This document shows, in pieces, positions 1-64,000 of a DNA stretch of 64,000 bases (positions within the stretch are counted from its first letter, which is position 1; every line of letters starts with the position of its first letter). A program made the position numbers and the translations under genes. Source of the stretch: Bacillota bacterium (GTDB taxonomy: Bacteria > Bacillota > Sulfobacillia > Sulfobacillales > Sulfobacillaceae); NCBI GenBank assembly GCA_021841025.1, contig JAKBWA010000003.1:1-64000 (forward strand). Direction: 5' to 3'. A model generated the notes under the pieces. That model was not told the origin of the DNA. It saw only the letters and a list, made by a program, of their open reading frames with translations, and did not search any database.

Positions 1-127
1 TACGCAAAAGTAACCACAGACTCGACTTTGAGCGAGTGGCTAGGGGGCTTTTGGCAAACCCCTTGCGAGTAAAGCTCATCTGAGTTCCTCGCAAGAATCC
101 CCCGGCTTGAGCCGTGGGGAGTGTCAA
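1..127 (+). mobile_element. Right end of an IS200/IS605-family (tnpB-type) element with probable omega-RNA 3' scaffold; any tnpB would lie left of the window
   Basis: Ends in hairpin TCCCC-CGGC-TTGA-GCCG-T-GGGGA (98-120) followed by GTGTCAAG, resembling the 3' end of TnpB-associated right ends; no tnpB ORF visible inside the window. Confidence 0.6.
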
Positions 128-867
128 GAATACCCCCAAACCCCACTTGTCGCATCATTAGCAAATGGGATGCCCATAACTCTTTGGGAGAGAAAAGGGG
201 CAGATACTGTCGGGTGCCACGTAGATCCCCTATGTCATCCATAACCGTTTAGAGGCGAGGACTCGTGCCTTTTGGGAATTGTGCCCCACGCCACCTACGT
301 TGAAGCCGGTATCAGAGACGTTTGTGTCCATCCTGTAGACGCCGTACACAAGGCAAAGACCTCTAAGGGGGGCGAGATTCCGGCCATAATTCTGGAATCA
401 CCCCCGTCTTTCCGACGAGTCTCGGCGTGGATAACGGCCATTGCCGCGGTTGTTCTTGAAGCGTGTCTTTGTACTTTGTTGAGAATTATACGATATCGAG
501 GAAAGAAGCTTAGGTTTACCTTTTGTGCCGTGCCTCTTTGGAGGGTCCCTAGAGGCAATAAAAGAAGTGCTGCATGGCTATAAGAGGAATGTTCTTTAGA
601 CCGCACTGCACGGATAGCTGGACTGTTGGTGTGGTAAGTGAGTGGCTGACAAGGCGGCAAGGGCGTTATTCATCCAACCGGATGATGGTGGCTTCTGGCG
701 AAAGTCAGGTGTGGTAGAATGTCGCTGAAGCGTTATTGTCGTAAGGTCTTCGCAACACGCGGTGTTTTCGTCAATGGGATTTGTGAAGGTTCAAATCAGT
801 TCAGTGTGACAGTTTGAGTGTCGTATGTCCCAGGTGCCCTAAACTCCCAGGGTAGACCAGGGATCCC

Positions 868-1869
868 TTGGGTTTTGAGATCCCACAGAATGGATTCCTG
901 GTTGACCAAGCCGATTCCAAAAGGCAGGTGCGTCCAATCATAGGCTCTTTGTCATCAGCCGAAGTGATTCTCCAGACAATGATTCCAGTCGTTCTTTTTG
1001 TGGCGGCGGGATTTATCTTGCGGCGCACCATGTCGTTGGATTTTCATCCTATTTCGCGTGTAGCTTTGTATGTATTTAGTCCCGCTCTGGTGCTGAATGC
1101 CCTTGTTGCGCCCCAAATGTCGTTGGGAACAGCTATGCGCATCATCGTTTTTGCTGTCATGATGGTTGTCGGAGCTCTAGGAATCAGCCGGATTTTAGGG
1201 TGGCTGCTTCACCAGACCCGAGCCCAACAGTCGGCGCTGGATTTGACTACAGTGTTTTCCAATTCAGCTAATCTGGGCTTACCGTTGGTGGCCTTCAGTT
1301 TAGGACAAGCAAGCCTTCATGCGGCGATTGTGTTCGTCTTGACTCAAATTGTCGCGGTGAACACCATCGGCGCGTATTTAGCGGGAAGAGGCGGAGTTGA
1401 CCCCCTTCAGGCCTTTCGCCGCATGATGCGGTTGCCCTCGCTGTGGGCTATGATGGTGGCCCTGGCCCTTCTGGTTTTGCATCTTCACTTGCCATCCGGA
1501 ATAGCGACAGCCGATCGCTTTGGGTCCCAAGCCTATGCCCCTACGGTCTTAGTGGTATTGGGCAGTACGCTTGCGGATTGGCGCCAGCGTCAATTCCGGC
1601 AGTTACTCCCTTGGCTTGGCGCTGCCGTGCGGCTGATTGTTATGCCCCTCATGTCTGTCTTGGTGGTTATGATCCTGTCTTTGAGCACACCCATTGCCCG
1701 TGCTTTGGTTTTGCAAATTGCCATGCCTGTGGCGGTGAACGCCTTGATCCTATCCCGTGAATTTGACGCTGCGCCCGACCAAGTCAGTCAAACCATTGCC
1801 TTCTCGACGCTTTCAGGCATCGTGACGATACCACTTTGGCTCGCTTTCATGCCGGCTATTCGCGGATGA
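868..1869 (+). CDS. AEC-family (auxin efflux carrier-like) permease; start uncertain (868 or GTG 964)
   Basis: MIPVVLFVAAGFILRRT...FSPALVLNALV... multi-TM AEC-like N-terminus and C-terminal membrane pattern. Confidence 0.75.
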   Translation: MGFEIPQNGFLVDQADSKRQVRPIIGSLSSAEVILQTMIPVVLFVAAGFILRRTMSLDFHPISRVALYVFSPALVLNALVAPQMSLGTAMRIIVFAVMMVVGALGISRILGWLLHQTRAQQSALDLTTVFSNSANLGLPLVAFSLGQASLHAAIVFVLTQIVAVNTIGAYLAGRGGVDPLQAFRRMMRLPSLWAMMVALALLVLHLHLPSGIATADRFGSQAYAPTVLVVLGSTLADWRQRQFRQLLPWLGAAVRLIVMPLMSVLVVMILSLSTPIARALVLQIAMPVAVNALILSREFDAAPDQVSQTIAFSTLSGIVTIPLWLAFMPAIRG

Positions 1870-2001
1870 ATGCTATGAGGTGTCTTTCTCATCACCAGGT
1901 TTCACAGGGGCCAAGGACAAGCCCTTCTCTTTGTCACTCCCCCAATTTATTGGGCGAAAGAGAAGTCCCTGGGGTTAGGTGTCACCCCAGTACTCCTTTT
2001 T

Positions 2002-2658
2002 CTACAAGTGATGCGTCGTAGTGGCTGTTGACAGCACAATGACCGACAAGGCCGTAAGACTACTCTGAGTGCCTTGGGCAGTGGGAACAACCCAAACTCT
2101 TACGGGAGATCCGACCTTGAATTGACTCCAGTCCCCCTGAGGGACGTAAATAGCCGTGTGCGATGTGAGCGTGATAGTGGCTGGAGCTGGCTGATGAGGC
2201 ACCTTGACATTCAGTTGTGAGGGACTGAGTTGGGTGAGGGTGCCGGTAATGGGGGGAAAGGAGACCTGCACAATATCCGCAATAACGTGGTTATCTGCGG
2301 TACCGCGTCCCTTAACGAAAACCCGATACCCTTTCTGAAGGTATTTCATCCCGTTATTGCCGGTTAATGGCGGCTCGCCAGGCATCAGATACTGAGTTTT
2401 ACTTGTTAACTGGATCGTACGCGACAATGTTGTCAAATTTCCCTGGGGATCTTCCAATGTTAAATTGACGGCATTTGACTGGAGATGCGTTATTTCTCCC
2501 CTTAGGGCCACTTGAATAGCGGGCTGAGCGCTAACCGTTCGACTCAGAAGGCTAGGGGTCTTGTGGTACGCATAGTGCACCACGACAAACGCCGCCAAGA
2601 GTGCCATAAGCCATCCCGCCGTTCTCCGGGACATCGAAAACTTCTTCTTCATGTCCAT
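2002..2658 (-). CDS. Hypothetical secreted/membrane-anchored protein
   Basis: N-terminal TM segment (TAGWLMALLAAFVVVHYAY), repeated beta-rich segments; AGGAGGG just upstream of ATGGACATG. Confidence 0.6.
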   Translation of the reverse strand: MDMKKKFSMSRRTAGWLMALLAAFVVVHYAYHKTPSLLSRTVSAQPAIQVALRGEITHLQSNAVNLTLEDPQGNLTTLSRTIQLTSKTQYLMPGEPPLTGNNGMKYLQKGYRVFVKGRGTADNHVIADIVQVSFPPITGTLTQLSPSQLNVKVPHQPAPATITLTSHTAIYVPQGDWSQFKVGSPVRVWVVPTAQGTQSSLTALSVIVLSTATTTHHL

Positions 2659-2749
2659 CCCTCCTGGTTAGGTGATATTCGAAAGCAGGACATTTTAGTC
2701 CCTATTGCGAACAATCAATAAGAGAATATTTTTAGGAGTTCTGATAACG

Positions 2750-4162
2750 ATGACACGAACTGACCACCGGATCATGCAGGCAGCACTGTTGTTTTTGGCA
2801 GCTAGCCTTTTTTGGGCGCAGAGCCTTCATCAAGGCCTTTCAGGCGATGTGTTTTGGCAATGGGCCGCAGGGCGGTACATGATTGCGCACCATCAGATTC
2901 TTCACCGTGACGTATTTTCTTACACGCTCTATCACAAACCCTGGGTTACCGAAGAATGGGGATATGAGGTGATTTTGGCGGCTGTCGTGCAAATCTTGGG
3001 CCCCGTGGGTTTTTGGCTAATGGGGGCCGGGGTGGGAACAATTTTGGTTCTGTCCTTGTCATGGCTTCTGTCGCTGCGCGGGATTACTGGTATTAAAAAC
3101 GGACTGTTGATTTTGGTGGCTACACCAAGTTGGCTGCTCTTTGTCAAGGATCGGCCCCAAAGTGTCAGCTATGTGTTTATGGTATGGATGCTAGTCATCT
3201 TGTGGCAAGGAAGAACCCAGCCCAAGAGATTATGGTGGGCAGTGCCCTTGTTATGGCTGTGGACCAATATTCACGGCAGTTTTCTCTTGGGATTCTTGCT
3301 TCTGTTGCTTGAAGGAATTTGGATGATTATTCCCATCAATACCCCTCGGGTCAAAACGCCAAAGACGGGTGTGTCCCTCAAATTGTGGGTGTCTGTGTTG
3401 AGTGTTGCGGTTCTCGCGTCATTCATCAATGGCAATGGTCCCGGCTTATGGGCGTATTCGTGGCATGTTTCGTTTTCTCGGCGGATTGCGGCGATTATTG
3501 CGGAGTGGCAATCGCCAAACTTTCACTATATATTCTTTGTGTTGGTGATCTTGGTTCCGATGTTCATCTTAGTGTTATTAATGGTTTTCGGTCAGAAAAA
3601 GGTGGTGTGGCCGGACTTTTTTCTCGCAGCCGGACTGTTTTATAGCACTATGAAATCGGTTCGCTTTATGGCTTATTTTGCGATAGAATGGCCCATTCTT
3701 TTGGGAACTCTGACCAGACCCTGGCCATTTAAACGGGTGCACGGATGGTTGGTGTCTCCCGTTCTCATCCTTCTCGGGGTGATTCTTATGGTCATGAGAC
3801 CTGTGGTTGCGCCCGGAAAGCCTTCAGGGGAACCCGTTTTGGCTGCAAATTATCTAAAGACGCATCATGGGCATGTATTTAACAGGTATTCTTGGGGCGG
3901 ATATCTCATTTCCCGTCACATTCCGGTATTCATTGACGGGCGCACAGATTTTTATTTGCAAGGGGATCAGCTAAGCCAGTACACAGCCGTCAAACGGCTG
4001 ACGCAAAACCCGAATAAAATCTGGAAGGAGTATAATGTCAAGTACGTGTTATGGACGCCTAAGAGCGCGGTGGCGACCTATTTGCTGTCCCATCAGGCCC
4101 AATGGAAGCCAGTGCTGAGAAGTAAGACAGCTATATTATTTCAACACCGGGGTTCGTGGTAA
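2750..4162 (+). CDS. Polytopic membrane protein, glycosyltransferase-like/PMT-like organisation
   Basis: Many TM helices; GDVFWQWAAGRYMIAHHQILHRDVFSYT motif; TAGGAG upstream of ATG 2750. Confidence 0.6.
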   Translation: MTRTDHRIMQAALLFLAASLFWAQSLHQGLSGDVFWQWAAGRYMIAHHQILHRDVFSYTLYHKPWVTEEWGYEVILAAVVQILGPVGFWLMGAGVGTILVLSLSWLLSLRGITGIKNGLLILVATPSWLLFVKDRPQSVSYVFMVWMLVILWQGRTQPKRLWWAVPLLWLWTNIHGSFLLGFLLLLLEGIWMIIPINTPRVKTPKTGVSLKLWVSVLSVAVLASFINGNGPGLWAYSWHVSFSRRIAAIIAEWQSPNFHYIFFVLVILVPMFILVLLMVFGQKKVVWPDFFLAAGLFYSTMKSVRFMAYFAIEWPILLGTLTRPWPFKRVHGWLVSPVLILLGVILMVMRPVVAPGKPSGEPVLAANYLKTHHGHVFNRYSWGGYLISRHIPVFIDGRTDFYLQGDQLSQYTAVKRLTQNPNKIWKEYNVKYVLWTPKSAVATYLLSHQAQWKPVLRSKTAILFQHRGSW

Positions 4163-4457
4163 TGCCACTCAGACGCCACCGTGGTTGACAGCCTTATGAC
4201 GCCACAGGGCGCATGGGTGCCTAAAGATCCCAGCGAATGGGATATCCACGGCATGATAAAGGGTTTGGGAATCTTTCTCACGCCGGAGTCTATGGGTGTT
4301 CAGGAAGACAGGTCCACGTCTCAAAACGTTCTTCGGAGTTAACGCCTGGATTTTGGGCTAAGCGGGAACTTTTGGCGTGTTCGAATGGCAAATCAGTCCC
4401 CGTTATGAATGGAGATTAAGAAACCAACATGCAAGAGAAGGTCGGAGGCGAGTTTGT

Positions 4458-5885
4458 GTGACGCCGATAATTCAAGCGTTGGCCAATTATTCGGCATCAG
4501 ATTTGGCTCGTTGGCATACGCCGGGACATAAGGGGCGTGCATCCTTGCCCTACCTTCTTCCGGAATTCGACGTCACCGAAGTCCGCGATTTGACGCCGAA
4601 ATCTGTTGGAGGGGATGTCATACGCCAGTCTGAGGATTTAATGGCGGAAACATTTGGGGCATCGAGAAGCCGGTATTCGGTCCAAGGCGCGACCCTGCCT
4701 GTCATGGCAGCGATTTTAGCTGCCACGACGCCTTATTCCCGGGTGGTGGTTGATCGGATTGCTCATCAATCTGTACACTCTGCCTTGGTTTTGGGGAATT
4801 TGGAGCCCATTTGGGCTTACCCGTCCTTAGGCCCGGGTGGATACCTGTTGCCGGTGGACGATAAAGAACGGGCACAGCTGATCATGCGATCACAGCCCGA
4901 AGCCGTTATCGTCACTAGTCCTACTTATGAGGGACTCTCCTCTCCTCTGACGGAAACCCGGAAGGTTTGTCAGGAAATGAATATTGCTTTAATTGTTGAC
5001 GAAGCTCATGGCACTCATTTTGCCGAGCATCAGGGATTTCCCCAAGACGCGTTGTCTCAGGGAGCGGATTTGGTTTGCCATGGGGCCCACAAAACCGAGC
5101 AAAGCCTCACGCAAACGGGGCTTCTTCACATCAACATCAATGTGTTGCCGCAGCTGGCAAAAAGGGTCGACGAACTCTGGGATATGCTGGCCACATCCAG
5201 CCCATCGTATTTGTTGCTGGCCTCTTTGGATTATCTGCAATACATCAGGCATCAGGAACAATACCATCGCCAGTGGGTTAATTTCGCTGTGGGAATGCGG
5301 GAAATGTGGAAAACGTGGGAAGCACAGGGGTTGTTTATCCTGCAAAGTTGGTGGGAGCGTCATGAGGGTGGACAAGCTGACCCGGCGAAAGTAACCGTAG
5401 TGGGCGATGGCCATAAGCTTTTCGAAGCCATAGAACCCTTTGGGGTAGAAGAAAAGTCTGATCCAGCCGGGATTAGTTTGATTGTCACCCCGCAAGATGA
5501 TCCGGCCATACTGAACCGAGCTCTCAAACAATGTGCGGGAACCATGCCGCACAGGAATCCTTTGACGGAATTCGCGAGATTTTGGCCCCAATCTTCGCAA
5601 GCTCTGTTGCCTTATCAGGCGTGGAAGGCCAAGCGGGAGTGGGTTCCTTTGTCTTCGGCTATCAACCGCATTGCGGCCAAACCCGTGATACCCTACCCCC
5701 CGGGTATTCCTTTGGTGGCCCTAGGTGAACTCATTAATCGAGACGTGATATTATGGCTAGAAGAAAACCATGAATGGTACCGGAGGGGAACGGGAGATCT
5801 CAAGGGCCTGGAAAGTGCTATTGAGGGCTCATCCCCACAGAGGGGAGAAGAGGGATTGTGGGTCGTGAAAGAGCCGGCGTCTTGA
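4458..5885 (+). CDS. Orn/Lys/Arg decarboxylase family (YaaO-like) PLP enzyme
   Basis: RWHTPGHKGR, VDEAHGTHF, CHGAHKTEQSLTQTG PLP-lysine motif; GTG 4458 preceded by GGAGG. Confidence 0.9.
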   Translation: MTPIIQALANYSASDLARWHTPGHKGRASLPYLLPEFDVTEVRDLTPKSVGGDVIRQSEDLMAETFGASRSRYSVQGATLPVMAAILAATTPYSRVVVDRIAHQSVHSALVLGNLEPIWAYPSLGPGGYLLPVDDKERAQLIMRSQPEAVIVTSPTYEGLSSPLTETRKVCQEMNIALIVDEAHGTHFAEHQGFPQDALSQGADLVCHGAHKTEQSLTQTGLLHININVLPQLAKRVDELWDMLATSSPSYLLLASLDYLQYIRHQEQYHRQWVNFAVGMREMWKTWEAQGLFILQSWWERHEGGQADPAKVTVVGDGHKLFEAIEPFGVEEKSDPAGISLIVTPQDDPAILNRALKQCAGTMPHRNPLTEFARFWPQSSQALLPYQAWKAKREWVPLSSAINRIAAKPVIPYPPGIPLVALGELINRDVILWLEENHEWYRRGTGDLKGLESAIEGSSPQRGEEGLWVVKEPAS

Positions 5886-6484
5886 TTTCGTTTGAAGGGG
5901 TAGAGAAAGTCGGGAAAACGACACAAATTGGCCGCTTGGCCGCATGGTTGCGGTCGCGTAAGCTTACTGTCCGCGTCGTCAGGGAACCAGGCGGCACGAT
6001 GCTGGGAGAGTCCTTGCGCAGTTTGTTGTTGCATAGTGGGGAAATAAAGAGTGCGAAGGCCGAATTGCTGTTATTTGCGGCAGCTAGGGCCGAATTAGTG
6101 ACGCAAATTATCATTCCGAGTTTAAACCAAGGCGAGGTGGTGATTTTGGATCGCTTTAGCGATTCATCTGTTGCCTATCAAGGGTTTGGGCGCGGGCTCG
6201 ATGTTCAGTGGATTCAGATGCTGAATGAAGAGGTGACGGAAGGAATAAGACCCGACATAACATTTCTGTTGCAAGGCTCTTCATTCGGCCAGGGAGACGA
6301 CAAGATTGAGACGTCGGGCCAGGAATTTTTCGAGCGTGTGAGGACGGGCTATAGTAAAATGGTGGCGGAAGATCCTTCCCGTTGGCACATGATTTCAAGT
6401 GCACGGCCCGTTGATGACGTGGCAAAAGATATTCAAAAAGTGGTGATGGCGTATTTATGGGGCCAAGACGACATGGACAGATAA
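5858..6484 (+). CDS. tmk: dTMP kinase
   Basis: ISFEGVEKVGKTTQ P-loop, LDRFSDSSVAYQG; overlaps end of the decarboxylase gene. Confidence 0.93.
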   Translation: MGRERAGVLISFEGVEKVGKTTQIGRLAAWLRSRKLTVRVVREPGGTMLGESLRSLLLHSGEIKSAKAELLLFAAARAELVTQIIIPSLNQGEVVILDRFSDSSVAYQGFGRGLDVQWIQMLNEEVTEGIRPDITFLLQGSSFGQGDDKIETSGQEFFERVRTGYSKMVAEDPSRWHMISSARPVDDVAKDIQKVVMAYLWGQDDMDR

Positions 6485-6556
6485 ATTTAGCACCATGAAC
6501 CCATCGGGGGGATATAGTGGATCCAAAGGTCATCAATTGATGGGAGGGTTTCACGG

Positions 6557-6883
6557 GTGAAACTGGTTATTGCCATACTTCAGGATAAGGATGCTTCAGG
6601 GGCAGTTACCGAACTGAACCGCCGCGGATTTCGGGCTACGAAGCTGGCCAGTACCGGAGGTTTTTTACGCGAGGGCAATACCACGATTCTGGTGGGGATT
6701 GAAGAAAAGGATGTGGAGGCCGTCATTCATATTCTTAAGCGGACATCTGCAGCCCGCCAGGAGACTTTGACGCCGCAGACGCCGTCGCACAGTGGGGAAC
6801 CGTACATTCCTTTTCCGGTAGAGGTGACGGTAGGCGGCGCAACCATATTTGTTGTGGATATTGACCGCTATGAAAAATTCTAA
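6557..6883 (+). CDS. darA: Cyclic-di-AMP receptor, DarA/PstA (YaaQ) family
   Basis: MKLVIAILQDKDASGAVTELNRRGFRATKLASTGGFLREGNTT, PII-like; conserved position after tmk. Confidence 0.92.
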   Translation: MKLVIAILQDKDASGAVTELNRRGFRATKLASTGGFLREGNTTILVGIEEKDVEAVIHILKRTSAARQETLTPQTPSHSGEPYIPFPVEVTVGGATIFVVDIDRYEKF

Positions 6884-7589
6884 ATCTTATTTGAGTTTGT
6901 GGCCTCGGATCGACCAAGGATGGCAACGAGGTCATTTGAGCCACGCTTTGATTGTGGAAGGGACACCGGCCAAAGCCTATAACCTGGCAATGGCCTTGAG
7001 CCGGCAGATTATCTGCGAAGGCAGTGGCAATAGTTCATGCCTTTGTCGGTCGTGTTCTTGCGAGATTACGCGCCATCCCGACGTGATGCGTCTTCAACCG
7101 GAAAAGGAGCGAATTCGGCGTGAGGCACTCCACATGATATTGCAGAATATCAACCGGCCGCCATTATGGAGCCCTAGGCTGGTCATTTGGATTGAAGATG
7201 CCCACCGGCTAACCGATGCGGCCCAAAGTTATTTGCTGAAAAGTCTAGAGGAGCCGCCGCCTTACGTGGTGTTCATTTTGACGACGGACCGCAGCCATGG
7301 ATTGTTGGCCACCGTGAAAAGTCGCTGTCAGTTGTTGCGCAGTGAACCGGATTTTGAAGATGGAGCCCAGAGTTTTGATCCGCAGCAATTCTTTACGGAA
7401 AAGGAGTTGACGCGAGATGAAATCATCCGGTTTTCTTATTGGGCGCGCTCTCAGTACCGTCAGCGGCAAAGCCCGTCGTGGCTGGCGCTATGGGAAGCTA
7501 GCTATCAAGCTTATCAGCATGTGAATGCCAATGGAGCTGTGGAATTGGTCAAAGAAATTCTCCGAGATGCCTATGAACATGCCCGCTAA
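6870..7589 (+). CDS. holB: DNA polymerase III delta' subunit
   Basis: HALIVEGTPAKAY..., CLCRSCSCEITRHPDV zinc motif, LLKSLEEPP; position after darA. Confidence 0.88.
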   Translation: MKNSKSYLSLWPRIDQGWQRGHLSHALIVEGTPAKAYNLAMALSRQIICEGSGNSSCLCRSCSCEITRHPDVMRLQPEKERIRREALHMILQNINRPPLWSPRLVIWIEDAHRLTDAAQSYLLKSLEEPPPYVVFILTTDRSHGLLATVKSRCQLLRSEPDFEDGAQSFDPQQFFTEKELTRDEIIRFSYWARSQYRQRQSPSWLALWEASYQAYQHVNANGAVELVKEILRDAYEHAR

Positions 7590-7830
7590 GGACGTCAGGT
7601 GGTGGGTCTATATTCTTAGGTGTCAGGGCGATCTATTTTATACCGGCATTACTACCAATATAGATCGACGGTTCAAAGCGCATCAACAAGGCGCAGGGGC
7701 AAGATTTACCCGCTCTCACAAACCCATTGAAATTTGGCGTCAGTTTGGCCCCTACACCCGCTCTCAGGCATTAAAAGAAGAACACCGCATGAAAAAATTG
7801 TCCCATCAGGCCAAGGAGGAATTAAGATAG
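7573..7830 (+). CDS. GIY-YIG nuclease superfamily protein (YazA-like)
   Basis: WWVYILRCQGDLFYTGITTNIDRRFKAHQQGAGARFTRSHKP. Confidence 0.92.
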   Translation: MNMPAKDVRWWVYILRCQGDLFYTGITTNIDRRFKAHQQGAGARFTRSHKPIEIWRQFGPYTRSQALKEEHRMKKLSHQAKEELR

Positions 7831-7835
7831 GTATC

Positions 7836-8702
7836 ATGCCATCTCATGACCGTTCCTGGGTTGAGCCCGGGCATGTGTATCTCGTTGCCACGCCCATAGG
7901 CAATCTTGAGGACTTTTCTTTTCGCGGAGTGGCTGTGCTGCAACAAGTCGACCGCATATTGTGTGAAGATACACGGCAAACAGATATCCTATGCCGAGCG
8001 TTTGACATTCACCGGCCGTTGGTATCCTTTCATGCCCATAACGCCGGGAGACGTCTGCACCAAATATCCGAGTGGCTGGACCAAGGGGAAAGTCTGGCGC
8101 TTGTGTCAGACCGTGGAATGCCGTCGGTTTCTGACCCTGGTCAAGAACTTGTCTTATGGCTTTATGAACAACATCGGCCTTTTTCCGTAATCCCCGGACC
8201 ATCTGCGCAAGTGACAGCCTTTGTGGGTTCCGGTTTTCCCCACCCCTATATCTTCTGGGGGTTTCTTCCTTCTCCTTCCTTGGCAAAACCCAGGCGCGAG
8301 AGCCTCGAAGCCATGAGCCAATGCCCGTTTACCCAGGTGGTTTATGAAGCTCCGCACCATATGGATAAAACGTTAAAGGACCTTGCGGAAAAATTGGGCG
8401 TGAATCGCGAACTGGTATTGGGACGTGAATTGACCAAACATTTTGAGGAATATTGGAAAGGAACCATTGGGAGTTTAATCGCTGAAAACCGCAGTTGGCA
8501 GGGGGAGGCAGCATTAGTGTTAGGACCTCCCCTTGCTTTTGAATCCTCAAAAGAACCCGACTGGCCCTTTCTCATTGAGAAGGTGGATCAGTTAGAAGAA
8601 CAGGGGCACACAGCTAAAGAGGCGATCCAGATGATCGCCTCTCAGCACCGTGTTTCCCGGAGGGAATTGTATAATCGCGTTCAAAAGAGTCGAATCGATT
8701 AA
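7836..8702 (+). CDS. rsmI: 16S rRNA (cytidine(1402)-2'-O)-methyltransferase
   Basis: GHVYLVATPIGNLEDFSFRGV, LCEDTRQT, LVSDRGMPSVSDPG, VIPGPSA motifs. Confidence 0.94.
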   Translation: MPSHDRSWVEPGHVYLVATPIGNLEDFSFRGVAVLQQVDRILCEDTRQTDILCRAFDIHRPLVSFHAHNAGRRLHQISEWLDQGESLALVSDRGMPSVSDPGQELVLWLYEQHRPFSVIPGPSAQVTAFVGSGFPHPYIFWGFLPSPSLAKPRRESLEAMSQCPFTQVVYEAPHHMDKTLKDLAEKLGVNRELVLGRELTKHFEEYWKGTIGSLIAENRSWQGEAALVLGPPLAFESSKEPDWPFLIEKVDQLEEQGHTAKEAIQMIASQHRVSRRELYNRVQKSRID

Positions 8703-8947
8703 ACTGCTTCGGTATGCAAACTTTTTAGGCAGTCTTGACAAATGTTCTTACCTCGAAAGGTCTCTATGTGTTCTGCGTTGCCACAAAAAATGCAGGCTGG
8801 CTCATATTTTTTCAGGACGATTTTTTCTTCGTCCACGTAAATTTCCAAGGAGTCCTTATCGGCAATTTGTAAAGTTCTTCGCAATTCGATGGGTAAAACG
8901 ACACGGCCTAGTTCATCGACTCGGCGAACGATTCCTGTTGATTTCAT
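8699..8947 (-). CDS. abrB: AbrB-family transition-state regulator with C-terminal CxxC...CxxC
   Basis: MKSTGIVRRVDELGRVVLPIELRRTL ... ACIFCGNAEHIETFRGKNICQDC; between rsmI and metG. Confidence 0.92.
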   Translation of the reverse strand: MKSTGIVRRVDELGRVVLPIELRRTLQIADKDSLEIYVDEEKIVLKKYEPACIFCGNAEHIETFRGKNICQDCLKSLHTEAV

Positions 8948-8965
8948 CTCTCTCACTCCCTTATA

Positions 8966-9015
8966 TTCGACAATATTTTGGAAATATGATACCAGAAATT
9001 CCAAAAACTAGTCAA
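8966..9015 (-). promoter_or_regulatory. abrB promoter with Spo0A-type 0A box
   Basis: Minus strand TTGACT (9010-9015), 18-nt spacer, TATCAT (8986-8991), then TGTCGAA (8966-8972) just downstream of the expected TSS. Confidence 0.6.
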
Positions 9016-9218
9016 CAATAACAAAAAAATTTGTCGAGTAACGTAATGGAAAAAAGAGGAGACAAAATTCGCCAGGATAGTGAGAAGGTCAATTTGAGAT
9101 CAACGCATCAAGATCAAAAGAGAGATCGGTGTCGCTATTGATGAAAATCTGCCAGCCGCCCAGGCAGACGCCAATTCATTTGTCCATGTGCCTTGGGTTG
9201 GTGTGCCAGGTTTGCCCA

Positions 9219-10748
9219 TTATGACTCGGGTTCCGGCGAGGGTTCGGGTCGTAATTTGGACTCCGCTTGTCTTGTCACTGCATGGGCATAGAATAGGAAA
9301 ATCAAACCGATGAGAAAAATCAAAACGCCCAGAATATTGGCGGAAGAATAATCACTGATAAGAAGCATTGTCACAAGGCTCCATAGAGTTGTGCCGATCA
9401 CCGCCAAAAACAGGTTATGGTTTCCCAGTCTAAAAATCGACAGGCACACCAAAGTGGCCGTCGCGGCGGCCCACATGGGATTCACGCCAAGGACAAAGTG
9501 GGTGGGAGAAAATCCGGACAAAACGTTCAAACCCACTGCCACGGCGATGCCGCTGCCCATGGCTGTCAGCACGGCTCGAGAAGAAAGGTTTCGTCCCCAT
9601 ATCAATGCGGCTAGAGTAGGACCCACCACGGCCGCATTGCGCAATGTCAGGCCAAAAACCCGCCACCAGGCCAATTGATCCGGGCGCCACAGACCATAGA
9701 GGATCAGGACCGAGCCCTCAATGAACAAACTCAGGCGCAACCAAGACACGCTCGAGGCTTTTCCCAACAAATCGCCACTGACGCTGATAGCGCCGGAAAA
9801 TAGCAATGGCCCGCACCACATAAGAGCCAAAGACCACATGGCCATCCCCATCAGCCCGACCATAGCGGTGGGAGCGTGGGCCAGCACGAGGTGAAAAAAC
9901 GCCTGCAGCCCGTTGAGATGGGAATTGCCAGTCAACTCACGGGTGCGCACTCCAAGCCATGTACTCACACCGATAATCACTATAAGCCAGAGGGTTGATA
10001 TCCATGTAGCCCATTGCGCATCGCGTTTTTTCCTGGCTGCGGCCAGTGTTTGGATTTCGGCTTGCGCCGAGACAACGTTGAGAATATTCATACCAAACCA
10101 GACCACCACCAGACCGTGGTCAGTGGTCCACCACTGCCAATACGAGGGACTAAGAGCCAAATCAGAAGACGGAGATGCGCTTCCAATTTTCCAGATGGCA
10201 TAAAGCATACCGGTCAACACCATGACCAAATTAAAACCCTGAAGCCGCGCCAAAGACATGATTCCGCCGAACTGTATAGTGATGAGAATGAGGACGGTCG
10301 TGGCTATCAAACTGAGCCACAAGGGCCAATGAAGCCAGGTGCCCAGAAAAAATGCCGCGGCCAGTTGGTTGGACAAGGCAAAAATGGGAAAAGTTCCGCC
10401 TATCACTATAGCGCTCAACCGCCTTACTCCCGGTCCGAAAACGCGTCCGAGAAGATCACTGTTGGAGATGTAGTGATACCGGGCAAATAGAGGCATGAAG
10501 GCGCTCACTAACACGGACATGAGGGCGACACTTACGCCATACCATAGGGCGCTCACTCCATAGCGGTAGGCTGTATCCAGTTCTACGACAATCAAAGACG
10601 ATGACCACAGGGCTGTCACCATAACAAAAATCGTCCAAAAACCCAGTTGGCGATTCCCGTCTCGGTAGGATTGAAGGGTCCGTGCGGCGCTTTTCTTGCC
10701 TAATACCAAAAGCGCAACTACATAACCGGAAAATAACACAACTAACAC
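9219..10748 (-). CDS. Sodium:solute symporter (SSS) family permease
   Basis: About 12 TM segments; SYRDGNRQLGFWTIFVMVTALWSSSLIVV SSS-like N-terminus. Confidence 0.8.
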   Translation of the reverse strand: MLVVLFSGYVVALLVLGKKSAARTLQSYRDGNRQLGFWTIFVMVTALWSSSLIVVELDTAYRYGVSALWYGVSVALMSVLVSAFMPLFARYHYISNSDLLGRVFGPGVRRLSAIVIGGTFPIFALSNQLAAAFFLGTWLHWPLWLSLIATTVLILITIQFGGIMSLARLQGFNLVMVLTGMLYAIWKIGSASPSSDLALSPSYWQWWTTDHGLVVVWFGMNILNVVSAQAEIQTLAAARKKRDAQWATWISTLWLIVIIGVSTWLGVRTRELTGNSHLNGLQAFFHLVLAHAPTAMVGLMGMAMWSLALMWCGPLLFSGAISVSGDLLGKASSVSWLRLSLFIEGSVLILYGLWRPDQLAWWRVFGLTLRNAAVVGPTLAALIWGRNLSSRAVLTAMGSGIAVAVGLNVLSGFSPTHFVLGVNPMWAAATATLVCLSIFRLGNHNLFLAVIGTTLWSLVTMLLISDYSSANILGVLIFLIGLIFLFYAHAVTRQAESKLRPEPSPEPES

Positions 10749-10772
10749 GGCGACCGTCCTCTCTTTAATATC

Positions 10773-10796
10773 CTATAAATACGATAGTATTTATAG
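10773..10796. promoter_or_regulatory. Perfect 10-bp inverted repeat, candidate operator upstream of the SSS transporter
   Basis: CTATAAATAC-GATA-GTATTTATAG, 25-48 nt upstream of GTG 10748 (minus). Confidence 0.5.
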
Positions 10797-11051
10797 CCTT
10801 ATTTGTGGTGTGTGTCAACCATTCCGCGTGAGTTTGTGCAACCCCTGAGGTTTTATGCCTTGGCCATTGGCGGCACTCAAGCCGTATGGAAAGAGTTCGC
10901 TGACTTAGGAGAAAAATAAGACATTAGCAAAGTGACAATAAGATCCTAAGACTTTACCATGGCCATGAACCGTACTGGGTCCACAGCAACTGAGTGGCCC
11001 TCTGATTGGCGTTCGATCCAGAAATGAATCAAACAGACGGGAGGAAATCAA

Positions 11052-11111
11052 TTGGCGCAAGTGGATCTATCGTCACAATACCAAAGAGATAGGAATGAAA
11101 GAGAATCGTAA
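11052..11111 (+). CDS. Putative 19-aa leader peptide (MAQVDLSSQYQRDRNERES) upstream of doxD
   Basis: GGGAGGAAATCAA-TTG with good SD spacing; its TAA directly abuts ATG 11112. Confidence 0.4.
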   Translation: MAQVDLSSQYQRDRNERES

Positions 11112-11618
11112 ATGATGCCGTTATCATATCTGTGGCCCCTGCGTTTCATTCTAGGGTTTCAGTTTTTCACCGCTTGGGTGAGGCGGTATATTAACGCCCC
11201 ACAAAAACTTGACTACTACGCTAAAAGCAACATCGGTCATAAGTTCCAGTCATTTCTTCCGCATGCTCTTGACCCTATCCATGTTATCGTAGGCGACCTT
11301 GTGCTCCGGCCCCATCTGGCAGGGGATTTTTTGATTATTTTCAGCTGGATTGAATGTTTGGTGGGTCTATGCCTCATGACGGGTACCCTGACCCGTTTTG
11401 CGGCTCTCGGTGGTGTGCTGTTGTCCTTTGGAATGCTTTGTGGAAATGGCTGGCAGGGAACAACGTGTATTGACGAATTTCAGATTGGCACAGTCGAAGG
11501 AATTGCCTGTATGGTGTTTCTGTTTACGGGAGCGGGATCCGGACGCATCAATCATTGGATTCACCAGAAATGGGATGGATACGTGAAGATGGGACGGCGG
11601 CGCATTCATCTGACTTGA
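11112..11618 (+). CDS. doxD: Thiosulfate:quinone oxidoreductase DoxD-like subunit
   Basis: LRFILGFQFFTAWVRRYINAPQKLDYYAKSNIGHKF...GNGWQGTTCIDEFQIGTVEG, DoxD pattern. Confidence 0.82.
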   Translation: MMPLSYLWPLRFILGFQFFTAWVRRYINAPQKLDYYAKSNIGHKFQSFLPHALDPIHVIVGDLVLRPHLAGDFLIIFSWIECLVGLCLMTGTLTRFAALGGVLLSFGMLCGNGWQGTTCIDEFQIGTVEGIACMVFLFTGAGSGRINHWIHQKWDGYVKMGRRRIHLT

Positions 11619-11701
11619 GATCGCTCGGAATAAAGGGAAGAAAGATTGTTGTCAGCGCGCAACGCCATATCGTCCAGACAAACAAGAAGGGAGAAGAAGT
11701 G

Positions 11702-12109
11702 ATGACGCACCGTCCTGTCGGCTCTCTTGCCAAGAGGATCTCACTCGAGTCATCTATTGTCCGTCGGAAGAGTTGGGGGCTCTTGATCATTGCGGTCATC
11801 GTGACCTTGCTGGCCTATCAATCGGAACATCACGGACTGTGGGGAAGACTCGTCAACTACAGTAAGACTCCTCAAATCAGTTTGATCGGGACGAGGATTA
11901 GGCCCAGGGATTTGTCTCTCAGTTTATACCGGACCGGAGGGCCCGCGATGTATGGAGATTTTGTCGTTCAAGTCACCCTCGAAGGGGTAGGCGGTCATCA
12001 TTCTTGGGAAGTGTGGGGTCCAAAAGCCCTGGCCTCTTTGCCCCGCTCCCAGATTATTGTGCAAGATGTCAGTGGAATTCACTGGACGAGCGTCGTGCCG
12101 GTTCCGTGA
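11702..12109 (+). CDS. doxA: Thiosulfate:quinone oxidoreductase DoxA-like subunit
   Basis: Single N-terminal TM then small beta domain (LYRTGGPAMYGDFVVQVTL...GHHSWEVWGPKAL); follows doxD. Confidence 0.7.
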   Translation: MTHRPVGSLAKRISLESSIVRRKSWGLLIIAVIVTLLAYQSEHHGLWGRLVNYSKTPQISLIGTRIRPRDLSLSLYRTGGPAMYGDFVVQVTLEGVGGHHSWEVWGPKALASLPRSQIIVQDVSGIHWTSVVPVP

Positions 12110-12689
12110 TACTCTAACATACTTCAGTTAAGATGGTTTAAGTTGAGGGGAGGGACAGGGAACGGAACAAGATCTCGTGATGAACCGGGGTGAGTTTAGC
12201 TGGCCCAGCCATGGGCAAGGATGCCGTGGAGGCGGGTCAGAAAATCTGGTGTTGGAGATCTTACAACGCCGGGATGATTCGTATGGACTGGGGTTGAGTG
12301 AGAGGGCGGACAGTTATGCCGGGGCGAAATCCAATGAAACCAAGCACCTGCTTATGCGGATCCTAGATTGCATGCGGACACTGTCTTTTGTGGGATAAAC
12401 ACCGTGAATTGGTCTGGCAACATTGTCCTTGTTGATTGGCTCGTGGTGGCTTGTGCTTGGGCCACTTCACGCCCTTATCCCAGATGATCCCGCATAAAAG
12501 ACCGAACAAAAGGGGGCAAGGGCACGGCACCCGGGCCGTTAAATCATCCGACTGATTCTCTCTATCGCCATCCCAAAGAGAAGGACAAGGCCGTGACGGC
12601 GATAACCGTGGTTGCCGCTCAACTCTGCCAGGACCTGGCCATTTACGTTTTGACGAACTGCAAGAAGTCTTTTATAATCAAGTAAATTG

Positions 12690-12905
12690 CGATGAGAAGG
12701 AGCGTCTGAGGCTTTGATCCGTAAAGCGAGTTGACGGGGGTGTGAGGTCAGCCGGATGGGTTTTGGACTATGGCCCTTGAGCAGGGGTGCGAACAGAGAG
12801 TAGCATCCACGGCGTCCCCGTTATTGGACTAATGAGACCCTATGGTGAACAAGGGTGGTACCGCGGTCATGTCCGCCCCTTGACTAAAGGGTATTTTTTT
12901 TTGGA
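12690..12905 (+). promoter_or_regulatory. T-box leader (tRNA-sensing) upstream of metG
   Basis: AGGGTGGTACCGCGGT T-box signature at about 12848-12863, then terminator-like hairpin and T9 run, directly upstream of an aminoacyl-tRNA synthetase gene. Confidence 0.88.
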
Positions 12906-12932
12906 CGAAGCGATCTAGGGAGGTTGAGAGGA

Positions 12933-14948
12933 ATGGTTGCCAACGACGACCAATGGGGGAGTAAGACGCAAAAATCGAAGAAGACGTGGTACTTAACGAC
13001 TCCCATCTATTATCCGAGTGCCAATCTGCACATTGGCCATGCGTACACAACGGTCGCCGCTGATGCATTGGCGCGTTTTCACCGGCTGTATGGGGACGAT
13101 GTGCTGTTTGTCACAGGAACCGATGAACATGGTCAGAAGATTGCTCAAAAAGCCGCGGAAGCCAATAAAGAACCCAAGGAATTTGTGGACGGGATTGCGG
13201 GTTTTATCCAAGATCCATTGTGGAAGACTTTGGGTATTTCCTATGACCGGTTCATTCGCACAACCGATTCCGATCATATTGAGATTGTGCAGCATGTATT
13301 CAAACAGCTTATGGACCGCGGTGACATTTACAAAGGAACATACGAGGGATGGTATTGCCTTCCCGATGAGACATTTTGGACCGAATCGAAACTTGTCGAC
13401 GGGAAGTGCCCCGACTGTGGACGTCCCGTCGAGCGTGTGCGCCAGGAAAGCTACTTCTTTGCCATGGGTCGTTATCAACAACGCATGAAGGAGTATATCT
13501 TGACTCATCCTGATTTCATACAGCCGCCCAGCCGGCGTAATGAAATGTTGAGTTTTTTGGACCTGGGATTAGAGGACCTATCGATTTCCCGAACTTCATT
13601 GAGCTGGGGAATTAGGGTGCCGGGCGATCCTCAACACGTCATTTATGTCTGGTTTGATGCTTTGATCAATTATCTGACGGCTGCCGGCTATGCGTTGGCC
13701 AACAAGAAATTTGAAGAAGTCTGGCCACCTAATGTGCAGCTTGTTGGTAAAGAGATCGTACGCTTTCACACCATTATCTGGCCGATTATTTTAATGGCTT
13801 TGGATTTGCCCTTGCCCGAACGGGTTTTTGGCCACGGATGGCTTCTCATTGGCGATACAAAAATATCCAAATCCCGGGGCAATGCCGTAGATCCTCTCGA
13901 ACTGGTTGAAAAATATGGTGTAGATGCCATCCGTTACTACCTTTTGCGGGAAGTTCCATTTGGTGCGGACGGCAATTATACAGAAGAATCCCTGAGATTG
14001 AGGATCAACGTGGATTTAGCCAACGATTTGGGAAATTTGCTCAGTCGTACAACCGCCATGATTAACCGTTTTGCCAATGGACGCATTCCTCCTCTGACTT
14101 CTCCCAGTCGGGACATTGACCGGATGCTGCCCAATTTGGCCCAAGAGGTCTACCAGGGCGTGGAAAAGGCCATGCACCAGCTTCTCATTTCTGATGCCAT
14201 TCAACAGATCTATCGGCTGATCCGGGCGGCCAACAAATATATTGAAGACCGGTCCCCGTGGAAGCTGGCGAAAGATGCAGCCTTGCGGACAGAATTGGAC
14301 ACCGTGCTATATAATCTGGCCGAAACACTGCGGATTGTTTCGGTATTGCTCAGTCCTTTTTTGATTGAAACACCGGAAAAGATCCGAAAACAGCTGGGAC
14401 TGACCGAACCCGTCCGCTCTTACCGAGAGGCCATTTTTGGACAATTTCAAGGCGGTGAAAAGATTGAGCGGGGAGAAGCTTTGTTCCCGCGTTTGGAAAA
14501 TCCAAAGGGGACAGAAAATCCGAAATCTGATGGTGAGAGACTAAGTCCTGAGCAATCTGCCCCTGCAACACCCAAAATCTCTCAAGAGGCCCCGGAGTCA
14601 AAGTCAGGAAGTGAAGAAACAACCCAGGAAATTGGAATCGAAGAATTTCAAAAGATCGACCTTAGAGTGGGCACGATTCGCCACGCTGACGTGGTTCCGT
14701 CGGCGGATCGCTTGTTGAAATTGACCGTATTTGACGGGCACCGAGAGAGGACGATAGTCTCTGGTATTCGGGCCCACTATGAAGCCCATGAACTGGTTGG
14801 GCAGCAGGTGATATTGGTGGCGAATTTAAAGCCCGTTAAATTGCGCGGAATCATGAGTGAAGGGATGCTCTTGGCAGGATCGCAAGACGGGATATTAAGC
14901 TTAATCACTCCTTCCGCTACCTTGCCTGAAGGAGCGAGAGTCAAATGA
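12933..14948 (+). CDS. metG: Methionyl-tRNA synthetase with C-terminal tRNA-binding domain
   Basis: YLTTPIYYPSANLHIGHAYTT, KISKSRGNAVDP; C-terminal EEFQKIDLRVGTI domain. Confidence 0.97.
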   Translation: MVANDDQWGSKTQKSKKTWYLTTPIYYPSANLHIGHAYTTVAADALARFHRLYGDDVLFVTGTDEHGQKIAQKAAEANKEPKEFVDGIAGFIQDPLWKTLGISYDRFIRTTDSDHIEIVQHVFKQLMDRGDIYKGTYEGWYCLPDETFWTESKLVDGKCPDCGRPVERVRQESYFFAMGRYQQRMKEYILTHPDFIQPPSRRNEMLSFLDLGLEDLSISRTSLSWGIRVPGDPQHVIYVWFDALINYLTAAGYALANKKFEEVWPPNVQLVGKEIVRFHTIIWPIILMALDLPLPERVFGHGWLLIGDTKISKSRGNAVDPLELVEKYGVDAIRYYLLREVPFGADGNYTEESLRLRINVDLANDLGNLLSRTTAMINRFANGRIPPLTSPSRDIDRMLPNLAQEVYQGVEKAMHQLLISDAIQQIYRLIRAANKYIEDRSPWKLAKDAALRTELDTVLYNLAETLRIVSVLLSPFLIETPEKIRKQLGLTEPVRSYREAIFGQFQGGEKIERGEALFPRLENPKGTENPKSDGERLSPEQSAPATPKISQEAPESKSGSEETTQEIGIEEFQKIDLRVGTIRHADVVPSADRLLKLTVFDGHRERTIVSGIRAHYEAHELVGQQVILVANLKPVKLRGIMSEGMLLAGSQDGILSLITPSATLPEGARVK

Positions 14949-15709
14949 ACGTCATGGGGTTTGATTCACACTGTCACCTTCAGGATCCGGCCTTCGACGA
15001 GGACAGGGAAGCCGTGTACAGCCGGGCGTTTAGTCAGTCACTCGGTCTTTTGGTGCCGGGCTATGACATGAAATCATCGGCCCAGGCCGTTCTACTGGCC
15101 GATAGTCACGAGGCGCTGTGGGCGTTGGCGGGCGTTCATCCGCATGATGCCAAGACTTTTTCGAACGCGGATCAACAGCAGTTGAAGAATTGGGCACGTC
15201 AAGAGGGCGTAGTCGGTATTGGTGAGATTGGTCTAGATTACCACTACATGAATAGTCCTAAAGAAATCCAAAAGGAGGTTTTCCAAGCCCAGGCCAAGCT
15301 AGCGCGCGAGTTGGACCTTCCTGTCTCTGTGCATTCACGGGAGGCAGAAGATGACACATGGGCCATTTTACGAGAACTTCCCGGGATTCGCGGAGTTTTG
15401 CATTGTTTTACCGGGAGCAAGGAATTTGCCGAAAAATTGTTGGATCTAGGATTCTACCTTTCCTTTGCGGGACCCGTGTCCTTTAAGAATGCCCATGAGC
15501 TGAGAGAAATTGTAGCATGGGCTCCTATGGACAGAATTCTGATCGAAACAGACTCGCCCTATCTGTCTCCTGTTCCCTGGAGAGGGCAGCGCAATGAGCC
15601 GTTGCGGGTTGTCCGGGTAGCCGAGGTGGTGGCGGCCCAAAAAAATTTTTCGACGAAGCAGGTATTTGACGACACAACGTCGAATATAAAACATGTGTTT
15701 CGCGTCTGA
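14945..15709 (+). CDS. tatD: TatD-family metal-dependent hydrolase
   Basis: GFDSHCHLQDPAFDEDR, GIGEIGLDYHY, LIETDSPYLSP. Confidence 0.95.
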   Translation: MNVMGFDSHCHLQDPAFDEDREAVYSRAFSQSLGLLVPGYDMKSSAQAVLLADSHEALWALAGVHPHDAKTFSNADQQQLKNWARQEGVVGIGEIGLDYHYMNSPKEIQKEVFQAQAKLARELDLPVSVHSREAEDDTWAILRELPGIRGVLHCFTGSKEFAEKLLDLGFYLSFAGPVSFKNAHELREIVAWAPMDRILIETDSPYLSPVPWRGQRNEPLRVVRVAEVVAAQKNFSTKQVFDDTTSNIKHVFRV

Positions 15710-15823
15710 GGGCCCGAGTTACATTTTATGGAAGATATGGAGGCGAGTGGTAACGGAACTGACGGCCTTAGGGCTGTTTGCCGTTCCGAAGAAAGACATA
15801 CGAATCATAAAGGAGGACAGCTT

Positions 15824-16807
15824 TTGGCTAAATGGACGTTTAAAGCGGTGCGTCCTTGGCTATTTGGGGCGCTGGCTGCTGCAACCATTGGCACGGGGCT
15901 GGCTAGTACACAATATCGCCCGGTAACTATTCATATTTTCAGCCCAACAGGCAATCGATCGATGAAGTTCTGGACTTTCAAAACCAAGGTTCGCAACATT
16001 TTGGCTCAGGCTCGTGTTCCCCTCGCTGCACGGGACAGGGTGCAAGTTACGCGCAATAGGGGCAATACGACGATTTTGGTGCGGGACGCAATACCCATTT
16101 GGGTACGAACGGCCCACCGCCATTTCAAATATTGGACAACAGAGTACCATGTTGGCAGTATTCTCTCGCATCTAGGCATCAAACTGCAGCCCTTGGATAA
16201 AGTCAGGCCGCCGTTGACGGCTAGCATCACGGCTGGCAGTACGGTGGATGTGATTCGGCAGTGGCTCGTGAAAAAATCTGTGACATCAAGCCTTCCGTTT
16301 GCTGTAACGTACCGACCAGATCCAAGACTCGTCAAAGGGCGCAAACAAGTGATACAGCACGGCAGGCAAGGCGTGGTATCGACTACCATCCAGTATCTCG
16401 TGCAAAATGGTTCGCCTTTAAATGGCAAAGTTGTGGCTAAGAAAGTGACGAAACCTCCCTCCCCCGAAGTTATTGCTTATGGCACTGCCCCTGCTGTTAC
16501 CGTAAACGGGCACGCTATGCCTATACAGCGTCAGATGTATATGGTCAGTACCGGCTATTGGCCCAATCCGGCCTGGTCTTCAGGATTGACTGCTAGCGGC
16601 ACACCCGCGCATTATGGCGTTGTTGCCGTAGATCCGGCCGTCATTCCTTTGGGAACACGTCTTTACGTTCCCGGATATGGATATGCTGTGGCTGAAGACA
16701 CGGGTTCTGCTATTGTCGGGAACCGGATTGACCTGTGTTTCAACAACCAAAGCCAGGCCATGAATTGGGGTGTGCGACCCTTGGAAGTTTATATCCTGGG
16801 CAACTAA
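15824..16807 (+). CDS. yabE: YabE-like protein: DUF348 repeats, G5-like region, C-terminal 3D domain
   Basis: TTG start with AAAGGAGG; MYMVSTGYWPNPAWSSGLTASGTPAHYGVVAVDPAVIPLGTRLYVPGYGYAVAEDTG 3D domain. Confidence 0.85.
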   Translation: MAKWTFKAVRPWLFGALAAATIGTGLASTQYRPVTIHIFSPTGNRSMKFWTFKTKVRNILAQARVPLAARDRVQVTRNRGNTTILVRDAIPIWVRTAHRHFKYWTTEYHVGSILSHLGIKLQPLDKVRPPLTASITAGSTVDVIRQWLVKKSVTSSLPFAVTYRPDPRLVKGRKQVIQHGRQGVVSTTIQYLVQNGSPLNGKVVAKKVTKPPSPEVIAYGTAPAVTVNGHAMPIQRQMYMVSTGYWPNPAWSSGLTASGTPAHYGVVAVDPAVIPLGTRLYVPGYGYAVAEDTGSAIVGNRIDLCFNNQSQAMNWGVRPLEVYILGN

Positions 16808-16823
16808 CCAAGGGTGGTGTAAT

Positions 16824-17684
16824 ATGGGTGATCCAAGAACAGTAGCCGGGCTTCAACAAGTACTGGCCAAAGTGGCCCGCCGTCCGGACAAACGACTCGG
16901 ACAGAATTTTCTCACTGATCCCGAGGAATTTGAGGGGATTGCCTGGGAAGTAAAAGCAACGAAACCAGCATGGGTTCTGGAGATTGGTCCTGGTCCGGGC
17001 GGGCTGACGCAAAGCCTGTTGGAACTGGGATTAAATGTTACGGCAATAGAAATCGACCCGACATGGTCCCACTGGCTTCAGGCCTCGTTGCTCAGGCAAT
17101 ATCCTGATTTGCTGAACATTGTCGAAGCAGATGCTCTTAGGATATCTTGGCAAGAAATGGCCAATAATAGGGGAGGGCCGTGGACTATCTGCGGAAACCT
17201 TCCTTATTACATTACGTCGCCGATTTTGGCGAGACTGTTTGAAGATACCTTGTCATGGTCATCCGCCGTGTTTATGGTGCAAAAGGAAGTCGCGGACAGG
17301 CTGTTAGCGGAACCTGGGCACAGGCAAACATCGGCTTTAAGTGTTCTATTGCGTTACGTTGCTCACGTGAAAGGCCTCAAGAAGGTATCTCGGCATCAAT
17401 TTTATCCTTCTCCGGAAGTTGATTCATTTGTGATACAATTAACACGAATTCCATCGCCTGCGGTGCCGTTTGAAGCGTTTAAATGGGTTGTGCATGCTGC
17501 CTTTTTACACCGGCGCAAGATGATCCGCCAATCTCTGGCTAAAGCTCCCGGATCGCCGTGGAGTGCTAGGAAATGGGAGGAAATTCTGAATGAAGGAGGC
17601 ATCGATCCACTCAAACGCGCTGAGGCATTGTCGTGGGCGGAATGGATTCAATTGACGGCAATAGTAGCGGCAAAGATGAGGTGA
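16824..17684 (+). CDS. rsmA: 16S rRNA dimethyladenosine transferase (RsmA/KsgA)
   Basis: RLGQNFLTDP, VLEIGPGPGGLTQSLL, GNLPYYITSPIL. Confidence 0.96.
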   Translation: MGDPRTVAGLQQVLAKVARRPDKRLGQNFLTDPEEFEGIAWEVKATKPAWVLEIGPGPGGLTQSLLELGLNVTAIEIDPTWSHWLQASLLRQYPDLLNIVEADALRISWQEMANNRGGPWTICGNLPYYITSPILARLFEDTLSWSSAVFMVQKEVADRLLAEPGHRQTSALSVLLRYVAHVKGLKKVSRHQFYPSPEVDSFVIQLTRIPSPAVPFEAFKWVVHAAFLHRRKMIRQSLAKAPGSPWSARKWEEILNEGGIDPLKRAEALSWAEWIQLTAIVAAKMR

Positions 17685-17690
17685 TGGATC

Positions 17691-18161
17691 ATGCTTTTCG
17701 AAAGCCCTTCCAAGGGGCGGTTGACCCTGGAAAGTATGTTTGGTGAAATTCTAGGGTATATTTCCCAATCTCCGAACGCGCACTATAAACTGATTATTGG
17801 ATCCGATTCACATACTCGGCATCAGACGGTGTTTGTGACCGCCATAGTGATTCACCGGCTCGGTAAAGGAGGACGGTACTTCTTTTCGAAATCTCAACGC
17901 CGGGCGATAAAAAGTTTACGGCAAAAAATTATGTATGAAACGTCCTTAAGCTTAAATGTTGCAGCCCAACTCACTGACTTGCTGCAGAAGTCGGGTCATC
18001 CCGACTTAGACGTCGAAATTCACATCGACGTCGGTCAACAAGGAGAAACCAAGGATCTGATTCGGGAAATTGTAGGCATGGTGACTGGCAGTGGCTATCA
18101 TGCTGCGATTAAACCGTTTTCCTTTGGAGCGTCCAAAGTGGCCGACAAATATACGAAATAG
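17691..18161 (+). CDS. ykuK: YkuK-like (DUF458) RNase H-like fold protein
   Basis: KLIIGSDSHTRHQTVFVTAIVIHR ... HIDVGQQGETKDLIREIVGMV. Confidence 0.85.
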   Translation: MLFESPSKGRLTLESMFGEILGYISQSPNAHYKLIIGSDSHTRHQTVFVTAIVIHRLGKGGRYFFSKSQRRAIKSLRQKIMYETSLSLNVAAQLTDLLQKSGHPDLDVEIHIDVGQQGETKDLIREIVGMVTGSGYHAAIKPFSFGASKVADKYTK

Positions 18162-18473
18162 GGGTATGCGAGCCCAAGACTTGACGAGACTTAGCCCTTC
18201 CACGGGGTTCTGTTATCCTTCCCCCTTTTCCCCACGAGAGTTCTGTTCCTGGCTATTTATTGCCCCAGCGAGAGAGGAAGCCTTAACTTCCAGTGAACTT
18301 CAGATCCTCTTCGGTCATGGGTCAAATCTGCTATGACTCGGCTCAAGTCCAATAAACGACACGATTTGTGAGTTTTCGCCGGAAGAGGACGATTCCTCCG
18401 CAGGAGAATCAGTCGTGTGGAACCTTTCTGAGGACTGAATGCTCTTATTTTTTTCGTGGCTCTGAAAATCCTA

Positions 18474-18503
18474 TTGACCAACTCTCCATCGACTTGGTAG
18501 AAT
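18474..18503 (+). promoter_or_regulatory. Candidate sigma-A promoter for veg
   Basis: TTGACC (18474-18479), 18-nt spacer, TAGAAT (18498-18503). Confidence 0.5.
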
Positions 18504-18586
18504 AGTTGTCTTTATCTTGACAGAAATAGAAATGAATGTTAATCTAATTTTGTTGCCCTTCATCAGTAGAGGAAGGAAGTGAGCGC

Positions 18587-18850
18587 GTGGCCGCTAAGAG
18601 CATTCTCGAGGATATAAAAAAAGAACTCGAATCCCACGTCGGAGAGAAAATTCGACTGAAAGCCAATAAAGGCCGAAAAAAGGTTGACGAAAAAGAGGGG
18701 ATTTTGGAAAAAACTTATCCCCACATTTTTGTTGTGAAAATTGAAGAAGAACATCTTTCCGAAAGAAGTGAACGTCGTGTATCGTATTCTTACACAGACG
18801 TGCTGACTGAAACGGTTGAGCTTATCCTTCCTGAATCTCTGTCGAATTAG
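18587..18850 (+). CDS. veg: Veg family protein
   Basis: SILEDIKKELESHVGEKIRLKANKGRKKVDEKEGILEKTYPHIFVVKIE. Confidence 0.93.
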   Translation: MAAKSILEDIKKELESHVGEKIRLKANKGRKKVDEKEGILEKTYPHIFVVKIEEEHLSERSERRVSYSYTDVLTETVELILPESLSN

Positions 18851-18908
18851 CGTATGGTAGAGAAAATTGCCTGAGCCCGTATAAAAGGGTTGGAGTCCGA
18901 ACACACTG

Positions 18909-18938
18909 AGAACGCCATAAGGCGTTCTTTTTCTTTTG
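18909..18938 (+). terminator. Rho-independent terminator after veg
   Basis: AGAACGCC-ATAA-GGCGTTCT followed by T-rich tract. Confidence 0.85.
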
Positions 18939-18986
18939 TCTGGCATGATTTCAGTCGATAGCCATTAAGGACAGGAGGCCATAGCC

Positions 18987-19832
18987 ATAGGACCGCTTCT
19001 GATTATTGGCGGGAAAGAAGACAAAATCCATACCCCCGATATTCTTCGGCAATTAGTGCACTATATCCATATTACGAGCCGTCCAAACCGTATTGGTATC
19101 GTTACAACGGCATCTGTCCAGGAAGATCTCGTATTTGAGACATATCACCAAGCCTTTACCCAGCTCGGCATTGATGACGTTAAATCTCTTGCGATTCAAT
19201 CGCGTCATGAAGCCAACCGTACTTTATGGCTCAATCAGTTGACACAATTGGGTGCACTGTTTTTCGCAGGGGGCAAGCAGCTTCGCATCACAAGCCTTTT
19301 GGGTGGAACCAAGTTTAATCAAGCGCTGGAGCAGGCGTTTCATCGAGGCCTTATTGTGGCCGGCACGTCCGCGGGCGCCGCCATGATGTCTGCGACCATG
19401 ATTGCTGAAGGCGATCCCGAAGACATTCCTACTCGCGAATCCGTCCAATTGGCTTCAGGATTGGGTTTGTGGCCTTATGCGGTAATCGACCAGCATTTTA
19501 CGCAGCGTGGCCGTTTGGGACGCCTTTTGGCTGTCCTGGCCCAAAATCCTGCCGTGTTGGGTGTTGGGATTGACGAGGACACAGCCATTTTTGTTGATGG
19601 TGAACGAGAATGGCTGGAAGTCTGGGGATCTCAGACGGTAAGTCTTTTAGATGGCTGGAGCATCACGGAAACGAATGCGGCTGAAATCCGGCCTAAGGAG
19701 CCGCTGACTCTGATGCATGTCAGTTTGCATGTTTTGTCTAAAGGATATGGATTTCATCTCCCAACAAGGCAACCTATTCGCATCAAGCATCAAGCATCCA
19801 GTATCAAGGAGGAAGCCGTGAATCATGATTGA
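18987..19832 (+). CDS. cphB: Cyanophycinase; apparent ATA start
   Basis: (M)GPLLIIGGKEDK..., catalytic-Ser GTSAGAAMM motif; AGGAGG 8 nt upstream of ATA 18987; in-frame stop at 18966 and no ATG/GTG/TTG before 19056. Confidence 0.87.
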   Translation: MGPLLIIGGKEDKIHTPDILRQLVHYIHITSRPNRIGIVTTASVQEDLVFETYHQAFTQLGIDDVKSLAIQSRHEANRTLWLNQLTQLGALFFAGGKQLRITSLLGGTKFNQALEQAFHRGLIVAGTSAGAAMMSATMIAEGDPEDIPTRESVQLASGLGLWPYAVIDQHFTQRGRLGRLLAVLAQNPAVLGVGIDEDTAIFVDGEREWLEVWGSQTVSLLDGWSITETNAAEIRPKEPLTLMHVSLHVLSKGYGFHLPTRQPIRIKHQASSIKEEAVNHD

Positions 19833-22464
19833 AATACGTTCCAGCCATTTTTATCCCGGACCTAATCGCCATGCCTTTGGCAGCGCCTTGGAAGCTGAGG
19901 TCTACTTGGGCACTTATCAACACATCCATACCGGAGAACGACCGGATATGCAAAAGGTCCTCTTGGAGGCATTTCCCAATCTCAGCCAACACGTGTGTTC
20001 TTTGGGGCATCCCGGTGGTTTCTTAAAACGGTTGCAAGAAGGCACCTATTTGGGACATGTCATTGAACATGTTGCCTTAGAATTGTTGCACTTGTCGGGA
20101 GAGAATGGTCACTACGGCAAGACGCGGGAGATTTCTGGAACCGAAGCGGTTCTGATTGTGTTCGAAAGTGACAGCAGAATTGGAGGGGAAACAGCTCTTG
20201 GTGCTGCTGTGAAATGGGTTGAGGCACTGGCGAAGGATCAAAAACTGACACATGAGGATCCATGGCGTCAAGAGATTCTCCATACGATTCGCGCTCAGCA
20301 TTTAGGCCCTTCAACCCGCGCCATCATTGAAGCGGCACAGGCCCTGGATATTCCTCACTGGCGTATAACGGATGGGAGTTTGGTGCGCCTTGGCCAAGGG
20401 ATTCACCAAAAACGCATTTGGGCCGCTACGACAGACGAAACATCTGTTGTAGCGGCAGATATCTGCCAAGACAAAGTTCTGACGAAACATTATCTGATGC
20501 AACAGGGAATTGCCGTGCCTAAAAGCCGAACAGTCAATTCAGCTGATGAGGCTCTGGCTGCTGCCCAAGAATTCGGGTTTCCCGTGGTCATCAAGCCCCA
20601 AAATGGCCGTCAGGGAGAAGGCGTCACGGTTTATGTCGATACCCCCGGCAAGCTATGGCGCGCCTTCGAGTGGGCCTGGGAATACCGGGGCGATGAAGGG
20701 ATTATGGTCGAGGAGCAGATTGAAGGCAATTCCTACCGCGTTCTGGTGATCGGAGACAAAGTGGCCGCAGCGAGTCTCAAGATGCCGCCTTTTATCATCG
20801 GTGACGGGATACACACCATCGACCAGTTAATTGAGAAGGAAAATCGCAATCCTAAAAGGGGATTGCACCACAGCTTGCCGCTTAGTCCAATCAAACGGGA
20901 TCCCGCTCTAATTATGGCTTTAGAACGTCAACAGCAAGAACTTAACACCATTGCCCCGAAGGGGGAAATAATTCGGCTTCGGGACAGCGCGAATTTGTCA
21001 TGCGGAGGGGAAGCTCAGGATGTCAGTGATGAAATTTCTCCTGATCTCGCCTTTGATATGGTGCGCGTAGCCAAGCTCATCGGTCTCGATGTTGCCGGCA
21101 TTGATATCGTCACCCCTTCATTGAGCCAATCTTTGAAAGAGGCCCATGGAGCCGTGATTGAAGTTAATGCGGCCCCGGGGTTACGCATGCATATCTTTCC
21201 CTCAAAAGGGCAGTCAAGACCCGTAGGTGAGATGATTGTCAAGAAATTGTTTCCGGGGAATCAGGGACGAATCCCGGTCTGCGGGATTACGGGAACCAAT
21301 GGGAAGACAACCGTAAGCCGGATGTTGGCCCATATTTGGCGAGAAACGGGACGATGTGTGGGAATGACCTCGACCGACGGAATTCGGATCGGGGAGCGTT
21401 TGGTTGAAGAAGGGGATTTGACCGGCCCTTGGGCCGCTCAAGTGGTTCTCGGGGATCCCAGTGTGGAAGTCGCCATTTTGGAAACCGCGCGCGGAGGAAT
21501 GGCTCGCTACGGTTTAGGTTTTTCAGATCTTGACGTGGCGGTCGTCACGAATATTGGGTTCGACCATCTCGGGCAGGACGGCATCAATACGTTAGACGAG
21601 CTAACTCACCTCAAGGCCCTGCTTGTCGATGTGGTGCGAGCACAAGGCGTGTGTGTCCTCAATGCGGACGATCCCTATGTGATGTCAATGGCCAAACGCA
21701 CAAACAGTCATATTATCTGGTTTACCACGCAGCAAGATCCACACCGTTCCTTTGTCCAGGAAGAATTGGCAAAAGGCCGGGCTTTTGTGGTTTTGCAACG
21801 CGGATATATCACCTATCAAGACCAAGATACCACTCGCAGAATCATTGGCGCCAAAGCCTTGCCTGCGAGTTGGCATGGCCGGGCGGACATTAATATCAAG
21901 AATGCCATGGCCTCTGCAGCTGCTGCCATAGCCATGGGACTGGATCCAGCTTTTGTGGGAAAAAGTTTGGGACGTTTCACTCTGGGTAACCAAGCTAATC
22001 CGGGGCGATTAGAGATGATCCAGAGCGATCAGGTGGATGTGTTGATTGATTATGCGCATAATGCTCCGGCTATTCAGGCCCTGGGGCATATTGTCTCTCA
22101 ACTAGGGTATTCCCATGTCCGGATGGTGTTAGGGCTGCCCGGGGATCGCAGGAACCAGGATTTGATTCATTCGATTCAGCAAGCCCTGACATTCGCGGAT
22201 GATTTTGTCATCCGGGAGGATAGCGATCCAAGAGGCCGCATGCCGGGGGAAATGGCGAGATTGATTGAGCAAACCTTACGTCAGGAAGGTGTTGACGCCC
22301 AAGCCATACAGATTATTCTGGAAGAGTCCGAGGCCGTGGCTCAGGCGATTGCCACAGCTCCTGAGTCTTCGTTGGTTGTGGTGTTGTTTGAAAGCTATTC
22401 TGCCGTCAAAAATGCGGTCGAAAAGACGTTACACAACCGCAAGAAACAGGTTTTGATATCCTAA
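19825..22464 (+). CDS. cphA: Cyanophycin synthetase
   Basis: ATP-grasp domain followed by Mur-ligase-like VCGITGTNGKTTVSRM; MIEIRSSHFYPGPNRHAFG N-terminus. Confidence 0.95.
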   Translation: MIEIRSSHFYPGPNRHAFGSALEAEVYLGTYQHIHTGERPDMQKVLLEAFPNLSQHVCSLGHPGGFLKRLQEGTYLGHVIEHVALELLHLSGENGHYGKTREISGTEAVLIVFESDSRIGGETALGAAVKWVEALAKDQKLTHEDPWRQEILHTIRAQHLGPSTRAIIEAAQALDIPHWRITDGSLVRLGQGIHQKRIWAATTDETSVVAADICQDKVLTKHYLMQQGIAVPKSRTVNSADEALAAAQEFGFPVVIKPQNGRQGEGVTVYVDTPGKLWRAFEWAWEYRGDEGIMVEEQIEGNSYRVLVIGDKVAAASLKMPPFIIGDGIHTIDQLIEKENRNPKRGLHHSLPLSPIKRDPALIMALERQQQELNTIAPKGEIIRLRDSANLSCGGEAQDVSDEISPDLAFDMVRVAKLIGLDVAGIDIVTPSLSQSLKEAHGAVIEVNAAPGLRMHIFPSKGQSRPVGEMIVKKLFPGNQGRIPVCGITGTNGKTTVSRMLAHIWRETGRCVGMTSTDGIRIGERLVEEGDLTGPWAAQVVLGDPSVEVAILETARGGMARYGLGFSDLDVAVVTNIGFDHLGQDGINTLDELTHLKALLVDVVRAQGVCVLNADDPYVMSMAKRTNSHIIWFTTQQDPHRSFVQEELAKGRAFVVLQRGYITYQDQDTTRRIIGAKALPASWHGRADINIKNAMASAAAAIAMGLDPAFVGKSLGRFTLGNQANPGRLEMIQSDQVDVLIDYAHNAPAIQALGHIVSQLGYSHVRMVLGLPGDRRNQDLIHSIQQALTFADDFVIREDSDPRGRMPGEMARLIEQTLRQEGVDAQAIQIILEESEAVAQAIATAPESSLVVVLFESYSAVKNAVEKTLHNRKKQVLIS

Positions 22465-23000
22465 GCCGATGACCGCCTTGAAGGAATTCACCCCAGTATT
22501 CACAAGCCAAGCCATCCGGATTAGGAAGGTGTGCCCAAACCAGCCATTTTTTGAACTTTTGGTTTTCTTCTTCCTCGAGAGTCGCAAGAGGAACGTATTC
22601 CAAGGGTACGCTCCATGGCTCTGGCTGCGTGAACCTAATACCAATTCGTGCATTGGGGTGGAATTATGGAGCGAATCCCATCAGCACACCCCCTTTAGCT
22701 TGGTGCCGCTTTGGTGATAAGATAAGTCAGGGTTGCGGGCAAGGGAAGTTTCAACATTCTGGGAGTCATGGGGTACCATTTCGGGGCAAAGAAGACGAAA
22801 AGGGCGGCATTTTCGGCAAAGGATGCACACAGCTTACCCGAGAATGGCTATTGCCATGACACTGGGGTATTGCATCTTTGCGGAAGATGGTGTGTACAGC
22901 AATCATTCCTGGGGATGTTTCATGATAAGAGTTGGGACCAGGGGCCCATTTTCCCAGCTGCCCAATGTCCCGGCGCAATGACCAGGAGCTAGAATTTTTT

Positions 23001-23909
23001 TTGAGAGATTTCGGGAAGCGGGGATTTAGTACGCAATCAACACAATGGCAGTTGAGTGCCTATGCCAAGGTCAACTTGGGATTATGGGTGGCGCCTCGCG
23101 ATAACCGGGGTTATCATCCGGTGTGGAGTGTTATGCAATCGATTAGCATGGCTGATGTGATTCGGGTTACCCCATCATCCCATTACCATGTGGAGATGAA
23201 TGTGCCGCTTGAACAACGCCAATTTGTGCCCTCTTTAGCAAACAATCTCATCACCAGGGCTTATCATGGGCTCAAAGACCAATATCCTGAAATCCCTACA
23301 GTAAAAATCCAGGTGAATAAGCATATTCCCATTGGGTCCGGTTTAGGAGGCGGAAGCGCAGACGCTGCGGCCATACTCCGATGGGCTCAAATGGTTATAA
23401 ATAAAAAAATTGATCCAAAATTTGCGGCCAATTTGGGCGTCGACGTGCCGTTTTTGATATCTGGGGGAACCGCTCAAGCCACCGGCTATGGAGAGGATCT
23501 GAAGTACTTGCACCCCTTGCGGGGATGGTATGTGGTGTTAGTCAGCCCTAATTTTGGTCTGTCAACCCGTCATGTTTATAACGCGTTTGATACCTTGCCT
23601 AATTCGAGCCATCTGTCTATAGAGTCCATGCAAGATGTTATCAGACGACTTGAACTAGGCTCGTCTCCCATCAGCCTCTTTAATGCGCTGGAACCAGCAG
23701 CGTGGAAGGTTGAGCCCAAACTAAAAAATTTGAAAGCTGATTTGCGCAGTGTCAGTCGCAAGCCGTGGTTTCTTACGGGGAGTGGGGCGACCTATTTTAC
23801 CCTCTTGCGTTCCTATGAGGAATCTCTTGCTCTACAAAAAGATTTAGTAAATCGCAAGATGGACAATGTGGCTGGCATCGACATTGCAGAGTTTGTAGGA
23901 CCTTTCTAG
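23001..23909 (+). CDS. ispE: 4-diphosphocytidyl-2-C-methyl-D-erythritol kinase
   Basis: SAYAKVNLGLWV, IPIGSGLGGGSADAAAILR GHMP motif; start uncertain (TTG 23001). Confidence 0.93.
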   Translation: MRDFGKRGFSTQSTQWQLSAYAKVNLGLWVAPRDNRGYHPVWSVMQSISMADVIRVTPSSHYHVEMNVPLEQRQFVPSLANNLITRAYHGLKDQYPEIPTVKIQVNKHIPIGSGLGGGSADAAAILRWAQMVINKKIDPKFAANLGVDVPFLISGGTAQATGYGEDLKYLHPLRGWYVVLVSPNFGLSTRHVYNAFDTLPNSSHLSIESMQDVIRRLELGSSPISLFNALEPAAWKVEPKLKNLKADLRSVSRKPWFLTGSGATYFTLLRSYEESLALQKDLVNRKMDNVAGIDIAEFVGPF

Positions 23910-24095
23910 TCCCCGGGGTAATTGATGGCGGATTCAGAAAATACCCCAGTCCAAAAAGCTGTGGTGAAAAAAGCCGTTTATGCGTTAAGATGACTACAAT
24001 TCACAGGTGTGTGGCGCACGTATGGGACGGTTCACATGCCAAATGAGGACAGCAAGACTATATGAAGAGGGCAATACGGAAAGGTTGATGGATTT

Positions 24096-24860
24096 TTGAA
24101 TCAGCACCCAGCGATTGTGTTAGCGGGTCAGCACAATGACGGGAAATTGCGGACGATTTCGGACAAGGAATGGGAAGCAGAAATCTTGTTGCAAGGCCGG
24201 CCGATGGTGGAATATGTTGTCGATGCTTTACGGCAATCAGGACGGATCCATCCGATTGTGGTGGTGGGGCCTAGGCATCTCCCCTTGCAAGATGTGGTTT
24301 GGGCTGATTTGCATGAAGATATGCTGGAAAATGTCATCAGCGGGCTGAACCAGGTGGATGAGTCGATGGTCTTAATCGCCACGGCTGATATCCCCCTTTT
24401 AACGCCGAGTATTGTGAATGCTTTTCTCGATCAAGCCGATGCCGGTTGCGATGTCGTGTATCCGGTGATAGAACGTTCGGTCGTCGAGGCCAAGTTCCCA
24501 AAGGCACACCGGACTTATGTGCGGTTGAAAAATGGGACGTATACGGGAGGCAATGTGCTCATGGTGCGCAAGGAAGCGGTGATCCGCACCCGATGGACGG
24601 CAAACGAGTTGCTCAGTCACCGCAAATCGCCGATGCGTCTGGCATCAGACATTGGCATCATGACCCTGATCCGCTGGTTGGTGGGAAAATTGAGTTTAGA
24701 GGATGCGGAGAATAGAATCAGGGCTCTTTTGGGGATCGAGGGAAAGGCATTGTCCTTCCCTTATCCTGAGGTGGGAGTGGACGTAGATAAGCCCGAAGAC
24801 TGGAGTCTCGTGAACAAATGGCTGAGCCAGACGGATCACAGCTCATTCCTGGCACCCTAA
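24096..24860 (+). CDS. MobA-like NTP-transferase domain protein
   Basis: IVLAGQHNDGKL, LIATADIPLLTPSIVNAFL, nucleotidyltransferase pattern. Confidence 0.75.
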   Translation: MNQHPAIVLAGQHNDGKLRTISDKEWEAEILLQGRPMVEYVVDALRQSGRIHPIVVVGPRHLPLQDVVWADLHEDMLENVISGLNQVDESMVLIATADIPLLTPSIVNAFLDQADAGCDVVYPVIERSVVEAKFPKAHRTYVRLKNGTYTGGNVLMVRKEAVIRTRWTANELLSHRKSPMRLASDIGIMTLIRWLVGKLSLEDAENRIRALLGIEGKALSFPYPEVGVDVDKPEDWSLVNKWLSQTDHSSFLAP

Positions 24861-24914
24861 CCAGTCTTGCAACATAAAAAACCGGGTAACTCGGAAAGAA
24901 AGGAGGTTGACGCC

Positions 24915-25766
24915 ACGGATATTAAGTCATCGGGGCGCGTACGGGAGCGGTACAAACGGCTCATTATACTGTCTGCTTTTCTTTTGGGCCATCCCAGGGA
25001 GCAATTGAGTTTGACGGAACTGAGCAGTTTGTTAGAAGTGGCCAAATCCACCTTGTCCGAGGATCTCATGTTTGTCAAAGACGTCCTCGAGAATGCCGGT
25101 TATGGCAGTGTGTTGACCCAGGTGGGGGTGCAAGGCGGAGTCATTTATATACCGGGGTTGGATCGGATCCGAGCTCGCAATTCCTTGAAAAATTGGGTGA
25201 CTCGCCTGGTGGAGCCGGAACGGCTGACTTCAGACGGATTTCTTTATATGACGGATTTGCTGTTCGACCCCTCCCTGGTGGATCCCCTGGGAGAACTCTT
25301 GGCTTTTCCGTTTGTCGATTTGCACGTGGATACCGTGGCCACGGTCGAAACCAAAGGCATTCCTTTGGCCATGGCTTGTGCCAGAGCTTTAGGCACGGAA
25401 GTGGTATTGATTCGCCGCGACAGCCGTTTGTCCGAAGGATCTGCCGTGTCGATCAATTATCTATCCGGCTCGTCCCGCCGTATCCAGTCAATGTCTTTAA
25501 GCCGCCGCGCGCTGAAATCGGGGAGTTCGGTGTTGTTTGTGGATGATTTTATGAAAGCTGGGGGGACCGCACGGGCAGCAGCTGATCTTCTCGGGGAATT
25601 TGGCGCCACCGTGGTGGGCGTAGGAGTGCTGGTTGCGACTAAAGATCCTGCCCATAAGCTTATTGACAGATTTTGGAGTCTGTTAGAGTGGCATGAAGAT
25701 TCTCCATCTCGGGTCGTTCCCAGTGAATGGGCCAATGCGTTATGTCAAGTGAGAGAGGAGTCATAA
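24915..25766 (+). CDS. purR: Pur operon repressor PurR; best-placed start is ACG
   Basis: SGRVRERYKRLIILSAFLLGHP winged-helix N-terminus; VLFVDDFMKAGGTA PRPP loop; AGGAGG 8 nt before ACG 24915. Confidence 0.9.
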   Translation, partial: TDIKSSGRVRERYKRLIILSAFLLGHPREQLSLTELSSLLEVAKSTLSEDLMFVKDVLENAGYGSVLTQVGVQGGVIYIPGLDRIRARNSLKNWVTRLVEPERLTSDGFLYMTDLLFDPSLVDPLGELLAFPFVDLHVDTVATVETKGIPLAMACARALGTEVVLIRRDSRLSEGSAVSINYLSGSSRRIQSMSLSRRALKSGSSVLFVDDFMKAGGTARAAADLLGEFGATVVGVGVLVATKDPAHKLIDRFWSLLEWHEDSPSRVVPSEWANALCQVREES

Positions 25767-25767
25767 A

Positions 25768-26991
25768 ATGAGTGTCCGTCTCAGTGTAACACTGGAAGAT
25801 ATCAGACAGGCGGCCAATGCGCTTAAGGGGGTCACGGTGGTGACCCCCTTGCAAGAATCGGTTTATATCAATGACTTATTGGGATCCAGGGTATTTTTTA
25901 AGCTAGAAAATCTGCAGCGCACCGGTTCTTTTAAACTGCGCGGGGCCTATAACCGCCTCAGGCAGTTGACTCCACAAGAATTAAAAAAGGGGGTTGTTGC
26001 GGCTTCGGCAGGCAACCACGCCCAAGGGGTGGCATTGGCCGCCGGATTAGTGGGGACTAGCTCATTGATTTATATGCCCCAAGGGGCATCCCTCACCAAA
26101 ATTGAAGCGACTCGTGCTTATGGGGCCGATATCAGTTTGTTTGGCGAAACATTTGACGATGCATATCAAGAAGCGCAACGGGTGAGTGAAAGCACCGGAC
26201 GTGTTATGATTCCCGCATTTAACGATCCGGCTATTGTCGCAGGTCAGGGAACCATTGCCTTGGAGATGCTTGACGAGAGGCCTCAGTTGGATGTGTTAGT
26301 GGTGCCGGTCGGAGGAGGAGGGTTGATTGGCGGCATTGCCCTAGCCGCCAAAGAACAGAATCCCCGCATGAGAATCATTGGAGTCCAAACAGATGCGGTT
26401 CCCGCTTTCGTATTGTCGCGTCAAGAGCACCATGTTGTGCAGTCGCAAGGAGCCCGAACCATTGCGGACGGCATTGCGGTGAAAAAGCCGGGAGATCTCA
26501 CGTTCGCGCTGGTGGAACGGTATGTGGACGAGCTTGTCACCGTTACGGAGCACGACATTTCCCGGGCCATTTTGCTCTTTCTGGAAAGAACCAAGTTGGT
26601 TGTCGAAGGGGCCGGGGCAGTGGGGCTGGCAGCCATGCTAGCCGGAAAAATCCCCTTGGGGTTGGGGACAGTGGGAGTGGTGATAAGCGGAGGCAACATC
26701 GACGTGACGCTTTTGAGTCGCATCATAGAAAAAGGGCTAGTGGAAGAAGGGCGTCAGATTCATCTCAAAACCATTGTGGGCGACAGGCCAGGACAACTGG
26801 CCAGGTTGTTGCAGACGGTTGCGGAACTTAAAGCTAATGTCATCCGCGTAGAACATGAGCGCTGGAATCCTTTTTTGTCTCCCGTCCAAGTGGGCATCCA
26901 GATGGTCCTGGAGACGCGTAATGCCGAGCATGTGAGAGAAATCGTCAGTCGGTTGCATCAGGACGGGTATGATGTGGAGATTCAGAATTAA
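25768..26991 (+). CDS. ilvA: Threonine ammonia-lyase (catabolic type with ACT domain)
   Basis: FKLENLQRTGSFKLRGAYN, SAGNHAQGVA, VPVGGGGLIGG; C-terminal ACT domain. Confidence 0.94.
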   Translation: MSVRLSVTLEDIRQAANALKGVTVVTPLQESVYINDLLGSRVFFKLENLQRTGSFKLRGAYNRLRQLTPQELKKGVVAASAGNHAQGVALAAGLVGTSSLIYMPQGASLTKIEATRAYGADISLFGETFDDAYQEAQRVSESTGRVMIPAFNDPAIVAGQGTIALEMLDERPQLDVLVVPVGGGGLIGGIALAAKEQNPRMRIIGVQTDAVPAFVLSRQEHHVVQSQGARTIADGIAVKKPGDLTFALVERYVDELVTVTEHDISRAILLFLERTKLVVEGAGAVGLAAMLAGKIPLGLGTVGVVISGGNIDVTLLSRIIEKGLVEEGRQIHLKTIVGDRPGQLARLLQTVAELKANVIRVEHERWNPFLSPVQVGIQMVLETRNAEHVREIVSRLHQDGYDVEIQN

Positions 26992-27102
26992 AAGATTCGA
27001 GACAAAAATTTTGACAATATAGAGGACTTCTTGTTGTCAATGGCGAATAATTTAATCCCCGGATGTCCGGGCCGCCAACTTGGCTACAAGGAGGATTTCA
27101 GC

Positions 27103-27357
27103 GTGGAAATTACGGATGTGCGGTTACGCCGAATGACAACGGAGGGGAAAATGAAGGCTGTTGCTTCGGTGACCTTGGATGGGGAATTCGTCATTCATGA
27201 TGTTAAGGTGGTAGAAGGTCTTAAAGGACTATTCGTGGCGATGCCCAGCCGAAAAACGCCGGACGGTGAATTTCGGGATGTTGCGCACCCTATTACACAA
27301 CAAGCTCGGGAACGAATCCAAAGGGCAGTACTAGAGGTGTTTCACGGAGGTGTTTAA
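27103..27357 (+). CDS. spoVG: SpoVG septation regulator
   Basis: [42 protein letters not shown] start with AAGGAGG. Confidence 0.96.
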
Positions 27358-27390
27358 CCTATCGACACAGTGACCGTAGAGGGTAAAAAA

Positions 27391-27420
27391 GGGTCCGCCT
27401 CTGGGCGGGCTCTTTTTTTG
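27391..27420 (+). terminator. Rho-independent terminator after spoVG
   Basis: GTCCGCC-TCTG-GGCGGGC then TCTTTTTTT. Confidence 0.75.
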
Positions 27421-27513
27421 TCCGCGGTAAAGTCATTCATCACAAGGCAAAATTTTGGTATGCTAACCATGGTATAAGCAAAGGCAACGGCCCTAGAAAT
27501 CGGAGGGATCGGT

Positions 27514-28884
27514 TTGGCACAGACGGTAGCCGTTATTTTGGCCGCAGGGCGCGGGACAAGAATGCACTCGAGTGTGGCAAAAGCATTACATGAACTGGGT
27601 GGCGTTCCCATGGTTGAACATGTGGTGCGCGCCGTCAAAGCAGCAGGACTCGGGAAACCGTGGGTGGTCGTGGGCTATCAGGCTGACCGGGTGGAGGAAG
27701 CCCTGGAAGGCCAGGGGCAATTTGTTTTTCAGCCTGAAATGCATGGAACCGGGGATGCTGTGGCTCAGGCCCTCGCTGCTATGGATACCGATGTTGACGA
27801 AGTGGTGGTGTTGGTTGCGGATTGTCCGTTGGTTTCGCCCTCTTTGATTATGCAAGTCTTGGAAGCTCATCACTCATCCGGTGCGAGCGCAACCATTGTG
27901 ACCATGATTGTCTCCGACCCGGCTGGTTATGGCCGTATTGTTCGGGGAGAAGATGATAGCATCCAGGCGATTGTGGAAGAACAAGATGCTATCAAGAATC
28001 CGGCACTGTATCAAATTAACGAAGTCAACACGGGTTTGGGCGTCTGGTCTGTAAAAGGACTGGCCAAAATACTGAAAACATTGCCGTGGCACCAAGAAGA
28101 ACAATATTTAACAGACGCTGTGGCCGGGCTGATCGCATCAGGGCAGAAGGTCGACGCCTATGTCGCTCCGGATCCCATTCGTGTTATGGGCATTAATACC
28201 CGGCGCGATCTGGCTCATGCCGAGGCATATTTGCGCGAACTGACTTTGAACCGCCTGTTTGACCAGGGGGTGAGCATTGTGGACCCTTCATCCACCTTTG
28301 TGGATGTTGATGTGGAAGTGGGACAGGACAGTGTTATTCATCCCATGACCTTCTTGCGAGGGAAAACCAAAATAGGACGGGAATGTATTTTAGGACCGAT
28401 GACATCCATTACATCCAGCCGTTTGGGCGATGGGGTGAAAGTCGATCGCTCTGTCGTCGAGCAAAGCGCTTTAGCGAGCCATTCCCAAGTGGGCCCGTTT
28501 AGTCATTTGCGTCCGGGAACGTCCTTGGATCATAATGTAAAAATTGGGAATTTTGTCGAGTTGAAAAATACACGAATTGGAACAGGAACCAAGGCAGGGC
28601 ATCATTCGTATTTGGGCGACGCTACGATTGGCGGAGGCGTGAATATCGGAGCGGGAACCGTTATTGTCAATTTTGACGGCCAAGCTAAGCACCCCACATT
28701 TATTGGTGATGGTGCGTTCATCGGCTGCAACGTTAATTTGGTGGCACCGGTAGAAGTGGGCCCGGGAGCCTACGTTGCCGCCGGATCGACAATAACTCAG
28801 AATGTCCCGCCGGATGCGCTGGCTATTGCCCGAAATCGTCAGGACAATAAGCCGGAGTGGGCGCGCCAGAGGCGAAAAACGTAA
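27514..28884 (+). CDS. glmU: Bifunctional UDP-GlcNAc pyrophosphorylase / GlcN-1-P acetyltransferase
   Basis: VAVILAAGRGTRMHS; left-handed beta-helix hexapeptide C-terminus. Confidence 0.97.
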   Translation: MAQTVAVILAAGRGTRMHSSVAKALHELGGVPMVEHVVRAVKAAGLGKPWVVVGYQADRVEEALEGQGQFVFQPEMHGTGDAVAQALAAMDTDVDEVVVLVADCPLVSPSLIMQVLEAHHSSGASATIVTMIVSDPAGYGRIVRGEDDSIQAIVEEQDAIKNPALYQINEVNTGLGVWSVKGLAKILKTLPWHQEEQYLTDAVAGLIASGQKVDAYVAPDPIRVMGINTRRDLAHAEAYLRELTLNRLFDQGVSIVDPSSTFVDVDVEVGQDSVIHPMTFLRGKTKIGRECILGPMTSITSSRLGDGVKVDRSVVEQSALASHSQVGPFSHLRPGTSLDHNVKIGNFVELKNTRIGTGTKAGHHSYLGDATIGGGVNIGAGTVIVNFDGQAKHPTFIGDGAFIGCNVNLVAPVEVGPGAYVAAGSTITQNVPPDALAIARNRQDNKPEWARQRRKT

Positions 28885-28918
28885 AATCCAGACGAATTAG
28901 GCACAAAGGAAGGGGACC

Positions 28919-29872
28919 TTGGTTCCAATGAGTTTTGAACGCGAGGGAGAACTCAAGATATTTACGGGGACAGCGAATCGGGCACTGGCTGAAAAAATTG
29001 TGACCCATTTGGGTCTGACTTTAGGACAGGCGGACGTGGGGAGATTTTCTAATGGGGAGATCCGTGTACGTCTTCTGGAGAATGTCCGAGGCACCGATGT
29101 TTTTATCGTGCAGCCTACTTCCCAACCGGTGAACGATAATTTGCTTGAGTTGCTGCTGTTGATTGATGCGGCACGCCGTGCCTCAGCCAGGCGAGTGACA
29201 GCAGTTGTGCCGTTTTACGGGTATGCCAGGCAAGACCGTAAAGAGCAAGGGCGAGAACCTATTTCTGCTAAACTGGTGGCAAATTTGATTACCGTGGCTG
29301 GCGCCAGGCGGGTCTTGACCATGGATTTACACGCGCCGCAAATCCAAGGATTTTTTGATATTCCCGTGGATAACTTGCAAGGAGTCCGAATCTTGTCCGA
29401 AGCTATTCATGAAAAGCATCTAGAAAATCTGATGGTGTTTTCACCAGATGCGGGCGGTGTCTACCGGGCGCGCAAGATGGCAAAATACTTGGAAGCGCCC
29501 TTAGGATTTATTGACAAAAGGAGACCGGGCCCCAATGTTTCCGAGGTCGTCAATGTGATTGGCAAGGTGCGAGACAAAACGGTGGTTATTGTCGATGATA
29601 TGATCGACACAGGAGGAACAATTGCTTTGGCTTCCCATGCGATTATGGATTTGGGAGCTCGTGCGGTCTATGCCGCTTCAACGCACCCGGTGTTTTCGGG
29701 GCGGGCCTCACAATTGTTGAGAGACTCGGCGATTGAAGAATTTTTTGTCACAGATACCATTCCTCTACAGGAGCCGATGGCGCGGACAACAGTCATCTCC
29801 GTCGCCGCGTTATTGGCAGAAGCCATTATGCGTGTGCATGAAGATTTGTCGGTGTCGAAACTGTTTGAGTGA
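28919..29872 (+). CDS. prs: Ribose-phosphate pyrophosphokinase
   Basis: FSNGEIRVRLLENVRG, VVIVDDMIDTGGTI. Confidence 0.97.
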   Translation: MVPMSFEREGELKIFTGTANRALAEKIVTHLGLTLGQADVGRFSNGEIRVRLLENVRGTDVFIVQPTSQPVNDNLLELLLLIDAARRASARRVTAVVPFYGYARQDRKEQGREPISAKLVANLITVAGARRVLTMDLHAPQIQGFFDIPVDNLQGVRILSEAIHEKHLENLMVFSPDAGGVYRARKMAKYLEAPLGFIDKRRPGPNVSEVVNVIGKVRDKTVVIVDDMIDTGGTIALASHAIMDLGARAVYAASTHPVFSGRASQLLRDSAIEEFFVTDTIPLQEPMARTTVISVAALLAEAIMRVHEDLSVSKLFE

Positions 29873-30432
29873 TGACAAACGACATTCGTATGATAGTCGG
29901 ACTGGGAAACCCGGGATTGGATTATCAAAAGACACGGCATAATGCCGGATTCATGGCCTTAGACAGGCTTATGGCGAAAAAGAACAGTCAATTTGTGCGT
30001 AACCGCTTTGGGTTAGTGGGCAAATGGGGAAATATTGTGTTGCTGAAACCTTTGACTTATATGAACCTTAGCGGTCAAGCAGTGGCAGCAGTACAAAAAT
30101 TCTACAAAATCCCAACACAGAGCATTTTGGTGATTGCGGATGATTTAGATTTACCGTTAGGAAGACTGCGGATACGCCAAAAGGGTTCAAGCGGAGGGCA
30201 CAATGGACTGAAATCTATTGTCCAGGGCTTAGGAACTGATGCTTTTCCACGTATAAAAATTGGCATTTCGCATCCTCCGGACCAGATGCGTGTAATTGAC
30301 TGGGTTCTAGGGCGGTTCAGCCGGGAAGAATGGAAGATTCTTGATCCGGTTTTGGATCAAGCGGTGGAGGCTTGTGAATGTATTGTCGTCAAAGGTGTTC
30401 AAGAAGCCATGAACCGTTTTAACGGGCTTTAA
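29869..30432 (+). CDS. pth: Peptidyl-tRNA hydrolase
   Basis: MIVGLGNPGLDYQKTRHNAGFMALD, GSSGGHNGLKSI. Confidence 0.96.
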   Translation: MMTNDIRMIVGLGNPGLDYQKTRHNAGFMALDRLMAKKNSQFVRNRFGLVGKWGNIVLLKPLTYMNLSGQAVAAVQKFYKIPTQSILVIADDLDLPLGRLRIRQKGSSGGHNGLKSIVQGLGTDAFPRIKIGISHPPDQMRVIDWVLGRFSREEWKILDPVLDQAVEACECIVVKGVQEAMNRFNGL

Positions 30433-30515
30433 GCGAGACAAAGTCGGGTAACCCGGCGGCATTTGGGGAATCCTTAATGGCATTCACTGCCATGTTATTG
30501 CGAGGAGGCCTCATC

Positions 30516-30722
30516 ATGGTAATATACCAATGCCGCAATTGCCGACAAGTTATCGGGCACTATGAGGGAGATTGGGACGACCCTTTTTTAGGTCTGTCCA
30601 CACTGGATTCCCAGTGGCGTAAAGAGTGCATAGAAGTCCTAGGCAAGCAGGTGGTTCGGGTGATGGTTCAATGCGATGCATGCCTTCCAGTCCTCTGGGA
30701 CGAAGGGTTATGGTATAACTAA
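30516..30722 (+). CDS. fin: Fin (YabK)-family anti-sigma-F protein
   Basis: MVIYQCRNCRQVIGH... CDAC zinc-binding small protein exactly between pth and mfd. Confidence 0.8.
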   Translation: MVIYQCRNCRQVIGHYEGDWDDPFLGLSTLDSQWRKECIEVLGKQVVRVMVQCDACLPVLWDEGLWYN

Positions 30723-30814
30723 AAGAAGATTCGCCCCCGGTTTCCCCCTCACAGCATCCGGAAAGTGACCGGGTGCGTTCATCTGACAGGCAAATGCCTA
30801 TGAAAGGACTTAAG

Positions 30815-33800
30815 ATGGCTGGTTTAAGTTCACTGATAAGCTTGTGGTCTAACTTGGCTCCCTATCAGAATTTGGTAGAGATGCTCAAGCAAGGCAAGAC
30901 GACTCAAGTCTTTGGGTTGTCGGGATCCTTGCCCTCTTTCTTGACAGCGGCGGTTGCTCAAGATGCACAGCGCCCCACTTTGGTTGTCACGGTGGGATTT
31001 CAAGAGGCTCGAGCCTTTGAGGCCGAAATCACGCAATTTCTTCCCAAGGCTCCGATTTATCTGCTTCCCCCGAGACCTCACATCGTGGGAGAGGTAAAAG
31101 CCTACAGCCACGATTGGAGTTTAATGCGTCTGGAGGCTTTGGCGCAGGCTTTTTATAACCCGGGTACGATTATCATTGCGCCGGTTGAATCGTGCCGTCA
31201 GCTGGTATCGCCTATGGGTGCTAAGCCCTTGACATTGGAAATAGGTCAGCAAATCTCTTTGGAGAATGTGAGCCGCGACTTGCAGGCCCTGGGATACCGG
31301 CGGGAAGACGAAGCCGCGGAACAAGGAAGCTACGCGGTGCGCGGGGGGCTGGTGGATGTCTTTGTGCCGGGGGGACCGGATTACCGGATAGAATGGTTTG
31401 ACGATGAAATCGATTCCCTGCGGATATTTGATCCAACTACCCAGAAAACGGTCGAGATGGTTCAGAGTGCACCAATTGGACCAGCATCGGAAATTCTTTT
31501 GACCAGCGAGCAACGTCAGCGAGGAATGGACCGAATTGCACGAGAGGCCGATTTATTAATCCGCAATCTTGAATCCATGGGCCAATTGGACACTGCACAA
31601 AAAGCCAAGGAACGTTTTGGCCACTGGTTAGGTGATCTGGCTGACGGACGCTTGTTTGCCGGCGTGGAACGTTTTGGACAAGCGTTTTTCAGTTTGAAAC
31701 CCATAACCCAGATGTTTGCCCAAAAACCCCTGGTAGTGTTTCATGATTTGCCCAGAATTGGGGAAGCGCTATTAGGCCGGGATGCGGACGACCGCGAAGA
31801 ACGCGTAAGACGTCTGGAACGTGGAGACTTTCTGCCAGTAGAAGCGGAAAGTATTCTGGACCATGATCAGTTTTTCTCGCGGATGAAAGGACAAGGTGAA
31901 CTCAGCCTGTCGTTAATGCCGCATAACCGGCGTGAGAGTGAATTGCATTTAAACCTGACCGGACGTCCTGCTCCCCGTATCCACGGACAGGCGGAGCTGT
32001 TAAAGGCTGAAATTTTGCGACTCAAAAAATCCCGCATGCGGGTTGGCTTGGTTTTGCGTGACAGCGAGGCTCTAGGGGTCATGCAACACCAGCTCTTGGA
32101 TATGGGCATTACCAGCCGGGAAGGATTGGGTGAGAGGGGGGAAGTCGGACTTCTCACGGGGCAGTTGGGGCACGGATTTATTTTGTCGGAACTGTCCCTG
32201 GCGCTCATGGGAGAAAGCGAAATCTCCGGCCGTGAGTTGAAGGCTCAGCCCAAACGCTCTACCCGGGAGAAAAAGCAAACCGTACGGCTGGCGGATCTGC
32301 GCCCTGGTGACTACGTCGTGCATATTACGCACGGGATAGGGCGTTACTTAGGCATTAAGACCCTAACCATTCAAGATCAGCATAAAGATTATCTCCATGT
32401 CGAATATGCGGGTCAGGATACGCTTTATGTGCCGACAGACCAACTAGCTCTCATCCAGAAGTATATCGGAGTTGAGGGTCAAGAACCCAAGTTGTCTAAA
32501 ATGGGAGGCCAGGAATGGTCTCGGGTCAAAGACAAAGTACGGGCCTCGGTTCGCCAGATGGCGGAAGAACTTATCCGCCTGTATGCCCTCAGAGACTCCC
32601 AACCTGGCTTTAGCTTTGTCTCGGATACGCCATGGCAACGGGAATTTGAGGCCGCTTTCGGATATGATGAAACGGAAGACCAATTGCGCTCAACCGACGA
32701 CATCAAGCGCGATATGGAAAAGGCGAGACCTATGGACCGGCTGTTGTGTGGAGACGTCGGGTATGGAAAAACCGAGGTGGCCTTCCGAGCGGTTTTTAAA
32801 GCCATTATGTCGGGAAAACAAGTGGCCCTTTTGGTGCCGACAACATTGTTGGCGGATCAGCATTACACAACGGCTAAGGCGCGTTTTTCAGGTTTCCCGG
32901 TCGTAGTGGACGTGCTAAGCCGTTTTCGCACGCCGAAACAACAAAAAGACATTATCGAAAGACTCCGCAAGGGGCAAATCGACCTGATTATCGGCACCCA
33001 CCGGCTTCTCGGGAAAGACGTGAAGTTCAGTGATCTGGGCCTGTTAATCGTGGATGAAGAACACCGTTTTGGGGTCGCGCACAAAGAGCGCATTAAAGAA
33101 ATTCGCGCAAACATTGATGTGCTGACCCTGTCGGCGACACCCATTCCCAGGACCTTGCACATGGCTATGGCAGGGGTTAGAGACATGAGCCTTATTGAAA
33201 CCCCGCCCCTTGACCGACTGCCTGTTGAGACCGTTGTAGCCGAGTTCGACGAAGATTTGGTGCGAGAAGCCATCCGCCGTGAATTAGATCGGGGCGGGCA
33301 AGTTTATTATGTCCAAAACAGAATTTTAGCTATTGATCAAACTGTATCTCGATTAATGAAAATGTTTCCCGATGCCGCCATCGGTGTGGTCCATGGTAGA
33401 ATGGACGAAACTCGAATTGAGGATGTGATGGCGCGCTTTATTGAGCAAGAATACGACATTTTGGTTGCGACCAGCATCATCGAATCCGGACTGGATATTC
33501 CTAACGCGAATACTTTGATTGTAGAAGATGCCGATAAGCTCGGACTGGCCCAATTATACCAGTTGCGGGGACGGGTGGGACGTTCGGCACGTTTGGCTTA
33601 TGCCTACTTCACATATAAACGGGACAAGGTGCTCTCTCCCCAAGCGGAAAAAAGGCTCGAAGCGATTCGGGAGTTTACGGAACTCGGGGCAGGGTATCAG
33701 ATTGCGTTGAGGGATTTGGAAATTCGCGGGGCAGGAAACTTATTAGGCGCGGAACAACATGGATTTATTGCGTCAGTGGGATTTGATTTATATACGCAGT

Positions 33801-34327
33801 TACTGGCAGAAGCCGTAAGGGAGTTGAAAGGTGAGGCGCCGGCGGCTGAGGTTGACCCGCAGATTGATATTGCTGTGGATGCCTATCTTCCCGATTTATA
33901 TATTAATGTGCCCACGGCCAAGGTCGAATTGTACAAACGACTGGTTTCTGCTAAAAATCTAGGTGAAATTGAGGAATTGGCCGAAGAAATTGAAGATCGC
34001 TTTGGCCCTATGTCTCCTCCGGTGATGCGTTTATTGCAATTGTCCCGGGTTCGGGTTAGAGCCAAGGAATTAAAGATCGGCCAGGTGAGTCATAAAAACA
34101 ACCGCATTGTGATAACAGCGCTGCCTCAAACGCCTATGGGCGTCGAGGTAATTCGTTGGTTGGCGGAGCGCTATCCTGGACGGTTGATGCCATCGCCCGG
34201 AAAGACGCCGGAATTGAGTGTAAAGCTTCCTGTTAGGCATAATAGGGAGCAGGCGCTGGACTTGGCTGAAGATATTTTGGTGACGATGAAGGGAGCTTTG
34301 GACAGGGTCAAGCAGGAAAGCGGGTAA
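30815..34327 (+). CDS. mfd: Transcription-repair coupling factor
   Basis: CID domain LRPGDYVVHITHGIGRYLGI, DVGYGKTEVAFRA, VDEEHRFGV; AAAGGA before ATG 30815. Confidence 0.97.
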   Translation: MAGLSSLISLWSNLAPYQNLVEMLKQGKTTQVFGLSGSLPSFLTAAVAQDAQRPTLVVTVGFQEARAFEAEITQFLPKAPIYLLPPRPHIVGEVKAYSHDWSLMRLEALAQAFYNPGTIIIAPVESCRQLVSPMGAKPLTLEIGQQISLENVSRDLQALGYRREDEAAEQGSYAVRGGLVDVFVPGGPDYRIEWFDDEIDSLRIFDPTTQKTVEMVQSAPIGPASEILLTSEQRQRGMDRIAREADLLIRNLESMGQLDTAQKAKERFGHWLGDLADGRLFAGVERFGQAFFSLKPITQMFAQKPLVVFHDLPRIGEALLGRDADDREERVRRLERGDFLPVEAESILDHDQFFSRMKGQGELSLSLMPHNRRESELHLNLTGRPAPRIHGQAELLKAEILRLKKSRMRVGLVLRDSEALGVMQHQLLDMGITSREGLGERGEVGLLTGQLGHGFILSELSLALMGESEISGRELKAQPKRSTREKKQTVRLADLRPGDYVVHITHGIGRYLGIKTLTIQDQHKDYLHVEYAGQDTLYVPTDQLALIQKYIGVEGQEPKLSKMGGQEWSRVKDKVRASVRQMAEELIRLYALRDSQPGFSFVSDTPWQREFEAAFGYDETEDQLRSTDDIKRDMEKARPMDRLLCGDVGYGKTEVAFRAVFKAIMSGKQVALLVPTTLLADQHYTTAKARFSGFPVVVDVLSRFRTPKQQKDIIERLRKGQIDLIIGTHRLLGKDVKFSDLGLLIVDEEHRFGVAHKERIKEIRANIDVLTLSATPIPRTLHMAMAGVRDMSLIETPPLDRLPVETVVAEFDEDLVREAIRRELDRGGQVYYVQNRILAIDQTVSRLMKMFPDAAIGVVHGRMDETRIEDVMARFIEQEYDILVATSIIESGLDIPNANTLIVEDADKLGLAQLYQLRGRVGRSARLAYAYFTYKRDKVLSPQAEKRLEAIREFTELGAGYQIALRDLEIRGAGNLLGAEQHGFIASVGFDLYTQLLAEAVRELKGEAPAAEVDPQIDIAVDAYLPDLYINVPTAKVELYKRLVSAKNLGEIEELAEEIEDRFGPMSPPVMRLLQLSRVRVRAKELKIGQVSHKNNRIVITALPQTPMGVEVIRWLAERYPGRLMPSPGKTPELSVKLPVRHNREQALDLAEDILVTMKGALDRVKQESG

Positions 34328-34369
34328 TTTCATGCTGTCACCAACTGTCACTTGGCTTGGGATTCGCTG

Positions 34370-34392
34370 GAGTCCTCCCACCGGGAGGACTC
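34370..34392 (+). terminator. Hairpin after mfd, weak T-tract
   Basis: GAGTCCTCCC-ACC-GGGAGGACTC perfect 10-bp stem. Confidence 0.45.
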
Positions 34393-34768
34393 TTGAGTTA
34401 CAGGGGTGGCGACACATCGTATCATCCTATCTGCTTTTGGGAAGTGTTTGGCTCCTGACACAGCGTTCCCAAAACCATTATCTTTGGAATCTCGGCCCAA
34501 ACAACGGAAAAAACGGTATAGCATAAAAGAATTTGGGCTAGGCTATCATCGATGTTTCACTGCTTAAGATTGGTCACGGGTAACGGATGTGTGCACCGAA
34601 CCCTTGTGTGAAAGATTGAGAAGTGGCCGAGCAATTTATCAGACATCAAGGTCGAAATATGCGTGAGATGTTTTTCTGCCATCCGGCATATCTGGAAAAA
34701 ATGCATAAACTCTGCGGTTCATCGATATACTACCCGTGATAGGGCCGCAGGCGAAAGGAGGGCCATCC

Positions 34769-35323
34769 ATGAAAGCTACCGGCATTGTTCGCCGCATAGA
34801 TGACTTGGGCCGGGTTGTTATACCTAAAGAAATACGCCGTACTTTAAGGATTCGCGAAGGGGACCCTTTAGAAATCTTTGTGGATCGGGACGGAGAAGTT
34901 ATTCTTAAAAAATATTCTCCGATAGGTGAATTGGGCGACTTCGCCAAGGAATACGCAGACTCGTTGCATGAGGCGGTGGGACATATTGCGCTCATTGCCG
35001 ACCGCGATGCGGTTATTGCGGTATCCGGCACGCCTAAGAAAGAATTCTTGAACAAATCTTTAGGGGTCCTTGCGGAAAAATCCATGGAGGAACGTAAGAC
35101 TTTATTTTATAACCGCGGAGATCATAAACCCAAGGGCAGTGTGGTTGGAGACGACGAAGACGACAAATTTGTGGCCGAAGTGATAGCGCCAATTATCTCG
35201 GAAGGGGATCCCATCGGAGCCGTCATCATTTGCAGCCGCGAACCAGATGTGCGTATGGGAGAAATGGAGATTAAACTGGCAGAAACGGCCGCGGGCTTCC
35301 TGGCGAAGCAGATGGAGCAATAA
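34769..35323 (+). CDS. spoVT: Stage V sporulation protein T
   Basis: MKATGIVRRIDDLGRVVIPKEIRRTLRIREGDPLEIFVD plus C-terminal GAF-like domain. Confidence 0.96.
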   Translation: MKATGIVRRIDDLGRVVIPKEIRRTLRIREGDPLEIFVDRDGEVILKKYSPIGELGDFAKEYADSLHEAVGHIALIADRDAVIAVSGTPKKEFLNKSLGVLAEKSMEERKTLFYNRGDHKPKGSVVGDDEDDKFVAEVIAPIISEGDPIGAVIICSREPDVRMGEMEIKLAETAAGFLAKQMEQ

Positions 35324-35374
35324 CAATTTATCCTCTCACCTTCCCGAAATTCTCTCTCTTGTCGGGTAGGAAGT

Positions 35375-35414
35375 CCGCAATGGTCGAAGGTTAGGCCGAT
35401 CATTGCGGTTTTTT
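35375..35414 (+). terminator. Rho-independent terminator after spoVT
   Basis: CCGCAATG ... CATTGCGG followed by T6. Confidence 0.7.
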
Positions 35415-35860
35415 CGTGGTATCGCCGGTAATCAGCATTTCTGTTCCGGGCATTACTTTTTCTTGCGTAACTTAGCAGAGCCAAATGGTTTAGATTTATA
35501 GCGTCATCACATCAAGAAGCCAGAATCGGATTGAGATTGGCGGTCGGAGGGTTGCAGGGGAACCGGTAATTCCCGCCGGGAGATTGAGCTAACCAGGAAG
35601 TCTTGGAACGCTCTTTGTATGGAGACAGTATAGCAAAGAGGGATTCTTGTCGGCTAATCGGTGGCTTACAAAATCGCTTTTGCTTCCAGATTCGCAACCT
35701 GATTGCTATATCCATGGGCAACGTCTCTTATCATGAATGGTGAAGTGCTCTTTGGTTGGAATGTTAATATCCTGGCCACTACCTTGCTTTGAGATTCATA
35801 GGCTCATGCGAGCCTTTCATCCACCCCAAAGCATCACCTCGGCATCTTTGCAGGAAGTGT

Positions 35861-37285
35861 TTAGATCGTTGTAGGCGGCGTCTTGCGAATTCCCAGTTTG
35901 CGCCCCTCGTCGAACCCGAGGCGCCGAATAGCTATCTGAACGTAGGCGATGACGGGTATCAGAACGGCAGCCCAAATGACTGCAGACCAGCTAAGGGGCA
36001 GGTTAATCGGCCAGACCGATTCATAAAGAACCCACCAAAACAGTCCTGTCGCCACCAAAGGCAATACCAAATGCTGCACGACGTGAGAAGGTTTCTTTTC
36101 GTCCCGAAACAAGCGCATCAAAGCAATATTCATAAGGGTATGCGCGCTAACCAGGCCAAATAACACAGCTGTCGTCATAACATTGAAAGCCTGGGTTGGC
36201 CCGAGCCAAAAACCCGTGCCTAAACCTATGGCGATGGCCAAAATCGCCACCAGGGAAGCACTCTTTGCCGGAGCCTGGCGTCCATTGACATGGGAAAAGC
36301 TGGCATTAATGAGTTCATCACGGCCGATTGCATAAAGTACTCTTGATGAGCTTGTTAAGAGAGCCAGACTGTCCGTGAGTGCGCTATTAATGGCCAAAAC
36401 TACCAGGGCAACGGCTCCCACGGGTCCTAAATAAGCCAAAAATACGCTAACCCCAGGCGCATGGGCCTCAGCGAAAGTTCCCATTTTATTTTCCCCCCAA
36501 CCCACAGTTAAGGCATAAGCAGACAAAGTCAGGGCCGCTCCCACTAAAGTCAGCGACACGAGGGCGGCTTTCCCAATAAGCCGGCCCTTTTGGGTTTGCA
36601 CCCCCTTGGCCTCTTCTCCCAATGAAGCATGGCTGCCGATACCAATAAAACTGGTAATGGCAAAGATCATGCCCCGGGCCACCCCTTTGTACCCGACAGC
36701 GCCTGCGTGGAAAGGTTTCAAGGGATGTCCCGTATGGGCCTCTGCGATGATAATCCAAGACGCTCCAATCAAAAAAACAATCTCGGTAAGGCTGGTCGCC
36801 GCAAGCATCTTGATACTGGGGCCGATCCCCATCACAGCCAACGTCCATGGGAGGCCGATAAAAAATAAGACGGCGAGGACCCAAAAGCCATTCGGGAGCA
36901 CCAGCCCCAGGCGATGAGCCAACCCGGGTAAAAATACTCCGCCCACGTACACGGGAATTCCGGCTATACTAAACACTTGGTAAAAAGTCACCATAAACCC
37001 GGTTATCAGGGCGGATCGCGGCCCTAAACCAGCAGAGACGTAGCTGTAATATCCCCCGGCTCCGGCCCGGTTCTTGGACAAATGATATAAGGTGTTGACT
37101 TCAATAAACATTAATCCAAAGGCCCATAAATACGACAGCGGCAGGGCCACCAGAGCGAATGCCGCCCCTGCCGTCATAAATGCTACCACATCACAGGTCG
37201 GGGCCATGCCCGCCAAACTTTGACTGACCAGCCCCCAAAACCCGACCACATTGGAATTGAGATCATTGGGCCTGGGATCGTTCAT
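35861..37285 (-). CDS. APC-superfamily amino-acid permease
   Basis: 12-TM APC pattern (NLNSNVVGFWGLVSQSLAGMAPTCDVVAFMTAG, SKNRAGAGGYYSYVSAGLG); GGAGATGATTTGT-ATG. Confidence 0.85.
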   Translation of the reverse strand: MNDPRPNDLNSNVVGFWGLVSQSLAGMAPTCDVVAFMTAGAAFALVALPLSYLWAFGLMFIEVNTLYHLSKNRAGAGGYYSYVSAGLGPRSALITGFMVTFYQVFSIAGIPVYVGGVFLPGLAHRLGLVLPNGFWVLAVLFFIGLPWTLAVMGIGPSIKMLAATSLTEIVFLIGASWIIIAEAHTGHPLKPFHAGAVGYKGVARGMIFAITSFIGIGSHASLGEEAKGVQTQKGRLIGKAALVSLTLVGAALTLSAYALTVGWGENKMGTFAEAHAPGVSVFLAYLGPVGAVALVVLAINSALTDSLALLTSSSRVLYAIGRDELINASFSHVNGRQAPAKSASLVAILAIAIGLGTGFWLGPTQAFNVMTTAVLFGLVSAHTLMNIALMRLFRDEKKPSHVVQHLVLPLVATGLFWWVLYESVWPINLPLSWSAVIWAAVLIPVIAYVQIAIRRLGFDEGRKLGIRKTPPTTI

Positions 37286-37300
37286 ACAAATCATCTCCAC

Positions 37301-37317
37301 ATGCAAATATTTTGCAT
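37301..37317. promoter_or_regulatory. Perfect inverted repeat, candidate operator upstream of APC permease
   Basis: ATGCAAA-TAT-TTTGCAT, 16 nt upstream of the permease ATG. Confidence 0.4.
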
Positions 37318-38048
37318 TTGCACTTATGTTACATTTTGTTCGGCCAAGACGTCAAGGTGGATATTTTTCTGGATGCATCTCACTTTTGCGATCTCATATT
37401 TGTTATGACAATATACGAGATAAAATTTGAGCATCGAGAAGATATGATCTGGCCGTATGAGCATGACGCCGAATTCCAGACGAATAGGAGGAATTGAGCA
37501 CTCGCCGCGAAGTTAGGCGACGGACGGGGAAGGCGGCCGATGATGAATGCATTATTCAATACCGTCCTTGAGCGCAGCTGCCAACTGGCGCCTTATTTTA
37601 TTGGCCGAATTTTAACAATCTCACTCGGCCGAAGACCTGCCCAGTGGATGACGAGGGCTTGCAACAAGTCGGGCCAACTTTGCCTTCGACTCTACACTTC
37701 CTGACGAATACTGGGGGGAACGATCTCCCGCCACTCCGTCATTTTTTCTTGCCTCGACGTGACAAACTCACTCTACAAGGTGCCACAGTCCTTGCTCAAT
37801 TCCTGCGATGCTCGTATCACTATAGTGACAGCTTCTCAAAATTACGGATAATGACATGGCGCTCTTACGAGAGTGGGGTGCACTTCATTCCTGAGTTGTC
37901 TTTCTTTTTGTCAGCCAAGAGCCTTATTATACAAAGGCGAGAGAACATTGAGGAAGGCGCTGGGGCTATTTAGGACAAGCAGGCTGTGAACTGGATTTGG
38001 GAGCGGAAATGCCGAGAGCATTATTTCCAGAAGACAGGAGGAGGATTT

Positions 38049-39353
38049 ATGACCTTGAATAAAAACGAGGTATCATTGTCATGGTTTGAACGCGCTACGC
38101 GCGTGATCCCCGGAGGGGTAAATTCTCCGGCCCGATCGTTTCGGGCAGTGGGAGGGGATCCTCCGGTAGTCATGGCTAGAGGCTTCGGACCCTATTTTGA
38201 GGACGTTGACGGCAATATCTACATAGATTATCTGGCCGCTTTTGGACCGTTAATATTGGGCCATCGACATCCTGATGTGGTGGCTCAGATTAAAGGTTAC
38301 GTCGATAACGGCACGGTTTGGGGAACACCCGCGACGAAAGAAATCGAGTTGGCGGAAACTTTGGTGAAGGATATTCGTGGTCTGGATCAAGTCCGTTTCA
38401 CCTCAACCGGAACGGAGGCCGTGATGTCGGCGATCCGACTGGCTCGGGCCTTTACAGGACGTCCTCTTGTGATAAAATTCGAAGGCGCGTATCATGGCCA
38501 CAGCGACGGGATGTTGGTCAAAGCCGGATCAGGCGCCTCAACGGTTGGCACTCAAGACAGTTGGGGAGTGCCACCCGGGGTAGTGAAAGATGTTGTCAGC
38601 CTGCCCTATAACGACCTAGCGATTTTGGAAGACACGCTTGCCAAAATTGGCGACCAAGTCGCCTGTGTACTGGCCGAGCCTATTGTGGGCAATATGGGCA
38701 TCGTGCCTCCCCGACCGGGCTATCTCGAACGAATGAAGGAGTTGACACACGAGAGCGGCAGCTTACTAATTTTTGACGAAGTAATTACGGCTTACCGCTT
38801 TCATTACGGATCAGCGGCTTCATGGCTCGGTGTCATTCCTGATCTTTATGCTCTGGGCAAAGCCATTGGCGGGGGGTTGCCTCAAGGAGCTTACGGCGGG
38901 CGTTATGATGTCATGCAGTACGTTTCTCCTCTGGGCGGGATGTTCCAAGCCGGCACATTAGCCGGTAATCCCCTGTCTGCCGTGGCTGGGTTGGCGACCT
39001 TGGACGTACTGCGCCGCGAACAGCCTTATGACCGGATGGATCGTCAGGCGGGCGTTTTGGCGGATAACATTTTGCAAATGGCCCGGGAGTATGGCCATGC
39101 CATAACCATTAACCGCGTCGGATCGGCATTTACCGTGTTTTTTCAGGAAAATCCCGTGTATGACTTTACCACGGCTCAACGCTCTGACGCCCAGGTGTTC
39201 GGGAAATTTCACCGTTTAATGTTGGAACAAGGAATTTATCTTGCGCCTAGCCGTTTTGAAGCGTGGTTTGTCTCGGCTGTACATAGTGCCCATGATATCG
39301 AGAGAACGCTGGAGGCCTGCCGCGCAAGCTTCCGCCGACTGAGCCCCAGCTGA
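38049..39353 (+). CDS. hemL: Glutamate-1-semialdehyde 2,1-aminomutase
   Basis: RVIPGGVNSPARSFRAVGGDPP, LIFDEVITAYRFHYG, GKAIGGGLPQGAYGG; GGAGGAGGATTT-ATG. Confidence 0.96.
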   Translation: MTLNKNEVSLSWFERATRVIPGGVNSPARSFRAVGGDPPVVMARGFGPYFEDVDGNIYIDYLAAFGPLILGHRHPDVVAQIKGYVDNGTVWGTPATKEIELAETLVKDIRGLDQVRFTSTGTEAVMSAIRLARAFTGRPLVIKFEGAYHGHSDGMLVKAGSGASTVGTQDSWGVPPGVVKDVVSLPYNDLAILEDTLAKIGDQVACVLAEPIVGNMGIVPPRPGYLERMKELTHESGSLLIFDEVITAYRFHYGSAASWLGVIPDLYALGKAIGGGLPQGAYGGRYDVMQYVSPLGGMFQAGTLAGNPLSAVAGLATLDVLRREQPYDRMDRQAGVLADNILQMAREYGHAITINRVGSAFTVFFQENPVYDFTTAQRSDAQVFGKFHRLMLEQGIYLAPSRFEAWFVSAVHSAHDIERTLEACRASFRRLSPS

Positions 39354-39375
39354 TTTTTGTCTTTTGACCCCACTG

Positions 39376-39410
39376 AATGAACAAGTCTTTTTTTGGCTTG
39401 TTCATTTTGT
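39376..39410 (+). terminator. Terminator-like hairpin after hemL
   Basis: AATGAACAAG-loop-CTTGTTCATT perfect 10-bp stem then TTTGTT. Confidence 0.6.
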
Positions 39411-39462
39411 TGCCCTGGGATGAATATCTTCGAGGCAAAGGACATCGCAAGGGGCAGGTGGG

Positions 39463-40980
39463 GTGGGAATGAACCAGCGATCACTGTGGCGAGGCGCCTT
39501 TTGGCTATCTATTGGCGCTTTGGTCTCAAAATCGATTGGAGCTATCTACCGTATTTTTCTGCCCAGACTTCTGGGAGATTACGGTGTGGGCTTGTTTCAA
39601 ATGGCGTATCCCTTTTATGCTTTGTTACTGGCTGTCTCGGTCAATGGGATACCTACGGCCTTATCCAAAGAAACGGCGGAAAAATTATCCCATGGCGAGA
39701 TTTATTCGGCTGAGCACTTAGCGGCGTGGGCACAAGTGTTTCTTACCGGCATGGGATTTGCTATGGCACTGAGTCTTGAAATACTGGCTCCTTGGGTGGC
39801 GCGTTATGTGTTTCACGAGCCAGCCGCAACCCTCTCCATCCAAGCGTTGGCTCCGGCTTTAGTATTTGTAGCATCGGAGGCGGGACTGCGAGGATATTTT
39901 CAAGGCTACCAGGAAATGGCGCCAACTGCCCTGTCTCAAATCCTGGAGCAAATTTCCCGGGTCGCCGTCATGTTTCCTTTAGCCTTGTTGTGGCTTCCAA
40001 GAGGAACCACTTGGGCCGCGGCGGGAGCCACATTGGGGGCTGTGGCGGGGGCCATGGCGGGACTGTTGCTTTTGTTGATTTTCCGGCTCAGAAGAGGATC
40101 GATGGTCTTAACACGGCCCATCCCGTGGCGTGCTCTGGGACGATTGGTTCACATAGCGATGCCTATGTCCTTGTCTGGACTGCTCTTCCCCTTAATGTTC
40201 CTCGCAGACTCAATGTTTGTTCCCCAAAGGCTTATGAAAACGGGCATGAGCTTACATGAAGCTACGGCCTTGTTTGGAAGACTCAGCGGAGAAGCCATGC
40301 CCTTAATCAATTTGACCATGGTAGTGGGAGCGGCTCTGGCCGTATCTTTAGTGCCAGCCATTGCCCAAGCCATGACGGTGCACGATACGGATTTGGCCGC
40401 CAGACGGGTAAACGTGGCATTGCATCTCATCTGGTTGTTTGCCCTGCCTATGTCGGGCGGATTAATTATTATGGCCAGACCTCTCACCCGGATTTTATAC
40501 GGCGATATGGGGGCTTCTCAGGCTCTGCAGGTCCTGGCGCTCGGAAGCTCTGTTCTGGCCATGCAACAAGTGCTGGGATCGTCCCTACAGGCAAGCGGAT
40601 ATGGATGGATACCAGTAAAGAACCTACTGTACGGAACCGTGGTGAAATTTGCCATGACCTGGTGGCTGACGTCTTTGCCGACTTTGGGAATTCGCGGTGC
40701 GGCACTGGGCACGGTTGCCGCAAGTTTGATAACCTTTTGGTTCAATTGGAAGGACTGGTCCCATATTGTCCATCCGGTAGAGAGTCCATGGAAGGCGGCA
40801 ATATGGCCTCTGATGGGAACGGTAATTATGGCTATGGGACTCAAGACATGGATTGGATACTTTCCCGTTTCCGGCGGCATTTGGTCTACACTTCTCGCTA
40901 TTTTGGTAGGAACGGCCATATATTTTGTATTAATGGCGGCTTTAGGAGAGTTAAAGGTGCTAAAGGGCTTGCGAGAATAG
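39463..40980 (+). CDS. SpoVB/MATE-like polysaccharide flippase (MOP superfamily)
   Basis: RGAFWLSIGALVSKSIGAIYRIFLPRLLGDYGVGLFQMAYP; position after spoVT and before mazG as for spoVB. Confidence 0.88.
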   Translation: MGMNQRSLWRGAFWLSIGALVSKSIGAIYRIFLPRLLGDYGVGLFQMAYPFYALLLAVSVNGIPTALSKETAEKLSHGEIYSAEHLAAWAQVFLTGMGFAMALSLEILAPWVARYVFHEPAATLSIQALAPALVFVASEAGLRGYFQGYQEMAPTALSQILEQISRVAVMFPLALLWLPRGTTWAAAGATLGAVAGAMAGLLLLLIFRLRRGSMVLTRPIPWRALGRLVHIAMPMSLSGLLFPLMFLADSMFVPQRLMKTGMSLHEATALFGRLSGEAMPLINLTMVVGAALAVSLVPAIAQAMTVHDTDLAARRVNVALHLIWLFALPMSGGLIIMARPLTRILYGDMGASQALQVLALGSSVLAMQQVLGSSLQASGYGWIPVKNLLYGTVVKFAMTWWLTSLPTLGIRGAALGTVAASLITFWFNWKDWSHIVHPVESPWKAAIWPLMGTVIMAMGLKTWIGYFPVSGGIWSTLLAILVGTAIYFVLMAALGELKVLKGLRE

Positions 40981-41063
40981 GGCAAAACCTTATATCCTTT
41001 GGTATGTCAGGGATAACCTGGTATACTGAGTATCGCCTTTGGGGAAAGAAAGGAGCCGCCAAC

Positions 41064-41912
41064 TTGGCCCAATGGATATTTCGCCCATCAACCGGAGGAG
41101 AAGACCATTTTATTATTGAAGGTCCATCTCAGGGAAGCGATTTATACCGGGAGTTTGGAGCATTTTTTCCGGGGAATTCTCGAGCCATTGTCTACTCTCA
41201 CCACAGATCTCCAACGGAATTTGAGTGGAAGGATCTGAAAGAGATTCAACTCGAAGCCGGTGAGACGCTAGAACTTCCGGGCAACCCCACCTCCGTCGGG
41301 CCATTAGATCATCTGATGGTCAGACTTTTGAGTGATGACGGCTGCCCTTGGGACCGTGAACAAACTCCCTTGTCCTTGCTTCGCTATTTACTCGACGAAA
41401 GTTACGAAGCGGGTGAGGCGCTTGTTGCAGGAGACGAAGCGGGTATTTTTGATGAACTGGGAGATGTTTTGTTGCAAGTGGTTTTTCACAGCCGGATCGC
41501 TCAGGGGTTCTCCTTGGCGGATGTGGTAAAGGGACAAGTTGATAAATTGATTAGGCGCCATCCTCATGTGTTCCGAGACGAGCCATGGCTCACGTCTCAA
41601 GCGGTGAACGAACAGTGGGATCGCTTAAAAGCCTTGGACGCGCCCCGATCTCATAGGGCCGAATGGGTGTATCCCAGCCTAGCCTGGGCCCAGCGTCTTA
41701 GCAAGCGGGGCATTGTTCCGTCAAGCGACGTGTTTCAGGCTCTGTCTGAGTTTTTGCAGGTTTACATCGGAAATAATGAGGGGAAACTGGAAGAAACGCT
41801 AGCTGACGCAGCCTGGGCCGTTTCAGACGTTAGCCGGCAATATCATCAGGATGCGGAGTGGTCCTTGTGGACACGTTTGGCGTTTTTCACGAGTGGCCAC
41901 ACTTTTTCCTAA
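41064..41912 (+). CDS. mazG: MazG-family nucleoside triphosphate pyrophosphohydrolase with short N-terminal extension
   Basis: LLSDDGCPWDREQTPLSLLRYLLDESYEAGEAL...ELGDVLLQVVFHSRIA; TTG start with AAAGGAG. Confidence 0.9.
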   Translation: MAQWIFRPSTGGEDHFIIEGPSQGSDLYREFGAFFPGNSRAIVYSHHRSPTEFEWKDLKEIQLEAGETLELPGNPTSVGPLDHLMVRLLSDDGCPWDREQTPLSLLRYLLDESYEAGEALVAGDEAGIFDELGDVLLQVVFHSRIAQGFSLADVVKGQVDKLIRRHPHVFRDEPWLTSQAVNEQWDRLKALDAPRSHRAEWVYPSLAWAQRLSKRGIVPSSDVFQALSEFLQVYIGNNEGKLEETLADAAWAVSDVSRQYHQDAEWSLWTRLAFFTSGHTFS

Positions 41913-41996
41913 TCAAGAGAGGATTTTTTCTTGATCTTGGCGAATAACGAGCATGAACCGTAACAAAATTAGGTGAATGATACAGGAGGGATGATT

Positions 41997-42272
41997 TTGA
42001 ATAAAGCGGATTTAGTATCAAGTGTGGCAGAACGGTCGGGGATGAGCAAGAAGGATGCCGAACGAGCAGTGAACGCCATGGTTGAATCGATTGAGGAAGC
42101 CCTGACTAAAGGAGAAAAGGTTTCGTTGGTGGGATTCGGTACGTTTGAAGTGCGTGAAAGGGCTGCTCGAATTGGACGTAATCCCCGGACGGGTGATACC
42201 TTGGAAATTGCGGGAGGCAAAGTGCCTGCGTTTAAAGCCGGAAAAGCCCTGAAAGAGTCCGTCGCCAAATAA
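41997..42272 (+). CDS. hup: HU-family DNA-binding protein
   Basis: [28 protein letters not shown]...[21 protein letters not shown]. Confidence 0.96.
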
Positions 42273-42285
42273 TTTGGCCATCTGT

Positions 42286-42312
42286 AGCCCTGCACAGTGC
42301 AGGGCTTTTTTG
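42286..42312 (+). terminator. Rho-independent terminator after hup
   Basis: AGCCCTGCAC-A-GTGCAGGGCT then T6. Confidence 0.88.
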
Positions 42313-42346
42313 TGCCAAAAAGCGTGAATGAGAAAGGAGGGGGATC

Positions 42347-42586
42347 TTGCGAATCGACAAGTTCTTAAAAGTGAGCCGTATCATTAAACGCCGAACGTTG
42401 GCCAATGAGATCTGTGACAAAGGGCGGGTTTTGGTTAATAACAAAGTCGTCAAGGCAGGTTACGAAGTTAAAGTCGGCGACCATGTAGAAATCCAACTGC
42501 CATCTAGAACTGTCCATGTCGTGATCGACCGAATAGTCGACAACATTCCTGCCAACAAGGCGTCAGAACTTTTTCACGAGGTCTAG
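42347..42586 (+). CDS. rqcP: S4-domain protein RqcP/YabO
   Basis: MRIDKFLKVSRIIKRRTLANEICDKGRVLVNNKVVKAGYEVKVGD. Confidence 0.93.
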   Translation: MRIDKFLKVSRIIKRRTLANEICDKGRVLVNNKVVKAGYEVKVGDHVEIQLPSRTVHVVIDRIVDNIPANKASELFHEV

Positions 42587-42641
42587 CGGGCAAGATCTTG
42601 ACATAGTCTTCTATGACATTAGACGAAAGTGAGGCTATGTC

Positions 42642-42926
42642 GTGGCAGACGAAAGACGTGAAAAAACCCGTAATCACACTGTGACCCTCACAAACCGGGC
42701 TCAGTTATCCATTGAAGGGGTGCAGCATGTTGAGAATTTTGATGATGACGTGATTTTGCTGTCAACCGACCTGGGCATTCTGACCATCAAAGGGCGCAAA
42801 TTGCACATACACCAACTCGATTTGGATTCGGGCCATTTTATCGCCGAAGGTGACATCGACTCGCTCGTCTATTCCCGGAAAAAATCCGTGAAGGCAGAGG
42901 GCGTTTGGTCACGCTTATGGCGGTAA
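42642..42926 (+). CDS. yabP: Sporulation protein YabP
   Basis: HTVTLTNRAQLSIEGVQHVENFDDDVILLSTDLGILTIKGRKLHIHQLDLDSG. Confidence 0.93.
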   Translation: MADERREKTRNHTVTLTNRAQLSIEGVQHVENFDDDVILLSTDLGILTIKGRKLHIHQLDLDSGHFIAEGDIDSLVYSRKKSVKAEGVWSRLWR

Positions 42927-43387
42927 AAGACAGTGCCATGATGTTGCCTTGGGTCACCATTGCTGTGTGGATTGTCGCGGGGATGTGCCTGGGATTTTTT
43001 TCGACGCTATATGGAGCTATGCGGGCAAACTGGCGTCTATTGCGGATTTGTGGGCATTTTTTGGACTGGCTATGGTTTGTGCTTGCGGCCATTTTTGTTC
43101 TTGCTATCTATTTGTGGACCAGTTGGGGAATGTTTTATTTATGGAGCGTGCCAGTCATGGCTTTAGGATACGGGTTATGGCTATGGTTGGCCGCGCCACT
43201 AGCTTTTCGCACCGTGTCGGAAGTGCTGTTTATGGAAGCCCGAATGATTTTTTATCTGACCTATCCAGCTCGCCGACTCGTCAGAAAGGCGGTTCATAGC
43301 GGCCGGGAGTCTTGGCGCGTTCTCACCAATAAACTGAAAAAGAAACTCAATAGGCACAGAAAACCGCCACCGACTAATCCTTCTTAA
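42905..43387 (+). CDS. yabQ: Spore-cortex protein YabQ
   Basis: Multi-TM protein directly after yabP, overlapping it. Confidence 0.82.
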   Translation: MVTLMAVKDSAMMLPWVTIAVWIVAGMCLGFFSTLYGAMRANWRLLRICGHFLDWLWFVLAAIFVLAIYLWTSWGMFYLWSVPVMALGYGLWLWLAAPLAFRTVSEVLFMEARMIFYLTYPARRLVRKAVHSGRESWRVLTNKLKKKLNRHRKPPPTNPS

Positions 43388-43494
43388 ATATAGTGACGAA
43401 ATGCGGGCAGATCCTTTATAATGGGGACATGTCGTTATTTTGTCATAATTTTGTACACAGGTTGTACACATCCTGTGGATAATCAGGAGAAACA

Positions 43495-43728
43495 ATGCAA
43501 ATTGAAATTCGGGGCATGGAGAAGCTCTCGTTTCGGGAACGGCAAGTCGTGGCATTAAAGGAAACCGGTGTGAGCAGTGAAGCAGTGGCCAAGCGATTGG
43601 GCCTTTCTCCGGCTACCGTAGCCACACTTTACAACCGAGCCAAAACGAAAGGCTATCAAGTGGTGTTAGTGATAACCGGCGATCCTTTGGGCGTTATGGC
43701 TGAAGAGGAGGAAGGAGAAGATATTTAG
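43495..43728 (+). CDS. Small HTH (sigma-70 region 4 / LuxR-like) protein with acidic tail
   Basis: LSFRERQVVALKETGVSSEAVAKRLGLSPATVATLYNRAKTKGY...AEEEEGEDI; AGGAGAAACA-ATG. Confidence 0.75.
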   Translation: MQIEIRGMEKLSFRERQVVALKETGVSSEAVAKRLGLSPATVATLYNRAKTKGYQVVLVITGDPLGVMAEEEEGEDI

Positions 43729-44016
43729 GTGGCGGTAGAGAAAGAGAAAAAGGGAAAGGGAAAGGTTCATTGGCGCTGGAAGTGGAAAAGAGTTGTCACG
43801 GTATTCGTCGTAGGCTATTTAGCATTTTGGAGTATTGAGTCCGGCCTGCACATGTGGGTGTTAAGTCATGATGAAGCAACCTTGGTTCATCATATTCAAG
43901 TCGTTCAATCTCACAATGCACAGTTGAATCAAGATATTCGCGAATTGCACAATCCATCTTTGCTTAAAAAAATGATTACAGGCAAAATGCCTGTGCCCAA
44001 TCCCAATAAACCCTAA
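43729..44016 (+). CDS. divIC: DivIC/FtsB-like septum formation protein
   Basis: Short TM plus coiled-coil, between yabQ and yabR. Confidence 0.75.
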   Translation: MAVEKEKKGKGKVHWRWKWKRVVTVFVVGYLAFWSIESGLHMWVLSHDEATLVHHIQVVQSHNAQLNQDIRELHNPSLLKKMITGKMPVPNPNKP

Positions 44017-44302
44017 TGGTGTCGTTCGGAAGAGTTAAGAGGACTTATCGGTAACGAGCTTTGAGAGATCCTGGCGGTTCTGGAAATACCCTAAGACGGT
44101 GGGGCAATGAAATAGGAAGCCCGTTTCATTGAAAAGGCTTGGCGAGCCTATCAAATTTTTCTGAGTTATCACGTTCACTAAGGAATGCGTCGGTTGTTTT
44201 ATTTGTGATCCTTACAGATGGCAGGGGCGTGGAGATATGAAGATGGGATCTCAGGGATGGAAGCGCCAAAATGCTTCTTTGGCGAGTTGAGCAGTTCAGC
44301 AA

Positions 44303-44331
44303 TTGACAGCACTATCTTCGTATTTTATAAT
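44303..44331 (+). promoter_or_regulatory. Consensus sigma-A promoter upstream of yabR
   Basis: TTGACA (44303-44308), 17-nt spacer, TATAAT (44326-44331). Confidence 0.85.
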
Positions 44332-44382
44332 GTTTACGTACTAAGGGCAGTTATGTTTAATTGGGAGGACTATATAAGACGT

Positions 44383-44808
44383 ATGCCGTCTGAACTTGAA
44401 GTAGGGCAGATCGTAGAAGGAACTGTAAGCGGTATAGCGCCTTTTGGTGCTTTTGTTGTTTTGCCCACAGGAAAGACTGGGTTGGTTCATATTTCGGAAG
44501 TCGCAGATGCATACGTTAAAGATATCAAGGATTACCTCAAGGAAAGTGACAAGGTAACCGTGAAGATTTTAACGATGGAGTCTTCGGGAAAAATTGCTCT
44601 TTCTATACGCCAAGCGTTACCCAAGGCACACAAAGAAGGTTCGTCGGCCAGGGAAACGTCCCACCGTGAACGGCGGGCTAGTGGTTCTTCGTCGCAACCG
44701 TCGTTTGAAGATAAGATGCAACGGTTCATGAAAGACAGTGAGGATCGGTTGCAAGATTTGCGGCGCAATACCGAATCAAAGCGAGGCGGTCGTGGAGCCA
44801 GTCGCTAA
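44383..44808 (+). CDS. yabR: S1 RNA-binding domain protein YabR
   Basis: ELEVGQIVEGTVSGIAPFGAFVVLPTGKTGLVHISEVADAYVKDIKDYL; start could be ATG 44353. Confidence 0.92.
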   Translation: MPSELEVGQIVEGTVSGIAPFGAFVVLPTGKTGLVHISEVADAYVKDIKDYLKESDKVTVKILTMESSGKIALSIRQALPKAHKEGSSARETSHRERRASGSSSQPSFEDKMQRFMKDSEDRLQDLRRNTESKRGGRGASR

Positions 44809-44814
44809 ATAGAT

Positions 44815-44903
44815 GCCGGGATGGCGGAATAGGCAGACGCAGAGGACTTAAAATCCTCCGGGCAGGGATGCTCGTACCGGTTCGAGTCCGGTTCCCGGCA
44901 CCA
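44815..44903 (+). tRNA. tRNA-Leu (anticodon TAA), CCA encoded
   Basis: Acceptor GCCGGGA/TCCCGGC, anticodon stem-loop GAGGA-CTTAAAA-TCCTC, long variable arm, GGTTCGAGTCC T-arm, terminal CCA. Confidence 0.95.
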
Positions 44904-44908
44904 TGTTT

Positions 44909-44936
44909 TACGCGTAATAAACGCGTATTTTTTTTG
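44909..44936 (+). terminator. Rho-independent terminator after tRNA-Leu
   Basis: TACGCGT-AATAA-ACGCGTA then T8. Confidence 0.88.
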
Positions 44937-45093
44937 TTTCTTAAAGTATTTCTCATTTTCCCCCCGTATCGTTATGTATGAACGAAGGCAATGAATTGGG
45001 AATTGGCAAACACACTCAAGTTATTTCCTAAAGCAACTCCCCAGACGCTTGGAAACATTTATTATGGTATGAGAGACATCAAGGGGGATTTGA

Positions 45094-47037
45094 ATGATTA
45101 ACCGCCATACCCGCAACCGCAGTATTGTGTTGATGAGCACCTTAACGGTTGCTTTTGCTGTTGTAGGAACTCGCTTTTGGTACCTTCAGGTAAAAAATGG
45201 CCATCACTATCAAGCCTTAGCACAAGCGAACACCTTGCGCAAATTGCCGATTCCCGCGCCTAGGGGAAATATGGTGGCTGCGAACGGAACCGTAGTGGCC
45301 ACCTCTAAGCCATCATGGACCTTATATTATCTCGCCAATGGGCAAAATATGCCGGCTTCCGAGCTTAATTTGCTAGGGCAACAAATTGGTGAATCCCCAT
45401 CCTATTTGAAAAATTTGATTGCGAAACAGATTAAGCGTATGCCCGCGTACGATCCCGTGTTGATTACTTCGGGGTTAACTGCTCCAGAGATGACAAAAAT
45501 TGAAGAAAATATCAATCAATTGCCCAACTTGCGGATCCAGGCCACCGCTGTGCGCTATTATCCGTACGGGAGCTTGATGGGCAATATTATTGGCTATACT
45601 CAGCGTATCAACGCCCAGGAATATCAGAAGCTCAAGAGCAAGGGCTTTGGGATAAACTCCACGGTGGGCGCGGCGGGTTTGGAAAAGGAGTACAATTTGT
45701 ACTTGCACGGGCATGCTGGAGGCGAGTATGCAGAAGTCAACCGCCAGGGCCAATTGGTAAAATTGTTGAGCCGTTCTGGTCCCACCCCAGGTGATACCTT
45801 GCACCTTACTATCAACTGGCACTTGGAACAAACCGCGCAAAACTCCCTGGCCTATGTGATGAAGGCCATGCGGCACTCGACCGTCGGGTTCTCCCACAGC
45901 AGCGGGGCGGTTCAGGGCTCTGTGATTGCTATGAATCCGAATAATGGCGACGTGTTAGCTATGGCCAGTCTTCCGACGTATAATCCTAATAAGCTGGTTC
46001 CGAGCAATCCCAAGGAATACAACAGTTATTACACGAAATTGATGTCCAGTCCCTTAGCCAAGCAAGGTATTAGTCCTTTTGTCAACAATGCCATTTCCGA
46101 CTGGTTTGCCCCGGGCTCGGTGTTTAAGCCTATTATGGCGGTAGCCGCCTTGGCATCCAAGGTCGTCACACCAACGTCAAAAATTTATGACCCCGGCTAT
46201 TTCCCCAAGGATCGCGCATTCGGAAACTGGTATGCACCAGGATTCGGCTGGCTAAACATTGAGCAGGCCATCGGGCTTTCCGACGATGTTTTTTTCTATA
46301 CGCTTGGCTACCGCATGGGCATTAACACCATGGATCACTGGATGCGCAAATTCTTGATCAATCAGCCGACTCATATCGATTTGCCTTACGAAATATCAAG
46401 CCTGATTCCCACTCCCCAGAGACTTAATGCCTCAGGGCAAGGGCCTTGGACATGGGGATGGAATTTGAATACGGTGATTGGCCAGGGCATTGGGCGCTAC
46501 ACTTTGATTGCCTTGGCCCGGGCGGACTCGGCGATTGCCAACGGAGGCACCTTGTACCAGCCTCATCTGGTGAGTTCTATTACCACGCCTTCGGGCAAGG
46601 TTGTCAAGAAATTTCCGCCTAAGGTGCAATCGCGGATCAAGCTGCCCTATACAGTTTGGCATACTGTGCACAAAGGAATGGAGCTCTCGGCGCAAGACCC
46701 CAATATTGCCAAGGGCATATCCGGGACAGGTTATGGGGCTCTGGCCGGGTTGCCTGTGCCGGTGGCGTCTAAGACCGGAACCGCGCAAGTTATTTCGCAA
46801 AACAAATACAACGCCTTTTTCCTGAGCTATGGGCCCATGCCCCATCCGAAGATTCTCATTCTGGTCTATATTCGGGAAGGAAACTGGGGGGCAGATTCCG
46901 GCTTCGTGGCTCGAGCGATATATGATCAGTATTTCAAAATTGCGGATCCCAAGGCTCAGCCGTTATTTGACAAAGTCTTTGGGGTGAACTGGAAATGGCC
47001 ATTTAGCTATCACAAGCCCACCAAGCCAAAGTATTAA
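45094..47037 (+). CDS. Penicillin-binding protein 2-type transpeptidase
   Basis: APGSVFKPIMAVAAL active-site SXXK, PVASKTGTAQ KTG motif. Confidence 0.93.
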   Translation: MINRHTRNRSIVLMSTLTVAFAVVGTRFWYLQVKNGHHYQALAQANTLRKLPIPAPRGNMVAANGTVVATSKPSWTLYYLANGQNMPASELNLLGQQIGESPSYLKNLIAKQIKRMPAYDPVLITSGLTAPEMTKIEENINQLPNLRIQATAVRYYPYGSLMGNIIGYTQRINAQEYQKLKSKGFGINSTVGAAGLEKEYNLYLHGHAGGEYAEVNRQGQLVKLLSRSGPTPGDTLHLTINWHLEQTAQNSLAYVMKAMRHSTVGFSHSSGAVQGSVIAMNPNNGDVLAMASLPTYNPNKLVPSNPKEYNSYYTKLMSSPLAKQGISPFVNNAISDWFAPGSVFKPIMAVAALASKVVTPTSKIYDPGYFPKDRAFGNWYAPGFGWLNIEQAIGLSDDVFFYTLGYRMGINTMDHWMRKFLINQPTHIDLPYEISSLIPTPQRLNASGQGPWTWGWNLNTVIGQGIGRYTLIALARADSAIANGGTLYQPHLVSSITTPSGKVVKKFPPKVQSRIKLPYTVWHTVHKGMELSAQDPNIAKGISGTGYGALAGLPVPVASKTGTAQVISQNKYNAFFLSYGPMPHPKILILVYIREGNWGADSGFVARAIYDQYFKIADPKAQPLFDKVFGVNWKWPFSYHKPTKPKY

Positions 47038-47134
47038 AGAAAGGTGGGCGAGTTGAGAGCAGGCCCGAATCACAAGCAAGAGATTCCCAGTTCCTAAAAG
47101 GGGCATTCTTGGATTTAGCCGAAAAATCAGTGTG

Positions 47135-47593
47135 TTAACTGTCAGCTCCTTCGCTCAGCAAGCCTTGTATGGCGTCACGAAAGCTCTGGGGCCAGGCGCG
47201 GCTTTTCTGGGAAGCTTGATCTAAAAGGACCACGGTGCTGTCTTGATTCGCAATGAGGGTGCCGTGGTCTTTTTCAATGATGAGATGATACAAATTCAAG
47301 GAAGCCTGTCCAATAGAAGCGACACCGGTATAAATTTTCAGGGACTGGCGAAAAAATGCCGGGGCTAAGTAGCTTATCGATTGTCTGGCTAAAACGAGTG
47401 AATAGTCTGGGGACCACCACTCAAAGTCGTCGGTGGCGAGGGCATCCATAAAATCGGTGCGCGCCTGTTCAAAATAGATGACATACGAGACTTGGCTGAC
47501 GTGCTTATTGGCATCGGTTTCACTAAAGCGAACCCGGATTTCGGTTTCATGGACGAAGCGTTTGCCTCCGATAAGGATACCCTTCATAGTCAT
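47135..47593 (-). CDS. Acyl-CoA thioesterase (4HBT/hotdog fold)
   Basis: ETEIRVRFSETDANKHVSQVSYVIYFEQARTDFMDAL. Confidence 0.87.
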   Translation of the reverse strand: MTMKGILIGGKRFVHETEIRVRFSETDANKHVSQVSYVIYFEQARTDFMDALATDDFEWWSPDYSLVLARQSISYLAPAFFRQSLKIYTGVASIGQASLNLYHLIIEKDHGTLIANQDSTVVLLDQASQKSRAWPQSFRDAIQGLLSEGADS

Positions 47594-48287
47594 CCTGCCT
47601 TTCCTGGTGAATGGTCTGGAGCATAGGTGTGAGAAGTTGCGGTAAATCTTCGAGACTGTGAACCGTTAGATCAGCTTGACACTTTAGGGGCGACAAGGCA
47701 TCCCATCCCTTCCTGTCCTCTTGGTGGCCAGAGCGCTTGAGATGTACAGCCCGTATCGACGCGCGCTTGGCGCCCAGCACATCATGGGCTAACCTGTCGC
47801 CAACATGCACCGACAAGCCCGATATCAGCTGGAAAATCCGGGGATCAGGCTTGGTGAAACCGCTTTCCGCTCCAATCGATGATGTAAATATCTTATCCCA
47901 TCCCAACGCCTGGAGATAGGGCCATTGATTGTTAATCAGGCCATTGGTGACAATATGCAAAGTCAAAGGGTAACGAACCGCCCACATTAAAAACCGCCAA
48001 ACATCCGGATACACCAAAGGGAGAAGATCCTGACGGCGTGGCGATAAGGGCGAGGGCAGTGACCTGTGAAGAGTTTTGGCGGCGATATCTTGCCAGTCGT
48101 AAGCTCCCGGGCGATCGCCATGGCGAAGACGCCGTTCGCTTTCCTGGCTCATGGTTTGCCACAACTCCGGCCACGCTTTGTGGCGTAGCTGAGCTTGCAG
48201 TAAGAGCCAAGGCCTTAGGTGCAAGAACCAGTAGGGATTATGCATTAAGGTTCCGTCTAGATCAACGCTGATCACAGGGCTATGCGT
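47547..48287 (-). CDS. HAD-family hydrolase; possible ACG start (GTG 48275 alternative)
   Basis: ISVDLDGTLMHN motif I; TKPDPRIFQLI, VHVGDRLAHDVLGAKRA; AGGAGG 11 nt upstream of ACG 48287. Confidence 0.87.
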   Translation of the reverse strand, partial: THSPVISVDLDGTLMHNPYWFLHLRPWLLLQAQLRHKAWPELWQTMSQESERRLRHGDRPGAYDWQDIAAKTLHRSLPSPLSPRRQDLLPLVYPDVWRFLMWAVRYPLTLHIVTNGLINNQWPYLQALGWDKIFTSSIGAESGFTKPDPRIFQLISGLSVHVGDRLAHDVLGAKRASIRAVHLKRSGHQEDRKGWDALSPLKCQADLTVHSLEDLPQLLTPMLQTIHQERQDDYEGYPYRRQTLRP

Positions 48288-48388
48288 GAAGAATCAGTCC
48301 TCCTCGCGGATAATTTCACAAAGGATGTGGGAAGCTCTATAATTTTGTTATTATAGACGAAAAGTTATTAAAGGATGACGAGAATACG

Positions 48389-49624
48389 ATGCTGATAGTG
48401 CAGAAATATGGAGGCAGCTCTCTGGGTTCGGCGGACCATGTGAAAAATGTAGCGAGAAAAATCCAGCGAACGGTTGAGCAAGGTCATCAAGTCGTAGTGG
48501 TTGTATCGGCTATGGGCGATAACACGGACGATTTATTAGAATTGGCGACAAAATTGAGTGTAAATCCCTCGGCCAGGGAACTGGACCAATTATTATCCAC
48601 GGGGGAGACGCAGTCCAGTGCCCTTATGGCCATGACACTGGAACACTTTGGTGTCCCGGCAAAATCCTTTTCCGGGCGGCAGGCCGGGATCATCACCAGC
48701 TATGATTATGGCAAAGCGCGCATCGAACAGGTTGATCCCAGGGAATTGCGCAATGCGCTGGCGGTAGGAATCACTCCGGTGGTGGCAGGGTATCAAGGTG
48801 TGACAAGATCCGGGGACGTGGCAACGTTAGGCCGAGGGGGATCGGATTTAACGGCCATTGCGATCGCTAATGCGCTGGGGGCAGACCGGTGCGAAATTTA
48901 TTCAGATGTAGCCGGCGTCTACACGGCCGATCCCCGAATTATTCCCGCGGCTTCTCCTTTAGGGATGTTAAATTACGATGAGATGTTGGAATTGTCCAGT
49001 CAAGGAGCTCAGGTTTTGCAAACGCAAGCCGTGGAATTTGCCAGGGGGCAGCAGGTGCCGATCTATGCCCGGTCGACTTTCACGGATGAACCGGGAACCA
49101 TTATCCGGGAAGGGAAAAAAGAAAGTGTGGAGAAACCGCCAGTCACGGCTATTGCGTTAAATCGGCATATTGCCAAGGTTGGACTAATCGGTGTGCCAGA
49201 TGCGCCAGGCGTTGCGGCTTTGCTGTTCCAAGAGCTTGGTGAAAGCGGCATCAATGTGGAATTAATTATTCAGGCCTTGTCCCACAATCAATTAAATGAC
49301 ATTGCCTTCACCATTGAAGAGGACGACGTCGAAGCTGCTGAACCAATTGTCCAGCGGTGTTTGGAGAAATTGGGCGGAAATGCTTTGAGTATTGATACCC
49401 AAGTCGCCAAAGTTTCTGCTATTGGTTCCGGAATGCTGGGACGTCCTGGGGTAGCCGCACGCGTCTTTAAGGCTCTGGCCAATGGCCACATTAATATTCA
49501 GATGATTGGCACCTCGGAAATCAAGATTTCTTGCATTATTGACCGCGACGATGCAGAACGGGCCATGAGGCTCATTCATGAGGAATTTCATCTAGGCCAA
49601 TCTCAGGAAATGATAGAAGACTAG
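48389..49624 (+). CDS. lysC: Aspartate kinase
   Basis: MLIVQKYGGSSLGSADHVKNVARKI; two ACT-like C-terminal repeats. Confidence 0.95.
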   Translation: MLIVQKYGGSSLGSADHVKNVARKIQRTVEQGHQVVVVVSAMGDNTDDLLELATKLSVNPSARELDQLLSTGETQSSALMAMTLEHFGVPAKSFSGRQAGIITSYDYGKARIEQVDPRELRNALAVGITPVVAGYQGVTRSGDVATLGRGGSDLTAIAIANALGADRCEIYSDVAGVYTADPRIIPAASPLGMLNYDEMLELSSQGAQVLQTQAVEFARGQQVPIYARSTFTDEPGTIIREGKKESVEKPPVTAIALNRHIAKVGLIGVPDAPGVAALLFQELGESGINVELIIQALSHNQLNDIAFTIEEDDVEAAEPIVQRCLEKLGGNALSIDTQVAKVSAIGSGMLGRPGVAARVFKALANGHINIQMIGTSEIKISCIIDRDDAERAMRLIHEEFHLGQSQEMIED

Positions 49625-49784
49625 ACGAATCTGAGTGCTTCTTCTTTACCGAGCAGGGAGACGAGAGTCTGAAAAGAGGAAATGGGAAGCGCATTTTGGC
49701 CGGTCTGGTGTGATCATTCCCCAACTGGGAGCCTTAAGGTGCGCGTTTTTTTGAAGGAATGTCGGATTAAAGGAGTGATCACTC

Positions 49785-50201
49785 ACGAAAGTCATTTACC
49801 AGATTGTTTTGATTCTTCATGTGACATCCGCCTTGTTAGGATTTGTGGCAGCATTAGTATTGTCTATCATGGCATATCGCCACAGGCGGCAGCGGGAATT
49901 GCCCGATACATTCTGGAAGTATGAGGCCTATTTACAAATTAACACCTTGCTTTTGGCCGTATTTGGCACGACCTTGTATTTAATGGGCGGAAGGCCCAAA
50001 GTGGAGTGGCACCTTTTGTACGGCGCCATGGCATTGTTGACAGTTATGGCGCAGCGAGGACTGAGACCAGGGCGACAGTTGCGGCAAGTCCTCGCCGAAG
50101 ATTATGGTCGGTTTCATGAAGTCTGGATCTACTTTGGTTTGAATCTCTTTTTGTGGGCAATGTATGGGAGAGGATTGACAACAGGGTTCTTTGGCTTCTA
50201 A
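49785..50201 (+). CDS. Small 4-TM membrane protein; apparent ACG start
   Basis: (M)KVIYQIVLILHVTSALLGFVAALVLSIMAYRHRRQRE; AAAGGAG 9 nt before ACG 49785, in-frame TGA at 49776. Confidence 0.65.
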   Translation, partial: TKVIYQIVLILHVTSALLGFVAALVLSIMAYRHRRQRELPDTFWKYEAYLQINTLLLAVFGTTLYLMGGRPKVEWHLLYGAMALLTVMAQRGLRPGRQLRQVLAEDYGRFHEVWIYFGLNLFLWAMYGRGLTTGFFGF

Positions 50202-50236
50202 CAATAGGAAGACCTTTTGTCTTCGCGTGAGGGACT

Positions 50237-50269
50237 AGAGCATCTGGACCGGGGCCAGGGCTCTTTTTT
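50237..50269 (+). terminator. Terminator-like hairpin
   Basis: AGAGC-atCTGG...CCAGG-GCTCT then T6. Confidence 0.5.
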
Positions 50270-50477
50270 CTGTTGAAATGAACTACAGGAATAGGGAAAG
50301 GAATATTGTGCAAGCCAAGTGGTTTAAGACCCCCCGCCGTCGTATAATGGGGTCAGAACCTGCATCCAGCAGAACTGAGGCATACAGAATTTCCAGCGGC
50401 ATGGTGCGGCAAAAGTTTGGGGAGTTTCCGTCCTGCAGATTCGTTTGGTCAGGAGAAGAGAGGAGAGAGAAAGCAGT

Positions 50478-50885
50478 ATGGTATCCCTGCATGAACAAGT
50501 GGCAGCCTTGTCACAAGAGCATAGTGCTGTGGAAGACCGGCTGTTTCTTTTGTCGGATGCTTTGGAAGAACCGGATGATGGAGATGTTGAATGGCGCGAG
50601 GAAACTGCCGACGATGTGCTTCAGTATATGGCGGTGCATTTGCTTGAACACATGAAAACCGAAGAGGAAACGGTATTTCCCTATGGCACCAGGATAGGGC
50701 TGTCCAATTTAGTGATGGATTTAATGAATCAGCATGAAAAGTTGCGTCGTGATCTCTCTCGTCTGGTGGAAGATTTATCCCGAAACTGGTTGGGGACGAA
50801 GGACAGCGGCAAAGAATTTATTGCCTTGTTGCAGGATCATATTGCGCAAGAAGAAACGTCATTCTTTCCTCTCGTCGATGCTTGA
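50478..50885 (+). CDS. Hemerythrin-domain protein
   Basis: EQVAALSQEHSAVEDRL, HLLEHMKTEEETVFP, LMNQHEKLRRDL, LLQDHIAQEETSFFPLV: the H..HxxxE..H..HxxxE pattern. Confidence 0.85.
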   Translation: MVSLHEQVAALSQEHSAVEDRLFLLSDALEEPDDGDVEWREETADDVLQYMAVHLLEHMKTEEETVFPYGTRIGLSNLVMDLMNQHEKLRRDLSRLVEDLSRNWLGTKDSGKEFIALLQDHIAQEETSFFPLVDA

Positions 50886-51071
50886 TCAGGTATTTTAATC
50901 TATGCAAATTGTCTTAAGTCTCGAGCAATATAATGGGGCGGGATATTTGGAATTGCTGATATCTTAAAGATGTACTGGGCAAGAGCTTCCGAACAAATCC
51001 GGTGTGGAGAGTAGGCTCCGGAACTGTTTGTCCGCTCTTTTTTGATTCTGGCCTAAGAATGCTCTCAACCA

Positions 51072-52058
51072 TTATTGCGGTCCCAAACTTTGGGTCGGGA
51101 ATATATCAAAGCGATACGGAATTTCACCATCGGCCATCACACAACAAAATCTTCCGGCGTCTTTGGCCCGGTAAAGAGCGGTATCCGCAGCATGATACAA
51201 CGAATCCGGATCCGTGCCGTTCTGTGGATACCAGGCTATGCCTGCAGAAAATTTCACCTGATGTTCTTTGAGAAGCAATTCGGCGAGGGACTTAAGACGT
51301 TCGAGAAGAGGATGGATACTGGGAATATCGACAACCCACCAGGCAAATTCATCCCCACCGAGTCGGCCAAATGCGTCGCCGGTACGCCCCAGAGACTGCT
51401 GCAAGTGGCCAAAGGCGCGAAGCAGGTGATCACCATAAGGATGTCCGTTGGAATCGTTGATATCTTTAAAGCGGTCTAAATCCATTAACACGAAGGCAGC
51501 AGAGCTTAATTTGTGATCGATGTCCAGTGTTACCCGACTCCAAAATCCGCGGCGGTTAAAGAGCCCCGTCAGGGGATCGGTCAACGCAATGTCATTGAGC
51601 TGTCTAATTTGCGAATTTAACGCTACATCGTAGGTGTCGAGCGTGATTTTGACGTCGTTGATCCATCTCCGGCGCACTGTGAGCATCCGGGGCACTGGCG
51701 GATGAGAGGGAGCGTTTACTATGTCGTGATATGTAGAGAACAGCAAGTTGTACAACCCGACATACCAGGACGGAAAAACGTGGGCTCTGATGTGAGAAAA
51801 GCCGACGCGCCTTGCTGCATTGGCATTGCCCGTATCGCGGGGAGAACCGCAAAAAACCGGACGGTACGCTTCAAGATGAGATCGGAACCAGGTTTTGGGG
51901 TCGAGATCACTTGGGAGGACAGCACATATTTGTGAGTCCAGGATCGCCGTTTCGGCAGCCATGTCGCACCACCGGGAGAACATCAAATGAATTCCCTCCT
52001 GACAGGTTTGCCACTGGTGTTCGTCGTCATCCGTCCAAATCCACAAGAGGTCGACCAT
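51072..52058 (-). CDS. Diguanylate cyclase (GGDEF) with probable N-terminal globin-coupled sensor domain
   Basis: ALTDPLTGLFNRRGF, RLGGDEFAWW; N-terminal AARRVGFSHIRAHVFPSWYVGLYNLLFS resembles the proximal-His region of globin-coupled sensors. Confidence 0.85.
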   Translation of the reverse strand: MVDLLWIWTDDDEHQWQTCQEGIHLMFSRWCDMAAETAILDSQICAVLPSDLDPKTWFRSHLEAYRPVFCGSPRDTGNANAARRVGFSHIRAHVFPSWYVGLYNLLFSTYHDIVNAPSHPPVPRMLTVRRRWINDVKITLDTYDVALNSQIRQLNDIALTDPLTGLFNRRGFWSRVTLDIDHKLSSAAFVLMDLDRFKDINDSNGHPYGDHLLRAFGHLQQSLGRTGDAFGRLGGDEFAWWVVDIPSIHPLLERLKSLAELLLKEHQVKFSAGIAWYPQNGTDPDSLYHAADTALYRAKDAGRFCCVMADGEIPYRFDIFPTQSLGPQ

Positions 52059-52201
52059 AATCAGACATCCTTTCCGAAAGATGGAATACATATACTCTAA
52101 TATTCGGTTTTTTTTGGCAAAATCCTTCTACAGAGAGTAAAATTCGGAAATGGTGGATATCCATGGTGTTGGCTTAAGAAAAGCCAGAGTACTCTGTTTG
52201 T

Positions 52202-52438
52202 GTGCTCCATTCACAACTTTCTCATCGCGTTCGCAACGTTATTGCCAAAAAGACACAGTACCGGCGTGACTATCGCGGGGGCCAGACCCCAGAATTCTCG
52301 CTCTGGCAATCAGATCTCGAACCTATGGGAAAAGGTCTTAAAGCAAAAAGGTTCCAACGCGGGATGTGGTTCAAAAATTCTAAGAGAAGAGCTAGGCAAC
52401 TTGAGAACACCATCCATTTATTTCATCTTGAAGAATAA
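52202..52438 (+). CDS. Short basic hypothetical ORF of doubtful status
   Basis: 78-aa Arg/Lys-rich ORF, no recognised family, no clear SD. Confidence 0.2.
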   Translation: MLHSQLSHRVRNVIAKKTQYRRDYRGGQTPEFSLWQSDLEPMGKGLKAKRFQRGMWFKNSKRRARQLENTIHLFHLEE

Positions 52439-52508
52439 TCGGGCTTACCGGAACTTGTGAATTGTTCAGTGGGGAAGATCTCTCGGTGCGTGGATCGACC
52501 CCGTTGCT

Positions 52509-53676
52509 TTGCTTGCCTATGCCGTTCGCATTCTGCCTCACGGCGTGGGGATAGCCTGGATTTTATTAGCGTCAGATCTCCCCGGCCGTCATGATTTCTC
52601 GTTGGATAGGGCCTGTGATAGAGGATTTGGACAAGCGCCGGATATTTTCATTAGGGGCAATCTATTGCTCGCTGTCCCCGCTGTGATTTTGTTTGCTCTG
52701 GTGGATCTAGGGCATGACGTAATCCTGGTGTTTGTCATGATTGTGTTGCTGAGCTTATGCGGCGTTTTTCCCTATCTTGGGGCTAGCCTTCTTACAACCG
52801 AGATGGTTTCCCGTGAACATCTCCCCCAAGTTAAAGGACCTCAAGGGATCACCAGCGGTGCCGTTATGTTAGCGGGATCCCTCATTGGAGGAATAATTGT
52901 GACGATGACATCGGTGGCGGACGGATTCTCATTACGACCATTTCCTATTTGTGGTACGCCTTGTGGTCTATGACATGGCCGTCTTTAGAACAGGCGGATC
53001 GTCAGAGCAGACCTGTCGAGACGAGGAGATTAGCTTATTTTACCGAACTTCGCGAAGGGGTTCGGGTTGCCCGGACTAACCCGGTGGTGATGTTAGTGTT
53101 GAGCCTTGGGCATGAGCTGGGGCATTATTGGCGGCAGCTATTATGTTTTGTTAAGTTACGTAGGCGCGGGGGCTCTCAGCGCGAACGGCACAGGCATTGG
53201 GTTCTTTTATGCCTTAGACGGAGCCGGGTATATGACAGGAGGGGGCATTGCGGGCCGGTGGCTGGGGTCTCATGACAAGATGAGCCGGATCGCCATAATG
53301 GGAGCCTATGGGCGGCAAAGCCTATTCCTAGTCTTTTTTGCACGAAGTACTCAGTTAGATCCGGCGATTTTTTGGCTGCTGTTGATGCGTATTGCATCGG
53401 GAATCGTCGTGACCTTGGACCAGGTAATGCTCCAAGTGCATGTTCCCCAAGCGTATCAAGGGCGTATCATCGCCCTTCATGGCGGGTTATACGGTATTTT
53501 GATGCAGATTTCCTACCTTTTTGGAGGATGGGGAATTCGCACCTTTGGGGACGCCGGATTTCAGCACATTCTTAGCGGCTCTTTCCGGAATTGTTGGACT
53601 CTTGGTGGTCCTTACAACACGGAGAATGGGATTATTGCAAGGGGCCATCTCTAATAAAGTGGATCGTCACGCCTGA
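52509..53676 (+). pseudogene. MFS transporter broken by three apparent frameshifts
   Basis: TM-rich translation switches frame near 52915-52925, 53105 and 53555-53570, continuing to TGA 53674. Confidence 0.82.
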
Positions 53677-53767
53677 TCGTTGGCCAAAAAGACGGGAACG
53701 CGCGAGTCTTCCTCTCTTTTCCGTAATGTTCCCTGGCCTTAACCAAACGGGGTGGCAAAGGGGTTTT

Positions 53768-55123
53768 TCAAATAGATTTGTTGGGCAAAAGGGCTGGGAG
53801 GTTCCTAGCGTGCTGTGATGAGGGATTTAGGTCCCTTAAGGGAATTGCGTTCAAAGACGGAGCTCTGGTCCCGAATATCACGCTATGGCCCAATAGCTGC
53901 AATTCGCTGGGCATGAAGCTGCCCCCTTGCGAGCGGTGGCTGAGAACCTGGCCGGTTTTGGCATTCACATCCCACAATGTTCCTTGGCCGTCGCCGACCA
54001 AAAGTTGGCCGTGATAAAAGAGAGGGGCCTGCGTGATTTGTTGATGATTCAGATGATCTTTCCATATGACTTGGCCCGTGTCAGCCTTCAAGGCATAAAG
54101 GGATTTGGTGATAGGGCTGCCAAAATACAGGACACCTTTATGATAGGTGGGAATACCGGCCTCGTTGCTGGCGCGTCCACTGGCCGCATAAGGCAAAGGG
54201 CCTGTGCCCAGAGGCTTTTGCCAGATTATCTTCCCTGTGTTTTTGTTGAGATCGACTGCGTTAAACACATTGCCTGATGAGGTGCTTTTAACCGTTTCGG
54301 TGTAAATGTTGGATCCCACCACCAAAGGCGGACAGTCGTCTAAAGCGCCACTGACTCCCTGAAAGGGGGTTTTCCAGGCTATAGTCCACGTTTTGAGATT
54401 GACTGCGTAGAAGTCATAAGGATAAGCGCCGCCAAAATAGAGGGTATGACCCGAGATTGCCGGCGAAGCCATGCTCACATAGCTGGCAATGGGCATTTTC
54501 CGTATAATTCGGCCATTGTTAGCATTGAGTTCCAGTAGAGAGTCTGATCCTCCGACAGCGTATAACTGAGAGTGCCAGTAAACGGGCGTCGGCATATTTT
54601 CTCCCACCGTGTTGTCCTGCCAGAGAATCTGTCCCGTCGTGGCTGACAGCGCGATCACACTGCTAGCCTTTGTGCCCCTAATAGCCGAGTGATGGGGAAC
54701 AGGACGGGAAGGAAAAGTGCTGTTTCCGGTTCCAATAAACACTTGACCGCCGATAACCAGGGGTTTGGTCATGACTTGATTGTTTACGGGAGTCGTCCAG
54801 AGCACTTTGCCATTGACGGCATTGACGGCGATGACCATATAAGGATTGGTTACGGTACCGCCATAGACAATGCCTTGTACCACCACGGGATTCATCACGG
54901 CTCCGCCGGGATAAATCCAGGACGCTGACAGAGAAGGGGTTTTAGCCGAATGGGCGAAGTGGGCTTGATGCATACGGAACATGAGAGACGACGCCAAACC
55001 GAGCGTCGGGTTGACGACAGCGTTCTCGTTTGGCAACGGCCATGACAGGGTAGCTAATAACACCAGGGCGGCGGCGCTGTACCATGGCCACTTGATGCGT
55101 TGAACTCCGATTTGTATGCCCAT
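53768..55123 (-). CDS. Exported PQQ-like beta-propeller repeat protein
   Basis: Repeated VNAVNGKVLWTTPV / LSATTGQILWQDN / LKADTGQVIWKDH blades; N-terminal hydrophobic segment; AAAGGAGAGA upstream of ATG. Confidence 0.85.
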   Translation of the reverse strand: MGIQIGVQRIKWPWYSAAALVLLATLSWPLPNENAVVNPTLGLASSLMFRMHQAHFAHSAKTPSLSASWIYPGGAVMNPVVVQGIVYGGTVTNPYMVIAVNAVNGKVLWTTPVNNQVMTKPLVIGGQVFIGTGNSTFPSRPVPHHSAIRGTKASSVIALSATTGQILWQDNTVGENMPTPVYWHSQLYAVGGSDSLLELNANNGRIIRKMPIASYVSMASPAISGHTLYFGGAYPYDFYAVNLKTWTIAWKTPFQGVSGALDDCPPLVVGSNIYTETVKSTSSGNVFNAVDLNKNTGKIIWQKPLGTGPLPYAASGRASNEAGIPTYHKGVLYFGSPITKSLYALKADTGQVIWKDHLNHQQITQAPLFYHGQLLVGDGQGTLWDVNAKTGQVLSHRSQGGSFMPSELQLLGHSVIFGTRAPSLNAIPLRDLNPSSQHARNLPALLPNKSI

Positions 55124-55615
55124 AGAGAAGTCTCTCCTTTGATTGGCGAAATAATGTGGCGTATGAAGTCTATCAATGGAGGCTGAATCGTGACTGAAGG
55201 GGAACTTAAGGTTAACTGAAAACAGCACAAAAAAGGCCATAAGGTCTGGATACCCTGGTAGTCTGCGGTATGATGTGTCAGAAGGGGACATGAGAAAAAC
55301 GGCCGTTCGTTGGCTTTGCTGGGTGTCGTCATACCAAGACAGCCTTGACCCTAAGGGTAGGGGGTTTTAAGGTTGTGGGGAAAGAGGTGCCATCCGGATG
55401 TTTTGGGCAAATGGCCCAAAGACTTGAACCTAGAGCTGGCTTCAAAGGGATTCGAAAGAGCGCAGAGTCCGGTGCAGTGGGTATCTTGAGCCATATCTGT
55501 ATGGTTGCGCAAATATGATACATTACTAATAGCACGAGACACGTCAAGAATTACCTTGTCTGAGATCGGGAGGCGTTATTTTGCGCCTGGACACAAATAA
55601 GGAGTCGTCAATACT

Positions 55616-56662
55616 ATGGCACGATGGTTGGTTATCTTAGCAGGAGGACGCGGAGAGAGGTTCTGGCCGTTGTCACGGATGATGCACCCCAAACAGTTTT
55701 TAACCCTTATGGGTAATCACAGTATGATTCGAACGACCAGGGACAGGGTGCGTTCGATCATTGGACCGGAAAATACATGGGTCGTAACGGGACAAGACTA
55801 TGTCGAGAAAGTCCAAACCAATTTGCCTGATGTGCCGCCGTCTCACATTTTAGGTGAGCCCGTGGGACGAAACACGGCGCCCTCCATTACCTGGGCGGCG
55901 GCATCAATTTATCAAAGGGATAAAGATGCGGTAATATTAGTCTTGCCCTCTGATCACCTTATCAAATATCAGAAACGATTTCAGAAACTGGCCGAATTGG
56001 CCTTGGGGGCGGCTGAGGCGCGCCGGGGATTTTACACATTCGGCATTTTGCCCACTCACGCGGAAACGGGTTACGGTTATATTGAGCATGGAGCTGAAGT
56101 CGAACACGAGATTCTTCGTGTTAAGCGATTTGTCGAAAAACCGCCGATTGAAGAAGCTCAGTTTATGGTCGAATCTGGACGGTTTTTTTGGAATTCCGGA
56201 ATGTTTGCCTTCAGAGCCGATGAATATTTGTTGGCAGTGGAACGCTTCATTCCCGATTTGTGGGAGGGTATTAATGCTTTAATGCGTGAGCCAGACCGGG
56301 TAGAATTGATTTTTCCGGAACTGCCGCAGGTTTCAGTGGATCATGGCATTATGGAAAAGGCCAAAGATGTCTATGTATTGCCAGCCGATATCGGCTGGGA
56401 TGACGTGGGCACTTTTGCCGCTTTGGCCAGACATCTGCCTCGCAATGATGAGCAAAATGCTGCCCGCGGGCACGCGATTTTTGTGGACAGCCAAAACGTC
56501 ACGGCGATTACGGAAGGACCCGTCGTGTCGTTTATCGGCGTGAAAGATTTATTTGTGGTGGCCACCAAAGACGCCGTCCTCATTTTGTCTCCCGATCGCA
56601 GTCAAGACGTGCGTCAAGTAGTTCAAGCCCTTAAGGAAGGACAGCACGAGCATTTGTTGTAA
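55616..56662 (+). CDS. manC: Mannose-1-phosphate guanylyltransferase
   Basis: WLVILAGGRGERFWPLSRMMHPKQFL, LGEPVGRNTAPSI, VLPSDHLI. Confidence 0.93.
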   Translation: MARWLVILAGGRGERFWPLSRMMHPKQFLTLMGNHSMIRTTRDRVRSIIGPENTWVVTGQDYVEKVQTNLPDVPPSHILGEPVGRNTAPSITWAAASIYQRDKDAVILVLPSDHLIKYQKRFQKLAELALGAAEARRGFYTFGILPTHAETGYGYIEHGAEVEHEILRVKRFVEKPPIEEAQFMVESGRFFWNSGMFAFRADEYLLAVERFIPDLWEGINALMREPDRVELIFPELPQVSVDHGIMEKAKDVYVLPADIGWDDVGTFAALARHLPRNDEQNAARGHAIFVDSQNVTAITEGPVVSFIGVKDLFVVATKDAVLILSPDRSQDVRQVVQALKEGQHEHLL

Positions 56663-56750
56663 ACAGGCATTGTTTAGCTGTCTGTGGTCGACTGAAGAGA
56701 AGGGGAAAGGACCTTTTCGCGCATGCACACGAAAGGCAGGAACCAGGTCT

Positions 56751-57644
56751 ATGAGAACTATCAGGAAAGCCGTTATACCAGCAGCAGGGCTGGGCACACG
56801 CTTTTTGCCGGCAACCAAAGCGCAACCCAAAGAAATGATTTCTTTAATCGATAAACCGACGATCCAGTATATCGTTGAAGAGGCCGTGTCATCCGGTATT
56901 GATGATCTTCTGGTGGTCATTGGACGGGATAAAGGCAGCATTGAAGACCATTTTGACCGGGCTCCCGAATTAGAGGATTTTCTCCGCAGTCGGGGCAAGA
57001 CGGATTTGTTGGACGTGGTAATGAACGTTTCCCGGCTGGCGAATTTGCATTTTATCCGGCAGAAGGAGCCTTTAGGGCTAGGACATGCGGTGTTGGCGGC
57101 TCGCTATCATGTCGGCGAGGAACCCTTTGCCGTGTTGTTAGGGGATGATGTAATGCAGGCCAATCCCCCCGTTCTCAAGCAACTCATGGATTTTTGGCGC
57201 CCGGATCTTTCGGTGATCGCCGTTTCGCCAGTGAGTCCGGAAGAAGCCAACCGATATGGCATCGTTTATGGAGAATGGACATCCGAAGGAGCTTTTCAGG
57301 TTTCGCATCTTGTGGAAAAACCGCCGAAGTCCAAAACGCCGAGAGACCCTTTGGCGATCATGGGACGATATATTTTGTCCCCCTCCGTATTTTCTGTCTT
57401 GGACGACATTCCTCCCGGAGCAGGAGGAGAGATTCAGCTGACGGATGCGCTGGATGTTATGGCCCGCCAGGGACAGCTTCTCGCCGTGCCGTACCGGGGT
57501 AAACGCTTTGATGTCGGAGAAAAGTTCGGATTTATTAAAGCCACAATTGAGGCGGCCCTGGATCGGGATGATTTGCGAGATGACGTTATTGCTTACCTCA
57601 AGGACCTCATGGCGCAGTTGGAAATCGAAGATGCTTCGTTATAG
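56751..57644 (+). CDS. galU: UTP-glucose-1-phosphate uridylyltransferase
   Basis: IRKAVIPAAGLGTRFLPATKAQPKEMISLIDKPTIQYIVEEAV. Confidence 0.96.
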   Translation: MRTIRKAVIPAAGLGTRFLPATKAQPKEMISLIDKPTIQYIVEEAVSSGIDDLLVVIGRDKGSIEDHFDRAPELEDFLRSRGKTDLLDVVMNVSRLANLHFIRQKEPLGLGHAVLAARYHVGEEPFAVLLGDDVMQANPPVLKQLMDFWRPDLSVIAVSPVSPEEANRYGIVYGEWTSEGAFQVSHLVEKPPKSKTPRDPLAIMGRYILSPSVFSVLDDIPPGAGGEIQLTDALDVMARQGQLLAVPYRGKRFDVGEKFGFIKATIEAALDRDDLRDDVIAYLKDLMAQLEIEDASL

Positions 57645-57682
57645 CGTTCTAAAAGCCCTTTAAAGCATTGGCACACTAGTAT

Positions 57683-57720
57683 CGGCAGACTTGTTATCCC
57701 AAGTCTGCCGATGATTTTTT
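57683..57720 (+). terminator. Rho-independent terminator after galU
   Basis: CGGCAGACTT-GTTATCCC-AAGTCTGCCG then ATGATTTTTT. Confidence 0.8.
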
Positions 57721-57896
57721 GAGGCATACTCCTTTCACCACCTTGAGAAGTGTCTCAATTTTGGTTTGTTTTGCAGGCGCTGTCGAGAAGTTCCTTTCGG
57801 GGTACGTCAATAATTACCAAAAACTGGCACACTCGTTTTGGTATGGTTATGCGTGATTGAAGCCAAAGGCCATGCAAATGAGGAGTGTTCAAAGAT

Positions 57897-60068
57897 ATGG
57901 ATCAGGTGAATTCAAGTCATGAACCCTTTTCTAAATTGCGGCACAGGGGTAATCTGTCGCTCAGAGGCACGCAATTTAGCATGGCGTTACTGGGTTGGAT
58001 TCTGGGACAAGCTATGATCTATCACCGGCCTGCTCCCTTTTTATGGATTGCACTACTGCTAGTGTGGCCAAGATGGCGACACCTCTTCGCCCCACTTATG
58101 GCCGGGGGAATCGTGGGCACAGCCGTGGGCATTAATTATTGGTCGGCTCTTCTCGTGTTGGGATGGGCTTTTAGTGCGCCCATTCCCTTTAGACGCTCGG
58201 GTTGGGAATGGACGCGGTGGCCGCTTTTGGGAATAGGCACCGCATCATTGTTTTCCGTTGGGCACCAGCTCAATATCTTTGACGGAATCATTGCAGCCCT
58301 GGTTGCCGCGGGCGGAATATTGCTTTATTGGGCTGCAGAGCGTCAAATTCAGGTGATCGACACGGGCGAAGGAGATCAGGGAACATTGATTACGGGACTG
58401 GCAGTGATTGGCACGGTCATTGCCGGACTCGAAGGATGGAAGATCGGAGTGATGGCGCCGGGACTTTTGGTGGGCGGAGTCTTGATTGTGGTGGCAGCCA
58501 TTTTACAAGGACCCTCAGGAGGAGCTGTTGCCGGAGCCACCTTAGGTCTGACTCTGGCATTTCGGGGCACAGCACCCGGTCATGAAATCGGTATGCTCGT
58601 CACGGGCGGTTTTCTTGCAGGATTATTGGCCGTGTATTCCTGGCGGTTGGCATCTTTAGGACTGATGTCAGGCATTATCCTGTACGCGGTTCTGATTCAA
58701 ATGCCCCAAGAATTGACGATGTTCTGGATCTCTTTAGGCATTGCCTCTATAGTTATTCAAGCCATTCCGGGATCTGTTGTGGAATTGGGAAAACTATGGG
58801 CACGGTTGTTGGTTCAAGGAGATACACCCGATACCTTGCCGTCCCGGCTGCGAAAAATTGCTGAAGTGATGCAGGAGATGTCCTATGCATTTCGCATTGA
58901 AGAGGAAGATCCGCCGCCGGAGACTAACTTAGTGGAAAAAGTGGTGTCGGGCGTGTGCCGGAAATGTTCGTTGTACCGCACATGCTGGGAAGATGAATTT
59001 TACCGCTCATACCGCAGTATTTCAGATCTGATGTCAACGGGTAAATTCGATCTGATGTCAACGGGCAAAGAGGAACTGCTCCATTTAGACAATTTAAGGG
59101 GAGGGTTAGAAAAGCGCTGTATTCGTCCTGATGCGATCATTCAGTCCGCGAATATCCATCTGCAGCGAGAACGGGAACGTGACAGGTTCCGGATGCGCGT
59201 GAAAGAGTCGCGAGCTTTAGCTGAGCAGCAATTGAAGGGATTGTCGGACATCATTCGGGACATGGGAGAGGATTTTGAGAACCACCAATTCCGCGAAGGC
59301 GTGAAGAAGATGCCTCCGCGATTGGATTATACCGTCGGGGTGGCGAAAAGGCCTCGAAGTGGGGGTCTAATTACCGGAGACAGCGATTTAATCCGTGAAT
59401 TGCCAAAAAACCGGGTGATTTTCGGTTTGTCTGATGGGATGGGGGTAGGCCCGCGGGCTGCTTGGGAGAGCGGAACAGCCATGGCATTGCTCGAACAACT
59501 GCTGGACGCGGGATTTTCGGCCAAACTGGCGATACGGGCGGTTAATACCACGTTGTTGCTGCGCTCTGTTGAGGACCATTTCGCCACCTTGGATTTGCTT
59601 CTGATAGACCGTATTGGCCGTGGTGCCGAACTGATCAAAGTGGCCGCCGCTCCCACCTTTTTTTGCCGCAATGGGCGCGTGGAAATAATTCGTTCCCATA
59701 GTCTGCCTGTAGGAATTTTGCAAGACGTGTCGGTGGAACCCGTTTACCACACCTTAAATCCTGGAGATATCTTGGTCATGCTCACCGACGGGGCGCTGGA
59801 ATCGCAAGATGACAAAGCGGAAGATAGACTCGCACGGTTGTTGAAAGAAATGCAAGTCATGTCTTTGGACGATTCTCAGACGATGGCAGAAACCATTCTT
59901 AGCTATATGCTGGGCCATGACCAAGATGGCCGGGATGATGCTGCTGTCATCGTGATTCAAATTCTGGAACATAATCATAAAAAGCGTCCCATGTCAGCTT
60001 GGGAGAGGGACGTTAGAGTGAGAGAATGGCAGCGTGTGACGCCTGGCTCTCTGCGTACGACCTCTTAG
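57897..60068 (+). CDS. spoIIE: Stage II sporulation protein E (PP2C phosphatase)
   Basis: Long TM N-terminus, CRKCSLYRTCW, C-terminal FGLSDGMGVGPRAAWESGTAM and GRDDAAVIVIQI. Confidence 0.93.
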   Translation: MDQVNSSHEPFSKLRHRGNLSLRGTQFSMALLGWILGQAMIYHRPAPFLWIALLLVWPRWRHLFAPLMAGGIVGTAVGINYWSALLVLGWAFSAPIPFRRSGWEWTRWPLLGIGTASLFSVGHQLNIFDGIIAALVAAGGILLYWAAERQIQVIDTGEGDQGTLITGLAVIGTVIAGLEGWKIGVMAPGLLVGGVLIVVAAILQGPSGGAVAGATLGLTLAFRGTAPGHEIGMLVTGGFLAGLLAVYSWRLASLGLMSGIILYAVLIQMPQELTMFWISLGIASIVIQAIPGSVVELGKLWARLLVQGDTPDTLPSRLRKIAEVMQEMSYAFRIEEEDPPPETNLVEKVVSGVCRKCSLYRTCWEDEFYRSYRSISDLMSTGKFDLMSTGKEELLHLDNLRGGLEKRCIRPDAIIQSANIHLQRERERDRFRMRVKESRALAEQQLKGLSDIIRDMGEDFENHQFREGVKKMPPRLDYTVGVAKRPRSGGLITGDSDLIRELPKNRVIFGLSDGMGVGPRAAWESGTAMALLEQLLDAGFSAKLAIRAVNTTLLLRSVEDHFATLDLLLIDRIGRGAELIKVAAAPTFFCRNGRVEIIRSHSLPVGILQDVSVEPVYHTLNPGDILVMLTDGALESQDDKAEDRLARLLKEMQVMSLDDSQTMAETILSYMLGHDQDGRDDAAVIVIQILEHNHKKRPMSAWERDVRVREWQRVTPGSLRTTS
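59025..59069 (+). repeat. 24-nt period in-frame tandem duplication inside spoIIE
   Basis: GATCTGATGTCAACGGGTAAA (59025-59045) and GATCTGATGTCAACGGGCAAA (59049-59069); protein DLMSTGKF-DLMSTGKE. Confidence 0.9.
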
Positions 60069-60407
60069 AGCCATTTATGTCTTCTGAGGCTTGTCTCAAA
60101 AACTGCCCAAGAGTTCTGCATCACCCACATGACGTGTAAAGAGACCTCAGGTGCCAATCAACCTGGCGAACCTATTCATGACGAACGAAAAATGAAAAGG
60201 GAAGAAGGAAGCCAACCTGCAGCTGGATAACGTCCAATATTGTGCTTTACAATAAAAAAAAGACGTGCCTGGATGCTATCGTCCCCGCCCTAATAGACCA
60301 GGTGCGGGGGCTGAACGAGGCAGAATGCTACAGAGAGGCAAACCCTGTATCATAGTGATCGTCCAAAAGTCTCCAAAAAAGCGTCAAGGAAAAGGACGGG
60401 TTGTGCC

Positions 60408-61772
60408 GTGGAAGTCTCTCAACTGGAAGATCTGTTTTTAGAGCGGCTGGAACGTCTTTGCCCACTATCCTCTCCTCTAGTTGTGGGTGTCAGTGGGGGA
60501 AAGGACTCCATGGCATTATTGACATTGTTGGTTAATGTGCACAACAGATGGCCCGTGAGGGTGGTCCCGGTGCATGTAGATCATGGCATCCGTCCCCGGT
60601 CCTTCGAAGACGCCTTGTTTGTGGAGAGAACTGTGCGCGAGCTTTTGGGGCTCGACGTGGTTCAAGAGCACATTCAAATCACGCCTCACAGAGGAGAGTC
60701 GATGGAGATGGCTGCGCGCCGTGAGCGCTATGCTGTCTTGGAGGAACATCGCCGCCGGTTAGGTCCTCACAGCCTCATTGCCGTAGCTCATCATCGCCGT
60801 GATCAGGCAGAAACGGTGCTGATGCGTGTTGTGAACGGCACGGCGATCCAGGGATTGCAAGGAATGCGGGCAAAAAACGGAAATATAATTCGGCCATTGT
60901 TAAATTTTTCTCCCGATTGGCTTTACCAATATCTCCAACAGACCCAGGTTCCCTGGTGTGAAGATGAGTCTAATCTGGATACCCGATTTTTGCGCAACCG
61001 TATTCGCTGGGAGTTGTTGCCGCTGTTGACCGACCGCTTCAATCCGCAAATTGAGGAAGCGTTAGCCGCTCTGGCCGAAAGGGCGCAAGAATCCTATGCA
61101 TTGGTGCACGAAGAGACCCTGGCCTTTCTAACTCAGGTTCGAATCCATTGGGATCAAGACGTCATGATTCTGCCCGAAGAATTCGGCGTCTTAAAGACGG
61201 CGGTTCAGGCCGATATTTTTGAAACCGTGGCTGAAACCTTACACTTGCGGGTCAACCGCAGCCATATTCTTCAAGCGATAAAGGGTCAAGCGAACTGGCC
61301 GGGCGGGGTGCGAATTTCCCGTGACAATAAAGGGCAGTGGGTCATAATCCGCCATTCCTTTCCCGGTGCCAGACATTTACTATGGCCGGAGCAAATTCTG
61401 CCCGAACAAGGGGCGGTAGATATCCTTCCCCAGGGACAACTTGTCATTGCCTTAACCCATTTTGCGGGGGCCGTAAAGGGTCTGGTTGCTATTGACAAAC
61501 GCAGATGGCCCAGACTTATGGCCAGAGTCTGGCGCTATGGAGACCGGATCGAGCCTTTGGGCATGAAAGGCCATCACAAAAAAGTGAGTGACGTGTTTAT
61601 CGATAATAAGGTGCCACGTCATATGCGCCAGTTTTGGCCCATGATTGTGAGTGCGGAGGATCCTGACCTGGTGCTCGGCATTGCAGGTATTATGACGGCG
61701 GAAAATGCCCGTTGCCATATGGGTGCCATTTGTACGCAGATTCGTTACGTGAATGAGGATTTACCCTTCTGA
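60408..61772 (+). CDS. tilS: tRNA(Ile)-lysidine synthase
   Basis: VVGVSGGKDSMALL PP-loop, VDHGIRPRS, AHHRRDQAETVLMR. Confidence 0.94.
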   Translation: MEVSQLEDLFLERLERLCPLSSPLVVGVSGGKDSMALLTLLVNVHNRWPVRVVPVHVDHGIRPRSFEDALFVERTVRELLGLDVVQEHIQITPHRGESMEMAARRERYAVLEEHRRRLGPHSLIAVAHHRRDQAETVLMRVVNGTAIQGLQGMRAKNGNIIRPLLNFSPDWLYQYLQQTQVPWCEDESNLDTRFLRNRIRWELLPLLTDRFNPQIEEALAALAERAQESYALVHEETLAFLTQVRIHWDQDVMILPEEFGVLKTAVQADIFETVAETLHLRVNRSHILQAIKGQANWPGGVRISRDNKGQWVIIRHSFPGARHLLWPEQILPEQGAVDILPQGQLVIALTHFAGAVKGLVAIDKRRWPRLMARVWRYGDRIEPLGMKGHHKKVSDVFIDNKVPRHMRQFWPMIVSAEDPDLVLGIAGIMTAENARCHMGAICTQIRYVNEDLPF

Positions 61773-62398
61773 TGATGGGAAAAATTCCTCGCTGTCCTTT
61801 TGTGCCGCGTGAGATGGTGAAATTCGTGTTGTGGTTCTTTGAGAGAACTCATTTCCCATAATACCTTCCGCATGGATTGAAGATGGGGCTTTGTATCGGG
61901 GATTACTGGCATGAGCGCGTTTGGCCCAATCGCCTCGGTTTTCCCAATTTTATCATGCTTCCCTCTCGTCCTCATCTCCGGTTAACCTGTCCTGGATGAT
62001 GAGGGATTCTCGTCCAATCGACGACAATCCCATCATTTTTGTGCGGAAATTGACACCACGCTACGACGGAGAATCCCATGCAAAAAATTGGTCTAAGAAG
62101 GTACCTGGGCCACTCGAGAAGCCTGGGAATCTAGCTATGCTAGCGAATTGCGGGGTTGCTTAATGGGGTAGCCATAAAATACAGGCACAGTGATCCTTCA
62201 AATTAGGCTGAGGGGATCATGTTAACGGAACAGCAGCCATTTCTGTATTCTCTGAACTGCGTGATCGCTTTGATTGACCACGAATACAGAAAAAAAGAGA
62301 ATTTATGACAACACAAATGTCTATAACATTTAATTAAACAGGAATAATATTTAAATGACAATTGATATTAGTCGAATATATTTTAATCAAGCGCATGC

Positions 62399-62404
62399 TA
62401 TAAT
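62399..62404 (+). promoter_or_regulatory. Extended -10 promoter element upstream of the solute-binding-protein pseudogene
   Basis: TGC-TATAAT in an AT-rich tract (62290-62410). Confidence 0.5.
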
Positions 62405-62455
62405 TTAAATGTGTTGGAATTGGCTGAATTTAGTGGATGAATGGAGGGAAAATTC

Positions 62456-63474
62456 TTGCGTATTCGGACTATTGCCAGTCTAAGTTCTGCATTGTTTGGC
62501 TCTGCAGCATTGCTGTCAGCTTGTGGCGCGCCCACACACCGGCAGCTCAAAAGAAACCTGCTGTGCCCAACGTTGCGACTATAGCCCTGGCTCCTCAGGT
62601 GTCTCTCAACTGGTGGTTCTCCATCATGGCAAATACCGCGTATAGCGACTATAACATGACAGCAAATTATATGATGTATATGCCTTTAATTCAGTTTACT
62701 ACCAAAGACCAGGTAGATTATGCCAGATCCTTGGCGAAAAATGTGTCCAACAACGCGTCCGGTACTGTCTATAAGATTACCTTGCATAAGAAATGGCATT
62801 GGTCGAATGGACGCCCAGTGACCGCTGAGGATGTGGCTTGGACCATAAAATTCTTGGAATATGTCTCATCCGGAAAATCGCCGTGGAATTATGGCGGGGC
62901 TGGAATCGGAGGATTGCCTGTACGCTGGAAGAGCGTGAAAGTGACCGGTCCCGATTCTTTGATTGTGACTCTAAACAAACCGTCGAATCCTGATTGGTTT
63001 ATCCACAATGGTTTAGGGCAAGTCATGCCGGTCCCTAAAAGTGTATGGGACATTCACCACAGTCTGAAAAATGAGGCGAACTTCATCAAAACGGTTTCCA
63101 ACCAGCCCTCTTCGAAGTACTACAAGGTGGTAGACGGACCTTTTTATTATGCGCCTAGTCTCTCTAAACCCAACAACGAATATTGGACGTTTATCCCCAA
63201 TCCTCACTATGATGGTCATAAAGCAACCCTATCGAAAGTTATCTCCAATACCATGAATCGATTGATTGCGCAAACCTATGCTCCTGGCACGCCGTCAGAG
63301 GTCGCCCGAGCGATGAATAATTATCAAAGCTATGCCGCTCACCACTTCCCTGTCTTGTGGATGCCTTGGACTGCTCAGTTTGGTGAGACGGCAACCTATT
63401 TACATGGAGTGAATCGCTGGTATAACCCAATTACTGCGTTGAATGCCCCCAATCATTGGACTATTAGCCAATGA
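62456..63474 (+). pseudogene. Family-5 extracellular solute-binding lipoprotein, frameshifted and internally deleted
   Basis: TTG 62456 with GGAGGG encodes MRIRTIASLSSALFGSAALLSACGAP (lipobox) in a different frame from the SBP body (NVATIALAPQVSLNWWFSIM...WHWSNGRPVTAEDVAWTIKF); the middle of the domain is missing. Confidence 0.78.
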
Positions 63475-64000
63475 CGCCGACGGCAGAGCCAAACTTAGCA
63501 TTAATTAAGAGGCTTCTTCAGCGAGTTGGGCTTTGGAACAAATGACGATCGCCATCGTGTTTTAGGAGCTGCAGAACTGAATGTTGGTTAACGCCTTTCT
63601 CAGAAAGAGGAAGGCGTATTGAGAGAATATTCTTATGTATTAGACCGGTCAATAACGAGACGTCTTCCTCTTGTGATCGAAAGCTCTTGCGCCCGGGCTT
63701 TACTCCTCCTTCCTTTGGCGCGGTGTGGCTCTTTTTGGCATTGTTGATGACGCATAGATCCCGTAGAAAATGTGCCGTAATGCAGACTTTGATATATGAC
63801 TCTGGATGAGAATCGTTAGCGATTCGGTTTTCGGCGCGGCAAACCTGAGTTTATTACCACCGTGTTCTGTCTCATGCTGATCTTGCCTTCGTTGCGAACA
63901 TGAATTGCCGCTATGCTGGCCGAAATAATGGGCAGGAAAGGCGAGTAGCCGGATGGAGCTCGCAAGCATCGACTGTCCGGTGTGATGCATAAGCCCAGAA

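Follow-up and report, generated by a model that had tools for sequence, protein, structure and literature searches.

Only a handful of bacterial genes, namely infC, pcnB, sigR, ccpN, and cvfC1, are known to retain a non-canonical start codon on purpose. Among these, infC is the textbook gene starting at AUH (AUA, AUC, or AUU), while pcnB codes for poly(A) polymerase. Discrimination by IF3 is escaped only by start codons ending in G (PMC4611024). In Staphylococcus aureus, AUU and AUA starts with strong Shine-Dalgarno sequences (SDs) gave about 10% of the AUG level, and ccpN reached up to 30% of the AUG level in rich medium (PMC13009471). The Streptomyces sigR gene has a conserved GTC start and an extensive conserved SD and is repressed by IF3, an arrangement that helps the product of the second gene to exceed that of the first (PMC5472188). 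A preliminary description of the cphB locus treated here had proposed a start at AUA and called natural AUA initiation rarely documented, which is right, though such initiation was experimentally shown for infC, ccpN, and citZ of S. aureus (PMC13009471). For Sulfobacillus, our literature search returned nothing on start codons or on cyanophycin that bears on the start of cphB.

The window, i.e., the whole stretch of 64,000 nucleotides that was analyzed (contig 8 of genome G000), carries cphB and cphA on the same strand with overlapping ends, and a 136-nt leader separates cphB from an upstream gene that we take to be Veg-like (Table 1). The pair cphBA lies directly after this gene and shortly before an ispE-like gene at 22932 (window 18587-23909); in Bacillus subtilis, the forespore gene sspF sits between veg and ispE. 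The frame opened at ATA 18987 translates to IGPLLIIGGKEDK..., and the preliminary description was exact to the base in finding no in-frame ATG, GTG, or TTG between TAA 18966-18968 and GTG 19056, while its spacing of 8 nt between AGGAGG and the ATA was confirmed by direct reading. A second in-frame ATA (18981-18983) follows the SD by only 2 nt, too close for normal initiation. The two in-frame ATAs, 2 and 8 nt past the SD, belong to a tandem GCCATA GCCATA (window 18978-18989). The leader also holds a 7-codon upstream open reading frame (ATG 18945 to TAA 18966) without an obvious SD.

Table 1. Positions of the features of the cphB locus within the window
Feature	Position	Strand	Basis or remark
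cphB, predicted cyanophycinase, read from ATA 18987	18987..19832	+	281 aa + stop; TIGR02069; AlphaFold2 model
Proposed start codon AUA	18987..18989	+	AUH in 28/31 family orthologues, never AUG; onset of coding constraint
Shine-Dalgarno AGGAGG, 8 nt before ATA	18973..18978	+	Read directly; anti-SD duplex -10.3 kcal/mol
In-frame stop TAA closing the frame upstream of ATA 18987	18966..18968	+	
GTG, first downstream canonical codon; rejected alternative start	19056..19058	+	Codon 24 counted from ATA
Putative forespore-type promoter: -35 GTATA (18879-18883), 18 nt, -10 CACACTG (18902-18908)	18879..18908	+	Sequence pattern only
GC-rich hairpin (18908-18929) with T-rich tail, between promoter-like motif and SD	18908..18938	+	Scan
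Upstream gene, presumably Veg-like by sequence, 87 aa	18587..18850	+	ORF; conserved in G003 and G005
cphA, cyanophycin synthetase, starting at ATG within the end of cphB; SD AAGGAGG 19806-19812	19825..22464	+	TIGR02068, 1007 bits

The product of cphB is a predicted full-length cyanophycinase (TIGR02069, peptidase S51). Read from the ATA, the protein matched TIGR02069 with 263.8 bits (cut-off 126.6, E 1.4e-78) over profile positions 1-248 of 250, and the alignment starts within its first few residues. The nucleophile elbow GTSAG (residues 126-130) is invariant and aligns with AGTSAGA of the Synechocystis enzyme (3en0). The AlphaFold2 model (pLDDT 84.5) had its best PDB matches in 7uqv, 7uqw, and 3en0 (TM 0.81-0.92); the best of them, 7uqv, carries the name 'pseudo-CphB', and the partner gene is a cyanophycin synthetase by TIGR02068. 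In the model, strand 1 of the cyanophycinase fold corresponds to residues 4-7 and a helix to residues 18-29.

Orthologues were searched in 34 genomes of the family of the source lineage (Sulfobacillaceae), and cphB was found in 31 of them; all loci were oriented before codons were compared. The alignment at the start codon that had been proposed as a check gave ATC in 22, ATA in three, and ATT in three genomes as the codon before GPL(L/V)IIGG, and ATG in none of these 28 (of 31) orthologues. In G011, the AUH codon stands one codon further upstream than in other family orthologues, and three genomes (genera g7 and g10) have ATG-GCA/GGA-AAA in place of AUH. Every AUH in the family orthologues is preceded by a strong SD. 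An ATG two codons before AUH is absent in 24/28 and present in 4/28: in G003 and G004, it follows AGGAGG by only 2 nt, too close for normal use, while the well-spaced upstream ATG of g4 may be the real start there. Altogether, an ATG is found close before the start position in 7/31 orthologues and is a plausible start in g4, g7, and g10, so the weak start is not indispensable. In 12 of the 24 orthologues without the upstream ATG, the window included, no canonical start occurs between the upstream stop and AUH, and in two of these 12 the upstream stop is a TAG that overlaps the SD.

The pattern of substitutions changes abruptly at the same codon. Summed over ten close pairs, codons 2-13 showed 38 synonymous and two non-synonymous differences, as opposed to five synonymous and 43 non-synonymous differences in the eight codons upstream of AUH, which indicates that protein-level selection switches on at the AUH codon. 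Gly2, Pro3, and Leu4 are invariant in 28/28 orthologues although their codons vary. At the third base of AUH, at least four changes among C, A, and T were inferred, never to G; for the Gly codon that follows, the corresponding number is at least ten, and its third base is G in 5/28. This contrast is suggestive, not conclusive, of selection against AUG at the start codon, resting as it does on only four inferred third-base changes. Taken together, the lack of another usable start, the coding boundary, and the conservation of AUH support a start at AUA 18987 well: translation very probably initiates there, and the proposal made from the single sequence holds as the best reading, with AUH in 28/31 orthologues and the coding boundary at this codon.

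Alternative positions for the start fare poorly against these data. GTG 19056 is the first in-frame canonical codon and the choice of automatic gene callers, and a start there would leave an N-terminally shortened CphB. As already noted in the preliminary description, this would cost the conserved N-terminal strand (strand 1 in the model), together with the IIGG-EDK segment and its invariant GG-E-K; the part lost is under strong protein-level selection, and among relatives the first downstream canonical codon varies in position (2 to 25 codons after Gly2) and does not stand behind the conserved SD, so that we regard such a start as highly improbable. It is also very improbable that the relatives start at an upstream TTG or GTG and that the window has merely lost it. 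In the other 12 of the 24 orthologues, a TTG or GTG does precede AUH by roughly 18-105 nt, but the 12 lacking such a codon are spread over several genera, the upstream codons show no protein-level constraint, and the SDs at these codons are mostly poor or misplaced, with the strong SD usually lying downstream of them. The suggestion of a sequencing error or a recent start-codon mutation, to which the state of the window's assembly (118 contigs) might lend some weight, was rejected: ATC or ATT is found in most of the genus and the family, including genomes with chromosome-length contigs (G003, G004, G005, and G011), and ATA recurs at the start position in G002, the nearest relative (79% identical, apparently contig JAKACM010000030.1). 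An error or an ATG mutation confined to the window's strain is therefore refuted by the orthologues and has next to no probability.

A different question is whether a genuine AUH start carries any regulatory meaning. An ancestral start could have been lost and a near-cognate codon rescued by the strong SD, persisting as little CphB is needed; the strong SD would compensate for the weak codon, the third base has wandered between C, A, and T, and an ATG is close by in some genera, all of which would fit. Against this, a single point mutation would give AUG (from ATA, a transition), and yet AUG is absent at the codon in 28 much-diverged sequences, while the third base of the neighboring Gly codon changed at least ten times, G included. 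We consider this explanation unlikely, and a role of the AUH start as a regulatory brake on cphB likely.

Other genes of the same genomes served for comparison. In the genome of the window, infC opens with ATT, and most relatives have either ATT or ATC; the codon follows an SD of the GGAGG type. Automatic callers will therefore misplace the infC start too. Such infC starts occur in most family genomes and in much of the class (L052-L081; L056 corresponds to contig 102 of G000). The start of cphA is ATG, GTG, or TTG in every genome where it could be placed (all but G006 and G023). Pairing of the SD with the anti-SD was stronger for the AUH-start cphB genes (median -11.2 kcal/mol) than for 469 other genes (-9.8 kcal/mol), for which the best nearby start was chosen, in those genes' favor; the Mann-Whitney p of 0.0006 overstates the difference, as the 24 sequences are kin. 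A census of further AUH starts was run as a sample of approximately 400 kb each of G003, G005, and G011 plus the window. Once overlaps had been removed, it covered 755 ORFs with homologues, of which 52 lay in the window and 212-279 in each relative; some of them are rRNA-region artefacts. Only cphB paired a strong SD and AUH with an N-terminus that is conserved in three genomes and lies upstream of any canonical codon, and no further gene of this type was detected in these stretches of the three relatives and the window, in a census that misses AUH genes with a canonical codon nearby by chance. In much of the family, the CphB start will be wrongly placed by gene callers limited to ATG, GTG, and TTG, and more AUH-start genes can be found by checking where the coding boundary lies relative to the first canonical codon.

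In the CphB tree, the family forms one group (support 91/83), within which g9 branches deepest and has AUH. Four changes on this tree account for the labels AUH, ATG+AUH, and ATG, as compared with a mean of 18 for shuffles. The simplest history is one old gain of the AUH start and one later switch to ATG only. Outside the family, a canonical codon was found within 15 codons in 66/67 readable orthologues of the phylum, typically about 10 codons before IIGG, so the CphB N-terminus is shorter in the family. Two orthologues from outside the family, L153 (G439) and L047 (G053), have ATT or ATA where their relatives have ATG or GTG, which hints at near-cognate starts of independent origin; each case was seen once, in a draft genome.

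The leader carries a second conserved element. In 31/31 family leaders, G(T/C)ATA is followed 17-18 nt on by a box nAnnnT(A/G), resembling the consensus of the forespore sigma factors F and G (-10 CATNNTA). The motif scored 10.3 on average, versus 9.3 for shuffles (maximum 9.7), with -10 boxes that deviate from CATNNTA. A sigma G gene is present, and SASP genes of the genus show G-N-N-T-A and CATACTA at similar spacing. A sigma-70 promoter scan gave no match. Occurrence of the motif in all 31 leaders suggests forespore transcription of cphBA, a lead and not a result. In Clostridium perfringens, cyanophycin was linked to spore assembly (Liu et al. 2016, as cited in PMC5532821). Between the motif and the SD, most genera have a GC-rich hairpin with a T-rich tail, which nearly abuts the SD in g6 and may be either the terminator of the upstream gene or a 5' hairpin of the cphB mRNA; the leader fold has an energy of -37.6 kcal/mol (z -2.8). 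When the 7 kb surrounding the gene were searched against Rfam, no match was obtained up to E 0.1, so no known riboswitch explains the leader.

We propose that ribosomes begin cphB at AUA 18987, positioned by the strong SD 8 nt upstream, and that the codon would be read by the initiator fMet-tRNA, as for infC. As AUH pairs imperfectly with the initiator anticodon and IF3 discriminates against it, the translation of cphB would reach only a fraction of that from AUG, and with cphA following in the same likely operon under a canonical start, CphB would be scarce relative to CphA. Its level would then depend on IF3 and the growth state, and the low CphB:CphA ratio would prevent cyanophycin from being made and broken down in a futile cycle. 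For this account as a whole, i.e., an old, weak AUH start that keeps CphB low in relation to CphA, probably via IF3, we estimate a probability of roughly 0.7. Such control might perhaps act during sporulation, in the forespore. In a bolder version, which we think rather improbable, the AUH start would be a developmental control, with the activity or availability of IF3 in the forespore setting the output of cyanophycinase from the message that cphB shares with cphA; cyanophycin would then be laid down in sporulation and degraded only when the stringency of initiation changes, e.g., at germination.

Compared with the known systems, cphB resembles infC in that its AUH start, preceded by a strong SD, has been retained through long stretches of evolution, the same arrangement being found for infC in the family genomes; however, the infC product discriminates against its own start and is thereby autoregulated, whereas CphB is a metabolic enzyme without such a loop. 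With Streptomyces sigR it shares the leading place in a unit of two genes whose products oppose each other, a conserved non-canonical start, and an extensive SD, but the sigR codon is GUC and not AUH, its unit encodes a sigma and an anti-sigma factor instead of two enzymes, and repression by IF3 was shown for sigR while we infer it for cphB (PMC5472188). The Staphylococcus genes ccpN (AUA) and cvfC1 (AUU) also belong to the Bacillota and have conserved AUH codons with strong SDs, and their reporters were weaker than those with AUG; they encode a regulator and a small protein in another lineage, and their starts were proved by Ribo-Ret and reporters, unlike that of cphB, which comes from sequence comparison (PMC13009471). 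In Escherichia coli, pcnB offers the case of a near-cognate AUU start that limits the level of an enzyme (Binns and Masters 2002, as cited in PMC13009471), in a different host and with a different enzyme. Conserved non-canonical starts as such are already known, and cphB is unusual in being family-wide and an enzyme gene: it would bring a metabolic enzyme into this short list, and do so throughout a family of spore-formers, and the throttled gene would be the first of a make-and-break enzyme pair.
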